From: Methanolinea sp.
Lineage (GTDB): Archaea; Halobacteriota; Methanomicrobia; Methanomicrobiales; Methanospirillaceae
Length of the DNA stretch: 64,000 nucleotides
Assembly: GCA_018262855.1 (NCBI GenBank)
Contig: JADFDO010000003.1
Location: 124,001-188,000, forward strand
Reading direction: 5' to 3'
The stretch's first letter is position 1. Each line of letters opens with the position of its first letter. This document shows, in pieces, positions 1 through 64,000 of this stretch. Made by a program: the position numbers and the translations under genes. The notes under the pieces are model-generated. The model was given only the letters and a program-made list of their open reading frames with translations. It made no database searches and was not told the DNA's origin.

Positions 1-618
1 CTCCCACGCCCGATTGCTCACCGACAGGGCTGAAAGCCCGGCAGGGGCTGCCAGGCATTTCTGGGAGCCGACAACTGCCACATCAACACCCCAGGCATCT
101 GACTTCACGAGGTCCCCTGCGATTGAGGTGATGCCATCCATCACAAACAGTGCGTCATACTTCCTTGCAAGCCTGCCAACCTTCTCTGCGGGATTTCTGA
201 TCCCGGCAGAGGTCTCATTGTGCACGAGGGTAATCATCTCGGCGCCTTCCGAGAGTGCTTTTTCTAGCTTGCCGAGGTCGAGCGGGGTCCCCCATTCAGA
301 TCCGATCTCGATTGCAGACCCGTAGCGTTGTGATATCTTATAGAGCCGTTCCCCGAACTTGCCATTCACAAGGCAGGCAATTTTCCGGCCCCTGCCAAAG
401 TTACCCACAGCCGCTTCCATTGAGGCGGTCCCCGAGCCGCTTATGACAAAGAGGTCATTCTCGGTCCCGAATGCTGTTTTCAGAATCCGGACGCAGTCTG
501 CGTAAACACCTGAGAACTCTTTCCCGCGGTGGTTGATTGCCTGGCGCATCATTGCTGCCCGGACCCTTTCCGGCATGGGTACCGGGCCAGGCAGCATCAG
601 GAGAGGTTCTTTTTCCAT
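1..618 (-). CDS. class V aminotransferase (5' part; runs off the left edge)
   Basis: This is a pyridoxal-phosphate enzyme of the alanine-glyoxylate/serine-pyruvate/aspartate aminotransferase group. The 206 visible codons begin at the ATG at 618 with an N-terminus rich in LPGPVPMPERV, which is typical of the family, followed by INHRGKEFS, SGSGTASMEAA, and a PLP-lysine region VVGSQKCLAAPAGLS near the cut. The C-terminal domain lies outside the window. It is divergent from purE with 46 bp between the starts. In methanogens such enzymes act in aspartate, alanine or serine metabolism; the exact substrate cannot be told from this fragment. Confidence 0.85.
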   Translation of the reverse strand, partial: MEKEPLLMLPGPVPMPERVRAAMMRQAINHRGKEFSGVYADCVRILKTAFGTENDLFVISGSGTASMEAAVGNFGRGRKIACLVNGKFGERLYKISQRYGSAIEIGSEWGTPLDLGKLEKALSEGAEMITLVHNETSAGIRNPAEKVGRLARKYDALFVMDGITSIAGDLVKSDAWGVDVAVVGSQKCLAAPAGLSALSVSNRAWE

Positions 619-634
619 TAAAACCAGCCCATAG

Positions 635-644
635 TATTTTTATA
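635..644 (+). promoter_or_regulatory. TATA box of purE
   Basis: The A/T string ATTTTTATAA is centred about 26 bp upstream of the purE ATG at 665. This is the spacing of an archaeal TATA box to a leaderless transcription start. Confidence 0.5.
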
Positions 645-664
645 ACGCCGGCATATAAGTGTGG

Positions 665-1066
665 ATGGCGAATCCGATGGTTGTTGTTGCCATTCTCAGC
701 GGATCGGCCTCCGATGCGGCCATTGTCGACAAGACCGCGGCAGTCCTTGCGAGAAACGGGATTACATACGATACACGTGTTATTTCTGCTCACAGGGAAC
801 CCGATACCCTGGATCAGTACATCAAAACGAGTGATTGCAAGATTTTTATCGCTATTGCCGGGCTCTCTGCTGCTCTTCCAGGAGTGATCGCATCAAAGAC
901 CGAAAAACCTGTTATCGGGGTACCGGTCAGCGGAAATATGATGGGAGGCCTCGATGCTCTACTCTCTATCGTGCAGATGCCAAGAGGTGTCCCTGTTGCC
1001 TGTGTGGGTCTTGACAATGGCGAGAATGCTGCGTTGCTGGCAATCAGAATGCTCAGCATACAATAA
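665..1066 (+). CDS. purE: PurE, 5-(carboxyamino)imidazole ribonucleotide mutase / AIR carboxylase
   Basis: PurE forms 4-carboxy-AIR in de novo purine synthesis. The protein of about 133 residues has the family signatures SGSASD (phosphate loop), SAHREPD (catalytic His region), and the C-terminal [34 protein letters not shown] and [12 protein letters not shown] segments. The ATG at 665 is preferred because the upstream TATA box would start the transcript right there. A GTG at 659 and an ATG at 677 are in-frame alternatives, and the 677 start aligns best with short archaeal PurE proteins. No purK is seen nearby. Confidence 0.93.
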
Positions 1067-1241
1067 TTAACCCTATTGTAGCCATTTTCCCAGGAATTAA
1101 ATGATCAAATGGATGCCTTCCCGGGGCTTCCGTTTAATCCCCCTGCCTTTTTCCTATTGTATATACCATTAAATGACTTCTTACTGTTTTTACTTCGTTT
1201 ATCGTCTATTGCCTCAAAAGAAACCCTTTTTAAAAAAAGTA

Positions 1242-1258
1242 GGGGTTGGCCAATCCCC
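1242..1258. repeat. small interrupted palindrome downstream of purE
   Basis: GGGGTTGGCCAATCCCC has a perfect TTGGCCAA core flanked by GGGG and CCCC arms offset by one base. It lies in the 253-bp gap between the convergent ends of purE and moaB. It could be a protein-binding site or a 3' hairpin; nothing else identifiable is in this gap. Confidence 0.3.
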
Positions 1259-1319
1259 GAATAACCGCACGATAATGTTGTATATCTTAAGCATACCCTG
1301 CCAGCTTCAGTAGACGAAA

Positions 1320-1814
1320 TCAGGGGTGCTTTTGTGCATGGGTGAGTATGTGTCGTAATTCGGGCAGGATAAGGTCGCGTGTAGCGAGAGTGACTGCAGG
1401 TGTAGATCCTGGAATGCAGAATACAACCTTGCCTCCGGTGATTCCTGCAATGGCCCGGGACAGCATGGCTGCGGTCCCGACTTCTGCCATGCTCTTTGCC
1501 CTGAAGATCTCGCCGAATCCATCAATTTTTCTTTCAAGAAGAGGTGAAACCGCTTCGATTGTGCAGTCATCAGGTGTAAGGCCCGTTCCACCGTTCATGA
1601 TAACACAATTATTTGTGCGAAGTGCCTCAAGCAGAGTTCTCCGAATCTCCTCCACACTATCAGGCACGATGGTATAGTAATTTACGGGTAATCCCGAATT
1701 TCCCAGGAGTTCCCTGATCGTCTTCCCACTGGTATCGTTTTTTGTGGTCCTCGTGCTTGATACGGTTATTACTGCAGCCTGGATGGCAAATGGAAGTTCG
1801 TGATCCTTTTTCAT
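1320..1814 (-). CDS. moaB: MoaB/MogA-family molybdopterin adenylyltransferase
   Basis: MoaB-type proteins adenylylate molybdopterin before metal insertion, which methanogens need for molybdenum or tungsten formylmethanofuran and formate dehydrogenases. The 164-residue protein has VITVSSTRTTKNDTSGK, the MNGGTGLTPDD active-site loop, and FGEIFRAKSM and FCIPGSTPAV near the C-terminus, all characteristic of the MoaB/MogA fold. The reading frame stays open upstream to 1958, but that extension would run through an origin repeat at 1899-1918 and looks non-family, so the ATG at 1814 is chosen. Confidence 0.88.
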   Translation of the reverse strand: MKKDHELPFAIQAAVITVSSTRTTKNDTSGKTIRELLGNSGLPVNYYTIVPDSVEEIRRTLLEALRTNNCVIMNGGTGLTPDDCTIEAVSPLLERKIDGFGEIFRAKSMAEVGTAAMLSRAIAGITGGKVVFCIPGSTPAVTLATRDLILPELRHILTHAQKHP

Positions 1815-1898
1815 CCCGGTAATGGTGTACCCTTGAAGAGGATAAACGATGGCAATAGGAATGCATAACTCACCTGTAGGATCGATAATCAGGGTAGA

Positions 1899-1918
1899 CC
1901 CCATTATTTCCACTGGAA
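1899..1918 (-). repeat. ORB repeat 1
   Basis: On the minus strand this reads TTCCAGTGGAAATAATGGGG: the mini-ORB dyad TCCAGTGGA followed by the G-string. It matches repeat 4 closely and lies inside the spurious upstream extension of moaB. Confidence 0.8.
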
Positions 1919-2089
1919 TCCTTATACCTGGTGGCCGTTCGGTCTGAAAAACAATCAAGGGCCTACAGATATAATCTCAATAAGAGTGGCATTATCTATA
2001 AAGAAAATTAAAATATATATTTATGGGCTTCCTTTCTCTATATTTTAACAATAGTAAGTATTACACCGGTGATTGAAGGAACAATTATA

Positions 2090-2110
2090 CCCCTTTGTTT
2101 CCACTGGAAC
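2090..2110 (-). repeat. ORB repeat 2
   Basis: On the minus strand the dyad TTCCAGTGGAAAC is followed by AAAGGGG, which fits the canonical archaeal ORB. Over 21 bp it differs from repeat 3 at only one central base. Confidence 0.85.
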
Positions 2111-2277
2111 TACGTACTAATATTTCCTAAAATTGAAAATACCTCTTTAAATCACTATTTTTGTAAGATATATTTCACTCTATGATTTACCCACTATCTC
2201 TCTATAGATTGATTTTTCTCTTTATTTCAAAATGAATTCCATTAATATTTTATATGAAAAAAGTTTAATGAGGAATG

Positions 2278-2321
2278 ACCAGTTTTTAACAAAGGTTTCA
2301 TGAAAAGAAACCAGTTTTTAA
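2278..2321. repeat. paired 12-bp direct repeats flanking an inverted repeat in the origin core
   Basis: ACCAGTTTTTAA occurs at 2278-2289 and again at 2310-2321, 32 bp apart start to start (about three helical turns). Between them GGTTTC (2294-2299) and GAAACC (2307-2312) form an inverted repeat. The block abuts ORB repeat 3 and may be part of the unwinding element or an accessory binding site. Confidence 0.55.
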
Positions 2322-2325
2322 AATT

Positions 2326-2346
2326 GTTCCAATGGAAACAAAGGGG
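2326..2346 (+). repeat. ORB repeat 3
   Basis: The dyad TTCCAATGGAAAC followed by AAAGGGG is a canonical ORB in plus orientation, facing repeat 2 across the AT-rich core. Confidence 0.85.
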
Positions 2347-2459
2347 TCAGGGGAATGTAAGGGGGATTGATAAACTCCTATGGAAAAAAAGGTTTTTCAC
2401 ATCAGTAAAAGAATTAATTATTTCACTTAAAAATGGATTAGAATAGATTTAATAAGATT

Positions 2460-2479
2460 GTCCAGTGGAAATTAAGGGG
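2460..2479 (+). repeat. ORB repeat 4, just upstream of cdc6
   Basis: GTCCAGTGGAAATTAAGGGG keeps the dyad and G-string. A GTG at 2465 that opens the longest cdc6 frame lies inside this repeat, which argues for a downstream start. Cdc6 binding here could also autoregulate the gene. Confidence 0.8.
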
Positions 2480-2548
2480 TTTATATGGGAGACAAACAGG
2501 CATCTTTTTTTACAAGATATACCAATGTTCATCTCCCAGGGGAACAGG

Positions 2549-3832
2549 ATGGTTGAGCAGCAGGAAGCGTCAGTAGGACTTTTTAAGAAATATCTGGAAA
2601 CGAATAAAATATTCAAGAATCGTGAAGTTCTCCGACACTCTTATCGCCCACAGATCCTGCCTCACCGGCGACCCCAGATCGATCAGGTTGCATCAATTCT
2701 TGCACCGGCACTCAGGAACGAAACACCTTCAAATATTCTCATATATGGCAAAACCGGCACGGGAAAGACGGCCAGTGTCAGGTATGTTGGAGGCGAGCTA
2801 GAAAATGCTGGACTTCACATGGGCACAGTGTGCCGGGTCGTACACCTGAATTGTGAAGTGATTGATACCCAGTACAGGGTTCTTGCCCAGATCTCAAAAA
2901 CCCTCCTTGGGGAGGATGAGACACCAAGTGATAAATCCCGGACTCATATTCCCATGACAGGGTGGCCAACGGATCAGGTATACCAGGAGTTGAAGAACCA
3001 GCTTGAGACTATGGGAGGTGTCCTCATCATCGTGCTGGACGAGATAGACAAGCTGGTGAAAAAGAGCGGGGACGAAACACTCTACAATCTGACGAGAATT
3101 AATTCCGATCTGAAAAAATCGAAAGTCAGCATGATTGGAATCTCAAATGACCTTTCATTCAAGGATTTTCTCGATCCTCGTGTTCTCTCCTCGCTCAGCG
3201 AAGAGGAACTGGTATTTCCCCCATACAACGCCCCCCAGCTCTGCGATATCCTGCAGCAGCGTGCAGAGATTGCTTTCCTGGATGGAGTTCTTGAAGAGGG
3301 AGTCATTCCACTCTGTGCCGCTCTTGCAGCCCAGGAGCACGGAGATGCCAGGCGCGCTCTTGACCTTCTGAGAGTCTCGGGGGAACTTGCGGACCGGGAC
3401 ATTTCTGGCAAGGTGACCGAGCAGAATGTGAAGAGTGCTCAGGCCAAGATTGAGACCGATTCCATGATCGAATGCATTGCTACTCTCCCAACCCAGAGCA
3501 AGGTGGTTCTTTATTCTATGCTCCTGCTCGACCAGATCGGACAGACGATTTTTACGAGTGGCGAGGTGAGCAGGATTTACAAGGAGATAGCGCCTACGAT
3601 AGACCTTGATGTCCTGACCCACCGCAGGATTACAGATCTCATATCCGAGCTGAATATGCTTGGTGTGATCAATACCAGGGTAGTGAGCCGGGGACGCTAT
3701 GGCAGGACAAAAGAGATGTGGTTTGATACCAATACGCATAAGATATGGGATGTCATCACCTCAGATACCCGCCTGAGTGCCCAGGGCCTTGCAGAGCGGG
3801 ATATCCAGTGGTGTAAATCCCTGTTCAGGTGA
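2549..3832 (+). CDS. cdc6: Orc1/Cdc6 replication initiator
   Basis: This AAA+ protein binds ORB repeats, opens the origin and loads the MCM helicase. The 427-residue protein has Walker A GKTGTGKT at 67-74, Walker B VLDEIDK at 162-168, a sensor-1-like MIGISND segment, the sensor-2 region GDARRALDLL, and a C-terminal winged-helix domain that contacts DNA. The ATG at 2549 is chosen because a purine-rich stretch precedes it and the upstream in-frame GTG at 2465 falls inside an ORB; an ATG at 2525 is also possible. It sits immediately beside its predicted origin. Confidence 0.95.
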   Translation: MVEQQEASVGLFKKYLETNKIFKNREVLRHSYRPQILPHRRPQIDQVASILAPALRNETPSNILIYGKTGTGKTASVRYVGGELENAGLHMGTVCRVVHLNCEVIDTQYRVLAQISKTLLGEDETPSDKSRTHIPMTGWPTDQVYQELKNQLETMGGVLIIVLDEIDKLVKKSGDETLYNLTRINSDLKKSKVSMIGISNDLSFKDFLDPRVLSSLSEEELVFPPYNAPQLCDILQQRAEIAFLDGVLEEGVIPLCAALAAQEHGDARRALDLLRVSGELADRDISGKVTEQNVKSAQAKIETDSMIECIATLPTQSKVVLYSMLLLDQIGQTIFTSGEVSRIYKEIAPTIDLDVLTHRRITDLISELNMLGVINTRVVSRGRYGRTKEMWFDTNTHKIWDVITSDTRLSAQGLAERDIQWCKSLFR

Positions 3833-3839
3833 AAAACAA

Positions 3840-4331
3840 ATGGACGATAAGGACCTTCTCCTGCTCCAGCTTCTGGAGGAGAACAGCCGCCTGACCACCC
3901 GTGACATGGCCGTCATGGCCGAGATGTCACCCGAAGAGACGCAGGCACGGATTGCCGCAATGGAGGCAGCAGGCGTGATCCGCAGCTACTCGGCAGTAAT
4001 AGACTGGGAGAGGGCAGGAAATGGCGAAGTGTCCGCAATTATCGAGCTGAAAGTCAATCCTGAAAGGGATTATGGATACGACCGGATCGCCGAGAGGATT
4101 GCCAGATTCAGGCAGGTCCGCTCGCTGCGGCTCATAACAGGGACATATGACCTACAACTCACCGTGACCGGGAAGAACATGCAGGAAGTGGCCAGATTTG
4201 TCTCGGAATACATCGCCCCCATGGATCGCATACGCGAAACGGCCACTCATATCATCATGAAAATTTACAAGGAGAACGGGAGGACCTTCTGTGAAAAGGA
4301 AGGTACCGAACGGATCCCCTATTCCCTCTGA
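3840..4331 (+). CDS. Lrp/AsnC-family transcriptional regulator
   Basis: A 163-residue regulator with an N-terminal helix-turn-helix (LLEENSRLTTRDMAVMAEMSPEETQARIAAMEAAGVI) and a C-terminal RAM/effector-binding domain that includes LRLITGTYDLQLTVTG. Lrp-type proteins form octamers and sense amino acids. It starts 7 bp after cdc6 and ends 9 bp before the aminotransferase gene, so it probably regulates or is co-transcribed with that gene. The same Lrp-aminotransferase pairing is common in euryarchaea. Confidence 0.9.
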   Translation: MDDKDLLLLQLLEENSRLTTRDMAVMAEMSPEETQARIAAMEAAGVIRSYSAVIDWERAGNGEVSAIIELKVNPERDYGYDRIAERIARFRQVRSLRLITGTYDLQLTVTGKNMQEVARFVSEYIAPMDRIRETATHIIMKIYKENGRTFCEKEGTERIPYSL

Positions 4332-4340
4332 GTGATCTCT

Positions 4341-5501
4341 ATGAGAGACTTTATCTCACAAAGGGCCAGGGAGATTCCTCCGTCAGGGATAAGAAAGTTC
4401 TTTGACCTTGCACTTACGATGGATGAGGTGATATCGCTTGGCGTGGGAGAGCCGGATTTTCCCACGCCGTGGAACCTGTGCGAGGCCAGCATCTATTCGA
4501 TCGAACAGGGAGGAACATCCTATACTTCCAACCGGGGTCTCCAATCACTCAGGGAGGCCCTTTCCCGCTATCTCCATGATCACTACCACCTCTCCTACGA
4601 TCCTGACGATGAAATGATCATTACCACAGGCGTCTCGGAAGGACTTGACATTGCAATCAGGGCGGTGGTTGATCCTGGCGATGAAGTCCTGGTGGCAGAA
4701 CCGTGTTACGTCTCCTACTCTCCCTGTGTCAGCCTTGCAGGCGGAATTCCTGTCCCGGTCAGGTGTATGGAAAAAGATCATTTCTGCCTCAATCCCGACC
4801 GCCTGATGGAGAAGGTTACCCCAAAGAGCAAGGCACTCATTATTAATTTCCCGAATAATCCCACCGGTGCGGTCATGCGAACCGAGGATTTGAGGGCAAT
4901 CGCGGATATCGTGTGCGATCACGACCTGATTCTCATCAGTGACGAGGTCTATGCAGAGCTCACGTACGAAGGAAAGCATGTGTCATCGGCGACAGTCGGT
5001 GATCTTGCTGCCAGGACCGTAACACTGAACGGTTTTTCAAAAGCGTACGCAATGACCGGGTGGCGAATCGGGTATCTTTGTGCACCTAAAGAGATCTGCG
5101 ATGCCGCTCTCAAAATACACCAGTATGTGATGCTGTGTGCACCTGTGATGGGGCAGGTTGCAGCACTTGCAGGAATCAGGAGGGGAGAGGAAGAAAAGGA
5201 CCGGATGGTTCGTGAGTATCGCGTACGCCGGAATCTCTTCGTGGAGAGCCTCAACAGGATTGGACTCTCCTGTCACCTCCCCGAAGGGGCATTCTATGCC
5301 TTCCCCTCTGTTGAAAAATTGGGACTCTCCGATAATGAGTTTGCTGAACGCCTCCTCAAGGAAGAACACGTTGCAGCAGTCCCCGGCAACGTCTTTGGCA
5401 GCGGCGGGGAGGGGCACCTGCGTTGTGCCTATGCGGTATCGCGAAAGGATCTCAATGAGGCAGTCAGGAGGATGGAACAGTTTATCTCCAGGTTATCGTG
5501 A
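4341..5501 (+). CDS. class I/II PLP-dependent aminotransferase
   Basis: A 386-residue fold-type I aminotransferase of the aspartate/aromatic group. Recognisable parts are GVGEPDFPTP near residue 35, the cofactor loop TGVSEGLD near 96, NFPNNPTG at 169-176, the PLP Asp in ISDEVYAEL, and the Schiff-base Lys234 in GFSKAYAMTGWRIGY. The ATG at 4341 follows GAGTGATCT, a good match to the archaeal anti-Shine-Dalgarno, so it is preferred to a GTG at 4332. Coupling to the Lrp gene suggests amino-acid-responsive expression. The substrate (aspartate, alanine or aromatic) cannot be decided by eye. Confidence 0.92.
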   Translation: MRDFISQRAREIPPSGIRKFFDLALTMDEVISLGVGEPDFPTPWNLCEASIYSIEQGGTSYTSNRGLQSLREALSRYLHDHYHLSYDPDDEMIITTGVSEGLDIAIRAVVDPGDEVLVAEPCYVSYSPCVSLAGGIPVPVRCMEKDHFCLNPDRLMEKVTPKSKALIINFPNNPTGAVMRTEDLRAIADIVCDHDLILISDEVYAELTYEGKHVSSATVGDLAARTVTLNGFSKAYAMTGWRIGYLCAPKEICDAALKIHQYVMLCAPVMGQVAALAGIRRGEEEKDRMVREYRVRRNLFVESLNRIGLSCHLPEGAFYAFPSVEKLGLSDNEFAERLLKEEHVAAVPGNVFGSGGEGHLRCAYAVSRKDLNEAVRRMEQFISRLS

Positions 5502-5695
5502 GAGAGGGTATACCAAAATTTTTCCTTCGTCTCCAAAAATGGGAAGAGCAATCCCATCATCACAGGGGTCCTGGCTATTTTGAATAGGAAGACCTTGAAC
5601 ACTGCGTTTCTGATAAATGAATAGTTCAGGCATTCAAACTACCCGGCAAACTGACAGGGAGTAATACTGGAAAGACAAGACGGAAGGGTCGATAC

Positions 5696-5705
5696 ACTTT
5701 TATCC
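5696..5705 (+). promoter_or_regulatory. TATA box of purA
   Basis: ACTTTTATCC is centred about 37 bp upstream of the purA ATG, predicting a leader of roughly 10 nt. Confidence 0.4.
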
Positions 5706-5736
5706 CCTGGCCAGACCTATAGTATATGGTTGTACC

Positions 5737-6747
5737 ATGAGCTGCACCATAATCGTCGGCGGATTTTTTGGTGATGAAGGGAAAGGAAAAATTGTTGCCC
5801 ACATCGCCCACCAGGACCACCCCACCATCATCTCCCGTGGCGGTGTGGGACCGAATGCGGGTCACACCGTGAAGATGGGGGAGAAGGAATTCGGGGTCAG
5901 GATGGTCCCTTCGGGCTTTGTGTATCCCAAAGCCCGGCTGATGATCGGGACCGGTGTCCTAGTCGATCCGCGGGTGCTTGCCCATGAAGTGGAGACGCTC
6001 GGAGTTGGAGGCCGGGTCTTTGTCGATGGCCGCTGCACCGTCATCGATGAGGTACATATACAGCGCGATAAGTCAAGCGATCACCTCGCCAAGACCATTG
6101 GAAGCACAGGCAGTGGCTGCGGGCCTGCCAATGCCGACAGGGTCATGAGGGTGGCGCGGCAGGCCAAAAACGTCCCCGAGCTCGCGCCTTATATCATCGA
6201 TGTTCCTCAGGAGATTAACAACGCACTTGACCGGAATGAGAATGTCCTGCTGGAAGGAACCCAGGGGTTCGGGATATCGCTCTATTACGGGACGTATCCT
6301 TACGTGACCAGCAAGGATACCTCTGCCTCCCAGATTGCTGCTGATAACGGGGTAGGTCCGACGAGAATCGACGACGTCGTGGTGGTCTTCAAGGCATATC
6401 CTACACGGGTCGGGGAAGGACCCTTTTCCACGGAAATGGAGAGGAAGGTCTCAGACAGCATGGGCATCCAGGAGTTCGGTACCGTGACACACCGGCAGAG
6501 GCGTATCGGACAGTGGGACGGAGCCATGGCCCGCTACTCAGCCATGATTAACGGATGCACCCAGGCAGCCATCACCGGAATCGACCGGGTGGACAAGGCC
6601 TGTTTTGGCATCACCGATTACGATAAGCTCACTAAAAAAGCCCTTGACTTCCTGGAAAAGGCTGAACAGGACATTGGATGCCCAATCACGCTCATTTCCA
6701 CGGGTCCGGACGTAGCCAATATCATCGATATCAGGGACCAGGTATGA
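5737..6747 (+). CDS. purA: adenylosuccinate synthetase
   Basis: PurA joins IMP and aspartate with GTP to make adenylosuccinate, the first AMP-specific step. The N-terminus IVGGFFGDEGKGK carries the phosphate loop and the catalytic Asp13. GGVGPNAGHT, GSTGSGCGPA, the EGTQGFGISLYYGTYPYVTS block and the C-terminal ITGIDRVDK GTP/IMP region follow. At 336 residues it is the short archaeal form, about 90 residues shorter than bacterial enzymes. Its stop overlaps the next gene's start (ATGA), so the two are translationally coupled. Confidence 0.95.
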   Translation: MSCTIIVGGFFGDEGKGKIVAHIAHQDHPTIISRGGVGPNAGHTVKMGEKEFGVRMVPSGFVYPKARLMIGTGVLVDPRVLAHEVETLGVGGRVFVDGRCTVIDEVHIQRDKSSDHLAKTIGSTGSGCGPANADRVMRVARQAKNVPELAPYIIDVPQEINNALDRNENVLLEGTQGFGISLYYGTYPYVTSKDTSASQIAADNGVGPTRIDDVVVVFKAYPTRVGEGPFSTEMERKVSDSMGIQEFGTVTHRQRRIGQWDGAMARYSAMINGCTQAAITGIDRVDKACFGITDYDKLTKKALDFLEKAEQDIGCPITLISTGPDVANIIDIRDQV

Positions 6748-6926
6748 AACGCGCCCTTCTTCCAATACTCTGCTGCCCGGTCTGCAAGGGAGACCTCGAG
6801 CTCCGTGTCACCGAAGAGAATGATGTTGAAATCCTGGAAGGGAGCCTCTACTGTGCCGCGTGCCGCGTTGATTATCCCATACAGGAGGGTATTCCAGATC
6901 TCCTCCCCCGCACTGCCAGTGAGTAA
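6744..6926 (+). CDS. Trm112-like zinc protein (UPF0434)
   Basis: A 60-residue protein with two Cys pairs, CCPVCKGDLEL and YCAACRVDYPIQEGIPDLLP, the hallmark of the Trm112/YcaR fold. In archaea and eukaryotes Trm112 is a stabilising partner of several RNA and protein methyltransferases. The gene overlaps the purA stop by 4 bp (ATGA), which fixes its start. Length and motifs fit the family fully. Confidence 0.85.
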   Translation: MKRALLPILCCPVCKGDLELRVTEENDVEILEGSLYCAACRVDYPIQEGIPDLLPRTASE

Positions 6927-7061
6927 TTTCTCGGTTGTGGTATTTCTGGCAAGAACCTGTTGCACCACTATTTTTCATTGCTCCGGACTCCAGAATCAAC
7001 CTCACACGTGAATGGGAGTGGATAATTTTTCATGTATCTTGATTGGGAAGTGAATTTTTTT
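6927..7061. other. gene-free stretch
   Basis: With the doubtful frame at 7062-7289 this makes a gap of about 367 bp between the Trm112-like gene and cbiB. I see no RNA gene, repeat or convincing promoter in this part. Confidence 0.4.
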
Positions 7062-7289
7062 TCAAATGTGAAAGAAATGGACCATGGTATGGGGGATCAT
7101 GGCAACCGGGTAGATAGCCGCACGCTCAACAACACTATGCGATACTCTCCAGTCGAAAAAATTTTCCACGGCGATTTGAAGTGGATAGGGATCCTGCAAG
7201 ACCCATTCACAGGCGTTCCTTGAAAGATATTCGAATAGTTCTTCTCGTTTCCGCGTGAGATCCTGAAAGGATTTATTCCCGGATGGCTT
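7062..7289 (-). pseudogene. possible gene remnant without a start codon
   Basis: The minus strand is open for 75 codons from a stop at 7290-7292 to a stop at 7062-7064, with no ATG in the first 60 codons. The translation looks protein-like, with segments LTRKREELFEYLSR, ACEWVLQDPYPLQIAVENFF and VERAAIYPVAMIPHTM. This amphipathic, aromatic-rich composition is unlike the low-quality plus-strand frame over the same DNA (7032-7223). I do not recognise the family. Its upstream end coincides with the start of cbiB, as if a gene had been truncated there. Confidence 0.25.
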
Positions 7290-7293
7290 TCAA

Positions 7294-8214
7294 ATGTTCT
7301 GGATCCGCCCGCTTGTACTTCCCCTCGCGCTTCTGGTTGACCGTGTGATCGGTGATCCCCACAGCCGGTTTCACCCGGTGGCGTTGCTGGGATCGTTCAT
7401 CGGGTGGTGGGGCCGGCCCGGACGATATGCTCCGTATGCCCAGTATGCTGTGGGAGTGATCATGTGGATTATCACGGCCATACTCTTTGCCACGCCCTTT
7501 CTTATTGCGGAATACTGCCTCCCTTGGTATGCGCTACTGATAGCCGGGCCATTGCTCCTGAAAACCTGCCTTGCGTGGCGGTCCCTCGAAGATCATGCCA
7601 TTGATGTCGAAAAGGCCCTTGTGCATGGCCTTGCTGATGGCAGGGAGAAGGTGCAGTATATGGTGAGCCGGAATCCCGGGACCCTCTCCACTGAACAGGT
7701 CCGCTCGGCTGCGTACGAGTCTGTATCTGAGAATCTTGTAGACAGCATTGTATCCCCCATCTGTTACTTTGCAGTCTTCGGCCTGCCCGGTGCAGCAGTC
7801 TTCAGGGCTGCGAATACCATGGATGCGATGCTTGGGTACAGGGATGAGAGGGCAAGCCTTGGATGGTTCTCTGCCAGGGCTGATGATGTCCTGAATTATA
7901 TACCGGCACGGATCACGGCAGCTCTTCTTCTCTGTTATTTCGCCGCAAGGGGGAGGTTTTCTCCAGCGCTCGAATGCCTTCGCAAGGATAGATCGAAGCG
8001 ACCGGGGTTCAACGGAGGGCTTCCCATGGCAGTGATTGCAGGGGGGACGGGTACACGCTTTGACAAGCCGGGGGTGTATTCGATCGGGCCGGGGGAAAAA
8101 TCACTTGAAGAAGCCGGTCCTGATATCCTGACTGCGGTCCGGGTATGCACCCTCGCCTTTACCCTGCTTGTGATGGTACTAATGTTTTTGGCTCTGCCCG
8201 TCGCATATATATAA
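7294..8214 (+). CDS. cbiB: CbiB/CobD adenosylcobinamide-phosphate synthase
   Basis: This membrane enzyme attaches aminopropanol phosphate to adenosylcobyric acid in the late cobamide pathway; methanogens need cobamides for methyltransferases. The 306-residue protein has the signature [18 protein letters not shown] at 16-33, several hydrophobic membrane segments, [27 protein letters not shown] and [12 protein letters not shown]. It ends 4 bp before pdxS, so the B12 and B6 genes may be co-transcribed. The ATG at 7294 lacks a ribosome binding site, and an A/T-rich TTTATT lies just upstream, suggesting a leaderless transcript. Confidence 0.93.
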
Positions 8215-8218
8215 GCAT

Positions 8219-9115
8219 ATGAAACTCGAGGAACTGAGATTTGGCACCGAGCTCCTGAAGCGCGGGTTCGCATCCATGCAGAAGGGTGGGGTGATCATGG
8301 ATGTGGTCAACGCAAAGCAGGCTGCAATCGCGGAGGAAGCCGGGGCCGTCGCAGTCATGGCCCTGGAGCGGGTTCCCGCCGATATACGAAAGGCGGGCGG
8401 AGTCGCACGGATGGCAGATCCTGCAATCATCGTTGAGATCATGGATGCGGTCTCGATCCCCGTCATGGGCAAAGTTCGTATCGGGCATTCTGTGGAGGCC
8501 CAGGTCCTCGAGTCTCTCGGGGTCGATATGATTGACGAGAGCGAAGTCCTCACACCTGCCGATGAGGAATTCCATATCGTCAAGACTGGATTCAAGGTCC
8601 CGTTCGTGTGCGGTGCGAGAGATCTCGGTGAAGCTCTCCGCCGCATCCATGAAGGCGCTGCCATGATCAGGACAAAGGGGGAGGCAGGCACCGGGAATGT
8701 CGTTGAAGCGGTCCGCCATATGAGGAACATCATGGGCGAGATACGTGCCCTCCAGGGCAAGAATCCTCAGGAGATAATCGCAAGAGCCCGCGAGCTCGAA
8801 GCACCCGCAGAACTCATGCTGGAGACGGTCAAGATGGGAAGGCTTCCGGTGGTGAACTTTTCTGCGGGAGGTATTGCCACTCCCTGCGATGCTGCACTGA
8901 TGATGCAGATGGGCGCAGATGGCGTGTTCGTGGGTTCCGGTATCTTTCTCTCAGGTGAACCCGAGAGGATGGCGCGGGCCATCGTGGAAGCGGTGAACCA
9001 TTTCGATGATCCGGCCGTGATTGCCGAAGTGAGCAAGGGTCTCGGCCAGCCCATGAAAGGGATCGACATCCATACCCTCCGTGATGACGAGGTGCTCCAG
9101 TACCGTGGGCGTTAA
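8219..9115 (+). CDS. pdxS: PdxS, pyridoxal 5'-phosphate synthase lyase subunit
   Basis: PdxS condenses ribose 5-phosphate, glyceraldehyde 3-phosphate and ammonia to PLP. The 298-residue TIM-barrel protein carries Asp28, Lys85 in [10 protein letters not shown] and Lys153 in [11 protein letters not shown], matching the catalytic lysines of the family. The segment [18 protein letters not shown] is near invariant. A GTG start for pdxT lies inside its last codons, as expected for the PdxS-PdxT glutamine amidotransferase pair. Confidence 0.96.
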
Positions 9116-9695
9116 GCTCGGTGTGCTGGCCCTCCAGGGGAATGTAAGCGAGCACGTCCGGGGCTTTGAACGGGCACTCGTTGAAGCGGGCGTTTCTCAC
9201 GGGGTCGTCGTATCAGTCAGGCGACCTGCCGATCTCTCCGATCTTTCCGGGATTGCGATTCCCGGAGGGGAGTCCACAACCATCTCAAGGCTGATCCAGA
9301 AGAACGGGTTGTATGACCCGCTTGTCAGGTTTGAAGGGGGAATCTTTGCCACCTGTGCCGGTATGGTCCTGATGGCATCCAGGGTTGATGATGCCCGGGT
9401 GAAGACACTCGGGCTCATGGATATGTCGGTCTTCCGGAACGCCTTCGGGCGCCAGAAGGAGTCATTCGAGGCTGATATCCAGATAAAGGGCATAGATCAT
9501 GCCTATCATGCGTTTTTCATCAGGGCACCGGTCGCAACCGACGCAGGAAACGGCGTCGAAGTCCTTGCCCGGATTGATGCAGGGATTGTCGCTGCACGAA
9601 AGGGGCAGCACATTGCACTCTCATTCCATCCGGAACTCGGGACCGATCTCCGCCTTCACCGGATGTTCCTGGAAGGGCTTGGAATCGGGGAATGA
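9105..9695 (+). CDS. pdxT: PdxT, pyridoxal 5'-phosphate synthase glutaminase subunit
   Basis: PdxT hydrolyses glutamine and channels ammonia to PdxS. The 196-residue class I amidotransferase has [12 protein letters not shown] at the N-terminus, PGGES at 53-57, nucleophile Cys84 in FATCAGM, and His175/Glu177 in SFHPELG. The GTG at 9105 puts the conserved [11 protein letters not shown] at the very start and overlaps pdxS by 11 bp. An in-frame ATG at 9081 would add residues from the pdxS frame and is not favoured. Confidence 0.95.
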
Positions 9696-9731
9696 TTCTT
9701 CGCCCGTTCTTCTCGGTCCTCAAAAAAATTA

Positions 9732-9755
9732 GGGTATAGTACCATTTTAACCACT
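9732..9755 (+). repeat. left terminal inverted repeat of the insertion sequence
   Basis: Starts GGGTATAGT and ends CCACT. It pairs with the right repeat at 19 of 24 positions. Confidence 0.8.
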
Positions 9756-9782
9756 GCCTCGTAACAAATATACGAGGGAGAA

Positions 9783-10571
9783 ATGGCAAAAATTCAATGC
9801 CCAAAATGTCAGGAAAAAAAGTTATACAAATTGGGCAATGGAAAAAGGCGATGTTCTCAATGCCATTACGACTTTTCCCCACATCGGCTACCGCTATATT
9901 TGACTCGAGAAGAATGGAGAGCAATCATCACCTGGTTCCTATTGGAGCAGAGTAGCCAAAATATAGCAAATCGAACATCAATCGAACGAAAGCGAGTTTT
10001 ACGGGCTCTTACCTTAATTCGGCGAGCTCTTACACAAGATGTTCCAGATCTCTTCTCTGGAACGGTGGAAGTAGATGAGACCTATCTGGGAGGCCAGTGG
10101 AAGAACAAACGGAAGACCATCAGAGAGGGGGGAACAAAACGAGGGAGAGGTACAAAGAAGCAACCAGTTTTTGGAATCCTCTGCCGCAATGGGACTGTCT
10201 GGGCCGAGGTTGTAAATGACGTCGAGGCCGGGACACTGCAACCACTCATAACCCAACAGGTCTCTCCCGGATCCATCGTCTGTTCTGACACCTGGAGGGC
10301 ATACACAGGTATCGCATCGCGAGGATTTGTTCATCGATTGGTGAATCACGGAGAGAGACAATATAGCGACGGTAAGGGGAGTCATATCAATGGACTAGAA
10401 GGATTCTGGGGTTATCTGAAACGGAAACTTGCTTCGAAAGGAGGAATACGACGAGAGAAATTACCGTTGTATTTGGGAGAGTATGTTTGGCGATATAATC
10501 ACAGAAACGATAGTGATAAGATGAAAGTGAAGCGTATTCTTGAGTTGTTAGAAAGGGAGGTTAGTGGCTAG
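9783..10571 (+). CDS. IS1595-family (ISXO2-like) DDE transposase
   Basis: A 262-residue transposase. An N-terminal zinc ribbon (CPKCQEKKLYK and CSQCHYDF) is followed by a helical DNA-binding region and the ISXO2-like catalytic core. Candidate acidic residues are VEVDETYLGG (first Asp), VCSDTWRAYTG (second Asp) and HINGLEGFWGYLKRKL, where an Asn-Gly-Leu-Glu segment supplies the final catalytic position. The frame is uninterrupted and spans almost the whole element, so it may still be active. A ribosome-binding AGGGAG lies just upstream of the ATG. Confidence 0.93.
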   Translation: MAKIQCPKCQEKKLYKLGNGKRRCSQCHYDFSPHRLPLYLTREEWRAIITWFLLEQSSQNIANRTSIERKRVLRALTLIRRALTQDVPDLFSGTVEVDETYLGGQWKNKRKTIREGGTKRGRGTKKQPVFGILCRNGTVWAEVVNDVEAGTLQPLITQQVSPGSIVCSDTWRAYTGIASRGFVHRLVNHGERQYSDGKGSHINGLEGFWGYLKRKLASKGGIRREKLPLYLGEYVWRYNHRNDSDKMKVKRILELLEREVSG

Positions 10572-10586
10572 ATTGTCACTATACCC
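10563..10586 (-). repeat. right terminal inverted repeat of the insertion sequence
   Basis: Reads GGGTATAGT inward on the minus strand and overlaps the last codons of the transposase. Confidence 0.8.
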
Positions 10587-10632
10587 AAAATTATACTATT
10601 ATTGCGCATCTGCGGAATAAAAGGGAATCCAC

Positions 10633-11325
10633 TCACTTCTCCCCCATATCCAGGTCGTCGATCTCCTCGATAGCTCTTCTTTCGTCGTTTGAAGGAATTG
10701 GACAGGTCCGAATGGATCGGATAGTCCCTACGATGATGGAGATGACCGCAAACATGGAGAGCCCGATAATTGCCAGCACCACGATCTGGAAATTGTCCTT
10801 GACAATAGGAATGTTACCAAAGAAATACCCCGCAAGCAGGAATCCAAGAACCCAGAGTATCCCTCCCATGACATTATACGAGAGGAACCACCGGTACTTC
10901 ATCTTCCCAATCCCTGCGAGGAACGGTGCGAAGGTCCGGATGAACGGGATGAAACGGGCGATCACGATGGTCAGGCCACCGTATTTTTTGAAATAATCCT
11001 CTGTCTTCTCGATATGCTCGTGTTTCACGATGCAGTATTTCATTGTCAGTAATTTTTTGCCGGCCGTGTGTCCGATCCAGTAATTTGCCGTGTCACCCAG
11101 GATTGCTGCAATCGCAAGGATTATGATGAGAATCTCGAGGTTGAGAACCGAGGTTCCTGCAAGGGTGCCGGCCACAAAAAGGAGCGAGTCCCCCGGGAGA
11201 TATGGCATGAACACAAGGCCGGTTTCGCAGAATATGATAAGAAAGAGTATCAAATATACCCAGAAACCGTATTCCTGGACAAGTCCGGGGAGATACTGGT
11301 CGAAATTGAGGATAAAATCAATCAT
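10633..11325 (-). CDS. DedA/VTT-family membrane protein
   Basis: A 230-residue integral membrane protein of the DedA (SNARE-associated/VTT) family. Typical parts are FCETGLVFMPYLPGDSLLFVAG near residue 33, GDTANYWIGHTAGKK, the re-entrant motif ARFIPFIRTFAPFLAGIGKM with conserved Arg and Pro residues, and several following membrane helices. Family members act as lipid scramblases or flippases, or affect membrane homeostasis and proton motive force. The tail after the last helix is charged and cytosolic. It is transcribed alone. Confidence 0.9.
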   Translation of the reverse strand: MIDFILNFDQYLPGLVQEYGFWVYLILFLIIFCETGLVFMPYLPGDSLLFVAGTLAGTSVLNLEILIIILAIAAILGDTANYWIGHTAGKKLLTMKYCIVKHEHIEKTEDYFKKYGGLTIVIARFIPFIRTFAPFLAGIGKMKYRWFLSYNVMGGILWVLGFLLAGYFFGNIPIVKDNFQIVVLAIIGLSMFAVISIIVGTIRSIRTCPIPSNDERRAIEEIDDLDMGEK

Positions 11326-11461
11326 ATGGTTCCCCCGTTTTCCTGTATATCATGGTGCGGGTTGCTTTTTAATTCTTAGATTGTATAATGCGTGATTCCT
11401 GATACCCTTTCTCATGGTATCCCTTTCACCAGATCACGGCGAGAAATCATGGATTCTGTGG

Positions 11462-11467
11462 AAAAAA
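11462..11467 (-). terminator. oligo-T termination signal after hppA
   Basis: Six consecutive T residues on the minus strand, 4 bp beyond the hppA stop; archaeal RNA polymerase terminates at such U-tracts. Confidence 0.4.
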
Positions 11468-11471
11468 TGGA

Positions 11472-13538
11472 TTAAAGAAGGAACATCGGCGCAAAGACCA
11501 CCGAAACGATTGACATCAGTTTCAGGAGGATGTTGAGTGCGGGTCCTGCGGTATCCTTGAATGGATCTCCCACAGTGTCGCCTGTGACTGCTGCCTTGTG
11601 GGCTGCAGAGCCTTTCCCGCCCATGTGACCCTGCTCGATGTACTTCTTTGCGTTGTCCCAGGATCCCCCTGTGTTTGCCATCATCACAGCGACGATGAAC
11701 CCGGTTGCAATCGAGCCGACAAGGAGACCGGCAAGAGCGTGGGTTCCGAGGAGGAGCCCGACTACGAGGGGTGCGGCAATCGCGAGCACACCGGGGGCAA
11801 TCATCTGCTTCAGGGCAGCGTTCGTTGAGATCGTGATACAGGCACTGTAGTCAGGTTCGGCGTTTCCTTCCATGAGTCCGGGGATATCCTTGAACTGCCG
11901 GCGGACCTCCTGGACAATGAACCCCGCAGCCTTTCCGACCGCGGTCATTGCAAATGAGCAAAAGAGGAATGGGAGCATTGCACCGATCAGGACACCGACA
12001 AAGACAACCGGCTCAAGCATGTTCACGATTTCAAGGTTGACTGCCTGGGAATATGCAGCAAAGAGACCGAGCGCAGTCAATGCTGCACCGCCGATGGCAA
12101 AGCCTTTCCCGATGGCAGCAGTGGTGTTTCCGACAGCATCAAGGGTGTCGGTGATTCCCCTGACCTCCTTTGGTTGGTGGGACATCTCGGCGATACCGCC
12201 CGCGTTATCGGCAACAGGACCATAGGCATCCACTGAGAGTGTGATTCCCAGGGTTGCGAGCATTCCTACGCCGGCAATAGCCACACCATACAGGCCGGCC
12301 TGCTGTGCCGCGATAAGAATTGCAACGACGACAATAAGAACGGGGAAGACCGTACTCTCAAAACCGACCGCAAGTCCGGTGATGATGTTTGTTGCAGCTC
12401 CTGTCTCGCAGGAATTTGCGATCTTTCTGGTTGGTGGGCGCTCGTAGGATGTGTAGTATTCCGTAATGAGACCGATAAGGAATCCGGCGACGAGTCCCGC
12501 GATCGTTGCCACAAAGACCCCGATGAACTGCGGGCCGAGTATCATCGTGACTAGGAAATAGGCGGCGATGACGGTGAGGATAAGGCTTGCAAAGGTTCCC
12601 GCGTTGAATGCCTTGTGGATAGCACTGCTCTCATTCTTGTTGCTCCTGACAAAGAAGCTCCCGATGATTGACGCTATGATGCCGAGACCGGCAATGAACA
12701 TGGGGAGAAGGACCAGGTTCATTGAAGATACTCCCACGAACTGGGTTGCCGCCAGGAGAGAGACGCCCATCAGCATGGTTGCCACAATGGAACCTACGTA
12801 GGACTCATAGAGATCGGCCCCCATCCCGGCAATATCCCCGACATTGTCTCCCACGTTATCAGCTATGACCGCAGGATTCCGCGGGTCATCCTCGGGGATA
12901 CCTGCTTCAACCTTACCTACCAGGTCAGCACCCACATCGGCAGCCTTGGTGAAGATACCTCCACCGACACGGGCAAAGAGAGCGATAGAACTCGCACCCA
13001 GGGAGAACCCTGAAAGAATATTAATAATCTCTGAAAGACCGAGCGTGGTGAATGAGTTCAACGTGAAGAAGAGAAGAGAGAGGCCGAGCAGCCCGAGACC
13101 CACCACAGTAAGTCCCATGACTGTTCCGCTTGCATACGAGACGCGGAAGGCTTTTGCCATCCCCTCTCTCGCAGCGTTGGTGGTCCTGACATTGGCCATG
13201 GTTGCCGCAGTCATCCCAACGAACCCTGCGGTTGCAGAGAGTATCCCGCCGACAAGGAATGCCACCGAAGTGAGGGGGTGGATCCCTGGTGCGAGATAGA
13301 GCACTATCGCGAGCACGACCATGAACACAGCGATTGCCTTGTACTGGCTCTTCAGATAGACCATCGCCCCAAGGCGTATGGCACTGGCAATCTTCTGCAT
13401 CAGTTCAGTCCCTGTGCCTTCTCTTTTCATGACCATGAAAGAGTACCCGGCAAAGACCAGGCCCAGCAGGGCACAGACGGGAACAATGAAGAACATATCC
13501 ATACCTATAAAACCTCCGGAGAATGTGCCATTCCCCAT
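11472..13538 (-). CDS. hppA: membrane-bound ion-translocating pyrophosphatase, K+-dependent type
   Basis: A 688-residue integral membrane pyrophosphatase that couples PPi hydrolysis to H+ or Na+ export. Substrate-binding motifs are [38 protein letters not shown] (from about residue 195; read here only to identify the family) and the C-terminal [10 protein letters not shown] and [14 protein letters not shown]. The segment [10 protein letters not shown] near 468-477 has Ala and Gly where K+-independent enzymes carry Lys and Thr, so it should be K+-dependent. Whether it pumps Na+ or H+ needs mapping of the gate glutamate. A minus-strand TTTTTATG about 45 bp upstream of the start may be the promoter. 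Confidence 0.96.
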
Positions 13539-13678
13539 ACATACCAGATGATTATCTCAAATCATTCGACGCAGGGGCATAAAAAACCACATGAAGTCGT
13601 TTGGAAAGATTCGTCCATAATCGCGATATGAAAAGGAACAATCCATGCAGGTGAACATTTCAATATATCGATGAGAGG

Positions 13679-13685
13679 AAAAAAT
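13679..13685 (-). terminator. oligo-T termination signal after the DNA polymerase gene
   Basis: A seven-base T-run (A-run on the plus strand) about 37 bp beyond the stop at 13722. Confidence 0.35.
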
Positions 13686-13721
13686 CATCCGCAATGTGAA
13701 GAACCGTAAATAAAACGGGTA

Positions 13722-15119
13722 TCAGTTGAAGTCCATGACCCGTGAATTGAGGGTTTGCAGGTCGAGGAGAATTGCTCTCGCGGGAGTGGGTGTGATATTC
13801 ATCTGCTTCTGGAATGCGGTCTGCGCCTGCCAGGTGCCCGAGTTTACGCAAAGTACTCCCCTATACTCGGTAATCCCCATGATGTGGACATGGCCGGTGT
13901 GCAGGACTTCTGGAACAGGATCGATGATCAGGTGATCCTCGGTTCCAGCCGCGATAGGGGTTCTTTTTCCGTACGTGGGGGCAAGATGGCGTCTCTGAAG
14001 CATCCCCATCATCATGGGTGCGGCATTTTCGTATGAAGCACCTGGGACAAGGCTGATGAAATCATCGATAGACCTGCCATGGTACATCTGGACCCGGACT
14101 CCCTGGAGGCTGACAAGAGCAGGATTTTCAACCATGATACAATTGGATGGGAAGTTACTGGTAAATTCGGAGGGAATTGCCGGCTGTGGCTCGGCGGCCC
14201 TCACCACATCGTGGTTACCTGGGGAGATGATGACCTTGATCCGGGACGGAATATCCCTCATCATTGAACCGAAGACCTCATACTGCTCATAGATATTCTT
14301 GATGGTCAGTTCCTGCTCCTGGTTGGGGTATACCCCAATCCCGTCCACCAGGTCACCTGCGATGAGAAGGTATGATACATCGGAGTCCGAGATCCAGTCG
14401 GCAAAGCGGTTCCATGCTCCATCGAGGAACGTGTCGCTCCCGACATGGATGTCAGAGATCAGTACCGCCTGGCCCGGGTCGCCACTTTTGAAAGGTGCAT
14501 GGGTCAGCGGAATATCCGGTCTGAACAACTGCTCGGCAAAAAAGAGGCGCCCATCAGCCGAAAGGGTTCCTTTTACCCCGATAACCTCATCCGGAACGAG
14601 GGTCTCCGCATCAGAGAATTGAGGGCGCTCCTTGTGGAAGAGCACTGGTATGGAAGAAGTGGGATCCTCGACTTCAACGAGGCGGTGACCGTTGGTCGTT
14701 GCCTTCGCTTCCATCACAAGACCCATGATGGTGCAGGCCTCCTGCCGGTAGCGTGATCCCTTTTTGAGCGCTTCGATGGGCATCGGGGCGGCTCTCACAC
14801 GAATATATTCCCCCAGGCGCTGGTACCGATCCCGGAAATATTTCGTATAGTCCGTGATATGAGCGATACCGCGTGTGGTACCTGCAGCACCCTGAACAAC
14901 ATCGCACTGTGGGTCGGCGAGAAACCTGCTCCCGTCACGGTCCTGGTGAAGTCCGGGGATATGCTGGATTGAGACGACAATGGTGTCTCCCGGGACATTC
15001 GCGATGATGCGGTCGATCAGGTTGGGATCATCTTTCTCGGAGAGGTAGCGGACCACCTCGGGGTGAACCTGCATCTTGGTCGCTAAAAACCTCTGCACAA
15101 TGGTGGCCGCATCGAGCAT
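13722..15119 (-). CDS. polB: DNA polymerase D small subunit (DP1), 3'-5' exonuclease
   Basis: The small subunit of the euryarchaeal replicative polymerase PolD, a calcineurin-like Mre11-type phosphoesterase that proofreads. The 465-residue protein has an N-terminal dimerisation/OB region, then the metal motifs ISDIHVGSD (near 220), AGDLVDG (near 255), SPGNHDVVR (near 300), YHGRSIDDF and TGHVHIMG (near 408). All catalytic motifs are intact, so exonuclease activity is expected. The large subunit DP2 is not in the window. Proximity to cdc6 and oriC is common in euryarchaea. Confidence 0.95.
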   Translation of the reverse strand: MLDAATIVQRFLATKMQVHPEVVRYLSEKDDPNLIDRIIANVPGDTIVVSIQHIPGLHQDRDGSRFLADPQCDVVQGAAGTTRGIAHITDYTKYFRDRYQRLGEYIRVRAAPMPIEALKKGSRYRQEACTIMGLVMEAKATTNGHRLVEVEDPTSSIPVLFHKERPQFSDAETLVPDEVIGVKGTLSADGRLFFAEQLFRPDIPLTHAPFKSGDPGQAVLISDIHVGSDTFLDGAWNRFADWISDSDVSYLLIAGDLVDGIGVYPNQEQELTIKNIYEQYEVFGSMMRDIPSRIKVIISPGNHDVVRAAEPQPAIPSEFTSNFPSNCIMVENPALVSLQGVRVQMYHGRSIDDFISLVPGASYENAAPMMMGMLQRRHLAPTYGKRTPIAAGTEDHLIIDPVPEVLHTGHVHIMGITEYRGVLCVNSGTWQAQTAFQKQMNITPTPARAILLDLQTLNSRVMDFN

Positions 15120-15260
15120 TGATCATATATCGACCTGACTGGATAAAGTGCTTTTTAGTCTTCTCATGAGCACGGAAAATCCCGAAAAAGCGGAGGAATC
15201 CGGATAGATGGTGAGTGCAATCCCTTATTATCCTCCGGAAGAAACATTCAAAGTCCAACT

Positions 15261-16133
15261 ATGTCACGCCAGCAGCCCGAAGAGAGGGAACCCAGTCTCC
15301 TGGAAAAATTCAAGACAAGCGAGAATGCCTGGGTTTCACTGGCAAGAGAACTGCTCTGGGTTGCGGCAGTGGTAGGGAGTATTGCCCTTATCCTTTTCCT
15401 CATCTCTGGAACGTGGCCTGCAGTCGTGACCATCGAATCCGAGAGCATGGTTCCCAATATGCAGGTTGGCGATCTGGTTTTTGTCGTGAGCGCCGACAGA
15501 TTTGGTGAGCTGCAGAGCTGGACCAGTGCGAAGGAGATTGGGTACCAGAAGTATGGAGACTACGGCGACATCCTCATCTATCGCCCGAATGATGCACCGA
15601 ATCCCCCGGTGTATATTCCATTCCTGACTCAAGGGGTGCATCCCATTATCCACCGTGCAATGGATCGCATTGAGTCCGGCGAGACAATCCCCAAGTATTA
15701 CAATCCTTTCCGCGGTCAGACAACGCCTGTCCGGTATATACCTGCGACCATACAGAACAACAGCCTGGTCCTTGAGAACGGAACTGTTGTAACACCTCAG
15801 AATGCAGATCCGTCAAACGGGTATCTCGTCCAGACAACACTTCTCTCTCCCAATTCCGGGTACATCACCAAGGGAGACAACAACCAGGTGAGCGACCAGG
15901 GAGGATACCTTTCATCGGTATCCGGGGAGGTAATCATGCCCGTGAAGGATGAATGGATCGTTGGGAAAGCGCTCTTTTCCATTCCTCTGCTCGGGTATCT
16001 CCCCCTGAACATAGTTCCTGTCGCGATCGTCCTCATTGCCCTGATGCTGGTCTGGGAATACGTCGCCGGAAAAAAGGATAAGGGGATTGAAAAAAGGGAA
16101 AAGGAAAAGAAGCGGGTGAAAGGGAAGAAATAG
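15261..16133 (+). CDS. signal peptidase I (archaeal Sec11-type, S26B)
   Basis: Cleaves signal peptides of exported proteins at the membrane. One N-terminal membrane helix (WVAAVVGSIALILFLISG, about 33-50) precedes catalytic Ser62 in ESESMVPNMQVGD; the archaeal/ER-type His is in HPIIHRAMDR (about 131), and the Asp box is TKGDNNQVSD (about 203-212). A second helix near the C-terminus (VPVAIVLIALMLVWEYVAG) leads into a very basic lysine-rich tail. At 290 residues it is longer than minimal Sec11 proteins because of a loop between the Ser and His motifs. It ends 16 bp before cofH. Confidence 0.88.
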   Translation: MSRQQPEEREPSLLEKFKTSENAWVSLARELLWVAAVVGSIALILFLISGTWPAVVTIESESMVPNMQVGDLVFVVSADRFGELQSWTSAKEIGYQKYGDYGDILIYRPNDAPNPPVYIPFLTQGVHPIIHRAMDRIESGETIPKYYNPFRGQTTPVRYIPATIQNNSLVLENGTVVTPQNADPSNGYLVQTTLLSPNSGYITKGDNNQVSDQGGYLSSVSGEVIMPVKDEWIVGKALFSIPLLGYLPLNIVPVAIVLIALMLVWEYVAGKKDKGIEKREKEKKRVKGKK

Positions 16134-16149
16134 GAGAAGATCTCTTCCC

Positions 16150-17256
16150 ATGGATCTCGATTCACTGCTCTCCGATGTTTCGGCCGGACACCGTCTCTCG
16201 GAAGAGGAGGGACTGTTTCTCCTCAGCACGAGAGGCAGGGACATTTTCAAGGTGTGCGATACAGCCGATATGATGAGGGAGGAGAAGGCCGGGCCTGCAG
16301 TGACCTATGTCCGCAACCAGAACCTTCACCTCTCGAATATCTGCAAAAATCTCTGTGGTTTCTGTGCATTCGGGAAAAATGCAACAGATCCTGGGGCCTT
16401 CTGTGACGATGACGAGACTATCCGCCGGAAAGCACTCCTTGCAGCCAGCAGGAAGGTCAGTGAAATCTGTCTCCTCTCTGGGGTTCACCCGGATTTCGAC
16501 ACCGACCGGTACGTGAAGATCATCTCCGTTGTAAAGCAGGCGGCACCTGAAATCCATATCCATGCATTCTCCCCCGATGAGGTGAACCATGCCGCGACAC
16601 AATCAGGAATTACCACGAGCGAGGTCATCACCGCATTCAGGGATGCAGGTCTTGATACACTCCAGGGAACGGCAGCGGAGATTCTTGTGGATAGTGTCCG
16701 GGGGATCATGTGCCCGGCCAAGGTTTCAACCAAACTCTGGGTAAAGATCATCAAGGAAGCTCATCGTCTCGGTGTGCCCAGCACGGCAACCATCATGTAT
16801 GGTTCCTGCGAGACTCCAGGAGACAGGATTGCCCACCTCTCGATCCTCCGCACCATTCAGGATGAGACAGGTGGTTTTACTGAACTCGTCCCCCTCTCTT
16901 ACCTCCACCGGAACACCCGGCTCTATCTTGAAGGAAAAGCTCCTGCAGGTGCCACGGGAAGGGAAGATATTCTTCTTGTTGCAGTCTCCAGGTTGTTCCT
17001 GGACAATTTCAGGAACATCCAGGCATCGTGGGGGAAACTTGGAGTAAAACTGGGCCAGCTGGCCCTGCTTGCCGGTGCAAACGACCTGGGGGGCACCATG
17101 TTCTCAGATGATGTGTCTGCGAAAGCGGGAGCAGGGGATGCAGAGTATCTCGATCCTGCAGAGATGGAGCGGTTGGCGGTTGACATCGGGCGAGTCCTTT
17201 CACGGAGGCTCACGGATTACACGCTCCTCGATGCTCAGTCACCAGTCCATGAATAA
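16150..17256 (+). CDS. cofH: CofH-type radical SAM enzyme, first copy (F420 precursor synthesis)
   Basis: CofH couples 5-amino-6-ribitylaminouracil with a tyrosine-derived radical; with CofG this forms the deazaflavin Fo of coenzyme F420. The 368-residue protein has the radical SAM cluster motif at Cys65, Cys69 and Cys72 (NICKNLCGFCAF), then LSGVHPDF, IHAFSPDEV, LQGTAAEILVDSVRGIMCP, ATIMYGSCET and DLGGTMFSDDVS, all typical of CofH. A second copy lies at 21713-22837. This copy differs around the cluster (FCAFGKN), so it may be a specialised paralogue. It overlaps the convergent radical SAM gene by 22 bp. Confidence 0.88.
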   Translation: MDLDSLLSDVSAGHRLSEEEGLFLLSTRGRDIFKVCDTADMMREEKAGPAVTYVRNQNLHLSNICKNLCGFCAFGKNATDPGAFCDDDETIRRKALLAASRKVSEICLLSGVHPDFDTDRYVKIISVVKQAAPEIHIHAFSPDEVNHAATQSGITTSEVITAFRDAGLDTLQGTAAEILVDSVRGIMCPAKVSTKLWVKIIKEAHRLGVPSTATIMYGSCETPGDRIAHLSILRTIQDETGGFTELVPLSYLHRNTRLYLEGKAPAGATGREDILLVAVSRLFLDNFRNIQASWGKLGVKLGQLALLAGANDLGGTMFSDDVSAKAGAGDAEYLDPAEMERLAVDIGRVLSRRLTDYTLLDAQSPVHE

Positions 17257-18176
17257 AAAATACCCCTCTCTTCACGACATGTGCTGAGTTTCCCGTCACT
17301 GGACATCTCTCTGAGTATTTTTCCGACTTCGTGGAGATGCAGTCCGGTTGCTTCTGAAAGGTCTTTTGCCGTACTGGGACGGCGTTTGAGGATATCACGG
17401 ATAATTGCAGCCGCGTTCTCGACACAGGAGGGACGCGGACCCCCATAGACGACAGATTTTATTGGCTCTGATCCGGGAAGGCCCATCAGGCGGGCAGCTT
17501 CTGCGAGTTCTTCATGTGTGGCAGGACTGACCCACGGTTCTGTTCCCGGGCGGTCCAGGGTGTTAAGCTGGACTCTCTCGGGCCTGATGTCCCGGATCGT
17601 CGCACCCAGGGCTGCAAGGCCCTCACGCTCCATATTGATCCCGGGAATCAGGAAGACCTCGAGCCAGATCTCCCCCTTGTAGACTTCCCGGAAATCGCGA
17701 AGGCCATGGATGACTTTCTGTATAGTGAGTCCGGGTGCGGGCCTGTGGATCTTCTGGAATGACTCCTCTTCGACAGTTGAAAGGGTGGGGAGAATCACAT
17801 CAGCAGGGATGAGTTCTTCCCGGACCGCCGGGTCCCACAACATGCTGCCGTTTGTGAGGACCGCGAGTGGATAGGAAGAAAAATTGGATTTCACATACCT
17901 GATTATCCTGCCAAGCGAGAGGGAAAGGGTCGGTTCACCGGAACCTGACAGGGTAATGAAATCAAGATCAGGTGTTGGAGAGAGAAAAAGGGCGAGCTCC
18001 TCCTCTATCTCATGAGGGGGGAAGTATTCTTCCCTTGTTGTTGTGCGGTGGGTTGTCGAACCGACCTCACAGTATACACAATCATACGAACAGGTCTTAT
18101 GCGGGACCAGGTCCACTCCAAGCGATCGTCCCAGGCGTCGGGATAAGACAGGTCCGAAGAGATGGGAATAACCCAT
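17235..18176 (-). CDS. radical SAM protein with C-terminal winged-helix domain
   Basis: A 313-residue protein. Residues 1 to about 235 form a radical SAM domain with cluster cysteines 29, 33 and 36 (TCSYDCVYC) and LSGSGEPTLS, as in the COG0731-like (wyosine/MoaA-related) group. Residues of roughly 255-313 (IIRDILKRRPSTAKDLSEATGLHLHEVGKILREM) look like a winged helix. The substrate is unknown; the HTH suggests nucleic-acid contact or a regulatory role. The ATG at 18176 is preceded by GGTATCACT, similar to a ribosome binding site, and places the GYSHLFGPVLSRRLG family N-terminus at the start, so the longer frame to 18260 is rejected. Confidence 0.8.
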   Translation of the reverse strand: MGYSHLFGPVLSRRLGRSLGVDLVPHKTCSYDCVYCEVGSTTHRTTTREEYFPPHEIEEELALFLSPTPDLDFITLSGSGEPTLSLSLGRIIRYVKSNFSSYPLAVLTNGSMLWDPAVREELIPADVILPTLSTVEEESFQKIHRPAPGLTIQKVIHGLRDFREVYKGEIWLEVFLIPGINMEREGLAALGATIRDIRPERVQLNTLDRPGTEPWVSPATHEELAEAARLMGLPGSEPIKSVVYGGPRPSCVENAAAIIRDILKRRPSTAKDLSEATGLHLHEVGKILREMSSDGKLSTCREERGIFYSWTGD

Positions 18177-18298
18177 AGTGATACCAGATGAGGCGACAGG
18201 TTTCTTATAGACTTGGATGATGGCTTGTTGAAAATACGACTGGAATTTGATAAAAACCAAATGTTCATTATTATTGCCTACCTTTTTAATCTCCAGTC

Positions 18299-18814
18299 AT
18301 GGCAGGTTCGAATTCTGTCCGGTATCAGTTCATTGGCGTGATTCATTCACCCTTCACAGACCAGAAGGATACACCAATTCAGAGTATTTTTTCGAATGCA
18401 CAAGGGATGGTTGAGGTATTTCCACCCTTTGTGAAGGGCCTGGATGGTCTTTCGGAGTTCTCCCACCTCTACCTGATCTATCATTTCCACAAGGCAACGC
18501 CGGGGCGACTCGAGGAAACTCCGTTTCTCGATGGTGAGAAGCCCAGGGGGATCTTCTGCATCCGGCATTACAACAGGCCAAACCCTATCGGTATCTCAAT
18601 TGTGGAACTGGAAAAGGTTGAAGGGAACTGCCTGTTCGTCAAGGGTGTCGACGTCCTTGACGGCACCCCGCTTCTTGATATCAAACCGTACGTGGTGCGG
18701 TTTGACAATCGTGAAAATGCAAGGAGTGGTTGGGTGGATAAGAAGCCAATAAAAAACATCCAGGATATGGAGGCAACACCGGGCCGGTTGCTGGACAGGA
18801 CCCGGGATCCATGA
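18299..18814 (+). CDS. trmO: TrmO-family tRNA methyltransferase (TsaA/UPF0066)
   Basis: TrmO N6-methylates threonylcarbamoyladenosine at position 37 of tRNA using S-adenosylmethionine. The 171-residue protein has IGVIHSPFTDQKDTPIQ at the N-terminus, FSHLYLIYHFHKA, the signature HYNRPNPIGISIVEL (SAM site), and LDGTPLLDIKPYV. The usual T-R-S-P-x-R segment is altered to IRHYNRPNPIGIS, but the RPNPIG core is intact. It lies 54 bp before the NifX-like gene and may belong to a separate transcript. Confidence 0.85.
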   Translation: MAGSNSVRYQFIGVIHSPFTDQKDTPIQSIFSNAQGMVEVFPPFVKGLDGLSEFSHLYLIYHFHKATPGRLEETPFLDGEKPRGIFCIRHYNRPNPIGISIVELEKVEGNCLFVKGVDVLDGTPLLDIKPYVVRFDNRENARSGWVDKKPIKNIQDMEATPGRLLDRTRDP

Positions 18815-18835
18815 GAACGAGGTACGATACCCACA

Positions 18836-18843
18836 CATATATG
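18836..18843 (+). promoter_or_regulatory. TATA box of the NifX-MinD cluster
   Basis: CATATATG is centred about 29 bp upstream of the ATG at 18868, so the transcript would have a leader of only a few nucleotides. Confidence 0.45.
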
Positions 18844-18867
18844 CTCATATGAGTAAAAATAACCAGT

Positions 18868-19203
18868 ATGTTAGTCTGTATCACTTCGAAAGGCCCGACG
18901 CCTGAAAACCCTGTAGAGGAGAGGTTTGGAAGATCGCCATACTTCCTTTTCAAGGATACCGAAGGTGGCGACTGGAGTTCTGTTGCAAACAAGTTTGCCG
19001 ACGCAGCAGGGGGCGTCGGACCCAGAGCTGCCCAGACAGTCATCGACAAGGGAGCTCATGTACTCATTACAGGGAACATCGGGGGAAATGCGCTCCCGGT
19101 TATCCAGGCAGCAGGGATCGAGATATACCAGTACAGGGATAGCGGGACTGCTGGAGAGGCATTTCAGAAATACGTCGAAGGCCAGCTGAAAAAATTCTCC
19201 TGA
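18868..19203 (+). CDS. NifX/NifB-type dinitrogenase cofactor-domain protein
   Basis: A 111-residue single-domain protein of the NifX/MTH1175 family, which in nitrogen fixers binds Fe-S or FeMo-cofactor precursors. Recognisable parts are the basic N-terminus, FGRSPYFLFKD, and the C-terminal GAHVLITGNIGGNALPVIQAAGIEIYQ. No nif genes are seen in the window, so a role in nitrogen fixation is not implied. It leads a unit with two MinD-type ATPases (8 bp to the next gene) and DUF134, pointing to Fe-S or metal-cofactor handling. Confidence 0.85.
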   Translation: MLVCITSKGPTPENPVEERFGRSPYFLFKDTEGGDWSSVANKFADAAGGVGPRAAQTVIDKGAHVLITGNIGGNALPVIQAAGIEIYQYRDSGTAGEAFQKYVEGQLKKFS

Positions 19204-19210
19204 GGATCTC

Positions 19211-20059
19211 ATGAGACTGGTGATCGCCAGTGGTAAAGGGGGAACCGGGAAGACACTTGTTGCAGCAAACCTTGCAGCATCGCTCGCGGCAGAGCGGGAG
19301 ATAGTGCTGGCAGACTGTGATGTCGAAGAGCCAAACCTTCATCTGTTCTTCCCATCGGAGGAGGAAACACTCCCTGTGATGACAGATGTACCCGAATTTG
19401 ATAATTCGCGGTGCACAAAGTGCGGTAAATGCGGGGAGTTCTGCCAGTACGGGGCGATTGTAGTCCTTAAGGACCGGATCATGTTCTTCCCTGAGATGTG
19501 CCACGGGTGTGGTGGGTGCGAGATAGTCTGCCCTGAAGGAGCGATTTCGCTCAAAAAGCGACCCATTGGTCACGTTGCATTTTCGGCACCGAGGGAAAGA
19601 ATCATCCTTGTGACAGGGGTTATGAACGAACGCGAGGTCATGAGCCCCCACGTTATCAGGGAGACACTGGCATATACTGCCGGACACCCCCTTATCATCT
19701 GCGATGCGCCTCCGGGTACTGCCTGCCCCCTTGTGGAGACTCTTGAAGGAGCTGATGCCTGCGTTTTTGTTACCGAACCAACCCCGTTCGGACTCCACGA
19801 TCTAAAACTTGCTGCAGGCGTTGCGGAGGTGCTGGGGATACCTTCCGGGGTGGTAATCAACAGGAGTATGGGGGATGACGAAATTATCCGCGAATTCTGC
19901 CAGTCGAGAAATCTCCCTGTCCTCATGGTCATCCCGTTTGACCGCGAGATTGCAGTGGCGGCGAACAGCGGTGACCTCGTGATTGAAAAGATACAGGGAA
20001 TGAAAACCCGGTTCATTGAACTCTTTGAAAAGGTTCGCGCTCTTCCGGGGGTGGAATGA
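19211..20059 (+). CDS. MinD/Mrp-type P-loop ATPase with inserted ferredoxin domain, copy 1
   Basis: A 282-residue deviant-Walker ATPase. SGKGGTGKT lies at 7-15 and DCDVEEPNL near 36. A two-cluster ferredoxin insert follows, with CTKCGKCGEFC and CHGCGGCEIVC, each of which would bind one [4Fe-4S] cluster. CDAPPGTACPLVETL and VFVTEPTPFGLHDLK complete the ATPase. Related Mrp/NBP35-like proteins act in Fe-S cluster assembly or delivery. The stop overlaps the start of the second copy by 4 bp, so the two subunits are probably made together and may form a heterodimer. Confidence 0.87.
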   Translation: MRLVIASGKGGTGKTLVAANLAASLAAEREIVLADCDVEEPNLHLFFPSEEETLPVMTDVPEFDNSRCTKCGKCGEFCQYGAIVVLKDRIMFFPEMCHGCGGCEIVCPEGAISLKKRPIGHVAFSAPRERIILVTGVMNEREVMSPHVIRETLAYTAGHPLIICDAPPGTACPLVETLEGADACVFVTEPTPFGLHDLKLAAGVAEVLGIPSGVVINRSMGDDEIIREFCQSRNLPVLMVIPFDREIAVAANSGDLVIEKIQGMKTRFIELFEKVRALPGVE

Positions 20060-20946
20060 TGCTGCAGGTTGCAGTACTCTCCGGAAAGGGTGGCACGGGA
20101 AAGACGGTGGTCACTGCAGCACTTTCGGATATCCTTCCCGGGAGGAAAGGCTTTGCAGATTGTGACGTGGAGGCCGCAAACCTTGCCCTTCTCCTCGGTC
20201 CCCGGGAAAAGAGCAGGATTCCATTTTTCGGCTTGAAAAAGGCGACTGTGCAGAAAGAGATATGTCAGGAGTGCGGTCTCTGTACAGGTGTATGCCATTT
20301 TGGGGCCATCCGCCAGGACCCGTCAGGCATTATCACCATAGATCCAATACGCTGTGAAGGATGTGCGGTGTGCAGGGAGGCATGCCCGGCAGGAGCCATT
20401 TCCCTTTCCGATCACCAGAATGGAGAGATCATACTCGCGGATACGGATCATGGACCTCTTGTCTACGCAGAACTTCATCCGGGCTCCGGGAATTCAGGGC
20501 TCCTGGTTCACGAGGTGAAGAAGGTGGCCCTGAAGGAGTCAGATGGACGCGATCTCCTTATTATTGACGGTCCGCCAGGGATTGGATGCCCGGTTATCTC
20601 GACGCTGAGCGGGATCAATGCCGCTATATTTGTTACCGAACCCGGCATCGCGGCACTGCATGATCTGCGCAGGTTGGTTGCTGTCTCTGCAGGATTCTCA
20701 CTCTCGTCGTTTGTCGTCATAAACAGGGCGGACCTCCACCCCGGGTTTGCAAAGGAGATAGAATTGTTCTGTAAAGAGAAAGGAATTCCTGTAATCGGGA
20801 AGATCCCGTTCGATCCCACCGTGATCGAATCGGTGAGAGAGGGGGTCCCTGTAACCAGACGCGAATGCGCGGCGTCCCATGAATTAAAGAACATTGGCAG
20901 GCGGCTTATGGAGGAGCTTTTACATGAACCCGGGCGTTCAGGATGA
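20056..20946 (+). CDS. MinD/Mrp-type P-loop ATPase with inserted ferredoxin domain, copy 2
   Basis: A 296-residue paralogue of the preceding protein, with SGKGGTGKT near the N-terminus, DCDVEAANLALLL, ferredoxin cysteines in CQECGLCTGVC and CEGCAVCREAC, and DGPPGIGCPVISTLSG. The differing Walker B contexts suggest the two copies have diverged rather than being a fresh duplication. ATG codons at 20056 and 20059 are both possible starts. Its 3' end overlaps the DUF134 gene by 23 bp. Confidence 0.87.
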   Translation: MMLQVAVLSGKGGTGKTVVTAALSDILPGRKGFADCDVEAANLALLLGPREKSRIPFFGLKKATVQKEICQECGLCTGVCHFGAIRQDPSGIITIDPIRCEGCAVCREACPAGAISLSDHQNGEIILADTDHGPLVYAELHPGSGNSGLLVHEVKKVALKESDGRDLLIIDGPPGIGCPVISTLSGINAAIFVTEPGIAALHDLRRLVAVSAGFSLSSFVVINRADLHPGFAKEIELFCKEKGIPVIGKIPFDPTVIESVREGVPVTRRECAASHELKNIGRRLMEELLHEPGRSG

Positions 20947-21322
20947 AAATTCCCACAGAGGCCGGCCAAGGATCCGGAGGAAATCCGGGAAGAGAATGTG
21001 GGGGAGATGTTTTGAACCATGCCGGTTCGAAGGAGTTGACTCTACCGGGCAGGTGATCCTTCGTCAGGACGAGCTCGAGATCTTAAGGCTGATTGATATT
21101 GAAGGGCTTTCACAGGAAGAAGCATCGGAGAAAATGGGCATCTCACGACGAACATTGTGGCGTGACCTGCAGGAGACCCGAAAAAAATGTGCAGAAGCGC
21201 TGATTTACGGAAAGAAGATCACCCTTGCCGGATGCGCCGGGAATGAACAAGGCTTTTGTCACAGGCAGAGAAGAGAACCCCCTGATTCACCTGGCGGAAG
21301 TGACGATATGAAAGAGTCCTGA
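20924..21322 (+). CDS. DUF134/UPF0251 predicted DNA-binding protein
   Basis: A 132-residue protein. An N-terminal GRPRIRR segment and a Cys-containing region (WGRCFEPCRFEGVD) precede a helix-turn-helix (LSQEEASEKMGISRRTLWRDLQETRKK) typical of DUF134. The family is repeatedly found beside NifX-like and MinD-type genes in anaerobes, so it could be the local regulator, perhaps sensing Fe-S status through its cysteines (inference). The start at 20924 follows GAGGAG inside the preceding gene. Confidence 0.82.
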   Translation: MNPGVQDENSHRGRPRIRRKSGKRMWGRCFEPCRFEGVDSTGQVILRQDELEILRLIDIEGLSQEEASEKMGISRRTLWRDLQETRKKCAEALIYGKKITLAGCAGNEQGFCHRQRREPPDSPGGSDDMKES

Positions 21323-21326
21323 TGGA

Positions 21327-21665
21327 TCAGGAGAGGAGATCCAGCGCCTCTTTTCCCGTCATCCCCACAGCAACCCCCAATCCCCGTGCATCAGCGTTGG
21401 CGTCTTTCACAATCCCCTCCAGCAGGTCAGATATTGTGGTGATCGATGGTCCTCCGGATGGCCTCACTCTCGCTGCAGCATACCCGAACTTTTCAAGAGC
21501 AGTAACATCGAATGCCCCGCATCCGAGGAGACCGCGCGCAGCAACCACGCCTACCAGATTCACCGGCCCGATGGCGATGACGAATCCTTTTCCCTCCGAA
21601 TTACGGAGAGGCACTGGTTCTTCATGCATACTGATGATCTGGTGTTTCCTGGTGATGAATGCCAT
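21327..21665 (-). CDS. DUF1805 (YunC-like) protein
   Basis: A 112-residue protein of the DUF1805 family, found widely in methanogens and some firmicutes; its function is unknown. Family signs are GKGFVIAIGPVNLVGVVAARGLLGCGAFDVTALEKFGYAAARV and a DLLEGIVKDAN segment. It is convergent with DUF134 (4 bp apart) and divergent from the second cofH (47 bp apart), so it shares a promoter region with the latter. Confidence 0.78.
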   Translation of the reverse strand: MAFITRKHQIISMHEEPVPLRNSEGKGFVIAIGPVNLVGVVAARGLLGCGAFDVTALEKFGYAAARVRPSGGPSITTISDLLEGIVKDANADARGLGVAVGMTGKEALDLLS

Positions 21666-21674
21666 GGAGTGTGG

Positions 21675-21682
21675 CTTTATAT
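21675..21682 (+). promoter_or_regulatory. TATA box of the second cofH
   Basis: CTTTATAT is centred about 35 bp upstream of the ATG at 21713, giving a short leader that carries a GAGGATCC ribosome binding site. Confidence 0.45.
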
Positions 21683-21712
21683 TCAGAACAGCACTACTCA
21701 GTCAGAGGATCC

Positions 21713-22837
21713 ATGTCAACCAGTAGCATGGCGATATCATCCAGCATCACAGGAAACGACCTGGAACACTTACTCAGCGAAGTCCTAGAGGGTCATCGCC
21801 TCACAGACGAAGAAGGGCTTTCGCTTCTTTCGGTGAGGGGCAGAGATTTATGGAGGGTTGCCGCGGCAGCAGATGAACGGCGAGCCCGGGTGGTGGGAAA
21901 CACTGTTACATACGTAAGAAACCAGAATATCAATGTCACCAATATCTGCATCAACTCCTGCGGATTCTGCGGGTTTTCGCGCAAGAAAGGGGATCCCGAC
22001 ACGTACTATTTTCCCTGCAGTGTTGTGAGGGATAAGGCAGCACTTGCACTCTCGCGTGGAGTCACCGAGATCTGCACTGTTTCTGGCCTGCACCCGGATT
22101 TTGATGCGGAGTCTTACCTTGAGATCATCTCCTGCATCAGGGAAGGGGCTCCAGGTGTTCATATCCATGCAAGCAATCCCATGGAGGTTGCGTATGGTGC
22201 CCGTCAGAGCGGCATTTCAACGCGGGAGATGCTGGAATTGATGAAGGACGCGGGTCTTGGTTCGCTCTGCGGGACCGCCGCAGAGATCCTGGTAGACGAC
22301 GTGCGAAAGGTCATATGTCCGGGGAAGGTTACCACTGCTGAATGGGAGCGGATAATCAGGGAGGCGCATTCGCTTGGCATCCGGTCCACTGCGACCATCA
22401 TGTACGGCCACTGTGAAACCGCTCTCGATCAGATACGTCACCTTGCCATACTCAGACGGATCCAGGATGAAACAGGCGGATTCACAGAGTTTGTCCCGCT
22501 CAGTTTTATCCATCGTGAAACTCCCATGTTCAAAAGCGGCCTGGCCCGGGCAGGAGCCACGGGGCGCGAAGATCTCCTGATGATCGCGGTCTCCCGTCTT
22601 TTCCTTGACAATATCCCCCACATCCAGGTCTCGTGGGTGAAACTTGGTCTTAAAATGGCACAACTCTGCCTGCTTTCGGGTGGAGACGACCTGGGTGGGA
22701 CGATGTTCGAAGAGAGTATCTCAAAAGGGGCAGGAGCGGTGAATACCGATTATCTTGACCCGGAGGAGATGCGGAGGATTGCTGAGGATGCCGGAAGGAT
22801 TCTCCAAAGAAGAACCACCCTTTATACCCCGATTTAA
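21713..22837 (+). CDS. cofH: CofH-type radical SAM enzyme, second copy
   Basis: A 374-residue enzyme closely related to the copy at 16150, with radical SAM cysteines 79, 83 and 86 (NICINSCGFCGFSRKKGD). Downstream motifs VSGLHPDF, IHASNPMEV, LCGTAAEILVDDVRKVICPGK, ATIMYGHCET and DLGGTMFEESIS match. The CGFCGFSR form resembles CofH proteins of other Methanomicrobiales, so this may be the main F420 enzyme, but that is a judgement by eye. The ATG at 21713 has a GAGG ribosome binding site; an ATG at 21728 is also possible. No cofG is in the window. Confidence 0.9.
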   Translation: MSTSSMAISSSITGNDLEHLLSEVLEGHRLTDEEGLSLLSVRGRDLWRVAAAADERRARVVGNTVTYVRNQNINVTNICINSCGFCGFSRKKGDPDTYYFPCSVVRDKAALALSRGVTEICTVSGLHPDFDAESYLEIISCIREGAPGVHIHASNPMEVAYGARQSGISTREMLELMKDAGLGSLCGTAAEILVDDVRKVICPGKVTTAEWERIIREAHSLGIRSTATIMYGHCETALDQIRHLAILRRIQDETGGFTEFVPLSFIHRETPMFKSGLARAGATGREDLLMIAVSRLFLDNIPHIQVSWVKLGLKMAQLCLLSGGDDLGGTMFEESISKGAGAVNTDYLDPEEMRRIAEDAGRILQRRTTLYTPI

Positions 22838-23013
22838 GGAATCACCAGAACTGGTACCAGGGTCATCACTATCGCGTGAATAGCTCCCTGTCCCTTACTT
22901 CCGCAATGAAAAACAAGATGAGGCACTTTCCAGGGAGCCTTTTGATGCGGTATATTCCGGACAACCGGCTTTTTTGGATGTGATGGGGACTATGTGATTG
23001 TTGGAAAAAGGAA

Positions 23014-23565
23014 TTAATCGTGGGGCTTTAAAAGCTGTACGATCTTATCCCCGATAACCTGGGCTCTTTTCAATCCTTTCTGGTCTTTTTCAATGTCCCC
23101 TTCGAGGTAGCCCTTACCCCTCACCCATCCGAGGTAAGAGAACTCATGGGCATTTAAGAAACCCTCGAGGGTCTCGATCGTTCTTGCGCCCCCTTTGTTG
23201 GCGCAGACTGCGACTGCGACTGCCTTCCTCCCTGATAGTTTCCGGCGATGGTAGAGGGAATAACTGCGATCGATAAAATTTTTCAGGTGACCGCATACAT
23301 CGAAATAATAGGTCGGGGAACCGATGACCAGGACTTCGCAATCCAGGACTTTCTCCATGATCTCCCCCCAGTCATCATTCCTGATCACGCACCAGTCCTT
23401 CTCCTTGCACTTCTCGCATCCCAGGCAGGGCTTGATGTCCTTTCCTGCAAGTGATATGAACTCGGTCTTGATTCCTGCCTTTTCACAACGCTCCAGAACT
23501 GCCTTTACCAGAAGGGTTGTGTTGCCATCCTTCCGCATACTCCCTGAGATACCCAGCACGCTCAT
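23014..23565 (-). CDS. iron-sulfur flavoprotein (Isf-like)
   Basis: An FMN-binding NADPH-dependent-reductase-type flavodoxin of 183 residues. The N-terminus GISGSMRKDGNTTLLVKAV binds the FMN phosphate. The segment CLGCEKCKEKDWC (about residues 47-59) has exactly the compact C-x2-C-x2-C-x5-C spacing of the [4Fe-4S] cluster in Methanosarcina Isf. GSPTYYFDVCGHLKNFIDR follows. Isf proteins pass electrons from ferredoxin to oxygen or peroxide, so an oxidative-stress role is likely. Confidence 0.87.
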   Translation of the reverse strand: MSVLGISGSMRKDGNTTLLVKAVLERCEKAGIKTEFISLAGKDIKPCLGCEKCKEKDWCVIRNDDWGEIMEKVLDCEVLVIGSPTYYFDVCGHLKNFIDRSYSLYHRRKLSGRKAVAVAVCANKGGARTIETLEGFLNAHEFSYLGWVRGKGYLEGDIEKDQKGLKRAQVIGDKIVQLLKPHD

Positions 23566-23583
23566 GAACTAACACTTAACCTT

Positions 23584-24018
23584 CTACTTTTTGATTGTTT
23601 TGCTAAGCGCAGAAAGGCCAAGAATTGCCGCGGTATCGGGGATTATCTCCCCAGGATCAAGGGCAAACGAAAAGAGATGGGTGGTGCAGAGGCAATCGCT
23701 GCACCCAAAACCCCGGACCATATCCCCGGGAATCAGTGATGCCAGGTGGCATTCCAGGCGTTCTTCAGTGGGAAAACAATGAACGCGTACAAGAGAAAAT
23801 TTGTCTGACATCAGGAGATAGTCAATGTGCCACCTGGGCTTCCTGATATCACCAAGGGCACACCGTATGTGCCGGGTAACACGGGCAAGACCTCCGGGGC
23901 CCAGCGCCGAGCCCACATAGACATGGAACCCTGCGCGAAACGTAACTCTTCCCAGGGCTCCAATGCTCAACGAGCAGGCCGGATTCCTGAGCACAATGCA
24001 GTAGATCCCCTTATGCAT
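23584..24018 (-). CDS. DUF123 (Uri/GIY-YIG-like) protein
   Basis: A 144-residue member of DUF123, a GIY-YIG nuclease-related family. Characteristic parts are KGIYCIVLRNPACSLSIGALGRVTFRAGFHVYVGSALGPGGLARVTRHI, HIDYLL, and the Cys-rich GFGCSDCLCTTHLFSF. It may act as a small DNA endonuclease, though no function is proven. The ATG at 24018 overlaps the stop of the upstream MBL gene by 8 bp, indicating translational coupling; the longer frame to 24087 runs through that gene and is rejected. Confidence 0.82.
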   Translation of the reverse strand: MHKGIYCIVLRNPACSLSIGALGRVTFRAGFHVYVGSALGPGGLARVTRHIRCALGDIRKPRWHIDYLLMSDKFSLVRVHCFPTEERLECHLASLIPGDMVRGFGCSDCLCTTHLFSFALDPGEIIPDTAAILGLSALSKTIKK

Positions 24019-24613
24019 ACGTGATACGGAGCAATTCTTTCGCAGCAAGGATATGGCGTGTTCCTCCCTTCTGCACGGGCGAACCATGGCCGGGGTAGAG
24101 CCCCTCTATTTCTATCCCCGACAGCCGTTCGAGCGAATTCATCAGATCTGACCGGCTCCCTCCCGGGAAGTCGAAGCGTCCGAAACCCCCGTCGCAGAAG
24201 ACAGTATCTCCCGAAAGAAGGACCTTTTCATCAGGGGAGTGGAGGCAGATGCTCCCGGGAGTATGGCCCGGAGTGTGTATGACAGTGAGATCTCCCACCC
24301 GGTCACCATCCTCAAGCAGCCTGTCAGGGAGATGCTGGGGAGCATGTGCCCCGAAATGCATGGAGAGTGATACCGCATCACTCGAAAGTCCCGGGGCATC
24401 AAGCCGGTGAATGCTTACTGGTGCATCGCACATGGATGCAATCTCGTGCACGTGTGCGATATGATCATAATGGCAGTGGGTGAGCACGATCTCGTTGATG
24501 TGGTCCCCGTATTGCTCAACAGCGGTAGGAAGTATCCCTGCATCCACCAGCACATCTCCGAAGAGATAGGCATTCCCGAGAAACCCTCCGCCCGGTATCC
24601 ACCTGACAGGCAT
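24011..24613 (-). CDS. MBL-fold metallo-hydrolase
   Basis: A 200-residue metallo-beta-lactamase-fold hydrolase of the glyoxalase II-like group. It has the metal motif THCHYDH at 45-51, HTPGHTPGSICL, an SGDTVF metal Asp and the C-terminal PGHGS. All ligands for a binuclear metal site are present. The substrate is unknown. It is divergent from thiC, with 37 bp between the chosen starts. Confidence 0.85.
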   Translation of the reverse strand: MPVRWIPGGGFLGNAYLFGDVLVDAGILPTAVEQYGDHINEIVLTHCHYDHIAHVHEIASMCDAPVSIHRLDAPGLSSDAVSLSMHFGAHAPQHLPDRLLEDGDRVGDLTVIHTPGHTPGSICLHSPDEKVLLSGDTVFCDGGFGRFDFPGGSRSDLMNSLERLSGIEIEGLYPGHGSPVQKGGTRHILAAKELLRITYA

Positions 24614-24618
24614 GGTAG

Positions 24619-24628
24619 AATAAATTTA
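24619..24628 (+). promoter_or_regulatory. TATA box of thiC
   Basis: AATAAATTTA is centred 27 bp upstream of the ATG at 24651, predicting a leaderless thiC mRNA and deciding between the two candidate starts. Confidence 0.5.
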
Positions 24629-24650
24629 GTTCGCACACCAAATGTGTGTT

Positions 24651-25934
24651 ATGCCCAGCCTCATCCATGAATGCCTGGCGGGGATCCCCTCTGTCGTGGA
24701 CACCGTGGCCAGGATGGAGGGGATCAACCCTCGGGCAGCCGCACGCTCGGTCGCCCGGGGCAGGCTCGTGATTCCTGCCAACCCAAGGAGAACACACCGG
24801 CACTGTGGTATCGGAGAAGGATGCAGGGTAAAGGTCAACGTGAATATAGGGACATCTGGTGAGCGGTGTGATATCTCCCTTGAGGAGGCCAAGGCCCGCG
24901 CGGCCCTGAAGAATAATGCTGACACCCTGATGGATCTCTCTACCGGAGGGGATCTTGCAGCTATGCGGAAGATGGTCCTCTCTATGGACGTCCCGGTGGG
25001 AACTGTTCCTATCTACGAGGCTGTCCGGAGGGCAGGGAACGCAGCCGATGTCGATTCCGATCTCCTTTTTTCTGTGATAAGGGACCATTGCAGGGATGGC
25101 GTGGACTTCCTCACTCTGCACTGCGGAGTGAACCGGGAGGTACTCTCCACCCTTTACTCGGATCCCCGGATAATGCCCGTCGTTTCCAGGGGAGGCGCAT
25201 TCCACGTGGCCATGATGGTACAGCGGGACGAGGAAAATCCCCTTTATGCAGAGTTCGACTACCTACTCGAGATACTTGCGGAGTTTGGGGTTGTTGCGAG
25301 CCTTGGGGATGGGATGCGGCCGGGGTGCCTCCAGGACGCGGAACGGCACGCCAAGACGATGGAGTACCTGAACCTTGGGAGACTGGCGAACCGCGCCCTG
25401 GATGCGGGTGTACAGAGAATGATCGAGGGACCCGGGCACATTCCGCTCCCACAGGTTGAATATAACATCAAGGTTATCAAGGAAATTACCAACGATGCTC
25501 CGCTTTACCTTCTCGGTCCGCTAGTCACCGACATTGCTCCGGGGTACGATCATCTCGTTTCAGCAATTGGAGGTGCGAATGCTGCGATGCATGGCGCTGA
25601 TTTCTTGTGCATGGTCTCCCCGAGCGAACACCTGGCACTCCCGGATGTCCAGGATATTATTGAAGGAACCCGCACGGCCAGGATTGCTGCGCATATAGGG
25701 GACATCTCCCGGACCAGGGAGGGCTACAAGCATCCAAGGGAACGCCAGATGGCAGAAGCCCGGCGACAGCTGGATTGGAACTCGCAGTTTTCATTCGCAC
25801 TTTTTGGGGATCATGCAAGGTCAATCCACACAAGAGACGGTGATCTTGACACATGCTCCATGTGCGGGGATCTCTGTGCAGTGAAGATGGTGCGCGGGAT
25901 CTTCGGGAGAGAACAGGGTGAAAAGAAAGAGTAA
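24651..25934 (+). CDS. thiC: phosphomethylpyrimidine synthase ThiC
   Basis: ThiC is a radical SAM enzyme that rearranges aminoimidazole ribotide to HMP-phosphate for thiamine. The 427-residue protein has NVNIGTSGERCDI, the DTLMDLSTGGDL barrel strand, TLHCGVNRE, MIEGPGHIPLPQVEYN, and a C-terminal cluster motif in TCSMCGDLCAVKM. The TATA box supports the ATG at 24651; an upstream ATG at 24642 would add three residues. No TPP riboswitch-like leader is possible on a leaderless mRNA. Confidence 0.95.
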   Translation: MPSLIHECLAGIPSVVDTVARMEGINPRAAARSVARGRLVIPANPRRTHRHCGIGEGCRVKVNVNIGTSGERCDISLEEAKARAALKNNADTLMDLSTGGDLAAMRKMVLSMDVPVGTVPIYEAVRRAGNAADVDSDLLFSVIRDHCRDGVDFLTLHCGVNREVLSTLYSDPRIMPVVSRGGAFHVAMMVQRDEENPLYAEFDYLLEILAEFGVVASLGDGMRPGCLQDAERHAKTMEYLNLGRLANRALDAGVQRMIEGPGHIPLPQVEYNIKVIKEITNDAPLYLLGPLVTDIAPGYDHLVSAIGGANAAMHGADFLCMVSPSEHLALPDVQDIIEGTRTARIAAHIGDISRTREGYKHPRERQMAEARRQLDWNSQFSFALFGDHARSIHTRDGDLDTCSMCGDLCAVKMVRGIFGREQGEKKE

Positions 25935-26024
25935 TTCTTCAGGATATCCGTTCCTGATCTTAACATCCTTTCTCCATCCCTGGTCCATGTAAATAGGACT
26001 TATTTCAGGAAGTCGGAGAGTTGG

Positions 26025-26324
26025 TTATTTCCTTGAACGGAGCTCCTTTTCCATCCTGAGCAGTCCGGCCTTGGCTTCCTCATCGCTCATTCCTGGATCC
26101 TTGAACCGGGTGAACCTTTCACATATGAGATCGGGGCACCTGCCGCAGTGCGGTAATTTTCGCATCTCAACGCAGCATTCGAAGATAGGGCACTTCTCAA
26201 TTCCCACAAACTGGGTCCAGAATGGTTTGCCGCGTAAGGGGTTGCACCCCCGGCATTCAGCATCCAGGTGGTCGCAATCGCTGCACGAATACCCGCACAC
26301 GGTCTCGATCTTCTTTGATTGCAT
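26025..26324 (-). CDS. DUF3795-type cysteine-rich protein
   Basis: A 99-residue protein with many cysteines: CGYSCSDCDHLDAECRGCNP, a CPIFECC segment and CGRCPDLICERF. The pattern fits DUF3795, a family common in anaerobes that probably binds zinc or an Fe-S cluster; function is unknown. The ATG at 26324 is preferred over a TTG at 26348. It is transcribed alone. Confidence 0.75.
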   Translation of the reverse strand: MQSKKIETVCGYSCSDCDHLDAECRGCNPLRGKPFWTQFVGIEKCPIFECCVEMRKLPHCGRCPDLICERFTRFKDPGMSDEEAKAGLLRMEKELRSRK

Positions 26325-26479
26325 GAGAAAAAATCCGGGCGCATGCAATTAAACTGGTGGAGGGCGTGGTGAAAGTGGATAGTGCTGGGAGACAGGATAC
26401 TTTGGAATGTCACGAAGCCCACAGGATTCTAAAGTCATGAAAATGACCGGTGGTGGAATTATGATGATACCCAGAAGAG

Positions 26480-26995
26480 TTAGCGATTGACCTCAAGGAG
26501 TGCCACCCGTTCGAGAACGAGCTCCTTTATTTGTTCAGGACCCACAATGGCCAGTTCCTCCGGCGTAATAGAGAATAACGAACACAGGAACGCTTCTTTT
26601 TCGCTTGGAAGTGATTCCCAGTCCTCGTCATCAGCCGGGGAACAGCATTCATGGATATCCTCAATAGCAGCGGGCATATCCGGGCAAAGGCAGAGGTATG
26701 AAGCATTCGCACCTTCATGGACGCCAAAGGCCATACCATGGACAATCTGGCGGGAACCTGAGGCAAAAAGGAGCGTTTCCATCTCAATACTGCTCGAGAT
26801 CATTGACCCCTCACTATGAGCCCTGAATGCATGGAAAAGGGCGGCCTCGACATGTGATCTTCCGGCCATCCGGCCGGAGTCAAGGAAGATGATAATTGTG
26901 TTCCACCGGGTCGCGATCTGACGAATGCGGGAAAGGAAGATATCTCTATCCTTGATGAACATCCGGACCTGGGATATAGAGCATGTGTCTCTCAT
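26480..26995 (-). CDS. cgi121: KEOPS complex subunit Cgi121
   Basis: Cgi121 is the tRNA-recruiting subunit of KEOPS, which makes threonylcarbamoyladenosine in tRNA. The 171-residue protein has the family pattern [25 protein letters not shown] followed by [24 protein letters not shown], corresponding to the conserved strand-helix and 'YASGQRQI' motifs. The gene overlaps hel308 by 4 bp, a recurrent archaeal arrangement. The C-terminal 40 residues are acidic. Confidence 0.85.
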
Positions 26996-29145
26996 TCATC
27001 CCCTTTAAAAAACGAGAGCGTGCTCTGACCGGGAACCGGCATCAGCTCTTCCTTTGGATGTTCCTCTTCGCGTATCTGGCGAAGCACCTGCGCCGCCACA
27101 CCCCTGCCAAGTATTGCGGCAACCCTGGCAGTGTCTGCGTTTTTTAATTCCTCAGGACTGGTGATACCGTTATTGAAGAGACTCCTTGCTCTCACCCGGC
27201 CAATGTTCTTCAAACGGACAAGCGGGAGCAGTTCCCTTCTTACACCATGCTTCATGCATACTTCGAACTCGCGAACATCTCTTGCGTATCGTGGGACAAA
27301 CATACCTGTGAGTCTCCCCGTGGCATGCATTAGCCAGTTGATGCTCTCAATCAGGTTGTATATATCCCCCGGGCCAACCGAATACCGTTCGCAGATGGTG
27401 GCTTCCGGGATCTCTGAAGCCCAGTCGCGGAGGAGCATGGCGGTTTTTAAGGCCCTGTAGAAATTTTCTTCCTCGCCAAATTCAAGATGAACCCAGAGTT
27501 CATCTTCATGTTCAAGGAGGAAGCGATCAAGGTAAGGGAGATCCCTGTTATTCACATAAAGCGTGTACATATCTGGAGTGCTGCAGAGGAGCTGAAGCAG
27601 GCCGATATCGGAATAATCCCGGGTGGAACCCATGCAGGTGACAACCGATTCAGCACCCCTGGGATCAATATACAGCTGTGAGACCACCGTTCCGTACTCA
27701 GTGGCCGAGAGCCGGGTGCCGGTCTCGACGACCATCTCGGCATCATCGAGAAATTGCAGCCCTCTTGCAGTCACAGCATCAATGAGCCTGCTTGCCTTGT
27801 GCTGGTGCTGGTAGAACGTGCGGCCTAAAAAATCCCGGATCTCATTCCTGCTGTTCACAAATTCCGACGCGATCAACGAGAGTATGTGTGTAGTCAGTGC
27901 AGATTCATTGGCTATCTGGGAATTGACATCTTCGGGGGATGCCTGGATGTAGAATTCAAGGAGTGACTGGCGCTCCTGAGCATCCTTGGCAATCAGGACA
28001 GCCTCCCCGTAGGGATCAAGACGCGGCCGCCCTGCCCTGCCTGCCATCTGGTGATACTCACGGGCAGGGATGGGAATCATTCCTTCCCCAGTCTCGTAGC
28101 GCCGGTAATCCCTTATTATGACCCTTCGGGCTGGAAGGTTGAGTCCTGCAGCGAGTGTGGGGGTTGACGAAATACACCGGATGAGGCCTTTCCTGAACCC
28201 TTCTTCAACAATAGCCCTGGCTTCACGGGGGAGTCCTGCGTGGTGAAACGCAGCGCCCGAACCCACGCATGTAGCCAGGACTTCCCCCATATCAGTCGTG
28301 GCAATCTTCATGAGCCGTTCCCGGTATTGATCCAGTACGGGATCCTCGCACTGGAGTGCTTTTGCAGCACGTTTTGCGAATGCCTCTGCGTTCTTCCGTG
28401 AAGAGACGAAGAAAAGGCACTGACCTCCTTCGGCAACGGTATCCATGAGGAGATTGATATCATCATGTTTCGAGACAGGAGCTACAGTCCGGGAATTCTG
28501 CTCAAACTGGATCTCCCCCTCCATGTAGATACCCTGCCGAAGATCGACAGGACGCCATGTGCTGGTGATGAGCGCAGCATCGAGCCAGCCGGCCAATGGC
28601 TGGGGATTTCCAATCGTTGCAGAGAGGGCAATGACCTGCATATGCGGATTCCTTGCCCTCATCTTGGTGATCACCATCTCGAGGGTTGGGCCCCGGTCAG
28701 GAGAATCAAGGAGATGAACCTCGTCGACAACAAGAAGTGAGATCTCCCGGAGCCACGTTGCCCTGTTCCGGATCAGGGAATCAACCTTCTCGCTCGTGGC
28801 TACAATGATGTCATTGCGTCCGAGGTAATCATCCCTGCGGTCGAAGTCGCCCGTTGAAATTCCCACCCTGATCCCTTTACCGCCGAACTCATCGAATTTT
28901 TCGCTTGCAAGGGCCTTTAACGGGACAATGTAGAGGGAGCGGCCCCCCCTGGATGCATGAAAATGCATGGCCATCTCCGCAATGAGGGTTTTTCCACTTG
29001 CGGTAGGGATTGCAACCAGCAGGTTCGTATTCTCAAAGAGCCCCTTCTCCACACATTCGGCCTGGGGTGGATAAAGATCCACCAGTCCCAGGGCACTGTA
29101 CTTTTCTTTGAGATGCAGTGGGATTGGGAGGGTGCCAATCTTCAT
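26992..29145 (-). CDS. hel308: ATP-dependent DNA helicase Hel308
   Basis: A superfamily 2 (Ski2-like) 3'-5' DNA helicase acting at stalled replication forks. The 717-residue protein starts [14 protein letters not shown] (Q motif), then Walker A PTASGKT near 46, DEVHLLD near 140 and [14 protein letters not shown]. Motif VI lies in [11 protein letters not shown] winged helix, a ratchet domain and a C-terminal helix-hairpin-helix-like region complete it. The C-terminus [12 protein letters not shown] resembles a PCNA-binding peptide (Q-x2-L-x2-F-F), a plausible clamp interaction. Confidence 0.94.
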
Positions 29146-29303
29146 TTACAACCCCCCCTCTTCCACTCCATACCAAGCTAAGCGCGCATGATTAACCCAA
29201 CGCGGGATAAGGATCCGGTATTCATCTGCACTGGAAATCATCCTTTTCTTTTCCCTCGATCCAGCCTGCAGAGTTCACAACACCCGAAGCATCATCATGA
29301 ACC

Positions 29304-29843
29304 TTACGAGTAATAGTCGAGCATGTTGAGCTTTGCGTCCTGGCGTTTCTTCTCAAGGTAAGAGAACACCGCTTCATGGGGTGCGCCTTCAAGAAGCATA
29401 TCGATAGCAGCCCGGGCGATCTTAACCTGTTCCGGAAGTCCGATCAGTGCAATGGTCTTTCCCATGACGGAAATCTGGGTATTGGTCATGTGCTCGATCT
29501 GCTCCCTGGCACGTCCGTTCCGGCCGATAATCCTCCCTCTGAGACGATCCATCTGCCTCTGGTTGTCCGCAAGACCCGAGAGATCGATCACTTCAAGCAG
29601 AAGGTCCTCATCATCGAGGAGTTTGAATGCTCTCTCCGGGGAAAATCCCCTGTTTACTGCCTGGATCACTTCCACCGCACGAAGGAATGGAACAGCATCC
29701 TCCCCTTCAACCTTGACGATCCCCTCCTGACTATCGATGCCTATCGTTGTTGCGGTTCTCTCCTCGAGATCTTTCTTGATAAACCCGCCTTTTCCGATAA
29801 GAACTCCTATCCTGTTGCCTGCCACTTTCAATTCCTGCATCAT
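29304..29843 (-). CDS. KH-domain RNA-binding protein (Dim2/Pno1-like)
   Basis: A 179-residue protein with two KH-type regions. The first has NRIGVLIGKGGFIKKDLEERTATTIGIDS and the second GRIIGRNGRAREQIEHMTNTQISVMG, each containing the G-x-x-G loop. Archaeal homologues (Dim2/Pno1) act in small-subunit rRNA maturation and sit beside RIO1, as here (34 bp downstream). No eIF1A is adjacent, although that gene often precedes rio1 in other archaea. Confidence 0.87.
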   Translation of the reverse strand: MMQELKVAGNRIGVLIGKGGFIKKDLEERTATTIGIDSQEGIVKVEGEDAVPFLRAVEVIQAVNRGFSPERAFKLLDDEDLLLEVIDLSGLADNQRQMDRLRGRIIGRNGRAREQIEHMTNTQISVMGKTIALIGLPEQVKIARAAIDMLLEGAPHEAVFSYLEKKRQDAKLNMLDYYS

Positions 29844-29876
29844 TGTGTTAGTTCACCTCGTCTGAATCCCTGTGTC

Positions 29877-30656
29877 TCATATTTTTGCCTGCTGGGTTAT
29901 CCCCGTCACTTCGGAAAATATCTCCCGCTCATCCCGGACCTGGCACTTATGACCGAAGAACCTGTTGACATTCGCGATATCCCGCACCAGGAAGTGAAGA
30001 GCCCTCGGGTGGTCGGGGGTCACTGCCTGGCCCATGTCGATCACATACATACGGTCGCCCATGAGGATATTGTATTCGGAGAGGTCTGCATGAACCAGCC
30101 CGGCTTTCTGGTAGAGGTCTTTTATAAAGGTCAGGATCTCTTCATATATCCTCTCCGGAGAATCGGGATGAGCCGACCTGAGTTGAGGAAAAGGGCGCTC
30201 CTCATACCCGAGAAATTCCATGACAAGAATGTTCCGGTCCCAGACCAGTGGTCTTGGAACCGGGAGTCCGGACTCGTATGCTCTTGTGAGGTTTGAAAAT
30301 TCTTTTCTGGTCCAGGTAAAGACGATATCCTTTCTTGTCTTCCTGATCCCTGCAAATCTCCTGTCACCGATTATATACTCGCTCATTGCATTGAAATTTG
30401 CAGTTCGGATACGGTAGATCTTGATTGCAAGTTTCTCGTCTCCACGTTCAGCAAAAAACACGTTCGCCTCTTTCCCGGTGCTTATGGAACCCCCTATCGC
30501 AGTGATCCATTTCTTGTGGGCGAGGCGGTGGAGTGACACGAGTGTGATCTCATCGAGGACATCATCCCTGACTTTCAACTGGTCGACATCCTTGATACGG
30601 ATCCCCATTTCCGCGATCTTTCGATCGAACCTGTCTTCGATGTTATTTCCGCTCAC
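29877..30656 (-). CDS. rio1: RIO1-type serine/threonine kinase
   Basis: An atypical kinase/ATPase needed for late small ribosomal subunit maturation. The 259-residue protein has the RIO glycine-poor loop GGSISTGKEANVFFA with the ATP-binding Lys, the catalytic loop LVHADLSEYNILM near 186-198, and the metal-binding VIDMGQAV. It lacks the extra N-terminal winged helix typical of RIO2. It lies 15 bp downstream of tyrS, in the order tyrS-rio1-KH. Confidence 0.93.
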   Translation of the reverse strand: MSGNNIEDRFDRKIAEMGIRIKDVDQLKVRDDVLDEITLVSLHRLAHKKWITAIGGSISTGKEANVFFAERGDEKLAIKIYRIRTANFNAMSEYIIGDRRFAGIRKTRKDIVFTWTRKEFSNLTRAYESGLPVPRPLVWDRNILVMEFLGYEERPFPQLRSAHPDSPERIYEEILTFIKDLYQKAGLVHADLSEYNILMGDRMYVIDMGQAVTPDHPRALHFLVRDIANVNRFFGHKCQVRDEREIFSEVTGITQQAKI

Positions 30657-30671
30657 CAGACAAACACCTTG

Positions 30672-31613
30672 TTATCCAACATAGTCCCGTACATCGGCAA
30701 GGATCTCCTGCAGGTACGTCGCAACGGTCTTCTTCAGGTCGAGCGGATGGATCTCACCTTTCCTGTATGCATCCTCAAGATCAGAGTAACTCTGGAAAAC
30801 CCTGTCTCCTCCGAACTTTGCCGGCCGGCGAACCCCGACTTCGGTAACCCGTGGGAATATGTGGTGCTGCAGGATCTGGAGGATGGGGTTCTCATCGCAT
30901 TCGGGGGGGCAGAATGCTTTCTGGCATTTCTTCTGGATCTCCTCAGCACTGTCAGCGACCGATATATAATTCCCGCTTGAGGAGGACATCTTCTTGCCAT
31001 CAAGCCCGTTGAGGATGGGGGTATGGATGCACACAGGTGAAGGATACCCGACAGATGGGAGGTGCTCGCGGGCCAGCATGTGGATCTTGCGCTGGTCGAT
31101 TCCCCCTACCGCGGCATCAACGTGAAGCCTGGCGATATCTACCATCTGCATAATGGGGTAGATCATCTGCGATACCGTAGGAGCCTCCATCTGGCGGCCA
31201 ACCTCGTCCATACTCCGGGTCGCCCTGTTCAGGGTGATCTGCTGCGAGAGACGCAGTACCATCAGTTCATAGTCCCTGTCAAGTTGCAGGTCGGAGCCAA
31301 GCACATACTCCACATCGCGAAGTCCCAGCCCCTCGAAGCACCTGCGGTTGTACATAGCGAGCTCGGCGACCTGTTCCATCGTCCCCTTCCTGTTCAGGAA
31401 AGCATGCAGGTCAGCAAGGAGTACAACCACATCGAAACCGGCATTCTTCAGGTCAACCAGCTTGTTGACGGTCACAAGATGCCCGAGGTGGATCTCCCCG
31501 CTCGGCTCGTACCCGGCATATACCCTCTTTGTTGGACGGGTCAGGATCTCCTTAAGCTCATCATTCGTGACAACCTCAACGGTATTCCTGGTCGCCAGCT
31601 CGTATGCATCCAT
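30672..31613 (-). CDS. tyrS: tyrosyl-tRNA synthetase
   Basis: A 313-residue class I synthetase of the short archaeal type. EPSGEIHLGHLVTVNKL carries the HIGH-like HLGH near 43-46, YVLGSDLQLDRDYELM follows, and KMSSSSGNYISV near 206 gives the KMSKS-equivalent loop. Length and lack of a C-terminal S4 domain match archaeal and eukaryotic TyrRS. It heads the ribosome-maturation genes rio1 and KH, with only 15 bp to rio1. Confidence 0.94.
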   Translation of the reverse strand: MDAYELATRNTVEVVTNDELKEILTRPTKRVYAGYEPSGEIHLGHLVTVNKLVDLKNAGFDVVVLLADLHAFLNRKGTMEQVAELAMYNRRCFEGLGLRDVEYVLGSDLQLDRDYELMVLRLSQQITLNRATRSMDEVGRQMEAPTVSQMIYPIMQMVDIARLHVDAAVGGIDQRKIHMLAREHLPSVGYPSPVCIHTPILNGLDGKKMSSSSGNYISVADSAEEIQKKCQKAFCPPECDENPILQILQHHIFPRVTEVGVRRPAKFGGDRVFQSYSDLEDAYRKGEIHPLDLKKTVATYLQEILADVRDYVG

Positions 31614-31882
31614 TGGTATAAAATGGGAAATGCTGGGTGTTAATGATTATGAACAGGATAGAGGGCAGGGCAACTGTGTGTTATGGCTTACTTGGGCTAT
31701 CACACTGGATGATTTCTTTCTCTATCTGGATTAAGGCCGGGATCAGATTCAATACGGTACTAGCGCCCCTTCAAAGAACCGACATTGTTCCCGGTTCACA
31801 CAGGTGCATAAAAATGAAAAAAGAGGAGCCGTTGCCCATTCAAAAAACCACATGATTCCCTTTCGGTACACACGTATACAAA
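31614..31882. other. gene-free region between gap and tyrS
   Basis: The two genes are both on the minus strand. Apart from the hairpin at its right edge (listed separately), no gene, RNA or repeat is seen here; short frames over it have no family resemblance. Confidence 0.4.
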
Positions 31883-31908
31883 ATGAAAATCGCAGATGCG
31901 ATTTTCAT
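31883..31908 (-). terminator. hairpin terminator candidate after gap
   Basis: Perfect 11-bp stem ATGAAAATCGC / GCGATTTTCAT with a 4-base loop, starting 6 bp beyond the gap stop. A T4 run follows on the minus strand and a T6 run precedes it, so it resembles an intrinsic terminator or a 3'-stabilising hairpin. Confidence 0.55.
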
Positions 31909-31914
31909 AAAAAA

Positions 31915-32937
31915 TCAGGTGATTGCGATAAAATTCAACGCCTTGTTGGTCATGGCAACTGATTTTGCAGGATCCTTTTCAATACCGGTCATTGCCCGAA
32001 TGCAATCGATATTCTCAACCACGACATCTGCCTCCTGGTGAATTGCCTGGAAGAGGTAGAGTTCCTTTCCAAGGCACGATACCGATTCCTCGAAGATCCC
32101 GTTCTCCCAGAGATCTGACCTGAAACGACCGAGATCCATGGCATATTCCTTCAGTTCGGCGGTGCTGGTGATGCCGGTCTCTTTCTTGACAAGCCCGATG
32201 CGGGGATGCTTGTCCATGATCTCAAGCACGTGATTCCTGTCAGGCTCCTTCTTGAGATCCATCTGCACGACATGCATGTGCATCATGGTGACAGGGACTA
32301 TCATTGCGAGTGTCACGATGTTGATATGAGGGAGCACACTCTGAACATCCGGCCCGTGGTGGCTTGGGATATGCACTGGGTTAAGAACAATTGCGTCAAT
32401 CGGTCCGCGCTTGATATCTGCGGGATCTCCACCCCTGCGGACCATGACTGCCCGGACTTTCTCAACGCCATAGGCTTTATCCATCGTGTTGATGATCCTG
32501 CAGAGGCCGGTCGTGTTGCAGGAGACTACGCGGGCAAACTGCCTCCCGATGGTATCCTTGTAGTTGCAATCCGAGTTGAAGGAGAATCCTGCAACCTCGT
32601 GATCCTCTCCTCCCTGCCATATTGCTTTTATTCCTATCTTCTCGTAGAGGGCCCTGTTCTTCACGCCGACGCCGCCGGGAGTGGCATCAACGACGATATC
32701 CGCACCTTTCAGCATGTCATCGACAGATCCTGCGACAGGAAGACCGGCTTTCTCAAAGGATCCCTTCTTGGAAATATCAGCAATATAGAGGGGATATCCC
32801 CTGGATTTCGCCACAAAGGCTTCGTGGCTTGGCCTCGTCTTGGACACCCCTATCACTTTCATGTCCTTCTGGGCTGCCACTGCATCAGCGACACGCTTTC
32901 CAATCGTCCCATACCCATTGATGGCAACTCTGATCAT
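31915..32937 (-). CDS. gap: type II glyceraldehyde-3-phosphate dehydrogenase
   Basis: The archaeal-type phosphorylating GAPDH (340 residues) works in gluconeogenesis in methanogens. N-terminal VAINGYGTIGKRVADAV binds NAD(P), and the active-site Cys140 lies in VVSCNTTGLCR, matching the catalytic Cys140 known in methanogen enzymes. QGGEDHEVAG and RRGGDPADIKRGPIDAIVLNP are also typical. The hairpin just beyond its stop suggests a monocistronic transcript. Confidence 0.95.
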   Translation of the reverse strand: MIRVAINGYGTIGKRVADAVAAQKDMKVIGVSKTRPSHEAFVAKSRGYPLYIADISKKGSFEKAGLPVAGSVDDMLKGADIVVDATPGGVGVKNRALYEKIGIKAIWQGGEDHEVAGFSFNSDCNYKDTIGRQFARVVSCNTTGLCRIINTMDKAYGVEKVRAVMVRRGGDPADIKRGPIDAIVLNPVHIPSHHGPDVQSVLPHINIVTLAMIVPVTMMHMHVVQMDLKKEPDRNHVLEIMDKHPRIGLVKKETGITSTAELKEYAMDLGRFRSDLWENGIFEESVSCLGKELYLFQAIHQEADVVVENIDCIRAMTGIEKDPAKSVAMTNKALNFIAIT

Positions 32938-33213
32938 ATGGAGAGGGAGTGGGGATGGAGGGCATTAAAGTTTGCCAATTGTGGGGCGAGGGTAACAGGG
33001 GGATGCACTCGGCTTGGAAAGACGTTGCCGGATATTTCTTCCCGGACCTGAACTCAATTGTGAAGAACAAAAATAGTCCATTCGCGAAGATAGGGGCGCT
33101 CTTCATTCTCCAGGAGGAAAATTTTCACAACGTCAATGGAGGGATCAATGGTTACCAGTGTAATGTTCAATAGGAAATATGCCTATACTACAGGATGACC
33201 GGAAGGAGCATCT

Positions 33214-33837
33214 GTGATTCGAAGTGATTGTAGACACCTCGGCATGATGAAAACCCGTGGAGATCTGGGCAGGGCGATAGCAGGATTTGTGCTTCGGTAT
33301 TCTCCAAGGGATATCGTGCAGATGAAGCTGAACTTCTCCCGGAAAATTAGGGACATTAATCCGGGATATCAGAAAGAACTTGAAGAGGCCATCACCGGGC
33401 ATCTGCAAGGTACTTACCAGGATGTGCGGCTGATGAACCAGCAGGGGACGTTCTCATCGATGCATACCTCCACACCGGAAAGCTCACCTGCATACTGGGA
33501 GATGGTTGCGAATCAGTGTTCAACGGGAGATGAGATAGAGGACCGGCTCCGCTTTCTTAAGTTCCTTCTGGCGGGTTTTTGCATGCTCGTAAAAAATACT
33601 CCCGGGCACCCGGTTGGACTGCCATTTCCGGGAGGTGACAGGGTTGAAAAAATTGATGGCGTGTATTATTGCCCCGTCAGGACAAAAGCAAACGATGTCG
33701 ATGCTGCCCTCTGCCCATTCTGTCCTGCCCTCCAGACACCAGAAACAGGGTATCTTAAACCTCCGCGAAACGCGAGTGAGCACCGTAAACAGGAATACCT
33801 CAGGAACTGCTTTGATCTCCACCATTTCAATGGATAA
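33214..33837 (+). CDS. DUF2115 (UPF0305) methanogen protein
   Basis: A 207-residue protein of the DUF2115 family, which is largely restricted to methanogens and has no known function. Diagnostic parts are HPVGLPFPGG, GVYYCPVRTKANDVDAALCPFCPALQTPETGYL, and several cysteines that could bind metal. The GTG at 33214 is chosen because GGAAGGAG precedes it at good spacing; an ATG at 33244 is also possible. The gene is preceded by a 276-bp gap in which I see no other feature. Confidence 0.8.
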   Translation: MIRSDCRHLGMMKTRGDLGRAIAGFVLRYSPRDIVQMKLNFSRKIRDINPGYQKELEEAITGHLQGTYQDVRLMNQQGTFSSMHTSTPESSPAYWEMVANQCSTGDEIEDRLRFLKFLLAGFCMLVKNTPGHPVGLPFPGGDRVEKIDGVYYCPVRTKANDVDAALCPFCPALQTPETGYLKPPRNASEHRKQEYLRNCFDLHHFNG

Positions 33838-33909
33838 CAACGATCCCAAAGAAGATTCATATATTCATGGCAAGAGAAGAAAAACAAAGAGGAATGAAAG
33901 AAGGATGTA

Positions 33910-34206
33910 ATGGAGCTGGATGAGATCATGGTTGACGACACGCGTGAAAGGGCAAAAAGGAGAGTTGAGGAACTGAAAGGGTTTTATTCACACCTGGCGG
34001 TTTTTCTCGTAATCAATGGTATCCTGATTCTTATCAACATCGTGACATCCCCGGGTAGCTGGTGGTTCTACTGGGTAACCATATTCTGGGGAATCGGGCT
34101 TGCGTTTCATGCATCGAGTGTATTTGGAGGAAGAAGGCTGTTCTCCAGGGAATGGGAAGAGAAAAAGATCCAGCAGTATATTGACGAAGAAAAGAACGGG
34201 AAATAA
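33910..34206 (+). CDS. small 2TM-domain membrane protein
   Basis: A 98-residue protein with a charged N-terminus, two closely spaced membrane helices (HLAVFLVINGILILINIV and WWFYWVTIFWGIGLAFHAS) and a charged C-terminal tail. This matches the 2TM domain found alone or fused to histidine kinases and regulators. It has a good AAGAAGG ribosome binding site and ends about 85 bp before the response regulator on the other strand. Its role is unknown. Confidence 0.78.
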   Translation: MELDEIMVDDTRERAKRRVEELKGFYSHLAVFLVINGILILINIVTSPGSWWFYWVTIFWGIGLAFHASSVFGGRRLFSREWEEKKIQQYIDEEKNGK

Positions 34207-34290
34207 CATACGGGAATGCAACCAGGGATACACTGTCATTTTTCGCTGAAAAGGGGGATAATCTGCAGATAAACGTAGAGTCGTTGGCGC

Positions 34291-34755
34291 CTATTGCTCT
34301 TTATCATCCTTAACTGGAGGCTGGTTGATCATCCTCCAGTATAGTCCCATCTCCCGGATTACGTTTGCAAATTCGTCAAACTGGACAGGTTTCACGATAT
34401 AACTGTTGACACCCAGATCATAGCTATCCACGATATCACGTTCTTCGCGAGATGAGGTCAGCACGACAACAGGGATATTTTTGGTCTGCTGGTCGTTTTT
34501 CAGGCGCCTGAGGACTTCGATCCCATCTACCTTCGGAAGCTTGAGATCGAGGAGTATGACGCGGGGCTGGCCCCTGATATCCCTGCCCCGGTAAGGACCG
34601 GTTCCAAAGACAAAATCCAGGGCCTCCTCTCCGTTCCAGGCAACGTGAACCTTGTCAGAGAGGTTGCACCACTGGAAGACGTGGAGGATAAGCTCTACAT
34701 CATTTGGATTATCTTCGACAAGAAGGATCTCAGCTGGTTTTCCCAGGTGCTCCAT
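34291..34755 (-). CDS. single-domain response regulator (Rcp1-like receiver)
   Basis: A 154-residue stand-alone receiver domain. The acidic pair is Glu14/Asp15 in LLVEDNPNDVELI, the phosphoacceptor Asp70 lies in VILLDLKLPKVDG, the switch Ser/Thr in VVLTSSREERD, and the Lys in YIVKPVQF. The FxWCNLSDKV insert and overall form are those of Rcp1-type regulators, which are phosphorylated by PAS-rich histidine kinases. No output domain is present. It is divergent from the HTH/PAS protein, with about 190 bp between them. Confidence 0.9.
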   Translation of the reverse strand: MEHLGKPAEILLVEDNPNDVELILHVFQWCNLSDKVHVAWNGEEALDFVFGTGPYRGRDIRGQPRVILLDLKLPKVDGIEVLRRLKNDQQTKNIPVVVLTSSREERDIVDSYDLGVNSYIVKPVQFDEFANVIREMGLYWRMINQPPVKDDKEQ

Positions 34756-34907
34756 TGATCATCACTACTTCACAGGGGTAGAAAAAGGTTATGGATATGA
34801 ACGCGTTACCCATGATGCGGCTATGGATGCAAGAAATCGAGAAAAAAGACCTGAATATGAATAGAATATAAGAAAAAGGGTAATTCTTTGAAATTGCATT
34901 GATTGGC

Positions 34908-34917
34908 AAATATTTAT
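34908..34917 (+). promoter_or_regulatory. TATA box of the HTH-PAS gene
   Basis: AAATATTTAT is centred about 34 bp upstream of the ATG at 34947, which supports that start over the upstream ATG at 34899. Confidence 0.45.
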
Positions 34918-34946
34918 GGTGGGGTGGATTTGAACACATCACTGTT

Positions 34947-37472
34947 ATGATCCTTGATCAGGAAAAGATCACAAGGATAAAAAAATTGTTAAAGAGCCGG
35001 CCTAAAGGGCTGACCATTTCCGATATCTCCCAGATTCTCAAGCTCAACAGGAATTCAGTTGCGAAATACCTGGAAATACTCCTCATCACCGGACAGGTTG
35101 AGATGCGGCTTTATGGGAATGCCAAGGTCTATTACCTTTCCCAGCGGGTCCCCATCTCCTCCATGCTGAAATTTGCCACCGAGTTGATCCTGATACTTGA
35201 CACTGAGCAAAAGATCATCGATGTGAATGATAATTTCCTCTCGTTCTTCGGCCTTCAGAAAGAGAATCTTATTGGTAGTGACATCCGGGCAGAAAATATC
35301 CCGGGACTTGGAAAGATACCCTTTGATGCTCTTTCAGAAGAACCCGGGATGGTGGATGAGGGTAACATAGAGATCAGTGTTGCACGCAATGACAAGGAAT
35401 ACTGCCTTTCCCTGAAGATTGTTCCTACCGTCTTTGATGACGGGAGCAAAGGATCCACCCTGATCTTCGAGGATGTAACCCAGTCACGTGAATATGAGCA
35501 GAAACTGAAGATAAACGAGGCCAGGTACAGGGCTATCGTTGAGGATCAGACGGAGTTCATCTGCCGTTATAATAAGGATTTCATCATCACGTTTGTGAAC
35601 GAGGCAATATGCCAGTATTTCGGTAGATCAAATGAAGAGATCCTTGGCTCAAATTTCCTGTCTAATATTCATGAACGCGACCGTGAGTTTGTGAAGAATA
35701 ACATCCTCTCACTGAACCGGGAATGCCCGGTCCTCACCCTTGAAGAAAGGGTGATTGACCTGGAGGGGAGAACCCGGTGGCAACAGTGGACCAACCGGGC
35801 AATCTTTGATCAATCCCAAAATATCATTGAATATCAGGGTGTGGGACGCGACATTACCGAACGAAAGGAAGCTGAAGAGAACCTTCTGATTATGAATATG
35901 GCGATAGCGTCCTCCATCAACGGCATAGGTCTTGCCGATCTCGATGGGAGGATAACCTACGCGAATACTGCGTTCCTGAAAATATTCGGGGTAGCCTCGC
36001 TCGAAGAGATCCTTCACAAACCTATCGAATCGCTCGGCAATCCCAAAAATCCTGGTCCCGGGGTCAAGGACGTCTTACGGGGGCTCAGAGAAAAAGGATT
36101 ATGGAAGGGTGAAATCCTCGTGATAAGAAATGATGGGACGCAGGTTCACACCCACCATACCGCGAACATGATCAGGGACAACAAAGGGGCACCTATTGCG
36201 ATGATGTCCTCTTTTATTGACATCACTGAAAAAATGGAGGCTGAAAGAGAGATCCAGATAAAAAACACCGCAATTGAATCTGCAATGAACGGGATAGTCA
36301 TTTTCGATCCCAATCAAAAGTTAATTTATGCAAATCAGGAATTTCTCAAGATTTTTGGGGTACTTTCTCTTGATGACATGCTGAAACACCACATGGAAAA
36401 ATTTTCAAAAATCATTCAAAATATCTCGCCACCTTTTTTTGAGATTACGAAAGCACTCAATATCCAGGGAAAATTCAGCGGAGAACTCAAAGTAAAAATG
36501 CCCGATGAGGCTACAAGATTTTTCCAGGTCTCTGCAACAAGAGTGTGGGACAAAAAGGGAGAGCACCTCTGTAGTGTCGGCATATTCATGGACATCACCG
36601 ACCAGAAAGTCATCGAAAAGGCCCTTAAGACAACGTATGAAAAACTGCAGGATGCGATCGAGTTCATGCCCGATCCCACCTTCATCATAAACCGCGACAG
36701 GAAGGTGATCGCATGGAACAGGGCACTGGAGAGGATATCAGGCGTCAAAAGGAACGATGTACTCGGTACGAACACCTACTCACATGCCTTCGGTTTCCTT
36801 CAGGGAAAGAGGCCCATCCTTGTTGACATCATCGACCTGCCTGCGCACGAACTGGCAAAATCGTACCCTGCAGTCCGGAGGTTCGGCGACAGCATTTTTG
36901 TGGAGACACTCATCCCCGGAAGGCCTGATGAGAAAGGAATCTACCTGTGGGGCAAAGCCACACCACTCTTTGACAGCGAAGGACGCACAATAGGGGCCAT
37001 CGAGTCCTTCAGAGACATGTCTGAATGGAAAAAAGCGAAAGAATCGATGCAACCGACCAGGAATGCGACGGGAATAACTCCTGACCATGTCGCTTTTTCG
37101 TCAATGGGATTCTCCAATGGTTTGATCTGGCTTGATTCGGCGCTGGATCACCTCTCTGAAGGTGTGGCAATACTCGATAGTGACGCACGAATTATGAAAA
37201 TTAATCCCTCTTTTCTCTCCCTGCTTCATCGGGACAGGGAAGAGATGCACGGAAAAGATATCTTAAGTGTCTGCAACCCGGATGATAAATCCCAGGTTAT
37301 GGAGGTGCTGGACCGGACCAGAGAGAACCTGAAGAAATCGGAGATCATCAGGGTAAGACTTGGGCAGGCGACCCAGCCACTCGATGCCGAAATAACATCG
37401 CTCAAGGATGAGAAAGGGCACCATCTCGGTCACGTGATTGTCCTGGTCCAGACGATGCCCCTTCAGAGGTAG
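34947..37472 (+). CDS. HTH-domain protein with six PAS domains and no kinase
   Basis: An 841-residue cytosolic protein. Residues 1 to about 65 form a winged helix (LLKSRPKGLTISDISQILKLNRNSVAKYLEILLITGQVEMR). Six PAS-type sensor domains then follow at about 72-185, 186-315, 316-437, 438-562, 563-705 and 730-841, several ending in the usual ITERKEAEE-like linker. The protein ends in the last PAS, with no histidine-kinase (HisKA or HATPase) module and no membrane helices. It is therefore more likely a multi-input transcriptional regulator than a sensor kinase. Confidence 0.85.
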   Translation: MILDQEKITRIKKLLKSRPKGLTISDISQILKLNRNSVAKYLEILLITGQVEMRLYGNAKVYYLSQRVPISSMLKFATELILILDTEQKIIDVNDNFLSFFGLQKENLIGSDIRAENIPGLGKIPFDALSEEPGMVDEGNIEISVARNDKEYCLSLKIVPTVFDDGSKGSTLIFEDVTQSREYEQKLKINEARYRAIVEDQTEFICRYNKDFIITFVNEAICQYFGRSNEEILGSNFLSNIHERDREFVKNNILSLNRECPVLTLEERVIDLEGRTRWQQWTNRAIFDQSQNIIEYQGVGRDITERKEAEENLLIMNMAIASSINGIGLADLDGRITYANTAFLKIFGVASLEEILHKPIESLGNPKNPGPGVKDVLRGLREKGLWKGEILVIRNDGTQVHTHHTANMIRDNKGAPIAMMSSFIDITEKMEAEREIQIKNTAIESAMNGIVIFDPNQKLIYANQEFLKIFGVLSLDDMLKHHMEKFSKIIQNISPPFFEITKALNIQGKFSGELKVKMPDEATRFFQVSATRVWDKKGEHLCSVGIFMDITDQKVIEKALKTTYEKLQDAIEFMPDPTFIINRDRKVIAWNRALERISGVKRNDVLGTNTYSHAFGFLQGKRPILVDIIDLPAHELAKSYPAVRRFGDSIFVETLIPGRPDEKGIYLWGKATPLFDSEGRTIGAIESFRDMSEWKKAKESMQPTRNATGITPDHVAFSSMGFSNGLIWLDSALDHLSEGVAILDSDARIMKINPSFLSLLHRDREEMHGKDILSVCNPDDKSQVMEVLDRTRENLKKSEIIRVRLGQATQPLDAEITSLKDEKGHHLGHVIVLVQTMPLQR

Positions 37473-37954
37473 AATCCCTGGATATGGACAACCTCAAGGC
37501 TGTCTTTCGCTGCTGAATAAAGATCCAGTGGTTCTTCGTTGAGTTCGAGAAAGCGCCTTCCCCAGGGGACACTCTCAAGGATCTGGACAGCCTGCTCTGG
37601 CTCTCCCAGAATATAGAGAGCAGCAGCGAGAGCCTCAACCGACGAGAGACGCCAGGGTCTCCCGAAGTTTACTGGATTTGCGGCGACCAGGAACGGTAGC
37701 GCTCTCCTCCGTCTCCACGATCCATATGGTATGGCATCGAGGACTTCCCATGAACAGTCGAGGGCAGTAATGGAGCGGGCGATCCTGTCAGCGGGGGATA
37801 ATGCCTGCTCCGCAGTGGGATCAAGGAGGAGCGTGTTCCGGGGAATCCGTGAAAGCTTGGAGAGCACCCGGATAAGGCCCGAACGCTCAAGGCGCTTCAC
37901 GGTGCATTTCCGTGGATCGCAGCTGTTGTCCCTGAATGCGTAAAGGGGAATCAT
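37463..37954 (-). CDS. tsr3: Tsr3-like rRNA aminocarboxypropyltransferase (DUF367)
   Basis: Tsr3 adds the aminocarboxypropyl group of SAM to a hypermodified uridine of small-subunit rRNA. The 163-residue protein has DPRKCTVKRLERSGL, LLLDPTAEQALSPAD, LDCSWEVLD, LPFLVAANPVNFGRPWRLSSVEALAAALYILG, the hallmark pattern of DUF367/Tsr3. It overlaps the end of the PAS gene by 10 bp (tail to tail) and is divergent from the fusion gene at 37984. Confidence 0.87.
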   Translation of the reverse strand: MIPLYAFRDNSCDPRKCTVKRLERSGLIRVLSKLSRIPRNTLLLDPTAEQALSPADRIARSITALDCSWEVLDAIPYGSWRRRRALPFLVAANPVNFGRPWRLSSVEALAAALYILGEPEQAVQILESVPWGRRFLELNEEPLDLYSAAKDSLEVVHIQGFYL

Positions 37955-37983
37955 CTATCTCCTCTCCGTGTCTACTTTTATCA

Positions 37984-38844
37984 ATGTACGTGTTGGTGTG
38001 CCCCTGCATCCTGGATCCATCACTCAGAGCCCAGGGTATTACCAGGGAATCTGATCTTCAGGCGTTCAGGAGAGCATCAGAGCGCTGCCGCACATTCGGG
38101 CTCGAGATAGTTCCGCTTCCATGCCCGGAGACCCTCTATCTTGGGAAGGACAGGGAACCAGGAACATTCCTCGAGAGGCTTGACACGAAGGATTTCTCAT
38201 CTCTTGCAGAAAGGCTCGAAGAGGAAGTCAGGAAGATCATAGGAACTATGGGCCCCCCACTCTGCATCATTGGAGTCAACTCCTCTCCCACGTGCGGTGT
38301 TGATACGACGTATTATGGTGCTGATAACAAAGGCCCTTCGAAAAGAAAGGGGCGGGGGGTCTTCCTCAACCTATTTTCGGACATCCCTGCTCTGGATGTC
38401 ATGACATTCTCAAGATACCGGGTATACCTGGCAGCACCCCTCTTTTCATCTGCTGAGAGGCGTTTCAATGTCTGGCTCTCCGATCTGCTCCATGATCACC
38501 TTTTTGAAGTGTACCTGCCCCAGGATGCAGGTGATGATGGATGTCACAGGGGAAGGGAAGCCCAGCGGGATATTTTCGCCATGCACTGCGATGCGATGAC
38601 CCGCGTTGATACAGTGGTCGCAGTCATTGATGGTGCTGATGCCGATTCCGGCACCTCCTGGGAGATGGGGTACGCTTTCGCAAAAAACATACCAGTGATT
38701 GCGATCAGGACAGATTTCAGGCGGGCAGGAGTTCACGAGCATGTGAACCTTATGCTGGAACAATCGTCATGCGTGGTGAACACCGAGGAGGAACTGTTAA
38801 AGGCGCTGCAGTCTCCACTTCTTCTTGAACAACAGAAACAATGA
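37984..38844 (+). CDS. fusion of a DUF523/TudS-like desulfurase domain and a nucleoside 2-deoxyribosyltransferase domain
   Basis: A 286-residue two-domain protein. Residues 1 to about 135 resemble DUF523, the thiouracil desulfurase (TudS) family: VCPCILDPSLRAQG, PLPCPETLYLG and NSSPTCGVD give the three conserved cysteine regions that hold its [4Fe-4S] cluster. Residues of about 140-286 resemble nucleoside 2-deoxyribosyltransferases: YLAAPLFSSAERRFN, then VVAVIDGADADSGTSWEMGYAFAKNIPVIAIRTDFR. The pairing suggests handling of modified nucleobases (inference). The start at 37984 is the first ATG before the Cys motif; a frame-open ATG at 37936 exists. Confidence 0.78.
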   Translation: MYVLVCPCILDPSLRAQGITRESDLQAFRRASERCRTFGLEIVPLPCPETLYLGKDREPGTFLERLDTKDFSSLAERLEEEVRKIIGTMGPPLCIIGVNSSPTCGVDTTYYGADNKGPSKRKGRGVFLNLFSDIPALDVMTFSRYRVYLAAPLFSSAERRFNVWLSDLLHDHLFEVYLPQDAGDDGCHRGREAQRDIFAMHCDAMTRVDTVVAVIDGADADSGTSWEMGYAFAKNIPVIAIRTDFRRAGVHEHVNLMLEQSSCVVNTEEELLKALQSPLLLEQQKQ

Positions 38845-38865
38845 AGGTACGCAGGAAGGTGAGAA

Positions 38866-40401
38866 ATGCCAAAAAGGAAAACACAGGGATTAGAACAGGG
38901 GAACGAATCTTATAAAGAGATCTTGACGGTTCCGGATCTTGACCTGAAAAAGGAACGCCCCGCATCCCAGGGCATTCCCGGAACCTTCTCAAGGATGAAA
39001 AATGCCCTCTACAATAGCAGGTACATCCAGATCCTTCTTGTTTTGACCGTCATTGCGGCAGTTCTCAGGCTTTATGCTCTTGATCTTTCATCGCTATGGC
39101 TCGATGAGGCTCTCACCTACAGGTTCTCGCTCTCTCCATTTTCAGACTACTGGGGGCTGATCAGTGCAGGTGGAGAGGTGAGTCCTCCGCTTTTTTTCTG
39201 GCTGGAACATTTCATGCTTTACCTGGGTCATACTGAGACCACGCTCCGGCTCTTACCGGCGGTCTTCGGGATTCTCACCGTTCCGGTGATCTATTTTCTT
39301 GGCAGCGAATCGGTCGACAGGAATGCTGGTCTTCTTGCCGCCGCGCTCCTTGCGTTCTCACCTTTCCATCTGTTCTATTCGCAGGAGGCGAGAATGTATT
39401 CCCTGGTGCTCTTATTCCTGGCATGTGCCCTTTATTTCTTCTTCCGGGCATCGAAGGAGGAGGGTATTAAGTGGTGGCTGTTATTTGGTCTCTTTTCAGG
39501 ACTGGCATTCTGGACACATTTTTACTCGGGCCTGCTCATTAGTGGAGTGTACCTGTGGTATCTTGGGGTGTCATTGAAGAGAAAGGCGAAGATACCTGAT
39601 CTGAAAGGTGCGGCATATTCCCTGGCAATCCTGGTCCTCATCTGCCTCCCGCTCCTCGCAATATCATGGACAGCACTGTTTCGCATGACCTCAAGGGCAC
39701 CCACCTGGGGCAATCGTGGCATTGAAGTTCTCACCACGACATTCTCACACTTCTCGGGGTATTCAGCACCTATTGCAGTCCTTTTCGTTGCCCTTTTTCT
39801 CATCGGCATGTACATGCTCTTGAAAACCCGACGTGACACCTTTACTCTCTTCACTGTGCTTTTCGTCCTTTTTCTCATCGGCAATGTTGCACTCTCGTAT
39901 CTGATGCCGATGGCTCCCCGGTACTTCATTGGCATTCTTCCTGTTTTTTTTATCGGGATAGCATCGTCATATTTTGTCGTATCCCGTGTCAAACCAGACA
40001 GGAGGATCATACCCATATGCCTCGCCCTCATAATCCTGGTGAGTATTCCCGGCCTTATACATCATTATACGGTTGTTGAGAAGGAGGACTGGAGGTATGT
40101 GGCAGATCTTCTTGCGAAGAGCACCATGCCCGGGGATACTGTCGTCGTCATGCCGTCATATATGGCCAATCCATTCGATTTCTACTATGACAACGTGAGC
40201 GATGGGACAAGAGAGATCGGGCTCTCCCGTGAAGATGATCTTGTTTTGCTCACTTCCCAGAAGCAGAAAGAGAAGATATTTATCGCTTTCACTGACGATC
40301 TCAATGCAGCGGATCCGTCAGGGAAGGCGATCCAGTGGATGAAAGAGCATGCGCAGTTTGCGGGAAACCAGCGGGGCGTCTATGTATTCGTGGTGGTATG
40401 A
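38866..40401 (+). CDS. GT39/ArnT-type membrane glycosyltransferase, copy 1
   Basis: A 511-residue polytopic membrane protein of the dolichyl-phosphate-sugar glycosyltransferase group (GT-C fold). After a charged N-terminus it has a conserved acidic loop SSLWLDEALTYRFS, FLGSESVDRNAG, SPFHLFYSQEARMYSL, and about a dozen hydrophobic helices. The C-terminal loop contains FDFYYDNVSDGTREIG. It probably transfers a sugar from a polyprenyl-phosphate donor to an extracytoplasmic acceptor; the acceptor is unknown. It is a tandem paralogue of the next gene. Confidence 0.87.
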   Translation: MPKRKTQGLEQGNESYKEILTVPDLDLKKERPASQGIPGTFSRMKNALYNSRYIQILLVLTVIAAVLRLYALDLSSLWLDEALTYRFSLSPFSDYWGLISAGGEVSPPLFFWLEHFMLYLGHTETTLRLLPAVFGILTVPVIYFLGSESVDRNAGLLAAALLAFSPFHLFYSQEARMYSLVLLFLACALYFFFRASKEEGIKWWLLFGLFSGLAFWTHFYSGLLISGVYLWYLGVSLKRKAKIPDLKGAAYSLAILVLICLPLLAISWTALFRMTSRAPTWGNRGIEVLTTTFSHFSGYSAPIAVLFVALFLIGMYMLLKTRRDTFTLFTVLFVLFLIGNVALSYLMPMAPRYFIGILPVFFIGIASSYFVVSRVKPDRRIIPICLALIILVSIPGLIHHYTVVEKEDWRYVADLLAKSTMPGDTVVVMPSYMANPFDFYYDNVSDGTREIGLSREDDLVLLTSQKQKEKIFIAFTDDLNAADPSGKAIQWMKEHAQFAGNQRGVYVFVVV

Positions 40402-40497
40402 ATAGGGTTTTTCCAGTGCAGCTCATTCAGGATGTTCGGTATTTGAGGCACCTATTTGATTAGGATTGCACACCAGTTGAATATGTAGTGGTTAACG

Positions 40498-41997
40498 ATG
40501 GGGAAGAGGATAAAAAAACCACGAGATGAATCATCCGAACCAGAAACAACGGGAACTCATCGAGAAGTGAACGAAGAGAATAAAATCTGGCATTATATCA
40601 GGGCAATCAAGACCGATTTTGCACTCCAGATCCTTGTTGCGCTCGTAATCATTGGTTTTTTTTTACGGTTCTACCATCTCGGCTTCAATTCTCTCTGGCT
40701 TGATGAGGCATTCACCTATTATTCATCCAATGAATCCATTCTCCAGATATGGGAAACGACGAAAACCGGTGATTTTCATCCGCCTTTGTTCCATTGGATC
40801 GAGCATTTCATGCTCTATTTAGGGAATAATGAATTTATTCTTCGCTTTATTCCAGCTGTGGTAGGAACTCTCACAATCCCACTCTTTTACATCTTCGGAA
40901 AAGAAGTCATGAATAAGAATGTCGGCGTAATCAGTGCAGCACTTCTAACCTTTTCTCCTTTTCATATTTATTATTCGCAGGAAGCGTACTCCTACTCACT
41001 TGTCGTTTTCGTATTTTCACTTATTCTCATCTTTTATATGAGAGCAATATGTGATAACAAAAGAAAGGACTGGATTATTGTAGGGTTGTTATCAGCTGTT
41101 GGTTTTTGGATTCACTATTATGTGGCAATACCGATCGCAGTCCTCTTCTTGCATGCAATTCTCACAAAAATTCCTGAATTTCAAAAAGACAAGAGATCTT
41201 GGAAGAATCCCCTGCTTTCGTTGATATTATTCCTGGTGTGTATTGCGCCTCTTATACTGGTGGTTATCGAAAGGTATTTTACACTCACATCAAAACCGCC
41301 CACGTATGGTGTATTTGGCCTTGCATTAATTACAGAAACTTTTATCCGGTTTTCGGCCCTTACTCCGTTGGTCGCCGTTGTATTTGTGTTGCTGTTCGTA
41401 ATTGGGCTGTTTTCACTTTATAAAATCCGGAAATCCTACTGTCTTCTCTTTATTCTTCTGATAACGATTCCCTTGGGATTGAGTGTCGCTATTTCCTCGA
41501 TAATGACAATGAATCCCCGTTACCTGCTCTATCTTCTGGCAATTTTTTACACTGGTATTGCCAGCAGTTATTGTATGCTCCCCAGATTTCCCTTAAAAAA
41601 ATGGGTAGTTCTTCTCATTGTCATTGGAATCGCTGCAATTAATGCACCTATCCTTGCTGGATACTATCAAACACCTATTAAGGACGACTGGAGATCATAC
41701 AGCAGTATTATCGCGGAAAATACCAGAGAGGGGGACTTCATCATATTAATACCCGAATACAATAAAATGCCCTTCGGATATTACTATGACAATGTAACCG
41801 ATCACACTTCTGTATTTGGTGCGACCACTCCCGACCAAATTGAACAGATCGTTGCACAACAAGGAAATAATACTATAATTTATGTTCTTACGAACGATAT
41901 TACCGCCGCAAATCCTGAAGGGGATACAGTGAACTGGCTAAACGAGAATACTGAAGTTGTAGGGCAGTATACGAACATTTACACCTTCATATCCTGA
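40498..41997 (+). CDS. GT39/ArnT-type membrane glycosyltransferase, copy 2
   Basis: A 499-residue polytopic paralogue of the preceding protein, with NSLWLDEAFTYYSS, YIFGKEVMNKNVG, SPFHIYYSQEAYSYSL and a C-terminal YYYDNVTDHTSVFG. The match over the whole length, including the closing NDITAANPEGDTVNWL segment, shows a tandem duplication. Its DNA is visibly richer in A and T than copy 1 and most of the window, so it may be a horizontally acquired or fast-evolving copy. Confidence 0.87.
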   Translation: MGKRIKKPRDESSEPETTGTHREVNEENKIWHYIRAIKTDFALQILVALVIIGFFLRFYHLGFNSLWLDEAFTYYSSNESILQIWETTKTGDFHPPLFHWIEHFMLYLGNNEFILRFIPAVVGTLTIPLFYIFGKEVMNKNVGVISAALLTFSPFHIYYSQEAYSYSLVVFVFSLILIFYMRAICDNKRKDWIIVGLLSAVGFWIHYYVAIPIAVLFLHAILTKIPEFQKDKRSWKNPLLSLILFLVCIAPLILVVIERYFTLTSKPPTYGVFGLALITETFIRFSALTPLVAVVFVLLFVIGLFSLYKIRKSYCLLFILLITIPLGLSVAISSIMTMNPRYLLYLLAIFYTGIASSYCMLPRFPLKKWVVLLIVIGIAAINAPILAGYYQTPIKDDWRSYSSIIAENTREGDFIILIPEYNKMPFGYYYDNVTDHTSVFGATTPDQIEQIVAQQGNNTIIYVLTNDITAANPEGDTVNWLNENTEVVGQYTNIYTFIS

Positions 41998-42003
41998 TAC
42001 TCG

Positions 42004-42810
42004 TCACCTGGAGAAATGCAATCTCCAGGAATATGCAATATTACTCCTTTTTTTAAGGATCAAATTATAATTGAGTAGACTTAAAGTCTGTATCAAATAT
42101 TGCAGAATGATAAGCGGTTTGAGTTTACTCTTACCCCTATCCCTGTTCCTGAAGACAAACGGGATTTCACTCACTTTTTTCCAGTTCCCTTTCCCGAGGA
42201 TCTCAAAACACATTCGAAATCCCCGGGGCGTGAGGTCAGCACCTGTCAGAACCCTTGTGTTGATGGCAAAGAATCCGCTTCCTGAATCAGATGCTACAGG
42301 TATCAACAACCGACCCATTATTGCAGCTCCAAAGGAGAGTATTCTTCTCGAGAGAGGCCAGTTGACAGAACCGCCCCCTGGTATATATCTTGATCCGATG
42401 ACGATATCATTTCCATCGTCACGGAGTCTCTGGAGAAAAGCAGGTATCAATTCGGGAGGGTGGGAAAAATCGCAGTCTATGCACTGGACAAGCTGAGTGG
42501 GGGAGGCAAAGAATCCTTCATAAAGGGAGGGAGAAAGCCCGTGGTTTTCATACCTGACAAGAAGACTCACGTTTCTCATTGAATTCAGAAGAATTTTCAC
42601 TTCTTCTATTGTTCCATCGCAGGAGTTGTCATCAACGACGAGGATGTGGCCCCGGATTCCCGCCCGAACTAAAATATCAGCGATTGCCATGATCATCTGG
42701 CGAATGTTTTCCTTTTCGTTAAAAGTGGGAATAAGTATGGTCAGATCGAAATCCTCGCTATTATTGGGTGTCTTTGACAAATAGCCAAAAATGTCGCTCA
42801 ATATCTCCAA
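42004..42810 (-). CDS. GT2 polyprenyl-phosphate glycosyltransferase (DPM1-like)
   Basis: A 268-residue soluble or membrane-associated GT-A glycosyltransferase. It has ILIPTFNEKENI, LVVDDNSCDGT (nucleotide-sugar binding), VQCIDCDFSHPPELIP with the metal Asp pair, and VIGSRYIPGGG. Related enzymes make dolichyl-phosphate mannose or glucose, the donor that GT39 proteins use. It is convergent with the GT39 genes (6 bp apart), which fits a common pathway. Confidence 0.87.
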   Translation of the reverse strand: MEILSDIFGYLSKTPNNSEDFDLTILIPTFNEKENIRQMIMAIADILVRAGIRGHILVVDDNSCDGTIEEVKILLNSMRNVSLLVRYENHGLSPSLYEGFFASPTQLVQCIDCDFSHPPELIPAFLQRLRDDGNDIVIGSRYIPGGGSVNWPLSRRILSFGAAIMGRLLIPVASDSGSGFFAINTRVLTGADLTPRGFRMCFEILGKGNWKKVSEIPFVFRNRDRGKSKLKPLIILQYLIQTLSLLNYNLILKKRSNIAYSWRLHFSR

Positions 42811-42901
42811 TCCTCGCCGCCGTTTCAGTATCTATTGGATCAGCACCCAAGACTATAATAAATTTGGAATTCTGCTGGGCTTATTAGGGAGTGTAATTCC
42901 A

Positions 42902-44551
42902 TTATTTTCTCGCATACAGGATGATTGAGACTCCCCATCCACGGGCTTCAAAAAATGAATCAAGTCTGATACCAAGGCTGAGCAGTGAGCGGTTCTGGAG
43001 GAGGGCAAAAAGAGGGGAGAGGAAGAAAATTGTCCTTGTCGAACATGAAGAGAAATCTTTGAAGAATGAACACAATTCCCCCGTAGAGAAGAACATGAGG
43101 TGAGTCTCGCCATAATTCCTTCCCCGGCCAAAGAGGTCCCATAATACCTCGTATAATCCCCATATGGAATGGTCATTCGGGGTAGTAATAACGACCTCTC
43201 CGTCAGGAACAAGTATTCTCCGGATTTCATTGAGCATCTCATGTGGCTGGGGAAGATGCTCGATTATCTCTGCGCTTATGACCTGATTGATGCAGTTGTC
43301 ACGGATAGGTAGGTGATGCACGTCTGCCTGTATGAAGGAGGCCCGGGGGATACTCATTCCATTGGCATAGCGCAATGCTTCACGGTTGATATCAATTCCG
43401 AGAGCCATTCCCTGTCTTTGTTTCTGGAGTTCAGCAACCTGCACCCCGCTTCCACAGCCTATGTCAATCAATACGCCCTCTCTACCGACATTGAATGAAT
43501 CGGAAATCTCCCTGGTTTTCCTCTGTTGAAAATAGCGCTGTACCATGAGATCCGAATGGAACGCCCGGTCATCGATATCACCGGGAGTCGCCTGGTAGTG
43601 GTCAATTAGGTAGGTTTTTCCTTTCGATTTGAAGAAAAATTCCCTGGTACCAATAGCATCAACCAGGATCTCACTTCCTCGTACAAGGAAGGCAAAAGAC
43701 GCGGAAAGGGCAACAGGAATACCGATCAATGAGAAGAACGTAATTATAGCTGCTTCCTGGATGCCGATTCCTGCGGGTGAAAGAGGGATAAGCGAGAACA
43801 GGGTAAGCAGGGGGGAGAGGAAAAAGGCATCGAGAGGGGAGTGGAAGACAAGATGGAGTGACATGCCGATAAAGAACCACTGGAGTCCCCGGAGCAGCCA
43901 ACCCAGGAAGGAGATTCCAAGAATCATCGGGAAGAACTGCTGTATCCTTCTTCCCTGCATCCCAAAATCGAGGATTTTTCCCCCAATCTTCCATCCTGAA
44001 ATCAACACCTTGAGAAAATTAGGAGGATAGAGAAGAAGGAAATAAGCCCCGAAGATTATCGCGATAAGGACTATCGTGAGAATGAGGATATAACTGATTT
44101 GAGGAGAGAGGAGGCTTGCGTAGAGGTAGGAAATACCGATAAGAGCGACGGAGACCTTGAAAAGAAGATCATAGATATAGGTCGAGGTGATGGTCGCTGT
44201 CCCGGCATTAAGGGGGATGCCTCTTTTCCGCAGTGCCTGGGCAGTATAGAGATATCCACTCCGGAGCGGTGTGAAATCCGAAAGGATCATCCCTGCCATA
44301 TGCGCCCAGAACACGAATTTCAGCCTTATTTTCTGGCCCTGATGAGCAAGAAGCCGTTTGAGCCTGATTACCATCAGGACATTATTGAGGAAGTAGCATA
44401 CGAGTGCCAGCAGGAAAAAACGGAGATCCAGCGTGAAAAGAATGTTTAAAAATTCTTGTGCGGAAATAAACAGGAGTATTGCGAAAAGGAGGACTATTCC
44501 AATAAAAATCTGGATGAGAAAAACGCATCTTTTTTTCCATTCACTGGTCAT
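42902..44551 (-). CDS. fusion of an LPG-synthase-type membrane domain and a SAM-dependent methyltransferase
   Basis: A 549-residue protein with two modules. Residues 1 to about 305 carry many membrane helices and resemble the transmembrane part of lysylphosphatidylglycerol synthase (UPF0104), including FTPLRSGYLYTAQALRKRG and SPAGIGIQEAA. Residues of about 345-549 form a class I methyltransferase with the SAM motif VLIDIGCGSG near 356 and ADVHHLPIRDNCINQVIS. The domain boundary is in one uninterrupted frame, so this is a real fusion. Lipid-linked glycan translocation plus methylation is a guess. Confidence 0.8.
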   Translation of the reverse strand: MTSEWKKRCVFLIQIFIGIVLLFAILLFISAQEFLNILFTLDLRFFLLALVCYFLNNVLMVIRLKRLLAHQGQKIRLKFVFWAHMAGMILSDFTPLRSGYLYTAQALRKRGIPLNAGTATITSTYIYDLLFKVSVALIGISYLYASLLSPQISYILILTIVLIAIIFGAYFLLLYPPNFLKVLISGWKIGGKILDFGMQGRRIQQFFPMILGISFLGWLLRGLQWFFIGMSLHLVFHSPLDAFFLSPLLTLFSLIPLSPAGIGIQEAAIITFFSLIGIPVALSASFAFLVRGSEILVDAIGTREFFFKSKGKTYLIDHYQATPGDIDDRAFHSDLMVQRYFQQRKTREISDSFNVGREGVLIDIGCGSGVQVAELQKQRQGMALGIDINREALRYANGMSIPRASFIQADVHHLPIRDNCINQVISAEIIEHLPQPHEMLNEIRRILVPDGEVVITTPNDHSIWGLYEVLWDLFGRGRNYGETHLMFFSTGELCSFFKDFSSCSTRTIFFLSPLFALLQNRSLLSLGIRLDSFFEARGWGVSIILYARK

Positions 44552-44727
44552 TGTATTCTTCTTTCCTCATTCAGATTGACCTGGTATTAGTTCATACAAT
44601 CCTCAAAATTAAGGGGACAAAACATAAATACAATTTCAGTGCCACACTTTGCTGAATTGAGATCTTTTTATTTTGATTTATATTAAACGGTGGAGATCAT
44701 CTGCCTCTTGGATTCTGCCAACCGAGT

Positions 44728-44737
44728 ACTTTTAAAA
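44728..44737 (+). promoter_or_regulatory. TATA box of the second GT2 gene
   Basis: ACTTTTAAAA is centred 27 bp upstream of the ATG at 44760, predicting a leaderless transcript. The rest of the 208-bp gap is AT-rich with no other clear feature. Confidence 0.45.
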
Positions 44738-44759
44738 ATGATTCTTTTTTTATTGGATT

Positions 44760-45473
44760 ATGGTGAATAGTGGTATCAATATGACTCATGAAAAATCTCC
44801 ACCCCTCTTTACCCTCTCGGATGTTTCAGTGGTGATGGGAACCCGGAACGAGGAAAGAGCCGTTGGAAAAGTTATTTCAGATATAAAAAATGCGACCCGT
44901 AATCTGGCCGAAATTGTAGTAGTGGATGGGTCGTCCGACAATACTCCGACAATCGCAGAACAGGCGGGTGCACGTGTCATCAGGCAGGAACCACGTGGAT
45001 ACGGGATTGCGGTAAAGGCAGCATTGCTTGCATCCACGAGGAACGTTATTATCACTCTCGATTGTGACGATACCTACCCTGCTGAGCAGATCCCGGAATT
45101 CCTTGAGAAGATCAATGAAGGGTATGACGTCGTGAGCGGCTCAAGACTTTTAGCAAAGAATGAAAATATGACCAGGTTCAACCATTTCGGGAATGCAATG
45201 TTCGCGAAAATAACGTCATTACTCTACGGAGTGAAGGTTTCCGATGTTACCACGGGTATGCGTGCATACCGGAGGGAAGTCATTACCAGTATTGACTGGA
45301 CGGAGAATGTCGGGCTCTCGGCTGAATTGCTTTTCCGCCCGGCAGCACATCACTATAAAATCATTGAAATCCCAATCAAGTACCGACCAAGACTGGGAGA
45401 AACCAAATTAAATCCATTTACCGGGGGAGCGGGTATTTTAAAATCAATAATAAAATATAAATTCTTTTCATAA
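44760..45473 (+). CDS. GT2 glycosyltransferase, DPM1-like
   Basis: A 237-residue GT-A enzyme with VVMGTRNEERAVGKVI, IVVVDGSSDNTPTIAEQAGARVIRQEPRGYG (nucleotide binding), LDCDDTYPAEQIPEFL (metal-binding acidic motif) and VSGSRLL. Such proteins transfer a sugar from UDP- or GDP-sugar to a polyprenyl phosphate. It shares its role with the GT2 gene at 42004 but is not closely alike. The start agrees with the TATA box; a later ATG at 44781 is possible. Confidence 0.85.
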   Translation: MVNSGINMTHEKSPPLFTLSDVSVVMGTRNEERAVGKVISDIKNATRNLAEIVVVDGSSDNTPTIAEQAGARVIRQEPRGYGIAVKAALLASTRNVIITLDCDDTYPAEQIPEFLEKINEGYDVVSGSRLLAKNENMTRFNHFGNAMFAKITSLLYGVKVSDVTTGMRAYRREVITSIDWTENVGLSAELLFRPAAHHYKIIEIPIKYRPRLGETKLNPFTGGAGILKSIIKYKFFS

Positions 45474-45508
45474 TCCGACACCCCTCCATTTTTTTGTAAA
45501 TCCCCAAT

Positions 45509-45518
45509 GCTAATATCC
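45509..45518 (+). promoter_or_regulatory. TATA box of the SelB-like gene
   Basis: GCTAATATCC is centred 27 bp upstream of the ATG at 45541, consistent with a leaderless mRNA. Confidence 0.4.
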
Positions 45519-45540
45519 CATCCAATCTCAATTGATAGAG

Positions 45541-46503
45541 ATGCCAAACCTCACCGTAGCGGTCATCGGCCCGGAAGGATATGCAGGGCACCTCGGCAAG
45601 AAAGGAACCGTATCAGATATTACGTTCTACAACCAGAAGCGGGACGACGTTACGGTCACGTATATCGAACCGAGCAGGTATCCTGAGAAGCTCTCCTCGC
45701 TCTTCTTCTCGATCTCGATGGCCGGGATGGCTCTTCTCATCGTAGATGAGATCACTCCGGTATTTGGCGAGTGTGTGCTCATGCTCGACATGGCAGGCAT
45801 GAAAAAGGGGATACTGGTGCTCCGGAATTATCTTGACCCCGGCCAGGTGGCTCCCCTTCTGAAAGGGACTGTCCTTGAGCAGTACCCGGTAATGGCTGAC
45901 GATCATGCAACCCTCCGGGAATTGTTTCTCGATGAGGCCGCGAAGGGGACTGCACAGGCGGGGGATTCAAAGTGGGGATCTGTTCCGGTCGATCACCACT
46001 TCCCGGTCAAGGGCGTAGGGATAGTCGTCCTTGGCAGTGTAGCTGAAGGAACCATCCATGCCCACGACCAGATGAAGGTTCATCCCACCAGCAAGGTTGC
46101 CCACCTGAGGTCGATCCAGAAACACGATGACGATGTGACCGAAGCATCATCGGGCGACCGGGTCGGGCTGGCTTTAAAAGGAGTGGAAGTGGAAGACCTT
46201 GACCGGGGATACGTTCTTTCGAATAACCCTGCCCTTGTATCCTCAAAAATCGTGAGCGGCCGGGCTGAACTGGTCCGCTACTGGCCCGCACCGCTGAAAG
46301 AGCAGATGATCGTGTACCTTGGCCACTGGATGCAGTTCATTCCTGCAAGGATTGCGTTCGTGAACAATGCAGGGGACTGGAAAAAGCCCGAAATAACCCT
46401 GAAGTCAGAGAAGGATATTGTCTATCCCCCGGGTGCAACAATTCTCATCCACTACCTCGAAGGAGGCAAGCTCAGGGTGGTTGGAAGGATCAACCCTGTG
46501 TAG
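45541..46503 (+). CDS. SelB-like (aSelBL) pseudo-GTPase elongation factor homologue
   Basis: A 320-residue protein with the domain order of the EF-Tu/SelB group. The N-terminal domain has a degenerate P-loop (GPEGYAGHLGKKGT instead of G-x4-G-K-S/T) and no visible NKxD motif, so it probably does not hydrolyse GTP. Beta-barrel domain 2 (VPVDHHFPVKGVGIVVLGSVAEGTIHAHDQM) and domain 3 are well kept. A family of archaeal SelB-like proteins with lost GTPase residues is known in euryarchaea without selenocysteine; its role is unknown. Confidence 0.8.
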   Translation: MPNLTVAVIGPEGYAGHLGKKGTVSDITFYNQKRDDVTVTYIEPSRYPEKLSSLFFSISMAGMALLIVDEITPVFGECVLMLDMAGMKKGILVLRNYLDPGQVAPLLKGTVLEQYPVMADDHATLRELFLDEAAKGTAQAGDSKWGSVPVDHHFPVKGVGIVVLGSVAEGTIHAHDQMKVHPTSKVAHLRSIQKHDDDVTEASSGDRVGLALKGVEVEDLDRGYVLSNNPALVSSKIVSGRAELVRYWPAPLKEQMIVYLGHWMQFIPARIAFVNNAGDWKKPEITLKSEKDIVYPPGATILIHYLEGGKLRVVGRINPV

Positions 46504-46646
46504 GGACACAGTATTATGAGAAGAGCCCGTTTTTCATACTGATGGTACTGGAGAGGGCCGGAGTTATCCTGCATTGAGTGTGGTGCTGGATCGTCATTTT
46601 CACAACTATCCTGATGCGACTTACAGAATTTTAAAGGAGGAGATGA

Positions 46647-46665
46647 AGGGACACCCAGTGTCCCT
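46647..46665. repeat. perfect hairpin upstream of lemA
   Basis: An 8-bp stem AGGGACAC / GTGTCCCT encloses a 3-base loop. It lies about 32 bp upstream of the lemA TATA box, so it could be an operator or a terminator for the preceding gene; no T-run follows. Confidence 0.35.
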
Positions 46666-46697
46666 GGATCTCTCTCCAATTTTCCAGTGCCCGTGTG

Positions 46698-46705
46698 CTT
46701 AAATA
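46698..46705 (+). promoter_or_regulatory. TATA box of lemA
   Basis: CTTAAATA is centred about 28 bp upstream of the lemA ATG at 46730, giving a near-leaderless transcript. Confidence 0.45.
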
Positions 46706-46729
46706 TCCATTGGAGAGAAACGATGAGCT

Positions 46730-47302
46730 ATGGCACTTGGAGATCTTATACCCTGGATTGCAGGGGGTATCATCCTCCTCGTCATCGGGGGGCTGGTGCT
46801 CTATTTTGTCGGGATATACAACCGGTTCTTCAGCCTGAAGAATTCATCGGAGGCGACACTAGGCCAGATACGGGTCGCCATGAAGAAGAGGCTTGACATG
46901 ATCGACCAGCTCTTGGGAGCGGTCAAGAGCTATGCAACATTTGAGCGGGAGACGCTGGAGAAGGTCACCGCCATGCGAACCCGTGTCGCAACCGCAGACC
47001 CCGGCGACCTTAATTCCATTGAGAAGGAGTCGCGTTCCCTCCTCGGGAGGCTCTTTGCCGTTGCGGAGGCATACCCTGACCTGAAGACGAACACCACGGT
47101 CCTTACCCTCATGGACTCAGTCCGTGGCGTGGAAGATGAGATTGCCCGGCAGCGGTATACCTACAACAACATCTCGCAGCAATACAACACCCTCTGCGAC
47201 GTGATACCATCCAATTTCGTTGCACGCATCCTGGGGTTATCAAAACTCCAGTACCTGGAATTTGAAGAGGCTATCCAGACGCCGCCGAAGATTGCATTCT
47301 GA
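46730..47302 (+). CDS. lemA: LemA-family membrane-anchored protein
   Basis: A 190-residue protein with one N-terminal membrane helix (GGIILLVIGGLVLYFVGI) and a helical domain containing YNRFFSLKNSSEATLGQIRVAMKKRLDMIDQL, ETLEKVTAMR, FAVAEAYPDLKTN and the closing YNTLCDVIPSNFVARILGL that defines LemA. LemA proteins are widespread, membrane-linked and of unknown biochemical role. It is followed after 2 bp by a DUF2207 gene, a pairing common in archaea and bacteria. Confidence 0.9.
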   Translation: MALGDLIPWIAGGIILLVIGGLVLYFVGIYNRFFSLKNSSEATLGQIRVAMKKRLDMIDQLLGAVKSYATFERETLEKVTAMRTRVATADPGDLNSIEKESRSLLGRLFAVAEAYPDLKTNTTVLTLMDSVRGVEDEIARQRYTYNNISQQYNTLCDVIPSNFVARILGLSKLQYLEFEEAIQTPPKIAF

Positions 47303-47304
47303 TC

Positions 47305-49131
47305 GTGGCACCGATGGGCGAGACACGGGAACTGCTGATACTGGTTGTCCTGGCATTCGTTCTGGGAGCTGCAGCCATACTTATATCGGCAGGGATACCC
47401 GCGCTTATCGAGGGAGACCTGGTGATAAGCCGCTACGAGGCCACGCTTCAGGATGATGGGACTTTTCAGGAGACCTATACCTATGAAGTAAAGAGTGGCG
47501 GGGAATACCGGATGCTCTACAGGTACTGGGAGGATCCCCTCTCTGAAGCACCCCTGCAGTCACCCTTTATTGAATTCGTGGCCATGGAGGTTCCTTCAGG
47601 CACCGTGGGATACATGAAGGATTCATCCGGGGCGGTCACTCTCCAGCAGGGCAGCAGCCCTGCACATCTCGAATTTATCAGGAACCTGGCAGAACGAAAT
47701 GAGGTGGGCATCTACAATCCGGAGTATTTCCCGGCGGGAACCTACACAGTCACCTACACGTATGTGCTTCACCCACCGGTGGAATATGACAACACCGACG
47801 CACACCTGAATATACGCCTTGTGGATCTCCATGTCCCCTATCGTGACATCGAGATCCTGCTTCCTGAAAGATACGCACGTGTTGTATTCCCACATCCCCC
47901 GTCCCTCACAGTAACACAGGAAAATGGCGGAGTGGTGATCCGGGGAAGTGCAGCGGCTGACGAGACCATCGGGATTGAGACCCTCTTTTCCACTGCGGAT
48001 GCACATGCCCTGCCGGGATTTCCTGCATTCGTCCCGGATGTGAGGAGCAGGACGGAAGCGGCGAACCCCCCTTACAACCAACTCCCTCTCTATTTTGCAT
48101 GGGTTTTGTACGGGAGCGGGATCCTGATGGTGATCGCAACCCCGATCCTCTTTGTTTTCATTTACCGGAGGTATGGAAGGGAGAAAGCCTTCACAGTCCC
48201 GGAATATTTAAGCTTCACCCCGAATCCCGCGATGAAACCGTGGGCGGTGAACCTGCTCTTCAAGGGAGATGCGATTGATTTCGACCAGGACGGTTACTAT
48301 GCGACACTCCTCGATCTGCACAGGCGGGGGATCATCGCGATCCGGGAGAGACCGGGAACAGAGGATATCACCATCACGGTGAACCAGGGCCAGTCGGAAG
48401 AGCCCTATGAGCAGCGGGTTCTCGATTTCCTGAAGGGAATCGAGGAGAACGGTGTCGTGGACTCCCAGTCGCTGCAGCAGATGGCGGTAAAAGCCCGCAG
48501 CGATACAACCCTCGAAAAGCAGGTCCTCCGCCATCAACAGGTACTTGCGAGCATTACCCGGAAGACGGATCCCCGTCTCATCTCCCAGTATGTTGTCGAC
48601 GGAAGAGATCATCTCTTCCCTCTGCTCTTCATCGGGATCGCATGTGCATGTGTCTCGGTGATGGCACTCGTCCTTTTCCCTGTCCTTGCCAGCCTGCTCG
48701 GACCCGCGGTGGTTGTCTGGGCAGGGATGATAGTCCAGTCGGCAGTCGCGCTCGCATTCCCTTCCACCCTCTTCGGTCACTGGAAAGATGACCGCTACAG
48801 GGAAAAGCTTGAATGGGATGCCTTTGCGAAGTTTCTCTCCGATCTCGCCATCATCAGGCAGTACAGCCCGCAGGATATGTCCATGTGGGGGGAATGGCTT
48901 GTCTACGGGACAGCGCTCGGCGTGGGAAAGAAGGTTGAGAATGCCATGGAAGCACTCAAGATCGACCTCCCTCAGGCAGGCGTCCCGCTTGCTTCGGGAG
49001 TGAGGAGTGCGTTCGTTCCGGTCCTCGCATTCACCCCCCCGTCGCGAGGGGGCAGTGGCGGAGGATTTGGCGGAGGGGGGTCCTTCGGTGGGGGCGGAGG
49101 ATTTGGCGGAGGAGGTGTTGGAGGACGATGA
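47305..49131 (+). CDS. DUF2207-domain membrane protein with Gly-rich tail
   Basis: A 608-residue protein. After an N-terminal helix (LLILVVLAFVLGAAAILISAG) come an extracytoplasmic beta-rich DUF2207 region (residues about 30-250), a central membrane helix near 260-285, an intracellular part with a winged-helix-like segment, and a hydrophobic hairpin near 433-490. It closes with a glycine-rich tail (GGSGGGFGGGG repeats, about 25 residues). A GTG at 47305 or an ATG at 47314 starts it. DUF2207 proteins pair with LemA; the role is unknown. Confidence 0.85.
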   Translation: MAPMGETRELLILVVLAFVLGAAAILISAGIPALIEGDLVISRYEATLQDDGTFQETYTYEVKSGGEYRMLYRYWEDPLSEAPLQSPFIEFVAMEVPSGTVGYMKDSSGAVTLQQGSSPAHLEFIRNLAERNEVGIYNPEYFPAGTYTVTYTYVLHPPVEYDNTDAHLNIRLVDLHVPYRDIEILLPERYARVVFPHPPSLTVTQENGGVVIRGSAAADETIGIETLFSTADAHALPGFPAFVPDVRSRTEAANPPYNQLPLYFAWVLYGSGILMVIATPILFVFIYRRYGREKAFTVPEYLSFTPNPAMKPWAVNLLFKGDAIDFDQDGYYATLLDLHRRGIIAIRERPGTEDITITVNQGQSEEPYEQRVLDFLKGIEENGVVDSQSLQQMAVKARSDTTLEKQVLRHQQVLASITRKTDPRLISQYVVDGRDHLFPLLFIGIACACVSVMALVLFPVLASLLGPAVVVWAGMIVQSAVALAFPSTLFGHWKDDRYREKLEWDAFAKFLSDLAIIRQYSPQDMSMWGEWLVYGTALGVGKKVENAMEALKIDLPQAGVPLASGVRSAFVPVLAFTPPSRGGSGGGFGGGGSFGGGGGFGGGGVGGR

Positions 49132-49161
49132 ATAATCGATTCAGTGTATCAGGGGGAGTCC

Positions 49162-49614
49162 ATGCAGTGCATTGAAGGGCGGCCCGGGAGGATCTTCCTT
49201 GTCCGCATCGATCACGGGGAAGACCTCCTCCCGGCTCTCGAACAATGTGTCAGGGAGAAGGAGGTCCATTGCGGGGTAATCCAGGTCCTTGGAGCACTTG
49301 GAAGGGGAGAGATGGTGACCGGGCCGGAAGAGATGGTGCTCCCCCCAGTACCCCACAGGGAGGATTTCGAGGGGGGATGGGAGATCCTTGCGCTTGGCAC
49401 CATCTCATGGGAGCAAGAAGCACCGCACATTCACCTTCATTCGGCGGTTGGAAAGGGTGATAGAACATTGACCGGATGCCTTCGCGAAGAGGCACAGGTG
49501 TATATCGTGATCGAGGCGGTGATCACCGAGATCTCGGGAATTCAATCAGTCCGGAGCCCCGATGGGGTTACTGGGCTTTCACTCCCCCGGTATCATCCCG
49601 GGAACGGGCCATGA
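49162..49614 (+). CDS. PPC-domain (DUF296) protein
   Basis: A 150-residue single PPC/DUF296 domain, related to the plant AHL and bacterial PCC domain. It has VHCGVIQVLGALGRGEMV and a histidine metal site in HIHLHSAVGKGD, and ends in VYIVIEAVITEI. In bacteria and archaea these trimers are of unknown function and sit in DNA-binding or regulatory settings. The ATG at 49162 has an AGGGGGAG ribosome binding site. Its stop overlaps the YgiQ-like start (ATGA). Confidence 0.82.
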   Translation: MQCIEGRPGRIFLVRIDHGEDLLPALEQCVREKEVHCGVIQVLGALGRGEMVTGPEEMVLPPVPHREDFEGGWEILALGTISWEQEAPHIHLHSAVGKGDRTLTGCLREEAQVYIVIEAVITEISGIQSVRSPDGVTGLSLPRYHPGNGP

Positions 49615-51410
49615 GAAGGACCCAGCCCAGGTTCCTCCCCATGAGCATGCGGGAGGGTAAGAAACTAAAACTCGATCAATTCGACATCATCCTGGTCAGC
49701 GGCGATGCATATGTCGATCATCCCTCGTTCCCAACCGCTCTTTTAGGCCGGGTTCTCTGGGAAGCCGGCTTTTCTGTCGGAGTGATTGCACAGCCCGACT
49801 GGAAGGGAAAAGATGACTTTCTCCAACTCGGAAGCCCCCGCCTTTTCTTTGCTGTCTGCCCCGGCAGTTGCGATTCGATGGTGAATAACTACACCGCTGC
49901 AAAGAAGCGGCGTTCGGATGATGTCTATTCACCCGGGGGGATTCCCCAACGGCCTGATCGGGCCCTTCTCGTCTATACCGATAAGATCCACATGCTTTTC
50001 CCCGAAGTCCCTCTTATCATCGGGGGTATCGAAGCATCCCTGCGGAGATTCGCACACTACGATTACTGGTCGGATACCGTCCGGCATTCCATCCTTGCCG
50101 ATGCACCTGCGGACCTGCTCGTATACGGCATGGGTGAGCAGCAGGTTACAGAAATAGCGGGACGGATTGCAGGAGGTGAACCGGTGGTCGGAATCCTGAA
50201 CGTCCGCGGGACAGAATACCGTGTCCCGCCATCAGAATATGAAGGTGTGCAGGGATTTGAATCCCTTGAAATCCCCAGTTTTTCCGAGGTATCCGGCGAT
50301 AAAACAGCATATGCAAAAGCCTTTGCGATGCATTACCTGGAGCAGAACCCTGTTGTTGGGAAAGCAGTGATCCAGCGGCATCCAAAGACCGTCGTCATCC
50401 AGAATCCCCCTGCACTCCCGCTCACCACCCCAGCGCTCGATGCGATCTACGAACTTCCCTACAGAAGGGAAGCACATCCCGGGTACAGAGTTCCTGTACC
50501 TGCCCTGGAGCCTGTAAGGTTCTCCCTTACCAGCCACAGGGGTTGTTTTGGAGGATGCTCATTCTGTGCCCTTACCCATCACCAGGGCAGGATCATCCAG
50601 AACCGGAGTATTGAGTCCCTGGAGAGGGAAGCGGCGAGGATTGCGGGCATGCCGGGTTTCAAGGGAGTGATCAGCGACGTTGGGGGTCCCACCGCCAACA
50701 TGTACGGGATGGAGTGCCGACAATGGGCGGTTGCAGGCCCCTGCCCGGATCGTTCCTGCCCCGGATGCCCAAACCTGGAGATCTCGCACCGCCGGCAGCT
50801 GGAGTTATTGAGGCGGTTAAAGAGAGTACCGGGAGTCAGACACGTATTCATCGGATCGGGAATGCGATACGACCTCCTGGTTGCCGATCCGGATCGCCCT
50901 CTCACCGAACTCTGTGAGCATCACGTATCAGGTCACCTCAAGGTCGCGCCGGAGCATATCTCGCCGCATGTCACGAACCTTATGCGAAAGCCGGGAAAGG
51001 AGGTCTTCGAAAAGTTCCTTTTTGAGTTTGAGAGTTGCCAGCAGGGCAGGGACTCCCGCCAGTACATCCTCCCGTATTTCATGTCAGGTCACCCGGGATG
51101 CACCGTCGCTGATATGGTACACCTTGCCGAGTTTATCCACCACAATCGCCTCTACACCGAGCAGGTCCAGGATTTCACTCCCACGCCGATGACCATCTCC
51201 ACCTGCACGTATTACACCGGTCTTGATCCATTCACCAGGGAACCCGTTCATGTACCGAGGGGAGATGAGAAGCGAATCCAGCGGGCACTGCTCCAGTACC
51301 GAAACCCCGCAGCGATACGCCTCGTCGAGGAAGGGCTTATTTCTGCAGGCAGGCAGGATCTCATCGGAACCGGGAAAGGGTGCCTGATAAGGAAGAGAGT
51401 TGTACGGTGA
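49611..51410 (+). CDS. YgiQ-family radical SAM protein (UPF0313)
   Basis: A 599-residue protein with an N-terminal domain (DIILVSGDAYVDHPSFPTALLGRVLWEAGFSVGVIAQPDW) and a central radical SAM core. The cluster motif is CFGGCSFCALTHHQGRIIQNRS near residue 308; DVGGPTANMYGM and PGCPNLEISHRRQ follow. It also has HLKVAPEHIS and YILPYFMSGHPGCT, typical of YgiQ. The reaction is unknown. Start and coupling to the PPC gene are set by the 4-bp overlap. Confidence 0.9.
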   Translation: MRRTQPRFLPMSMREGKKLKLDQFDIILVSGDAYVDHPSFPTALLGRVLWEAGFSVGVIAQPDWKGKDDFLQLGSPRLFFAVCPGSCDSMVNNYTAAKKRRSDDVYSPGGIPQRPDRALLVYTDKIHMLFPEVPLIIGGIEASLRRFAHYDYWSDTVRHSILADAPADLLVYGMGEQQVTEIAGRIAGGEPVVGILNVRGTEYRVPPSEYEGVQGFESLEIPSFSEVSGDKTAYAKAFAMHYLEQNPVVGKAVIQRHPKTVVIQNPPALPLTTPALDAIYELPYRREAHPGYRVPVPALEPVRFSLTSHRGCFGGCSFCALTHHQGRIIQNRSIESLEREAARIAGMPGFKGVISDVGGPTANMYGMECRQWAVAGPCPDRSCPGCPNLEISHRRQLELLRRLKRVPGVRHVFIGSGMRYDLLVADPDRPLTELCEHHVSGHLKVAPEHISPHVTNLMRKPGKEVFEKFLFEFESCQQGRDSRQYILPYFMSGHPGCTVADMVHLAEFIHHNRLYTEQVQDFTPTPMTISTCTYYTGLDPFTREPVHVPRGDEKRIQRALLQYRNPAAIRLVEEGLISAGRQDLIGTGKGCLIRKRVVR

Positions 51411-51471
51411 TTCTTGCTGCCGGGATTCTCGCCACCTGATTTGAACCCGGCCAATGAATGCCAGGGGAGCG

Positions 51472-51478
51472 TTTTTTT
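51472..51478 (+). terminator. oligo-T termination signal after the YgiQ gene
   Basis: A seven-base T-run about 60 bp beyond the stop at 51410, preceded by a GC-rich stretch. Confidence 0.35.
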
Positions 51479-51522
51479 AAGAAATATGTGTCGGAAAAAA
51501 CAGTGAATTGAATGGGGGGAAT

Positions 51523-51957
51523 CTAGATTCCGGTGTTATCGCACGGGATGCACTTGGCCATCTTCTCATCAAAGATACGGTAAGCATTGGCAAGCACGGA
51601 CGAGTTCGAGATCATCCCTGAAAGGAGGATCACTTCCAGAATCTCCTCCCTGCTTGCGCCTTTCTTGGCAGCTGCCTGCATGTGATAACTTGTACAGTGG
51701 GGACAACGAAGTGCAGCACCGACCGCCATGCTGATCAGCTCGATTGTCTTGCGGTCCAGAGCACTTGTTTTTGTGACCGCGTTTTTATAGAGAAGGTGAG
51801 AGATGAGAACCTCGGGTCGTTCGGCCATTTTTTTGAAGATGAGCGGGGCACGGCCATATTCTTCATCAATGTTATCCATCCACTGGATTGCGGTCTCATC
51901 CGCCCCGAGCGAGATGATCTTCTGAAGGGTATGTTCAAATTCTTCGATCTCTTTCAT
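51523..51957 (-). CDS. carboxymuconolactone decarboxylase / AhpD-like protein
   Basis: A 144-residue AhpD-fold protein. The redox motif is CPHCTSYHMQAA, matching the C-x2-C-x3-H site of this family, followed by GASREEILEVILLSG. Such proteins work as peroxidase reductants or in small-molecule metabolism. It starts about 55 bp from the META gene on the opposite strand and is transcribed alone. Confidence 0.88.
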   Translation of the reverse strand: MKEIEEFEHTLQKIISLGADETAIQWMDNIDEEYGRAPLIFKKMAERPEVLISHLLYKNAVTKTSALDRKTIELISMAVGAALRCPHCTSYHMQAAAKKGASREEILEVILLSGMISNSSVLANAYRIFDEKMAKCIPCDNTGI

Positions 51958-52040
51958 AGGATACCACTCTCATGTATCCTGTTTGAGCCCACATTATAAT
52001 GCCGCCTGGATATGTGCGAAAAAAATCGCAGTGTTGGGCA

Positions 52041-52049
52041 GGTTTTTAT
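52041..52049 (+). promoter_or_regulatory. TATA box of the META-domain gene
   Basis: GGTTTTTAT is centred about 63 bp upstream of the ATG at 52108, giving a leader of about 35 nt that includes a GGGAG ribosome binding site. Confidence 0.4.
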
Positions 52050-52107
52050 CCGTCCGGAGACTACATCTTACCAGGTCCTCAAAAAAATGGGGATCGGGAG
52101 TTATACC

Positions 52108-53661
52108 ATGGCAATAAGGAGTTCTTTTCTTTGCTCCATCAGCCTCGTGCTTGTCATCGCGCTTTGTTTTACTGCGGCTGGAGGAGTACAGGCGTTCCCG
52201 GACAGTATCAACACGATCCAGAAACCCGCAGCAATTACGGCGGCGCACTCATCACTCGTCGCCCCAATATCAGCACGGCACGTGCCGGATACAATCATAC
52301 AGGTTAAGGACTACAGGTCAGCGAGCACAGGGTTCCTGAAAGCAGGGGGATTCCCGATTGAGAAAGGTCCTGCGGGAACAGGAGTGAGCACCATGAACCG
52401 GGCCCCGCCCACGGGTTCATGGAAGGATCGTTTCGAGCAACACATGGCCCTGAACTCACCCGTAGTGAGGGGGACAGGGACCGTGGTCTACATGGACCTT
52501 GAAGGTGGCTTCTGGGGTCTCTTTGCGGATGATGGATCACATTACATCCCCGGTAACCTTCCGCAATCGTGCAAGGTGGATGGCCTCCGTGTGAAATTTT
52601 ATGGAAGAGAAGGGATCATACTGCCGAACATACGAATGTGGGGAACCCCCTTTCACATCCTCTCGATAACCCCGATCGGTGATGAGATCGCACAAAGCGG
52701 CACCGTTGAGTTCATCGATCTCGAGGGAGGGTTCTACGGTATAATCGCTACCGGAGGAGAGCATTATCTGCCATTGAACCTTCCGGAAGCATTCATGGTC
52801 GACGGTCTCAAGGTAACCTTCACCGCAAGGACAGCACCTGACACGAACACGATATACATGTGGGGCACTCCAGTCACCATCCTGTCAATAGAAAAGCAGA
52901 ACGGCAACGGGCAGGAACAGATCGCCAGCCTGATCGGTCAATGGACCCTGATTGGCCTTGCGAAGGGTGGCGCGATAACCCCTGTCATCCAGGGGAGTAT
53001 GATCACGGCAATATTCTCGAGCGATGGCCGGGTCGGCGGGACTTCGGGATGCAACCTCTATTCCGCAGAGTTTGAGAGTGATGGTAAAAGCATCTCTATA
53101 GGACGTACATTATGTACTCTAATGTACTGTGCCGATACCCCCAGGGGAATCATGAAACAGGAAAGCACCTATCTACAGTACCTTAACGAAGCAGCATCCT
53201 GGACGATCAGGGGAGAAGACCTTGTCATCTCGGATAAATTTGGAAGGGAGTTACTGGTCTTCTCACCAGGGATTGCGGATATGGCCGATACAGAAGAACC
53301 CCTGGTAGAGTTCTGGAGAACCGGAGGATTTGCTGGCATGGACGACCACCTTGTGATCCTTGACGATGGGAGCGCAACTCTTTCCAGGAAAGAGTATACC
53401 ACCAGTTTCAGCCTCCCGGAATCTGCACTGGCTGACCTCGTGACACTCTTCGAGCAATCAGGATTCATAAATTGTGCATCTCAGTACACTGCACCCCCTG
53501 GTAGTGCTGATCTCTTCATCTACCAAATTTCCTGGGAAGGAAAGACCGTTGTCGTTGAAGACACTGCGATTCCAGAGGATCTGCAGGAGATCATTGACGT
53601 ATTGACATCTCTCGTCCAGGAAAACGGCCCTGATGATGTGATACCTCCTGCAAATCAGTGA
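52108..53661 (+). CDS. secreted META-domain protein with an internal tandem repeat
   Basis: A 517-residue exported protein. A signal peptide (SISLVLVIALCFTAAGGVQAF) is followed by a low-complexity linker. Two tandem copies of a domain follow at about 122-188 and 198-261; each has DLEGGF, GLFADDGSHYIP or its counterpart, NLP, VDGL, and a closing MWGTP-ILSI. A META domain follows at about 271-390 (FSSDGRVGGTSGCNLYSAEF), then a novel-looking C-terminal region with a GMDDHLVILDDGSATLSRK segment. META proteins occur in HslJ and lipoproteins; the repeat domain's role is unknown. Confidence 0.82.
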   Translation: MAIRSSFLCSISLVLVIALCFTAAGGVQAFPDSINTIQKPAAITAAHSSLVAPISARHVPDTIIQVKDYRSASTGFLKAGGFPIEKGPAGTGVSTMNRAPPTGSWKDRFEQHMALNSPVVRGTGTVVYMDLEGGFWGLFADDGSHYIPGNLPQSCKVDGLRVKFYGREGIILPNIRMWGTPFHILSITPIGDEIAQSGTVEFIDLEGGFYGIIATGGEHYLPLNLPEAFMVDGLKVTFTARTAPDTNTIYMWGTPVTILSIEKQNGNGQEQIASLIGQWTLIGLAKGGAITPVIQGSMITAIFSSDGRVGGTSGCNLYSAEFESDGKSISIGRTLCTLMYCADTPRGIMKQESTYLQYLNEAASWTIRGEDLVISDKFGRELLVFSPGIADMADTEEPLVEFWRTGGFAGMDDHLVILDDGSATLSRKEYTTSFSLPESALADLVTLFEQSGFINCASQYTAPPGSADLFIYQISWEGKTVVVEDTAIPEDLQEIIDVLTSLVQENGPDDVIPPANQ

Positions 53662-53812
53662 AAAATCCTTTTTTTCTATCCGCAATGGTAAATCACTCAT
53701 GTCCTTTTAACAAAAAGGGGATCTCCAGAATTACCGGACCAATTCGGCACAGGAGATCTGATTCCAACCGATTCTTTTATTTCCGGGCAATCGACAGTCT
53801 TGAGAAGAGGAA

Positions 53813-54361
53813 ATGGTGTTTATGGATACAAAATTTTCAGGTGCCCGGATTGTTATCCTGGGGGTGGTGTTCGCTCTCGTTGTATTCTCAGGATGTATCT
53901 CTCCTGAAAGCCTGATGATGGAGCCAGGACAGGGGCCGGGGGGGACACCAATCCCGACACCGGACGGGGCTCTCATCTCTGGTGAAGGAGAAGGAACAGG
54001 AGGGATTATCACTGAAACCTCAATAAGCCCGGGCACTCCTCAGTACTATGTCAAAACTCCCTACGGGTATCTTCTCACCACCCCGCGTGCAGGAGTAAGG
54101 TTGGCAATCATCGAGATTAAGGAGGAGACTGATGCATCAGGCCAGAAGTATCTGACGGGAAAAGTCAGGAACGAGGAGAATTTCCGCATCAGTCACATCA
54201 CCCTGAACTTCAACCTGTTCAATTCGAACGGGAACCTTATCGGGAATGCCTATGCCAGTGTAAACTCCCTCGATCCGGGAAAAGTGTGGATGTTCACCAC
54301 CAACAGTTTCCCCGCAAAGGATTATCACTATTACCAGATGGGAGATGCATTCACGGTGTGA
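53813..54361 (+). CDS. lipoprotein with FxLYD domain
   Basis: A 182-residue predicted lipoprotein. The lipobox is VVFSGC near residue 27, after a hydrophobic helix. A Gly/Pro/Thr-rich spacer follows. The C-terminal FxLYD-like domain has LTGKVRNEENFRISHITLNFNLFNSNGNLIGNAYASVNSLDPGKVWMF, typical of a small immunoglobulin-like module. It lies 150 bp downstream of the META gene and may be functionally linked. An ATG at 53822 is an alternative start. Confidence 0.8.
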   Translation: MVFMDTKFSGARIVILGVVFALVVFSGCISPESLMMEPGQGPGGTPIPTPDGALISGEGEGTGGIITETSISPGTPQYYVKTPYGYLLTTPRAGVRLAIIEIKEETDASGQKYLTGKVRNEENFRISHITLNFNLFNSNGNLIGNAYASVNSLDPGKVWMFTTNSFPAKDYHYYQMGDAFTV

Positions 54362-54383
54362 GTGAAAGGTTGATTCACTTTTT
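54361..54383 (+). terminator. hairpin terminator after the lipoprotein gene
   Basis: The stem AGTGAA / TTCACT with a 7-base loop ends in a T-run (TTTTT), directly after the stop codon. Confidence 0.5.
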
Positions 54384-54491
54384 CCCATGAAAACGGCCTG
54401 CTCTTTTGAACGCTACCAGCGGCCCTTCCAGGATCCTCCAGAAGATCCAGGTATTGGTGGCTGGAAAAAGAAGAATGACGGGTTTGAATGA

Positions 54492-54510
54492 GGGGGTGAT
54501 TACGACCCCC
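54492..54510 (-). terminator. GC-rich hairpin after mmp7
   Basis: A 6-bp stem GGGGGT / ACCCCC with a 7-base loop lies 7 bp beyond the mmp7 stop, at the end of the MCR-activation operon. There is no T-run, so it could mark termination or protect the 3' end. Confidence 0.4.
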
Positions 54511-54517
54511 ACACGCT

Positions 54518-55456
54518 TCAGACAACCATGTTGGTCTCTGAAAAAGGCTTGATCCTGAGAAGGATATAATCCCTCATGCGTGATGGGTGGACGTCTGCGA
54601 GGTCTCCGATCGTGATACCTTCATCGATCTCGGTCTTTCTGAGCAATGACGCGAACGTATCGTATGGCAGTTTGACCCTGAGTCCTGCCATCTGTACGGT
54701 GATGGGGGTCGGGGAGAGGACGTCATGGATCTCGTCGATCTTTTCATAGATGATATCCATTAAGCGGGCGGGAGATATTGAGAGTGGATCCTTTGCCATC
54801 ACTTCCCGTTTCCTGTCAAGGACCCTTGTGACCTCGTCCACCACCTCGTCCATCTTCGAGAGCTCCTCCGACTCCTTGGTCCTGTGCATGAAACGGCCGA
54901 CTCCTCCGACGTACCCGTCAACAGGCGGATCGATCAGGGTTTTCAGCACATCGGTGGGCGGGCCTCCGCAGAGGATGATAGGGACATCAATCCCCCTTCT
55001 CAGGACCGGGAACTTGTGCTTGATGCAGGTCTCGAAATCCCCGAGGAGATACACCGCACAATCGTGCTCGTTGATGACGTCCCGCTCTTCGTCGTTCATC
55101 TGGGATATGCGCTTGCCAAACCCCCTCGCGAGGCCAATCATGTTGGTCTTCGCACCAAACCGGCGGATGTACTCTGCGACATCGCAGGATGCATGGGGGA
55201 GATGGTGGATCTCGAGCGACATAGTGACCACCGCGATCTCGGTTCCCACCAGTGGCGAGGGTGTGACCTCTCCGGTAAGAGGTTTTCCAATTCTCCGGAT
55301 CAGCTCGATGTCATCCTTGGGAACAAGTGCCTGCAGGACAACTTCCTGGGCGATCATGTGCTTCTGGATGATATAGCCGCCAAGATCCTCAATCAGATCA
55401 ATGATCTCGTCATGGCGGTAGATGCCACCCTTGTAAGTGACCGGAACGAGGATCAC
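54518..55456 (-). CDS. mmp7: methanogenesis marker protein 7 (MCR activation)
   Basis: A 312-residue protein of the methanogenesis marker 7 family. It contains MILVPVTYKGGIYRHDEIIDLIEDLGGYIIQK, LEIHHLPHASCDVAEYI, the loop CGGPPTDVLKTLIDPP, and a C-terminal RIKPFSE. Marker 7 is a known member of the ATP-dependent activation complex of methyl-coenzyme M reductase with McrC, markers 3 and 17, and component A2. The gene is last in this operon and overlaps mmp17 by 4 bp. Confidence 0.9.
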   Translation of the reverse strand: MILVPVTYKGGIYRHDEIIDLIEDLGGYIIQKHMIAQEVVLQALVPKDDIELIRRIGKPLTGEVTPSPLVGTEIAVVTMSLEIHHLPHASCDVAEYIRRFGAKTNMIGLARGFGKRISQMNDEERDVINEHDCAVYLLGDFETCIKHKFPVLRRGIDVPIILCGGPPTDVLKTLIDPPVDGYVGGVGRFMHRTKESEELSKMDEVVDEVTRVLDRKREVMAKDPLSISPARLMDIIYEKIDEIHDVLSPTPITVQMAGLRVKLPYDTFASLLRKTEIDEGITIGDLADVHPSRMRDYILLRIKPFSETNMVV

Positions 55457-56034
55457 AGGCTCTCCCCCATCAGCGAAAATTTTTCCCTCACTATCTCCTC
55501 AATATCCTCCGGAAGGGTATCTTCGCTTGCCACGAGGTAGAACCTGCCCTTTCCATAATACTGCCGGCGCACCTTGAAGCCCTCAGGCTGGATGACCTGT
55601 AGGGCGTAGATCAGATCCTTGTAGAGTGATTCGCTCGGGTCATAGACCGGAAGATCCTCGAGTCCCTGTAGTTCGGACTCGCTCAGGTTCATCACGATGG
55701 TAAAACGATCCGGCTGCTCAACCCTCTCTTTTCCGAATTTTTCCCACAGTATCTGGAGGAGCGGGGCGAGGTACGACTCGTCTCCGATGGAGATGGTCAC
55801 TTTTCCCTCTCTTGCGTTGACATCAGAAAAATCGCGGAGTTTCACGATTCCCGGGACTTTCCTGGTCCGTCCTGCGGCAATGAAGAGGGGTATGCGGGGG
55901 TCAATGAAGATGTGCAGCTTCCAGATAACCCTGATAAGGTTATGATCCAGCAATACCACGTCAGCAATGTGCCTGTAGTAGTCACCGCCTGCCTTTTCGG
56001 GACATTCAACCTCGAAGTACTCCACGGCCTCCAT
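55453..56034 (-). CDS. mmp17: methanogenesis marker protein 17 (MCR activation)
   Basis: A 193-residue marker 17 family protein. It has VECPEKAGGDYYRHIADVVLLDH, IWKLHIFIDPRIPLFIAAG, and QPEGFKVRRQYYGKGRFYLVASED. It takes part in the MCR activation complex with marker 7 and McrC, established in other methanogens. The gene abuts mmp15 with no gap and overlaps mmp7, so the operon is tightly coupled. Confidence 0.9.
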   Translation of the reverse strand: MEAVEYFEVECPEKAGGDYYRHIADVVLLDHNLIRVIWKLHIFIDPRIPLFIAAGRTRKVPGIVKLRDFSDVNAREGKVTISIGDESYLAPLLQILWEKFGKERVEQPDRFTIVMNLSESELQGLEDLPVYDPSESLYKDLIYALQVIQPEGFKVRRQYYGKGRFYLVASEDTLPEDIEEIVREKFSLMGESL

Positions 56035-57270
56035 CTAATCTCCCTTGATAAACCCTGATGCGAGGAGGGCGGAACCGACCGCCCCGATATACTGGGCATG
56101 GTGCGGAACAAGGATCTTTGTCTGGAGGAGTTCTTCCATGGCCCGGACAAGACCCTGGATGAGGGATGTGCCGCCGACCATGATCACCGGTTCCTTGATA
56201 TCGACTTCCTGGAGTTGCTGTTCGAAGACCTGTTCAGCGACGCTGTGGCACGCCGCAGCGGCAACATCTTCCGGGGAGCTGCCCGCAGCAAGTGCGTTGA
56301 CAAGGCTCTGTGTACCAAACACGATGCAGTAGCTGTTCATGGGAACTTTCCGGGAAAGCCCTTTCATGGCGAGTGGGCCGAGCTCTGTGATGTCCACTCC
56401 AAGTCTTTTGGAGGTCATCTCCAGGAACCGTCCGCTTGCACCTGCACAGATGCCGCCCATGGTGAAGGTTCCCGGTATGCCGTCCTGGACGCTGATGGCC
56501 TTGTTGTCCATACCGCCAATATCAATCACCGTGGAAGGCCCCCGTTGGGAATCCGCCAGGAAGACAGCGCCCTTGGAGTTGACAGTCAGTTCCTCCTGGA
56601 TGAGGTTGGCCTTCACATGCTCCCCGACCAGGAACCTGCCGTATCCCGTGGTGCCGACCGCCTCGATCTCGTCCCGTGAGACGCCCGCCTCTGTTATGGC
56701 CCGCCGTATTGCCTCATCTGCGCTCTCGATGACTGCAGTGGTGGGGAGCCAGCCTGTCCCGATGATCTTGTTGTCCCTCATCACGACTGCCTTGGTGGTG
56801 CTGGATCCTGAATCGATTCCCATCGTCAGGCCCTGTTGCACCTCCCTTGCAAGGAGTGCCCTTCTCCTCGCTATTGTGGTAAGGGCTTCCATCCTGGTGA
56901 GCAGGGTGCCTGACGTGGTCCGCTCGGTGAATGAATAGCTGACAACGGGCAGGCTCGAATTCTCATGGATGTAGCGGCGCAATTCGTTCCTGACAATTGC
57001 AGCCTCGGCGCACCTGAAACACGTCGCGATGAAGACGGCATCGGCTTCCACCCTGCCTTCAACAAGTGCTTTTGCCCGGGCAATCGCAAGTTTGAGATCG
57101 GGGCTCCGCACATTCAGCCCGAACTCATCAAAAGACTGCCGGAGATCCGCAAGTTTGAGATCAGGGAAGAAGATCTCGGCATCGACCGCTGCCGCCGCGG
57201 TGTCGATCTCTTTCTGCACCCCGCTATATTCGGGTCCGCACGAGAGCTGTGCAATCCTGACCTTGCTCAT
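56035..57270 (-). CDS. mmp15: methanogenesis marker protein 15 (BadF/HgdC-type ATPase)
   Basis: A 411-residue protein with an ASKHA ATPase fold like the activators of 2-hydroxyglutaryl-CoA dehydratase. [15 protein letters not shown] (near 150) is the phosphate-1 motif, [14 protein letters not shown] the second, and [14 protein letters not shown] is typical of the [4Fe-4S]-bearing activase core. The N-terminal 140 residues are family-specific. By analogy it may drive ATP-dependent electron transfer; a place in MCR activation is inferred from the operon. Confidence 0.9.
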
Positions 57271-57716
57271 GCGACCTCCCCTGAAAGACCGTCCAGAAAC
57301 CGCTTTATCGCCGCGACAAATTCGACCCCTTCCTCATCGTTACTGGGGTATTCCAGGTCGAGGAGGGGAATGTTTTTCTTGCGGATGAGGAAATTGATCA
57401 GCTCGTTGGTCCTTGCGCATCCCATGCACCCGAAGGAATAGTCAGCATTGTTGATGATGATTGCCGCCTCTGCGTCTTCTATCATCGGGCCGTACAGGGA
57501 CATCCTGCCACGGACACCTGACGGGACCTCGACTGCAGCCCATCGCAGGCCCTTTTTAGGCCCTTCAGGGGTAATCTGGAGGGGCGGGGACTCGAGCCCG
57601 GGTGTCTGAATTCTCTCGCGTATCTGGAGTGCCGCCGAGAGGGGAGTGTGACCGAACCGGGCCACCAGGTCAGAGAGGATGAGGCTTGTGGTGGGATAGA
57701 GAAAGACCTTTGCCAT
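57267..57716 (-). CDS. mmp5: methanogenesis marker protein 5
   Basis: A 149-residue marker 5 family protein. It starts [22 protein letters not shown] and has the Cys pair [17 protein letters not shown] and the [14 protein letters not shown] segment. Function is unknown; the Cys pair could bind a metal. The ATG at 57716 matches the conserved N-terminus; the longer frame to 57761 runs into mmp6. It overlaps mmp15 by 4 bp. Confidence 0.88.
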
Positions 57717-57717
57717 G

Positions 57718-58176
57718 TCAGGACTCCTGTGAATCAATGATCTCTTGTAACCGGGACGCATCGAGCCGCTTTACGCTGGTCGGTGCAGGAGGGTGTGGAG
57801 CAGCTTCTGGACTTCTCGAAGGAAGTGCTTCGAGACCTTTTGAGATTCTCCTGATCAACCCTATCTCGAACTCATGGCCGAAGTAGCCGGGGCGGGCGCC
57901 TCCTAGGTTTGCCCGGCACCGCCTTGGATCACCGGGTGGAAAACCCCTGTCTTTTACGAATATGTGCGTGGGATCAAGTGCCCGTAACGAATCGATAATC
58001 CGGTTCACTTCATCCTCTTTCCCGGTGACCTGAAGACCGAAACACGTCTCCTTGATCATCACACCCTGGGAGATCTCGTATGCCCTAATCGCCAGGTCCG
58101 AGGGAGTCATCGATGGTGATTCAACGAAGATATACTTGGTCACCGTTCCGGCGTAACGGGGGCTGTATGTGCTCAT
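57718..58176 (-). CDS. mmp6: methanogenesis marker protein 6
   Basis: A 152-residue marker 6 family protein, with TKYIFVESPSMTPSDLAIRAYEISQGVMIKETCFGLQVTG near the N-terminus and FVKDRGFPPGDPRRCRANLGGARPGYFGHEFEIGLI. The C-terminal 40 residues are variable. Function is unknown. It overlaps mmp3 by 4 bp and sits 1 bp before mmp5. Confidence 0.88.
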   Translation of the reverse strand: MSTYSPRYAGTVTKYIFVESPSMTPSDLAIRAYEISQGVMIKETCFGLQVTGKEDEVNRIIDSLRALDPTHIFVKDRGFPPGDPRRCRANLGGARPGYFGHEFEIGLIRRISKGLEALPSRSPEAAPHPPAPTSVKRLDASRLQEIIDSQES

Positions 58177-59702
58177 AACTTCACTTCCCTGATAAATACA
58201 ATCTCTTTCTCCTGAATTGTGGCAAGTTTGTGCAGGTCGCGGACCTTCCCGATGATGTTCGTCCCCTCAAAAGGTTCCGAGGTTGGTCCGAACTCACTGT
58301 TCTCTGTGGTACGGACACCCACAAGTCCGGAACCCTTCCTCGAATCGTTCGTGATTGCCAGGGTGGCAGCAGGCACGTGATCCGAGGGGCAGTTCTCGGG
58401 TATGATATTCACTCCCTTCGGTATCTGGGGTTTGAAGAGATATACGTCTTCAAAATTAAAGAAAAACGGGATCCTCCCCACGTGGTGCTGATGGAGCCCG
58501 GTGAGGTGCCTGAAGATATCGCAGGAGGCTGGTGCTGCGCTGTCGTCAAGTTCGATGTCGATCACTTTTTCCAGGGGGATGACCGTGAGATCCACGGCAC
58601 CCGCGGCAAGGCTCTCAAGGGTGGTCCTTGGTTCCTGGTCGACCACCACGAGCCCCTGTCCTTTCCGGTCCGGATGGATCGTGATATTCCGATCTGACGC
58701 GACTCTTTCCGCGTCATTGAGGAAGAGGCCGACAAGATCAAACCGCGAGGGGTGGACGTCAATGCAAAAACGATCGCCCTCTTTCACGAGCCGCGCCAGT
58801 TCGAGCCCATGGGTCACCTGGCCGGTGAGCGTATGCGATGGGGATCCCGGCATATCCTCAATGTAAATGAACAGGGCTCCTCTCCCTTTTCCGGTGGTCC
58901 TGGCGGTGACTGTGCCCTCCCTCCGGGCAAATTTCACCTCATACGGGACGTTCGTTCCCGCTTTTCGCTCATCAAGGATATGGGTGCTCGATGACCTTCC
59001 CACCACAAAACGGCCGTCCGCAAGCGAAAGGAGCATATGCTCAACGCTCTCTGCTGCATTTGTGGAGGTGATCTCATTGCCGTTGAATCCGTGCGCAGTG
59101 ATCACGACATGAGTGATGACCTCCATTCCTTCTTCGAGAACGAGATCATTCGCCATTGTCACAAAGGAGCGGCTTGTATCCGCCCAGTTCACGACGGGTG
59201 ATATCGCATTGATACGATCACCTGTTCCCCACCGGTCAATCACACCCCTGCCGCTGACGACCCTGCCTATCACGCCCCCTCCCTTCTCAGATCCGAAATC
59301 GGAAGTATGGCGGCTGCGCGAGAAGATCAGATATGAACGCAAGGCATCGTATCCCCCGCACCCAAGGATAAGATCGCCTCTCTCGTAAAGTACTGCAGTG
59401 CGGGCCGGGCTGAACGATGAGGGGAACGGGCCGAATGCCGCGGCATAACGATCATTCCAGTGCAGGGCCAGCGGGAGGGGCAGGGTTGAAGACCCGATAA
59501 TTTCCTGGCCTGCAGGTGTCAGTTCGACGATGACTTCGCCAGCCGTCGTGTCCAGTCGGATGCTTCCCGTGGTTGCCGATTCCCGTGCACCTGGCCGGAT
59601 CACGGCAACGCAGCAGTCTGCCGGGCGATCCGGGAGAATTTCGCCAAGCTGTGATCCCTCCCGGACCTCGAGGCTCTTCCCATCAAGCTGGATTGTGACC
59701 AT
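58173..59702 (-). CDS. mmp3: methanogenesis marker protein 3 (MCR activation)
   Basis: A 509-residue marker 3 family protein with a distinct N-terminal ubiquitin-like or beta-grasp segment (MVTIQLDGKSLEVREGSQLGEILP) and a large core that includes GGGVIGRVVSGRGVID, TSRSFVTMANDLVLEEGMEVITHVVIT and a C-terminal VRTTENSEFGPTSEPFEGTNIIG. It is part of the ATP-driven MCR activation complex known from Methanococcus. It lies 11 bp downstream of atwA. Confidence 0.9.
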   Translation of the reverse strand: MVTIQLDGKSLEVREGSQLGEILPDRPADCCVAVIRPGARESATTGSIRLDTTAGEVIVELTPAGQEIIGSSTLPLPLALHWNDRYAAAFGPFPSSFSPARTAVLYERGDLILGCGGYDALRSYLIFSRSRHTSDFGSEKGGGVIGRVVSGRGVIDRWGTGDRINAISPVVNWADTSRSFVTMANDLVLEEGMEVITHVVITAHGFNGNEITSTNAAESVEHMLLSLADGRFVVGRSSSTHILDERKAGTNVPYEVKFARREGTVTARTTGKGRGALFIYIEDMPGSPSHTLTGQVTHGLELARLVKEGDRFCIDVHPSRFDLVGLFLNDAERVASDRNITIHPDRKGQGLVVVDQEPRTTLESLAAGAVDLTVIPLEKVIDIELDDSAAPASCDIFRHLTGLHQHHVGRIPFFFNFEDVYLFKPQIPKGVNIIPENCPSDHVPAATLAITNDSRKGSGLVGVRTTENSEFGPTSEPFEGTNIIGKVRDLHKLATIQEKEIVFIREVKL

Positions 59703-59713
59703 GCCCGCACCCT

Positions 59714-61330
59714 TTATGTGCTTGAGGGTTTGGTGGCCATGACCTCTCGCTCTTCCTCAGTGAGGCTTGCAAGGATCTCCGCAGTGTTGCCGATCTCCAC
59801 GATCTTGCCACCTCTCATCAGTGCGAGACGATCGCAGATGTCCCTGACAAAGTCCATGTCGTGAGAGACGACAATAAACGTCTCATCCATCTCGTCACGG
59901 GCATGCATGATGGAATGCTTCACATCGATCTTGGTCAGGGGGTCCATCGTTCCCGTGGGCTCGTCAAGAATCACGATCCTGGGTTCGCGGATGAGTACCT
60001 GGGCAAGCGCCACCCGGTGCCTCTCCCCCTCGGAGAGCTGACCTGGGAGACGGTCAAGGATCTCCCTGCTCTTGTCCTCGGTGAATCCCGCCATCTTGAG
60101 GGTGATGATCGCTTTTCTCATCGCGAGCTCTTTCGGGAACTCGAGACCGATGGCATCCGTCAGGTTGTCGAGGACGGTGCGGTGGGGATACAGGTCGTAT
60201 TCCTGGTGGAGCAGGCCGATGTAGCTCTTTGCCCTCCCCCGATTCTCGATTCCTGGCTTGGTCATATCCACCGCATCATCGCCTATCCTGATGATCATCT
60301 CTCCGGTGGTAGGCTCGATAATCCCTGCGATAATACGGGACAGCGTGGTCTTTCCTGCACCGCTCTTTCCAATAATTCCGAAAATTTCCTTTTCACGCAC
60401 ATCGAACGTGACACCGTTGACCGCCCTGACCACTCCCCTGTCCACTGAGATATAGCGCTTGAATACGTCCCGGGCGATCATGATCTCCCTGCCGAACTCG
60501 GGAATCTCGAACTCTTCTGTATCAGAGAGGTCTGCCAGGAATGTTCGGATGACCTCGTCAGGGGATCCAAGGGCAGCGATTTTCCCTTCGGAGAGAAGCA
60601 TCGCCCTGTCGGCAACCTCACTGATAACCTGGGAAAAGTGCGAAGTGACGACCATGCCCATCTTATTGTCGTTTGCTGCGTTGATGAGCATGGTGTGCAC
60701 GAGGTGTGCAGTCTCGGGATCGAGGGTTCCGGTGGGTTCATCGGCGAAAAGGAGGAACGGCTCTTTGGCCAGCTGACGCGCAAGGACCACCCTCTGTTTC
60801 TCTCCTCCCGAGAGATCACGGGCGATATGCATCATGCGGTGAGAGAGGCGCACCTGGTCGAGGAGATCCGCTGCCCGGGTGATGGCGTTTTCCTGGGGAT
60901 ACCCGATGTCGTCGAGGGCATGGAGCACGTTCTCGATGACCCGGTCATTTCCGTACAGGGCAAACGTCCTCTGGAACATGATGGCGGTGTGACGCATCAG
61001 CCTCCTTTTCAGATCCTCATCCGACTCGTTCCAGAGGTCGATATCCCTGGTTTTGAGGCTGCCACCGCACGAAGGGCATGGTTTTCCTGCGGTGCTTCCC
61101 ACTCCGAGAAAAGGGCAGGCGTCGCAGACTGCAGCGTGGTACACGATCCTTCCAGAACTTGGGGGCTGTTCCACGCCCCGCAGCAGATGCATGAGCACCG
61201 TCTTCCCGGCACCACTGCGCCCGATGATCCCCAGAACTTCTCCCTCACCGATCTCAAAAGAAATATTATGGAGGACTCTTTTTCCGTCAAAGTCCATGCA
61301 GAGATTCTCAACGGTGATCAGCGGGTTCAT
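59714..61330 (-). CDS. atwA: AtwA, MCR activation component A2 (double ABC ATPase)
   Basis: A 538-residue protein with two ABC nucleotide-binding domains and no membrane region. Domain 1 has Walker A GIIGRSGAGKT and a Cys-rich insert CDACPFLGVGSTAGKPCPSCGG, then LSGGEKQRVVLARQL with FADEPTGTLDPE. Domain 2 has GIIGKSGAGKTTL, LSEGERHRVALAQVL and LDEPTGTMDP. Component A2 uses ATP to drive reduction of F430 nickel in MCR. The ATG at 61330 places the conserved PLITVENL start correctly. Confidence 0.93.
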   Translation of the reverse strand: MNPLITVENLCMDFDGKRVLHNISFEIGEGEVLGIIGRSGAGKTVLMHLLRGVEQPPSSGRIVYHAAVCDACPFLGVGSTAGKPCPSCGGSLKTRDIDLWNESDEDLKRRLMRHTAIMFQRTFALYGNDRVIENVLHALDDIGYPQENAITRAADLLDQVRLSHRMMHIARDLSGGEKQRVVLARQLAKEPFLLFADEPTGTLDPETAHLVHTMLINAANDNKMGMVVTSHFSQVISEVADRAMLLSEGKIAALGSPDEVIRTFLADLSDTEEFEIPEFGREIMIARDVFKRYISVDRGVVRAVNGVTFDVREKEIFGIIGKSGAGKTTLSRIIAGIIEPTTGEMIIRIGDDAVDMTKPGIENRGRAKSYIGLLHQEYDLYPHRTVLDNLTDAIGLEFPKELAMRKAIITLKMAGFTEDKSREILDRLPGQLSEGERHRVALAQVLIREPRIVILDEPTGTMDPLTKIDVKHSIMHARDEMDETFIVVSHDMDFVRDICDRLALMRGGKIVEIGNTAEILASLTEEEREVMATKPSST

Positions 61331-61406
61331 TCTTTTCCTCTCACTAGACAATGTGATCTTCTACGCATATTTCTTTTCATCTGACATAACATCCCTTGTA
61401 CCGGCA

Positions 61407-62216
61407 TCAGTCCCTGATTCTTTTCACGATGGCGACCACTTCACGGACGTTCTTCACCACGTGATCGGCAGCCTGGTAGAGTTCGTCGTGTTTTTCTCCT
61501 GACTGCTCTTCGGTGAGAATGGCTACATCCGCTTTTTTCATAGCGCAGATGTCGTTGATCCCGTCTCCGACCATCACCACGTGGTCATACTCTTCCTGGA
61601 GATCTGCGACGATCTGGGCCTTGACTGTCGGGGTCGCGATCCCAAAGACGCGATCGCGGGGAATTCCAAGATAGTCTGCCATCTTTTCGAGTTTTGTCAC
61701 CCGGTCGCCCGATGCGATAAACGTGGGGATTCCCATGTGGTGGAGTTCGCTGATTGCCTCCCTGGCCCCTTCAAACGGCCTTCCCCCGGTGGTCACAGTG
61801 AACTCGATGCCGGGAAGACTCATGTTGACGATAACCCCGCTGTTCATGGCTATCACCGCCTCCCTCCTGCAGACCTGCCAGACGTGTCGGATGCAGTCCT
61901 GCAGGTCGCCGATCGTCGCATACTCCGAGTGGTAGAGGGCATGTGCAACCTCGTCAGCGGCAAGCACCTTCCTAGTGCAGCTCACCCCGAATCCAACCTG
62001 GTGTTCGACAAGATATGATGAGAGGAGCATTTCGGGAGGGGTGGCAATGACCTCTCTCGAATGGACATGGATGACCACGAGGACGCGTTCCGTCGAACTG
62101 AAGGTGAGCGAGACCGTCTCTATTCCCGGCAGGAGTTCGCCGGTCATCACGTTCTTGGCAACCCGGTAGGTATGCAGAAGTGTTCCGGCACTGTCAAAGA
62201 CGACGGCAATGGACAT
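61407..62216 (-). CDS. HAD-family phosphatase related to soluble P-type-ATPase P domains
   Basis: A 269-residue HAD protein at the promoter-proximal end of the MCR-activation operon (76 bp from atwA). It has the catalytic FDSAGTL motif, IASGD, and VMVGDGINDICAMKKADVAIL, a pattern close to the P domain of P-type ATPases but with no membrane part. Its substrate is unknown. The middle of the protein, about residues 30-150, is family-specific with two Cys. The start at 62216 gives the conserved AVVFDSAG N-terminus. Confidence 0.82.
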   Translation of the reverse strand: MSIAVVFDSAGTLLHTYRVAKNVMTGELLPGIETVSLTFSSTERVLVVIHVHSREVIATPPEMLLSSYLVEHQVGFGVSCTRKVLAADEVAHALYHSEYATIGDLQDCIRHVWQVCRREAVIAMNSGVIVNMSLPGIEFTVTTGGRPFEGAREAISELHHMGIPTFIASGDRVTKLEKMADYLGIPRDRVFGIATPTVKAQIVADLQEEYDHVVMVGDGINDICAMKKADVAILTEEQSGEKHDELYQAADHVVKNVREVVAIVKRIRD

Positions 62217-62232
62217 CGGGACCAGGTCTACC

Positions 62233-62241
62233 CTATATTTA
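62233..62241 (+). promoter_or_regulatory. TATA box of the ribose-1,5-bisphosphate isomerase gene
   Basis: CTATATTTA is centred about 43 bp upstream of the ATG at 62280. It overlaps the in-frame ATG at 62241, which is therefore an unlikely start. Confidence 0.45.
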
Positions 62242-62279
62242 TGTGCGCACAACAGCACTCAGTTACGAGAGTGCCCACG

Positions 62280-63239
62280 ATGCTAGCTGATACCGCAGAG
62301 AAGATAAAGCGCATGGAGATCCGCGGTGCGGGACGGATTGCAAGGGCAGCAGTCAATGCCCTTGAGGAGTATTCATCGACCCTTTCGGCCCGCACCCTGC
62401 CGGAGTACCTGGAGAAGATGAATGATGCGGCCTCCCTTCTTGCCGCAACACGCCCCACTGCGGTATCCCTCCCCAATGCAATACGTTCCGTAATGTCAGC
62501 ACTCCGGCTATCGTACAATGGCGTTGAAGAAGCGAAGGCCGGATTCCGTGAAAGGTGCCAATCGTTCGTAACCGGATCCGAGCAGGCGGTACAGCGGATC
62601 GCGGAGATAGGGTCCAGGCATATCAGGGACGGGGACGTCCTCCTCACCCATTGCAACTCCGAAGCGGCACTTGCCTGCATCATCGAGGCAAAAAAGGCAG
62701 GGAAAGAGATCTCGGTCTTCGCAACCGAGGTCCGGCCCCGTAACCAGGGCCACCTGACGATCAAGACTCTCGATCGGGCCGGTATCCCCACCAGTTTCAT
62801 CGTGGACTCGGCAGCCCGGTACTTCATGAACGAGGTCGACCTTGTGATCGTGGGTGCAGATGCGGTCACCGTCAACGGTGCGGTGGTGAACAAGATCGGG
62901 ACTTCGCAGATCGCACTTGCAGCGAGTGAAGCCCGGACACGGGTCATGGTTGCTGCGGAGACCTACAAGTTCGCCCCGAAGACAATCCTCGGTGAATACA
63001 TCGAGATTGAGGAGCGTGACCCCGAAGAGATTCTCCCCCCTGCCATGATAGCAGATCTCCCGAATGTCCGAATCAGGAATCCGGTCTTCGACGTGACTCC
63101 TGCACATTACGTGGACCTTATCGTGACCGAGGCAGGGGCTATACCGCCGCAGATGGCCTACATCATCATCAGGGATATTCTCGGCTGGGAGATTGGGGAA
63201 TATTCCGGGGCACTGTTTTCGTCGAATAATGAGGGATAG
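62280..63239 (+). CDS. ribose-1,5-bisphosphate isomerase (e2b2 family)
   Basis: A 319-residue enzyme related to eIF2B subunits that converts ribose 1,5-bisphosphate to ribulose 1,5-bisphosphate. This feeds the archaeal AMP phosphorylase-form III RubisCO route of nucleotide salvage. Cys125 in LTHCNSEAAL and Asp194 in VGADAVTVNGAVVNKIGTS are 69 residues apart, the same spacing as the known catalytic pair Cys133/Asp202 of the Thermococcus enzyme. AMP phosphorylase and RubisCO are not in the window. Confidence 0.92.
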   Translation: MLADTAEKIKRMEIRGAGRIARAAVNALEEYSSTLSARTLPEYLEKMNDAASLLAATRPTAVSLPNAIRSVMSALRLSYNGVEEAKAGFRERCQSFVTGSEQAVQRIAEIGSRHIRDGDVLLTHCNSEAALACIIEAKKAGKEISVFATEVRPRNQGHLTIKTLDRAGIPTSFIVDSAARYFMNEVDLVIVGADAVTVNGAVVNKIGTSQIALAASEARTRVMVAAETYKFAPKTILGEYIEIEERDPEEILPPAMIADLPNVRIRNPVFDVTPAHYVDLIVTEAGAIPPQMAYIIIRDILGWEIGEYSGALFSSNNEG

Positions 63240-63355
63240 GGCGTGCCACTGTGTTGTTTCCCGGCGTACCCTGGTTGAAAGGTTATATGGGAGGAACACC
63301 ATCGTACTCACTGACAAGATGGTGGCACACCGGGAGGGACCGGAGGTACATTTGA

Positions 63356-64000
63356 ATGGAGTTACACTTTACCAAGTTACAGGGGAACGGCAACGATTTC
63401 ATCCTTATCGATGAGTATGACTGTGTCGCGATACCGGACGATATGAAGGCCGAGTTCGCCCAGCTCTACTGTGACCGGAGGTTCGGAATCGGTGGTGACG
63501 GGGTCCTCTACCTTTCGCTCTCAGAAAAGTCGGGTCTCAGGATGAGGCTTTTCCAGCCTGACGGGAGCGAGGCCGAGATGTGCGGGAACGGGATCCGCTG
63601 TTTTGCCAAATACGCCTATGATAAGGGCTATATCAAGGGACCCTGCAACGTCGAGACTCCCGCAGGGATCATCCCGGTCGAAGCCTCATACCGGGACGAC
63701 ACATTCTCGGCCACCATTAAGATGCCCGAACCGAAGTTCCTCCGGAAGGATATTCCTGCAACGGGGGATGGGGAATACAGGGAGAAGATCGAGGGATTCG
63801 ACGTGTACGCGGTCAACACCGGAGTCCCTCACGCGGTGATCTTCACCGATGCCCTGGATTCGGTTGATCTCATGGAGGTCGGCCCGAAGATCCGGAGGCA
63901 CACGACATTCCCCAACGGGGCGAACGTGAACTTCGTGCAGCGGACGGGAGAGAACTCTCTCCGGATACGGACATACGAGAGGGGGGTTGAGGAGGAGACC
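63356..64000 (+). CDS. dapF: diaminopimelate epimerase (3' end off the window)
   Basis: DapF converts LL- to meso-diaminopimelate for lysine. The 215 visible residues include FTKLQGNGNDFILIDE, FGIGGDGVL, and catalytic Cys76 in EMCGNGIRC. The second catalytic Cys is beyond the right edge. It follows the ribose-1,5-bisphosphate isomerase after about 117 bp and may be monocistronic. Confidence 0.93.
   Translation, partial: MELHFTKLQGNGNDFILIDEYDCVAIPDDMKAEFAQLYCDRRFGIGGDGVLYLSLSEKSGLRMRLFQPDGSEAEMCGNGIRCFAKYAYDKGYIKGPCNVETPAGIIPVEASYRDDTFSATIKMPEPKFLRKDIPATGDGEYREKIEGFDVYAVNTGVPHAVIFTDALDSVDLMEVGPKIRRHTTFPNGANVNFVQRTGENSLRIRTYERGVEEET

Follow-up and report, generated by a model that had tools for sequence, protein, structure and literature searches.

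Can a single archaeal protein both strip sulfur from a nucleobase and act on the bond between a base and its sugar? The question is raised by a gene in a 64,000-nucleotide stretch of DNA from Methanolinea sp. (contig JADFDO010000003.1, positions 124,001 to 188,000; here called the window), which a first-pass annotation, made from the letters alone, read as a TudS-like desulfurase fused to a nucleoside 2-deoxyribosyltransferase (NDT). The host genome is a draft of 2.29 Mb in 31 contigs that is 99% complete, and a genome scan gave a Methanolinea MAG with 74% identity as the nearest named relative.

Two domains in one reading frame

The gene forms a single uninterrupted frame from the ATG at 37984 to the stop at 38844, and the following parts were assigned from the ORF, the orthologue alignment, profiles and folds:

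37984..38844, + strand: TudS-NDT fusion gene, 286 aa (ORF and orthologue alignment)
37984..38388, + strand: TudS-type desulfidase domain, residues 1-135 (NF045597 and TudS crystal-structure fold)
38407..38823, + strand: nucleoside 2-deoxyribosyltransferase-type domain, residues 142-280 (PF05014; NDT structures at Z 19.0)

Use of a second in-frame ATG further upstream, at 37936, would run into the 5' end of Tsr3, the divergent neighbour, and the orthologues align from the Met at 37984, so that the start was placed there. The two-domain AlphaFold2 model of the whole protein is confident (pLDDT 94.3, pTM 0.90). The fusion itself is confirmed. Among the relatives of an order-level sample a match is present in 55 of 61, and in 48 of the 49 of good quality, nearly all across both domains, so that an assembly artefact is not its source. 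Both domains are retained in one chain nearly universally across six families of the order, and Methanomicrobiales-type genomes gave 64 distinct orthologues of full length.

The closest model for the N-terminal domain is NCBIfam NF045597 (CD3072 family TudS-related putative desulfidase), which is matched over residues 3-133 at E 3.8e-16, and at E 6e-17 when the domain is searched alone. This model is also the closest profile for the stand-alone archaeal relatives and is matched by all 18 TudS-domain sequences of alignment A2. The score of 59-62 bits lies below the equivalog cut-off of 130, so that the domain is, as judged from its sequence, related to the CD3072 family but not a member by the cut-off rule; unlike that family, which is itself named as a putative desulfidase only, it is part of a fusion. 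The match to PF04463 (TudS; residues 38-131, E 8.7e-5, 23.0 bits) falls under the Pfam cut-off of 34.7, although 54 of the 88 aligned proteins were matched at E 0.01; automatic annotation therefore likely names the gene a plain deoxyribosyltransferase and misses the desulfidase half. When the TudS half was folded separately (pLDDT 90.9), Foldseek returned no significant match, but structural re-alignment did match TudS: all listed TudS crystal entries reached Z 9.2-9.4 over 127 residues (rmsd 3.6-3.7), and the next unrelated structure followed at Z 5.3. PDB chains searched with the TudS-domain profile gave no match by sequence.

The C-terminal half passes the cut-off of PF05014 (residues 147-257, E 3.8e-21, 75.8 bits against 28.8) and also matches PF15891. 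Structural alignment of its model gave Z 19.0 with the Desulfotalea 2'-deoxyribosyltransferase and 17.5-13 with other NDTs. Both domain assignments of the first-pass annotation are thus borne out.

Active-site positions of both domains

Conservation was counted over the 64 fusions, which extend down to ~50% identity. The positions that correspond to sites of known enzymes are as follows, all on the + strand:

38005..38007: codon of Cys8, the counterpart of the cluster ligand Cys10 in TudS_A, conserved in 64/64
38026..38028: codon of Arg15, matched by its spacing from the Cys to the phosphate-binding Arg17 of TudS_A, invariant
38122..38130: codons of Cys47-Pro48-Glu49, in which the invariant Cys and Glu correspond to Cys43 and the catalytic Glu45 of TudS_A
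38284..38295: Ser101-Pro102-Thr103-Cys104 codons, equivalent of TudS_A Ser101/Ser103/Cys104, position 103 variable
38425..38427: codon of Tyr148, the counterpart of Tyr7 in LlNDT and CtNDT, invariant
38584..38586: codon of His201, at the place of LlNDT Asp72, CtNDT Asp62 and DNPH1 Asp80, never Asp in the fusions
38644..38664: Asp221 to Glu227 codons, equivalent of LlNDT Asp92 and the nucleophile Glu98, invariant
38746..38754: Asn255-Leu-Met257 codons, the NLM motif that in NDTs binds the sugar of the neighbouring subunit, Asn and Met invariant

The LlNDT sequence served the alignment register only. In the NDT half the invariant residues are Tyr148, Gln180, Asp209, Asp221, Glu227, Asn255 and Met257, and the catalytic Glu of deoxyribosyltransferases, the lack of which on alignment would have spoken against the first-pass annotation, is accordingly present as Glu227. 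The fold, the Tyr, the Asp, the nucleophile Glu and the NLM motif are shared with known NDTs (Desulfotalea 7o62, Bacillus 6evs, Chroococcidiopsis CtNDT, LlNDT), which differ in that they carry no TudS domain and in the Asp72 position; LlNDT and CtNDT have an Asp there (Asp72 and Asp62), 26 residues ahead of the nucleophile. In DNPH1 and NDTs this Asp contacts the base or supplies its proton, whereas the fusions have His (35), Asn (23), Cys (5) or Leu (1) at position 201, and stand-alone archaeal copies have Asn, Asp, Cys or His. Its loss does not exclude activity, since the Trypanosoma NDT has Asn at the Asp72 position. A reading of sugar preference from single residues, with Tyr148 pointing to deoxyribose and loss of the Asp to tolerance of ribose, was dropped; in published work neither the D62N nor the Y7F/D72N mutant acquired activity on ribonucleosides.

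In TudS_A the cluster is held by Cys10, Cys43 and Cys104 and catalysis relies on Glu45, Ser101 and Ser103, while Arg17 contacts the phosphate in docking (PMC10611767). Correspondingly, Cys8, Arg15, Cys47, Glu49, Ser101 and Cys104 are invariant in the TudS half of the fusions, so that the three cysteine regions had been recognized correctly; the three cluster Cys are also kept in the stand-alone relatives of alignment A2. With TudS (DUF523Vcz, PDB 6z92-6z96 and 6zw9; a thiouracil/4-thio-UMP desulfidase) the fusion therefore shares the fold, the three cluster Cys, the catalytic Glu, the first Ser and the phosphate-site Arg, but differs from it by an identity of only 17%, by its extra C-terminal enzyme domain, by its place below the Pfam cut-off, and by the Ser103 position, which is often not Ser. 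Indeed, this position has drifted to Thr (41, including the window protein), Ala (9), Cys (5) or Val (3), with Ser in 6, while stand-alone archaeal relatives have Ser. In RudS, activity is lost on mutation of the Glu or of either Ser, and an Arg is important for orienting the Glu (PMC11417400); Arg57, conserved in 98% of the fusions, is a candidate for this Arg. Since the second catalytic Ser is not kept, the domain is labelled TudS-type and not as a confirmed TudS desulfidase. Altogether 12 of the 15 literature sites of TudS/RudS and NDTs fall on the 45 columns that are invariant over the 64 fusions; a hypergeometric estimate, which takes no account of relatedness, puts the chance of this at ~2e-8. 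Because the active-site positions of both domains are invariant at such identities, both sites appear to be under selection.

Distribution and gene setting

In a scan of 84,980 species genomes the fusion was found only in records named Methanolinea, Methanoregula, Methanoregulaceae, Methanomicrobiaceae or Methanomicrobiales; the scan used six short peptides of the window protein, by which remote bacterial fusions would be missed. In a phylum sample, sister lineages have TudS and NDT as separate genes, and several have one alone. Family f8, which would correspond to Methanosarcinaceae-like genomes, has an NDT and, in part of its genera, a TudS relative as distant genes (e.g., at 3.05 Mb and 2.13 Mb in G178). 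Outside the order, both families occur in 31 genomes, TudS only in 15, PF05014 only in 72 and neither in 122, so that TudS and any PF05014 protein co-occur above expectation (odds ratio 3.5, p 2e-4, uncorrected for relatedness).

Within the order each domain has also been found without the other. G038 and G048 have an NDT and no TudS match, and probably lost TudS, since both nest inside the fusion clade of the NDT tree (support 99/96). G013 has a TudS half without a recognizable NDT; at its locus (L056, 2528-3181) the three Cys, the Glu and the first Ser are present, and the C-terminal tail, unlike NDT, possibly reflects domain replacement or decay. A broken fusion was seen in the single-contig genome G022 (L098, 2970-3936), where the NDT part occurs twice in overlapping pieces, the second from about residue 189 on. 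The nearest outgroup of the fusion clade is an Archaeoglobus-type stand-alone pair, L064 and L065 (support 90/87, a node that is not strong). As the tree forces two label changes, as one gain and one loss would, it is simplest to assume that the domains were fused once and that losses came later.

In the host genome the fusion gene is the only match to PF05014 and the only match to PF04463, and is thus the sole detectable TudS and NDT gene. ThiI is present, so that 4-thiouridine (s4U) should be made, and decay of tRNA should yield 4-thio-UMP. AMP phosphorylase and one PRK-family gene are present as well, while models for UPRTase and thymidine kinase gave no match in this 99% complete draft, in which positive controls did match and absence is not thereby proven. 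Free uracil or deoxyuridine would thus have no obvious classical route of re-use, which favours desulfuration at the nucleotide level.

The one gene that is widely conserved beside the fusion is its divergent neighbour:

37463..37954, - strand: Tsr3/DUF367 gene, of the rRNA aminocarboxypropyltransferase family
37955..37983, no strand: gap of 29 bp that separates the start codons of the pair, ~28-33 bp long at most loci

At most loci of the order, Tsr3/DUF367 and the fusion gene are transcribed away from each other, usually with ~28-33 bp between the start codons; at some loci the spacing is wider, or unmeasurable since the stop-to-stop ORFs overlap. Tsr3 was absent from the fetched stretch at two fusion loci (L084 and L085) and was not at any fetched stand-alone locus from outside the order, and it ties the fusion gene to RNA modification only by position. 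Two ordinary leadered promoters would not fit into a gap of ~30 bp, so that the pair likely has leaderless transcripts, with promoter elements inside each other's start region. An operon with salvage genes was sought around the fusion loci and was not found. Further genes of the window were viewed by eye: 38866-40401 and 40498-41997 encode adjacent similar membrane proteins, of which the first matches models of PMT_2-type mannosyltransferases and the second appears to be its paralogue; 42902-44551 (- strand) is a single 549-aa frame with a multi-pass flippase/synthase-like membrane part and a SAM-methyltransferase-like part; and 34899-37472 (+ strand; 857 aa) has a winged-helix-like N-terminal part and many PAS-like repeats, with no obvious kinase end.

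Possible roles of the fusion

The reading preferred here, for which the prospects are evenly balanced, is that of a bifunctional house-cleaning enzyme with both domains active, which would act on pyrimidine nucleosides or nucleotides that carry sulfur or another modification. It is in line with the domain and fold matches, the invariant sites including Arg15, the presence of ThiI, the status as sole TudS and NDT gene, and the co-occurrence outside the order. Substrates would arise from turnover of tRNA bearing ThiI-made s4U. We infer that Cys8, Cys47 and Cys104 hold a [4Fe-4S] cluster, the free iron of which would take the sulfur of 4-thio-UMP, 4-thiouridine or 4-thiouracil. Glu49, with the help of Ser101, would then drive water onto the base while the sulfur stays on the cluster, as proposed for TudS. 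In the NDT domain, Glu227, placed by Tyr148, would attack C1' of the nucleoside to form a glycosyl-enzyme, with Asn255 and Met257 from the neighbouring subunit binding the sugar, which would pass to another base or to water. Co-expression and proximity may be the reason for the fusion.

Several observations count against this bifunctional role. RudS needs the equivalent of Ser103 for its activity, yet 17 of the 64 fusions have Ala, Cys or Val at this position; the base-contacting Asp of DNPH1 and NDTs is replaced in all of them; relatives have either domain on its own; Tsr3 belongs to rRNA modification and not to salvage; and AMP phosphorylase alone could release the base from NMPs. Furthermore, TudS prefers the nucleotide 4-thio-UMP and the NDT site is of nucleoside type, so that the two domains may not share a substrate; together with the separate evolution of the domains, this leaves the feeding of one domain by the other not supported directly. 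Of the proposed recycling route, plausibility stands (ThiI is present, the phosphate-site Arg is invariant and the fusion is order-wide), while tight coupling of two steps does not fit with the unfused and often single genes in other archaea of the phylum and the loss of each domain alone within the order.

The main rival, itself a tentative but serious contender, is that two independent enzymes share one chain, with TudS acting on s4U-derived nucleotides and the NDT domain on an unrelated nucleoside, e.g., a purine ribonucleoside; the fusion would then be a frozen accident that descent and co-expression have preserved. An example of such an NDT-type enzyme is AvNRT, the single-domain N-ribosyltransferase of Archaeoglobus veneficus, a working archaeal relative of the NDT half (PMC7308715) that lies near the fusion clade in the tree. 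L065, of the Archaeoglobus-like pair that is the nearest outgroup, has the DGECID, TDYR and CEAEREFNIKVAEFL stretches quoted for this purine ribosyltransferase, and stand-alone copies lie apart, often one without the other; G038, G048 and G013 have single domains as well. AvNRT differs from the fusions in that it is unfused, uses purine ribonucleosides and keeps Asp62. Against this rival, AvNRT has Phe7 (PMC7308715) where the fusions have Tyr148, and both the near-universal retention of the two domains in one chain over six families and the positive association of the two families outside the order suggest a functional link.

Improbable is a role of the NDT-type domain as a nucleoside 5'-monophosphate N-glycosidase like DNPH1/RCL or MilB, which would take the base off 4-thio-UMP or 4-thio-dUMP, with TudS desulfurating the remainder. 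DNPH1 (Z 14.2) and MilB (Z 13.2) belong to the same fold superfamily, and a substrate would be shared through the preference of TudS for 4-thio-UMP, but NDT structures rank first (Z 19.0-15.7 for the best four families) and the nucleoside-type Asn-x-Met, found in NDTs that lack the phosphate pocket of DNPH1, is invariant. Given this nucleoside-type sugar site, of the two reactions put forward by the first-pass annotation, exchange of the base and cutting from a nucleotide, the latter is the less likely half. Similarly improbable is a role of the NDT-type domain as a substrate-binding module that, like DUF1722 in the known tRNA-binding TudS fusion RudS (PMC11417400), would steer the TudS reaction to whole tRNA or some other large RNA, since a pure binder would not need the invariant Glu227, Tyr148, Asp221, Asn255 and Met257 and no RNA-binding feature was seen, even though the divergent gene conserved beside the fusion belongs to RNA modification.

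With RudS the bifunctional enzyme would share the principle of a TudS domain joined to a second domain, but the partner differs: a profile search found no DUF1722 in the fusion protein, where an enzyme-type NDT-family domain (PF05014) takes its place. TudS sequences have been reported as 58.9% single-domain and 40.1% fused with DUF1722 (PMC11417400), and a literature search mostly outside the subscription journals found no paper that names a TudS-NDT fusion or a deoxyribosyltransferase in Methanomicrobiales. TudS-NDT would thus be a new combination of two known kinds of enzyme that is conserved across one order, with a predicted function. A bolder and rather unlikely version sees an order-wide archaeal enzyme that desulfurates and de- or re-glycosylates thio-uridines for salvage or detoxification in methanogens with no match to UPRTase or thymidine kinase, with the change from Asp to His, Asn or Cys suiting the base site to a thio- or ribo-substrate.

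For the biology of these methanogens, the fusion connects an orphan family related to TudS with the glycosyl chemistry of nucleosides and gives a testable function to a gene of nearly every sampled Methanomicrobiales-type genome. Next to RudS it would be a second fusion of TudS, in which the partner is an enzyme and not a binding module.
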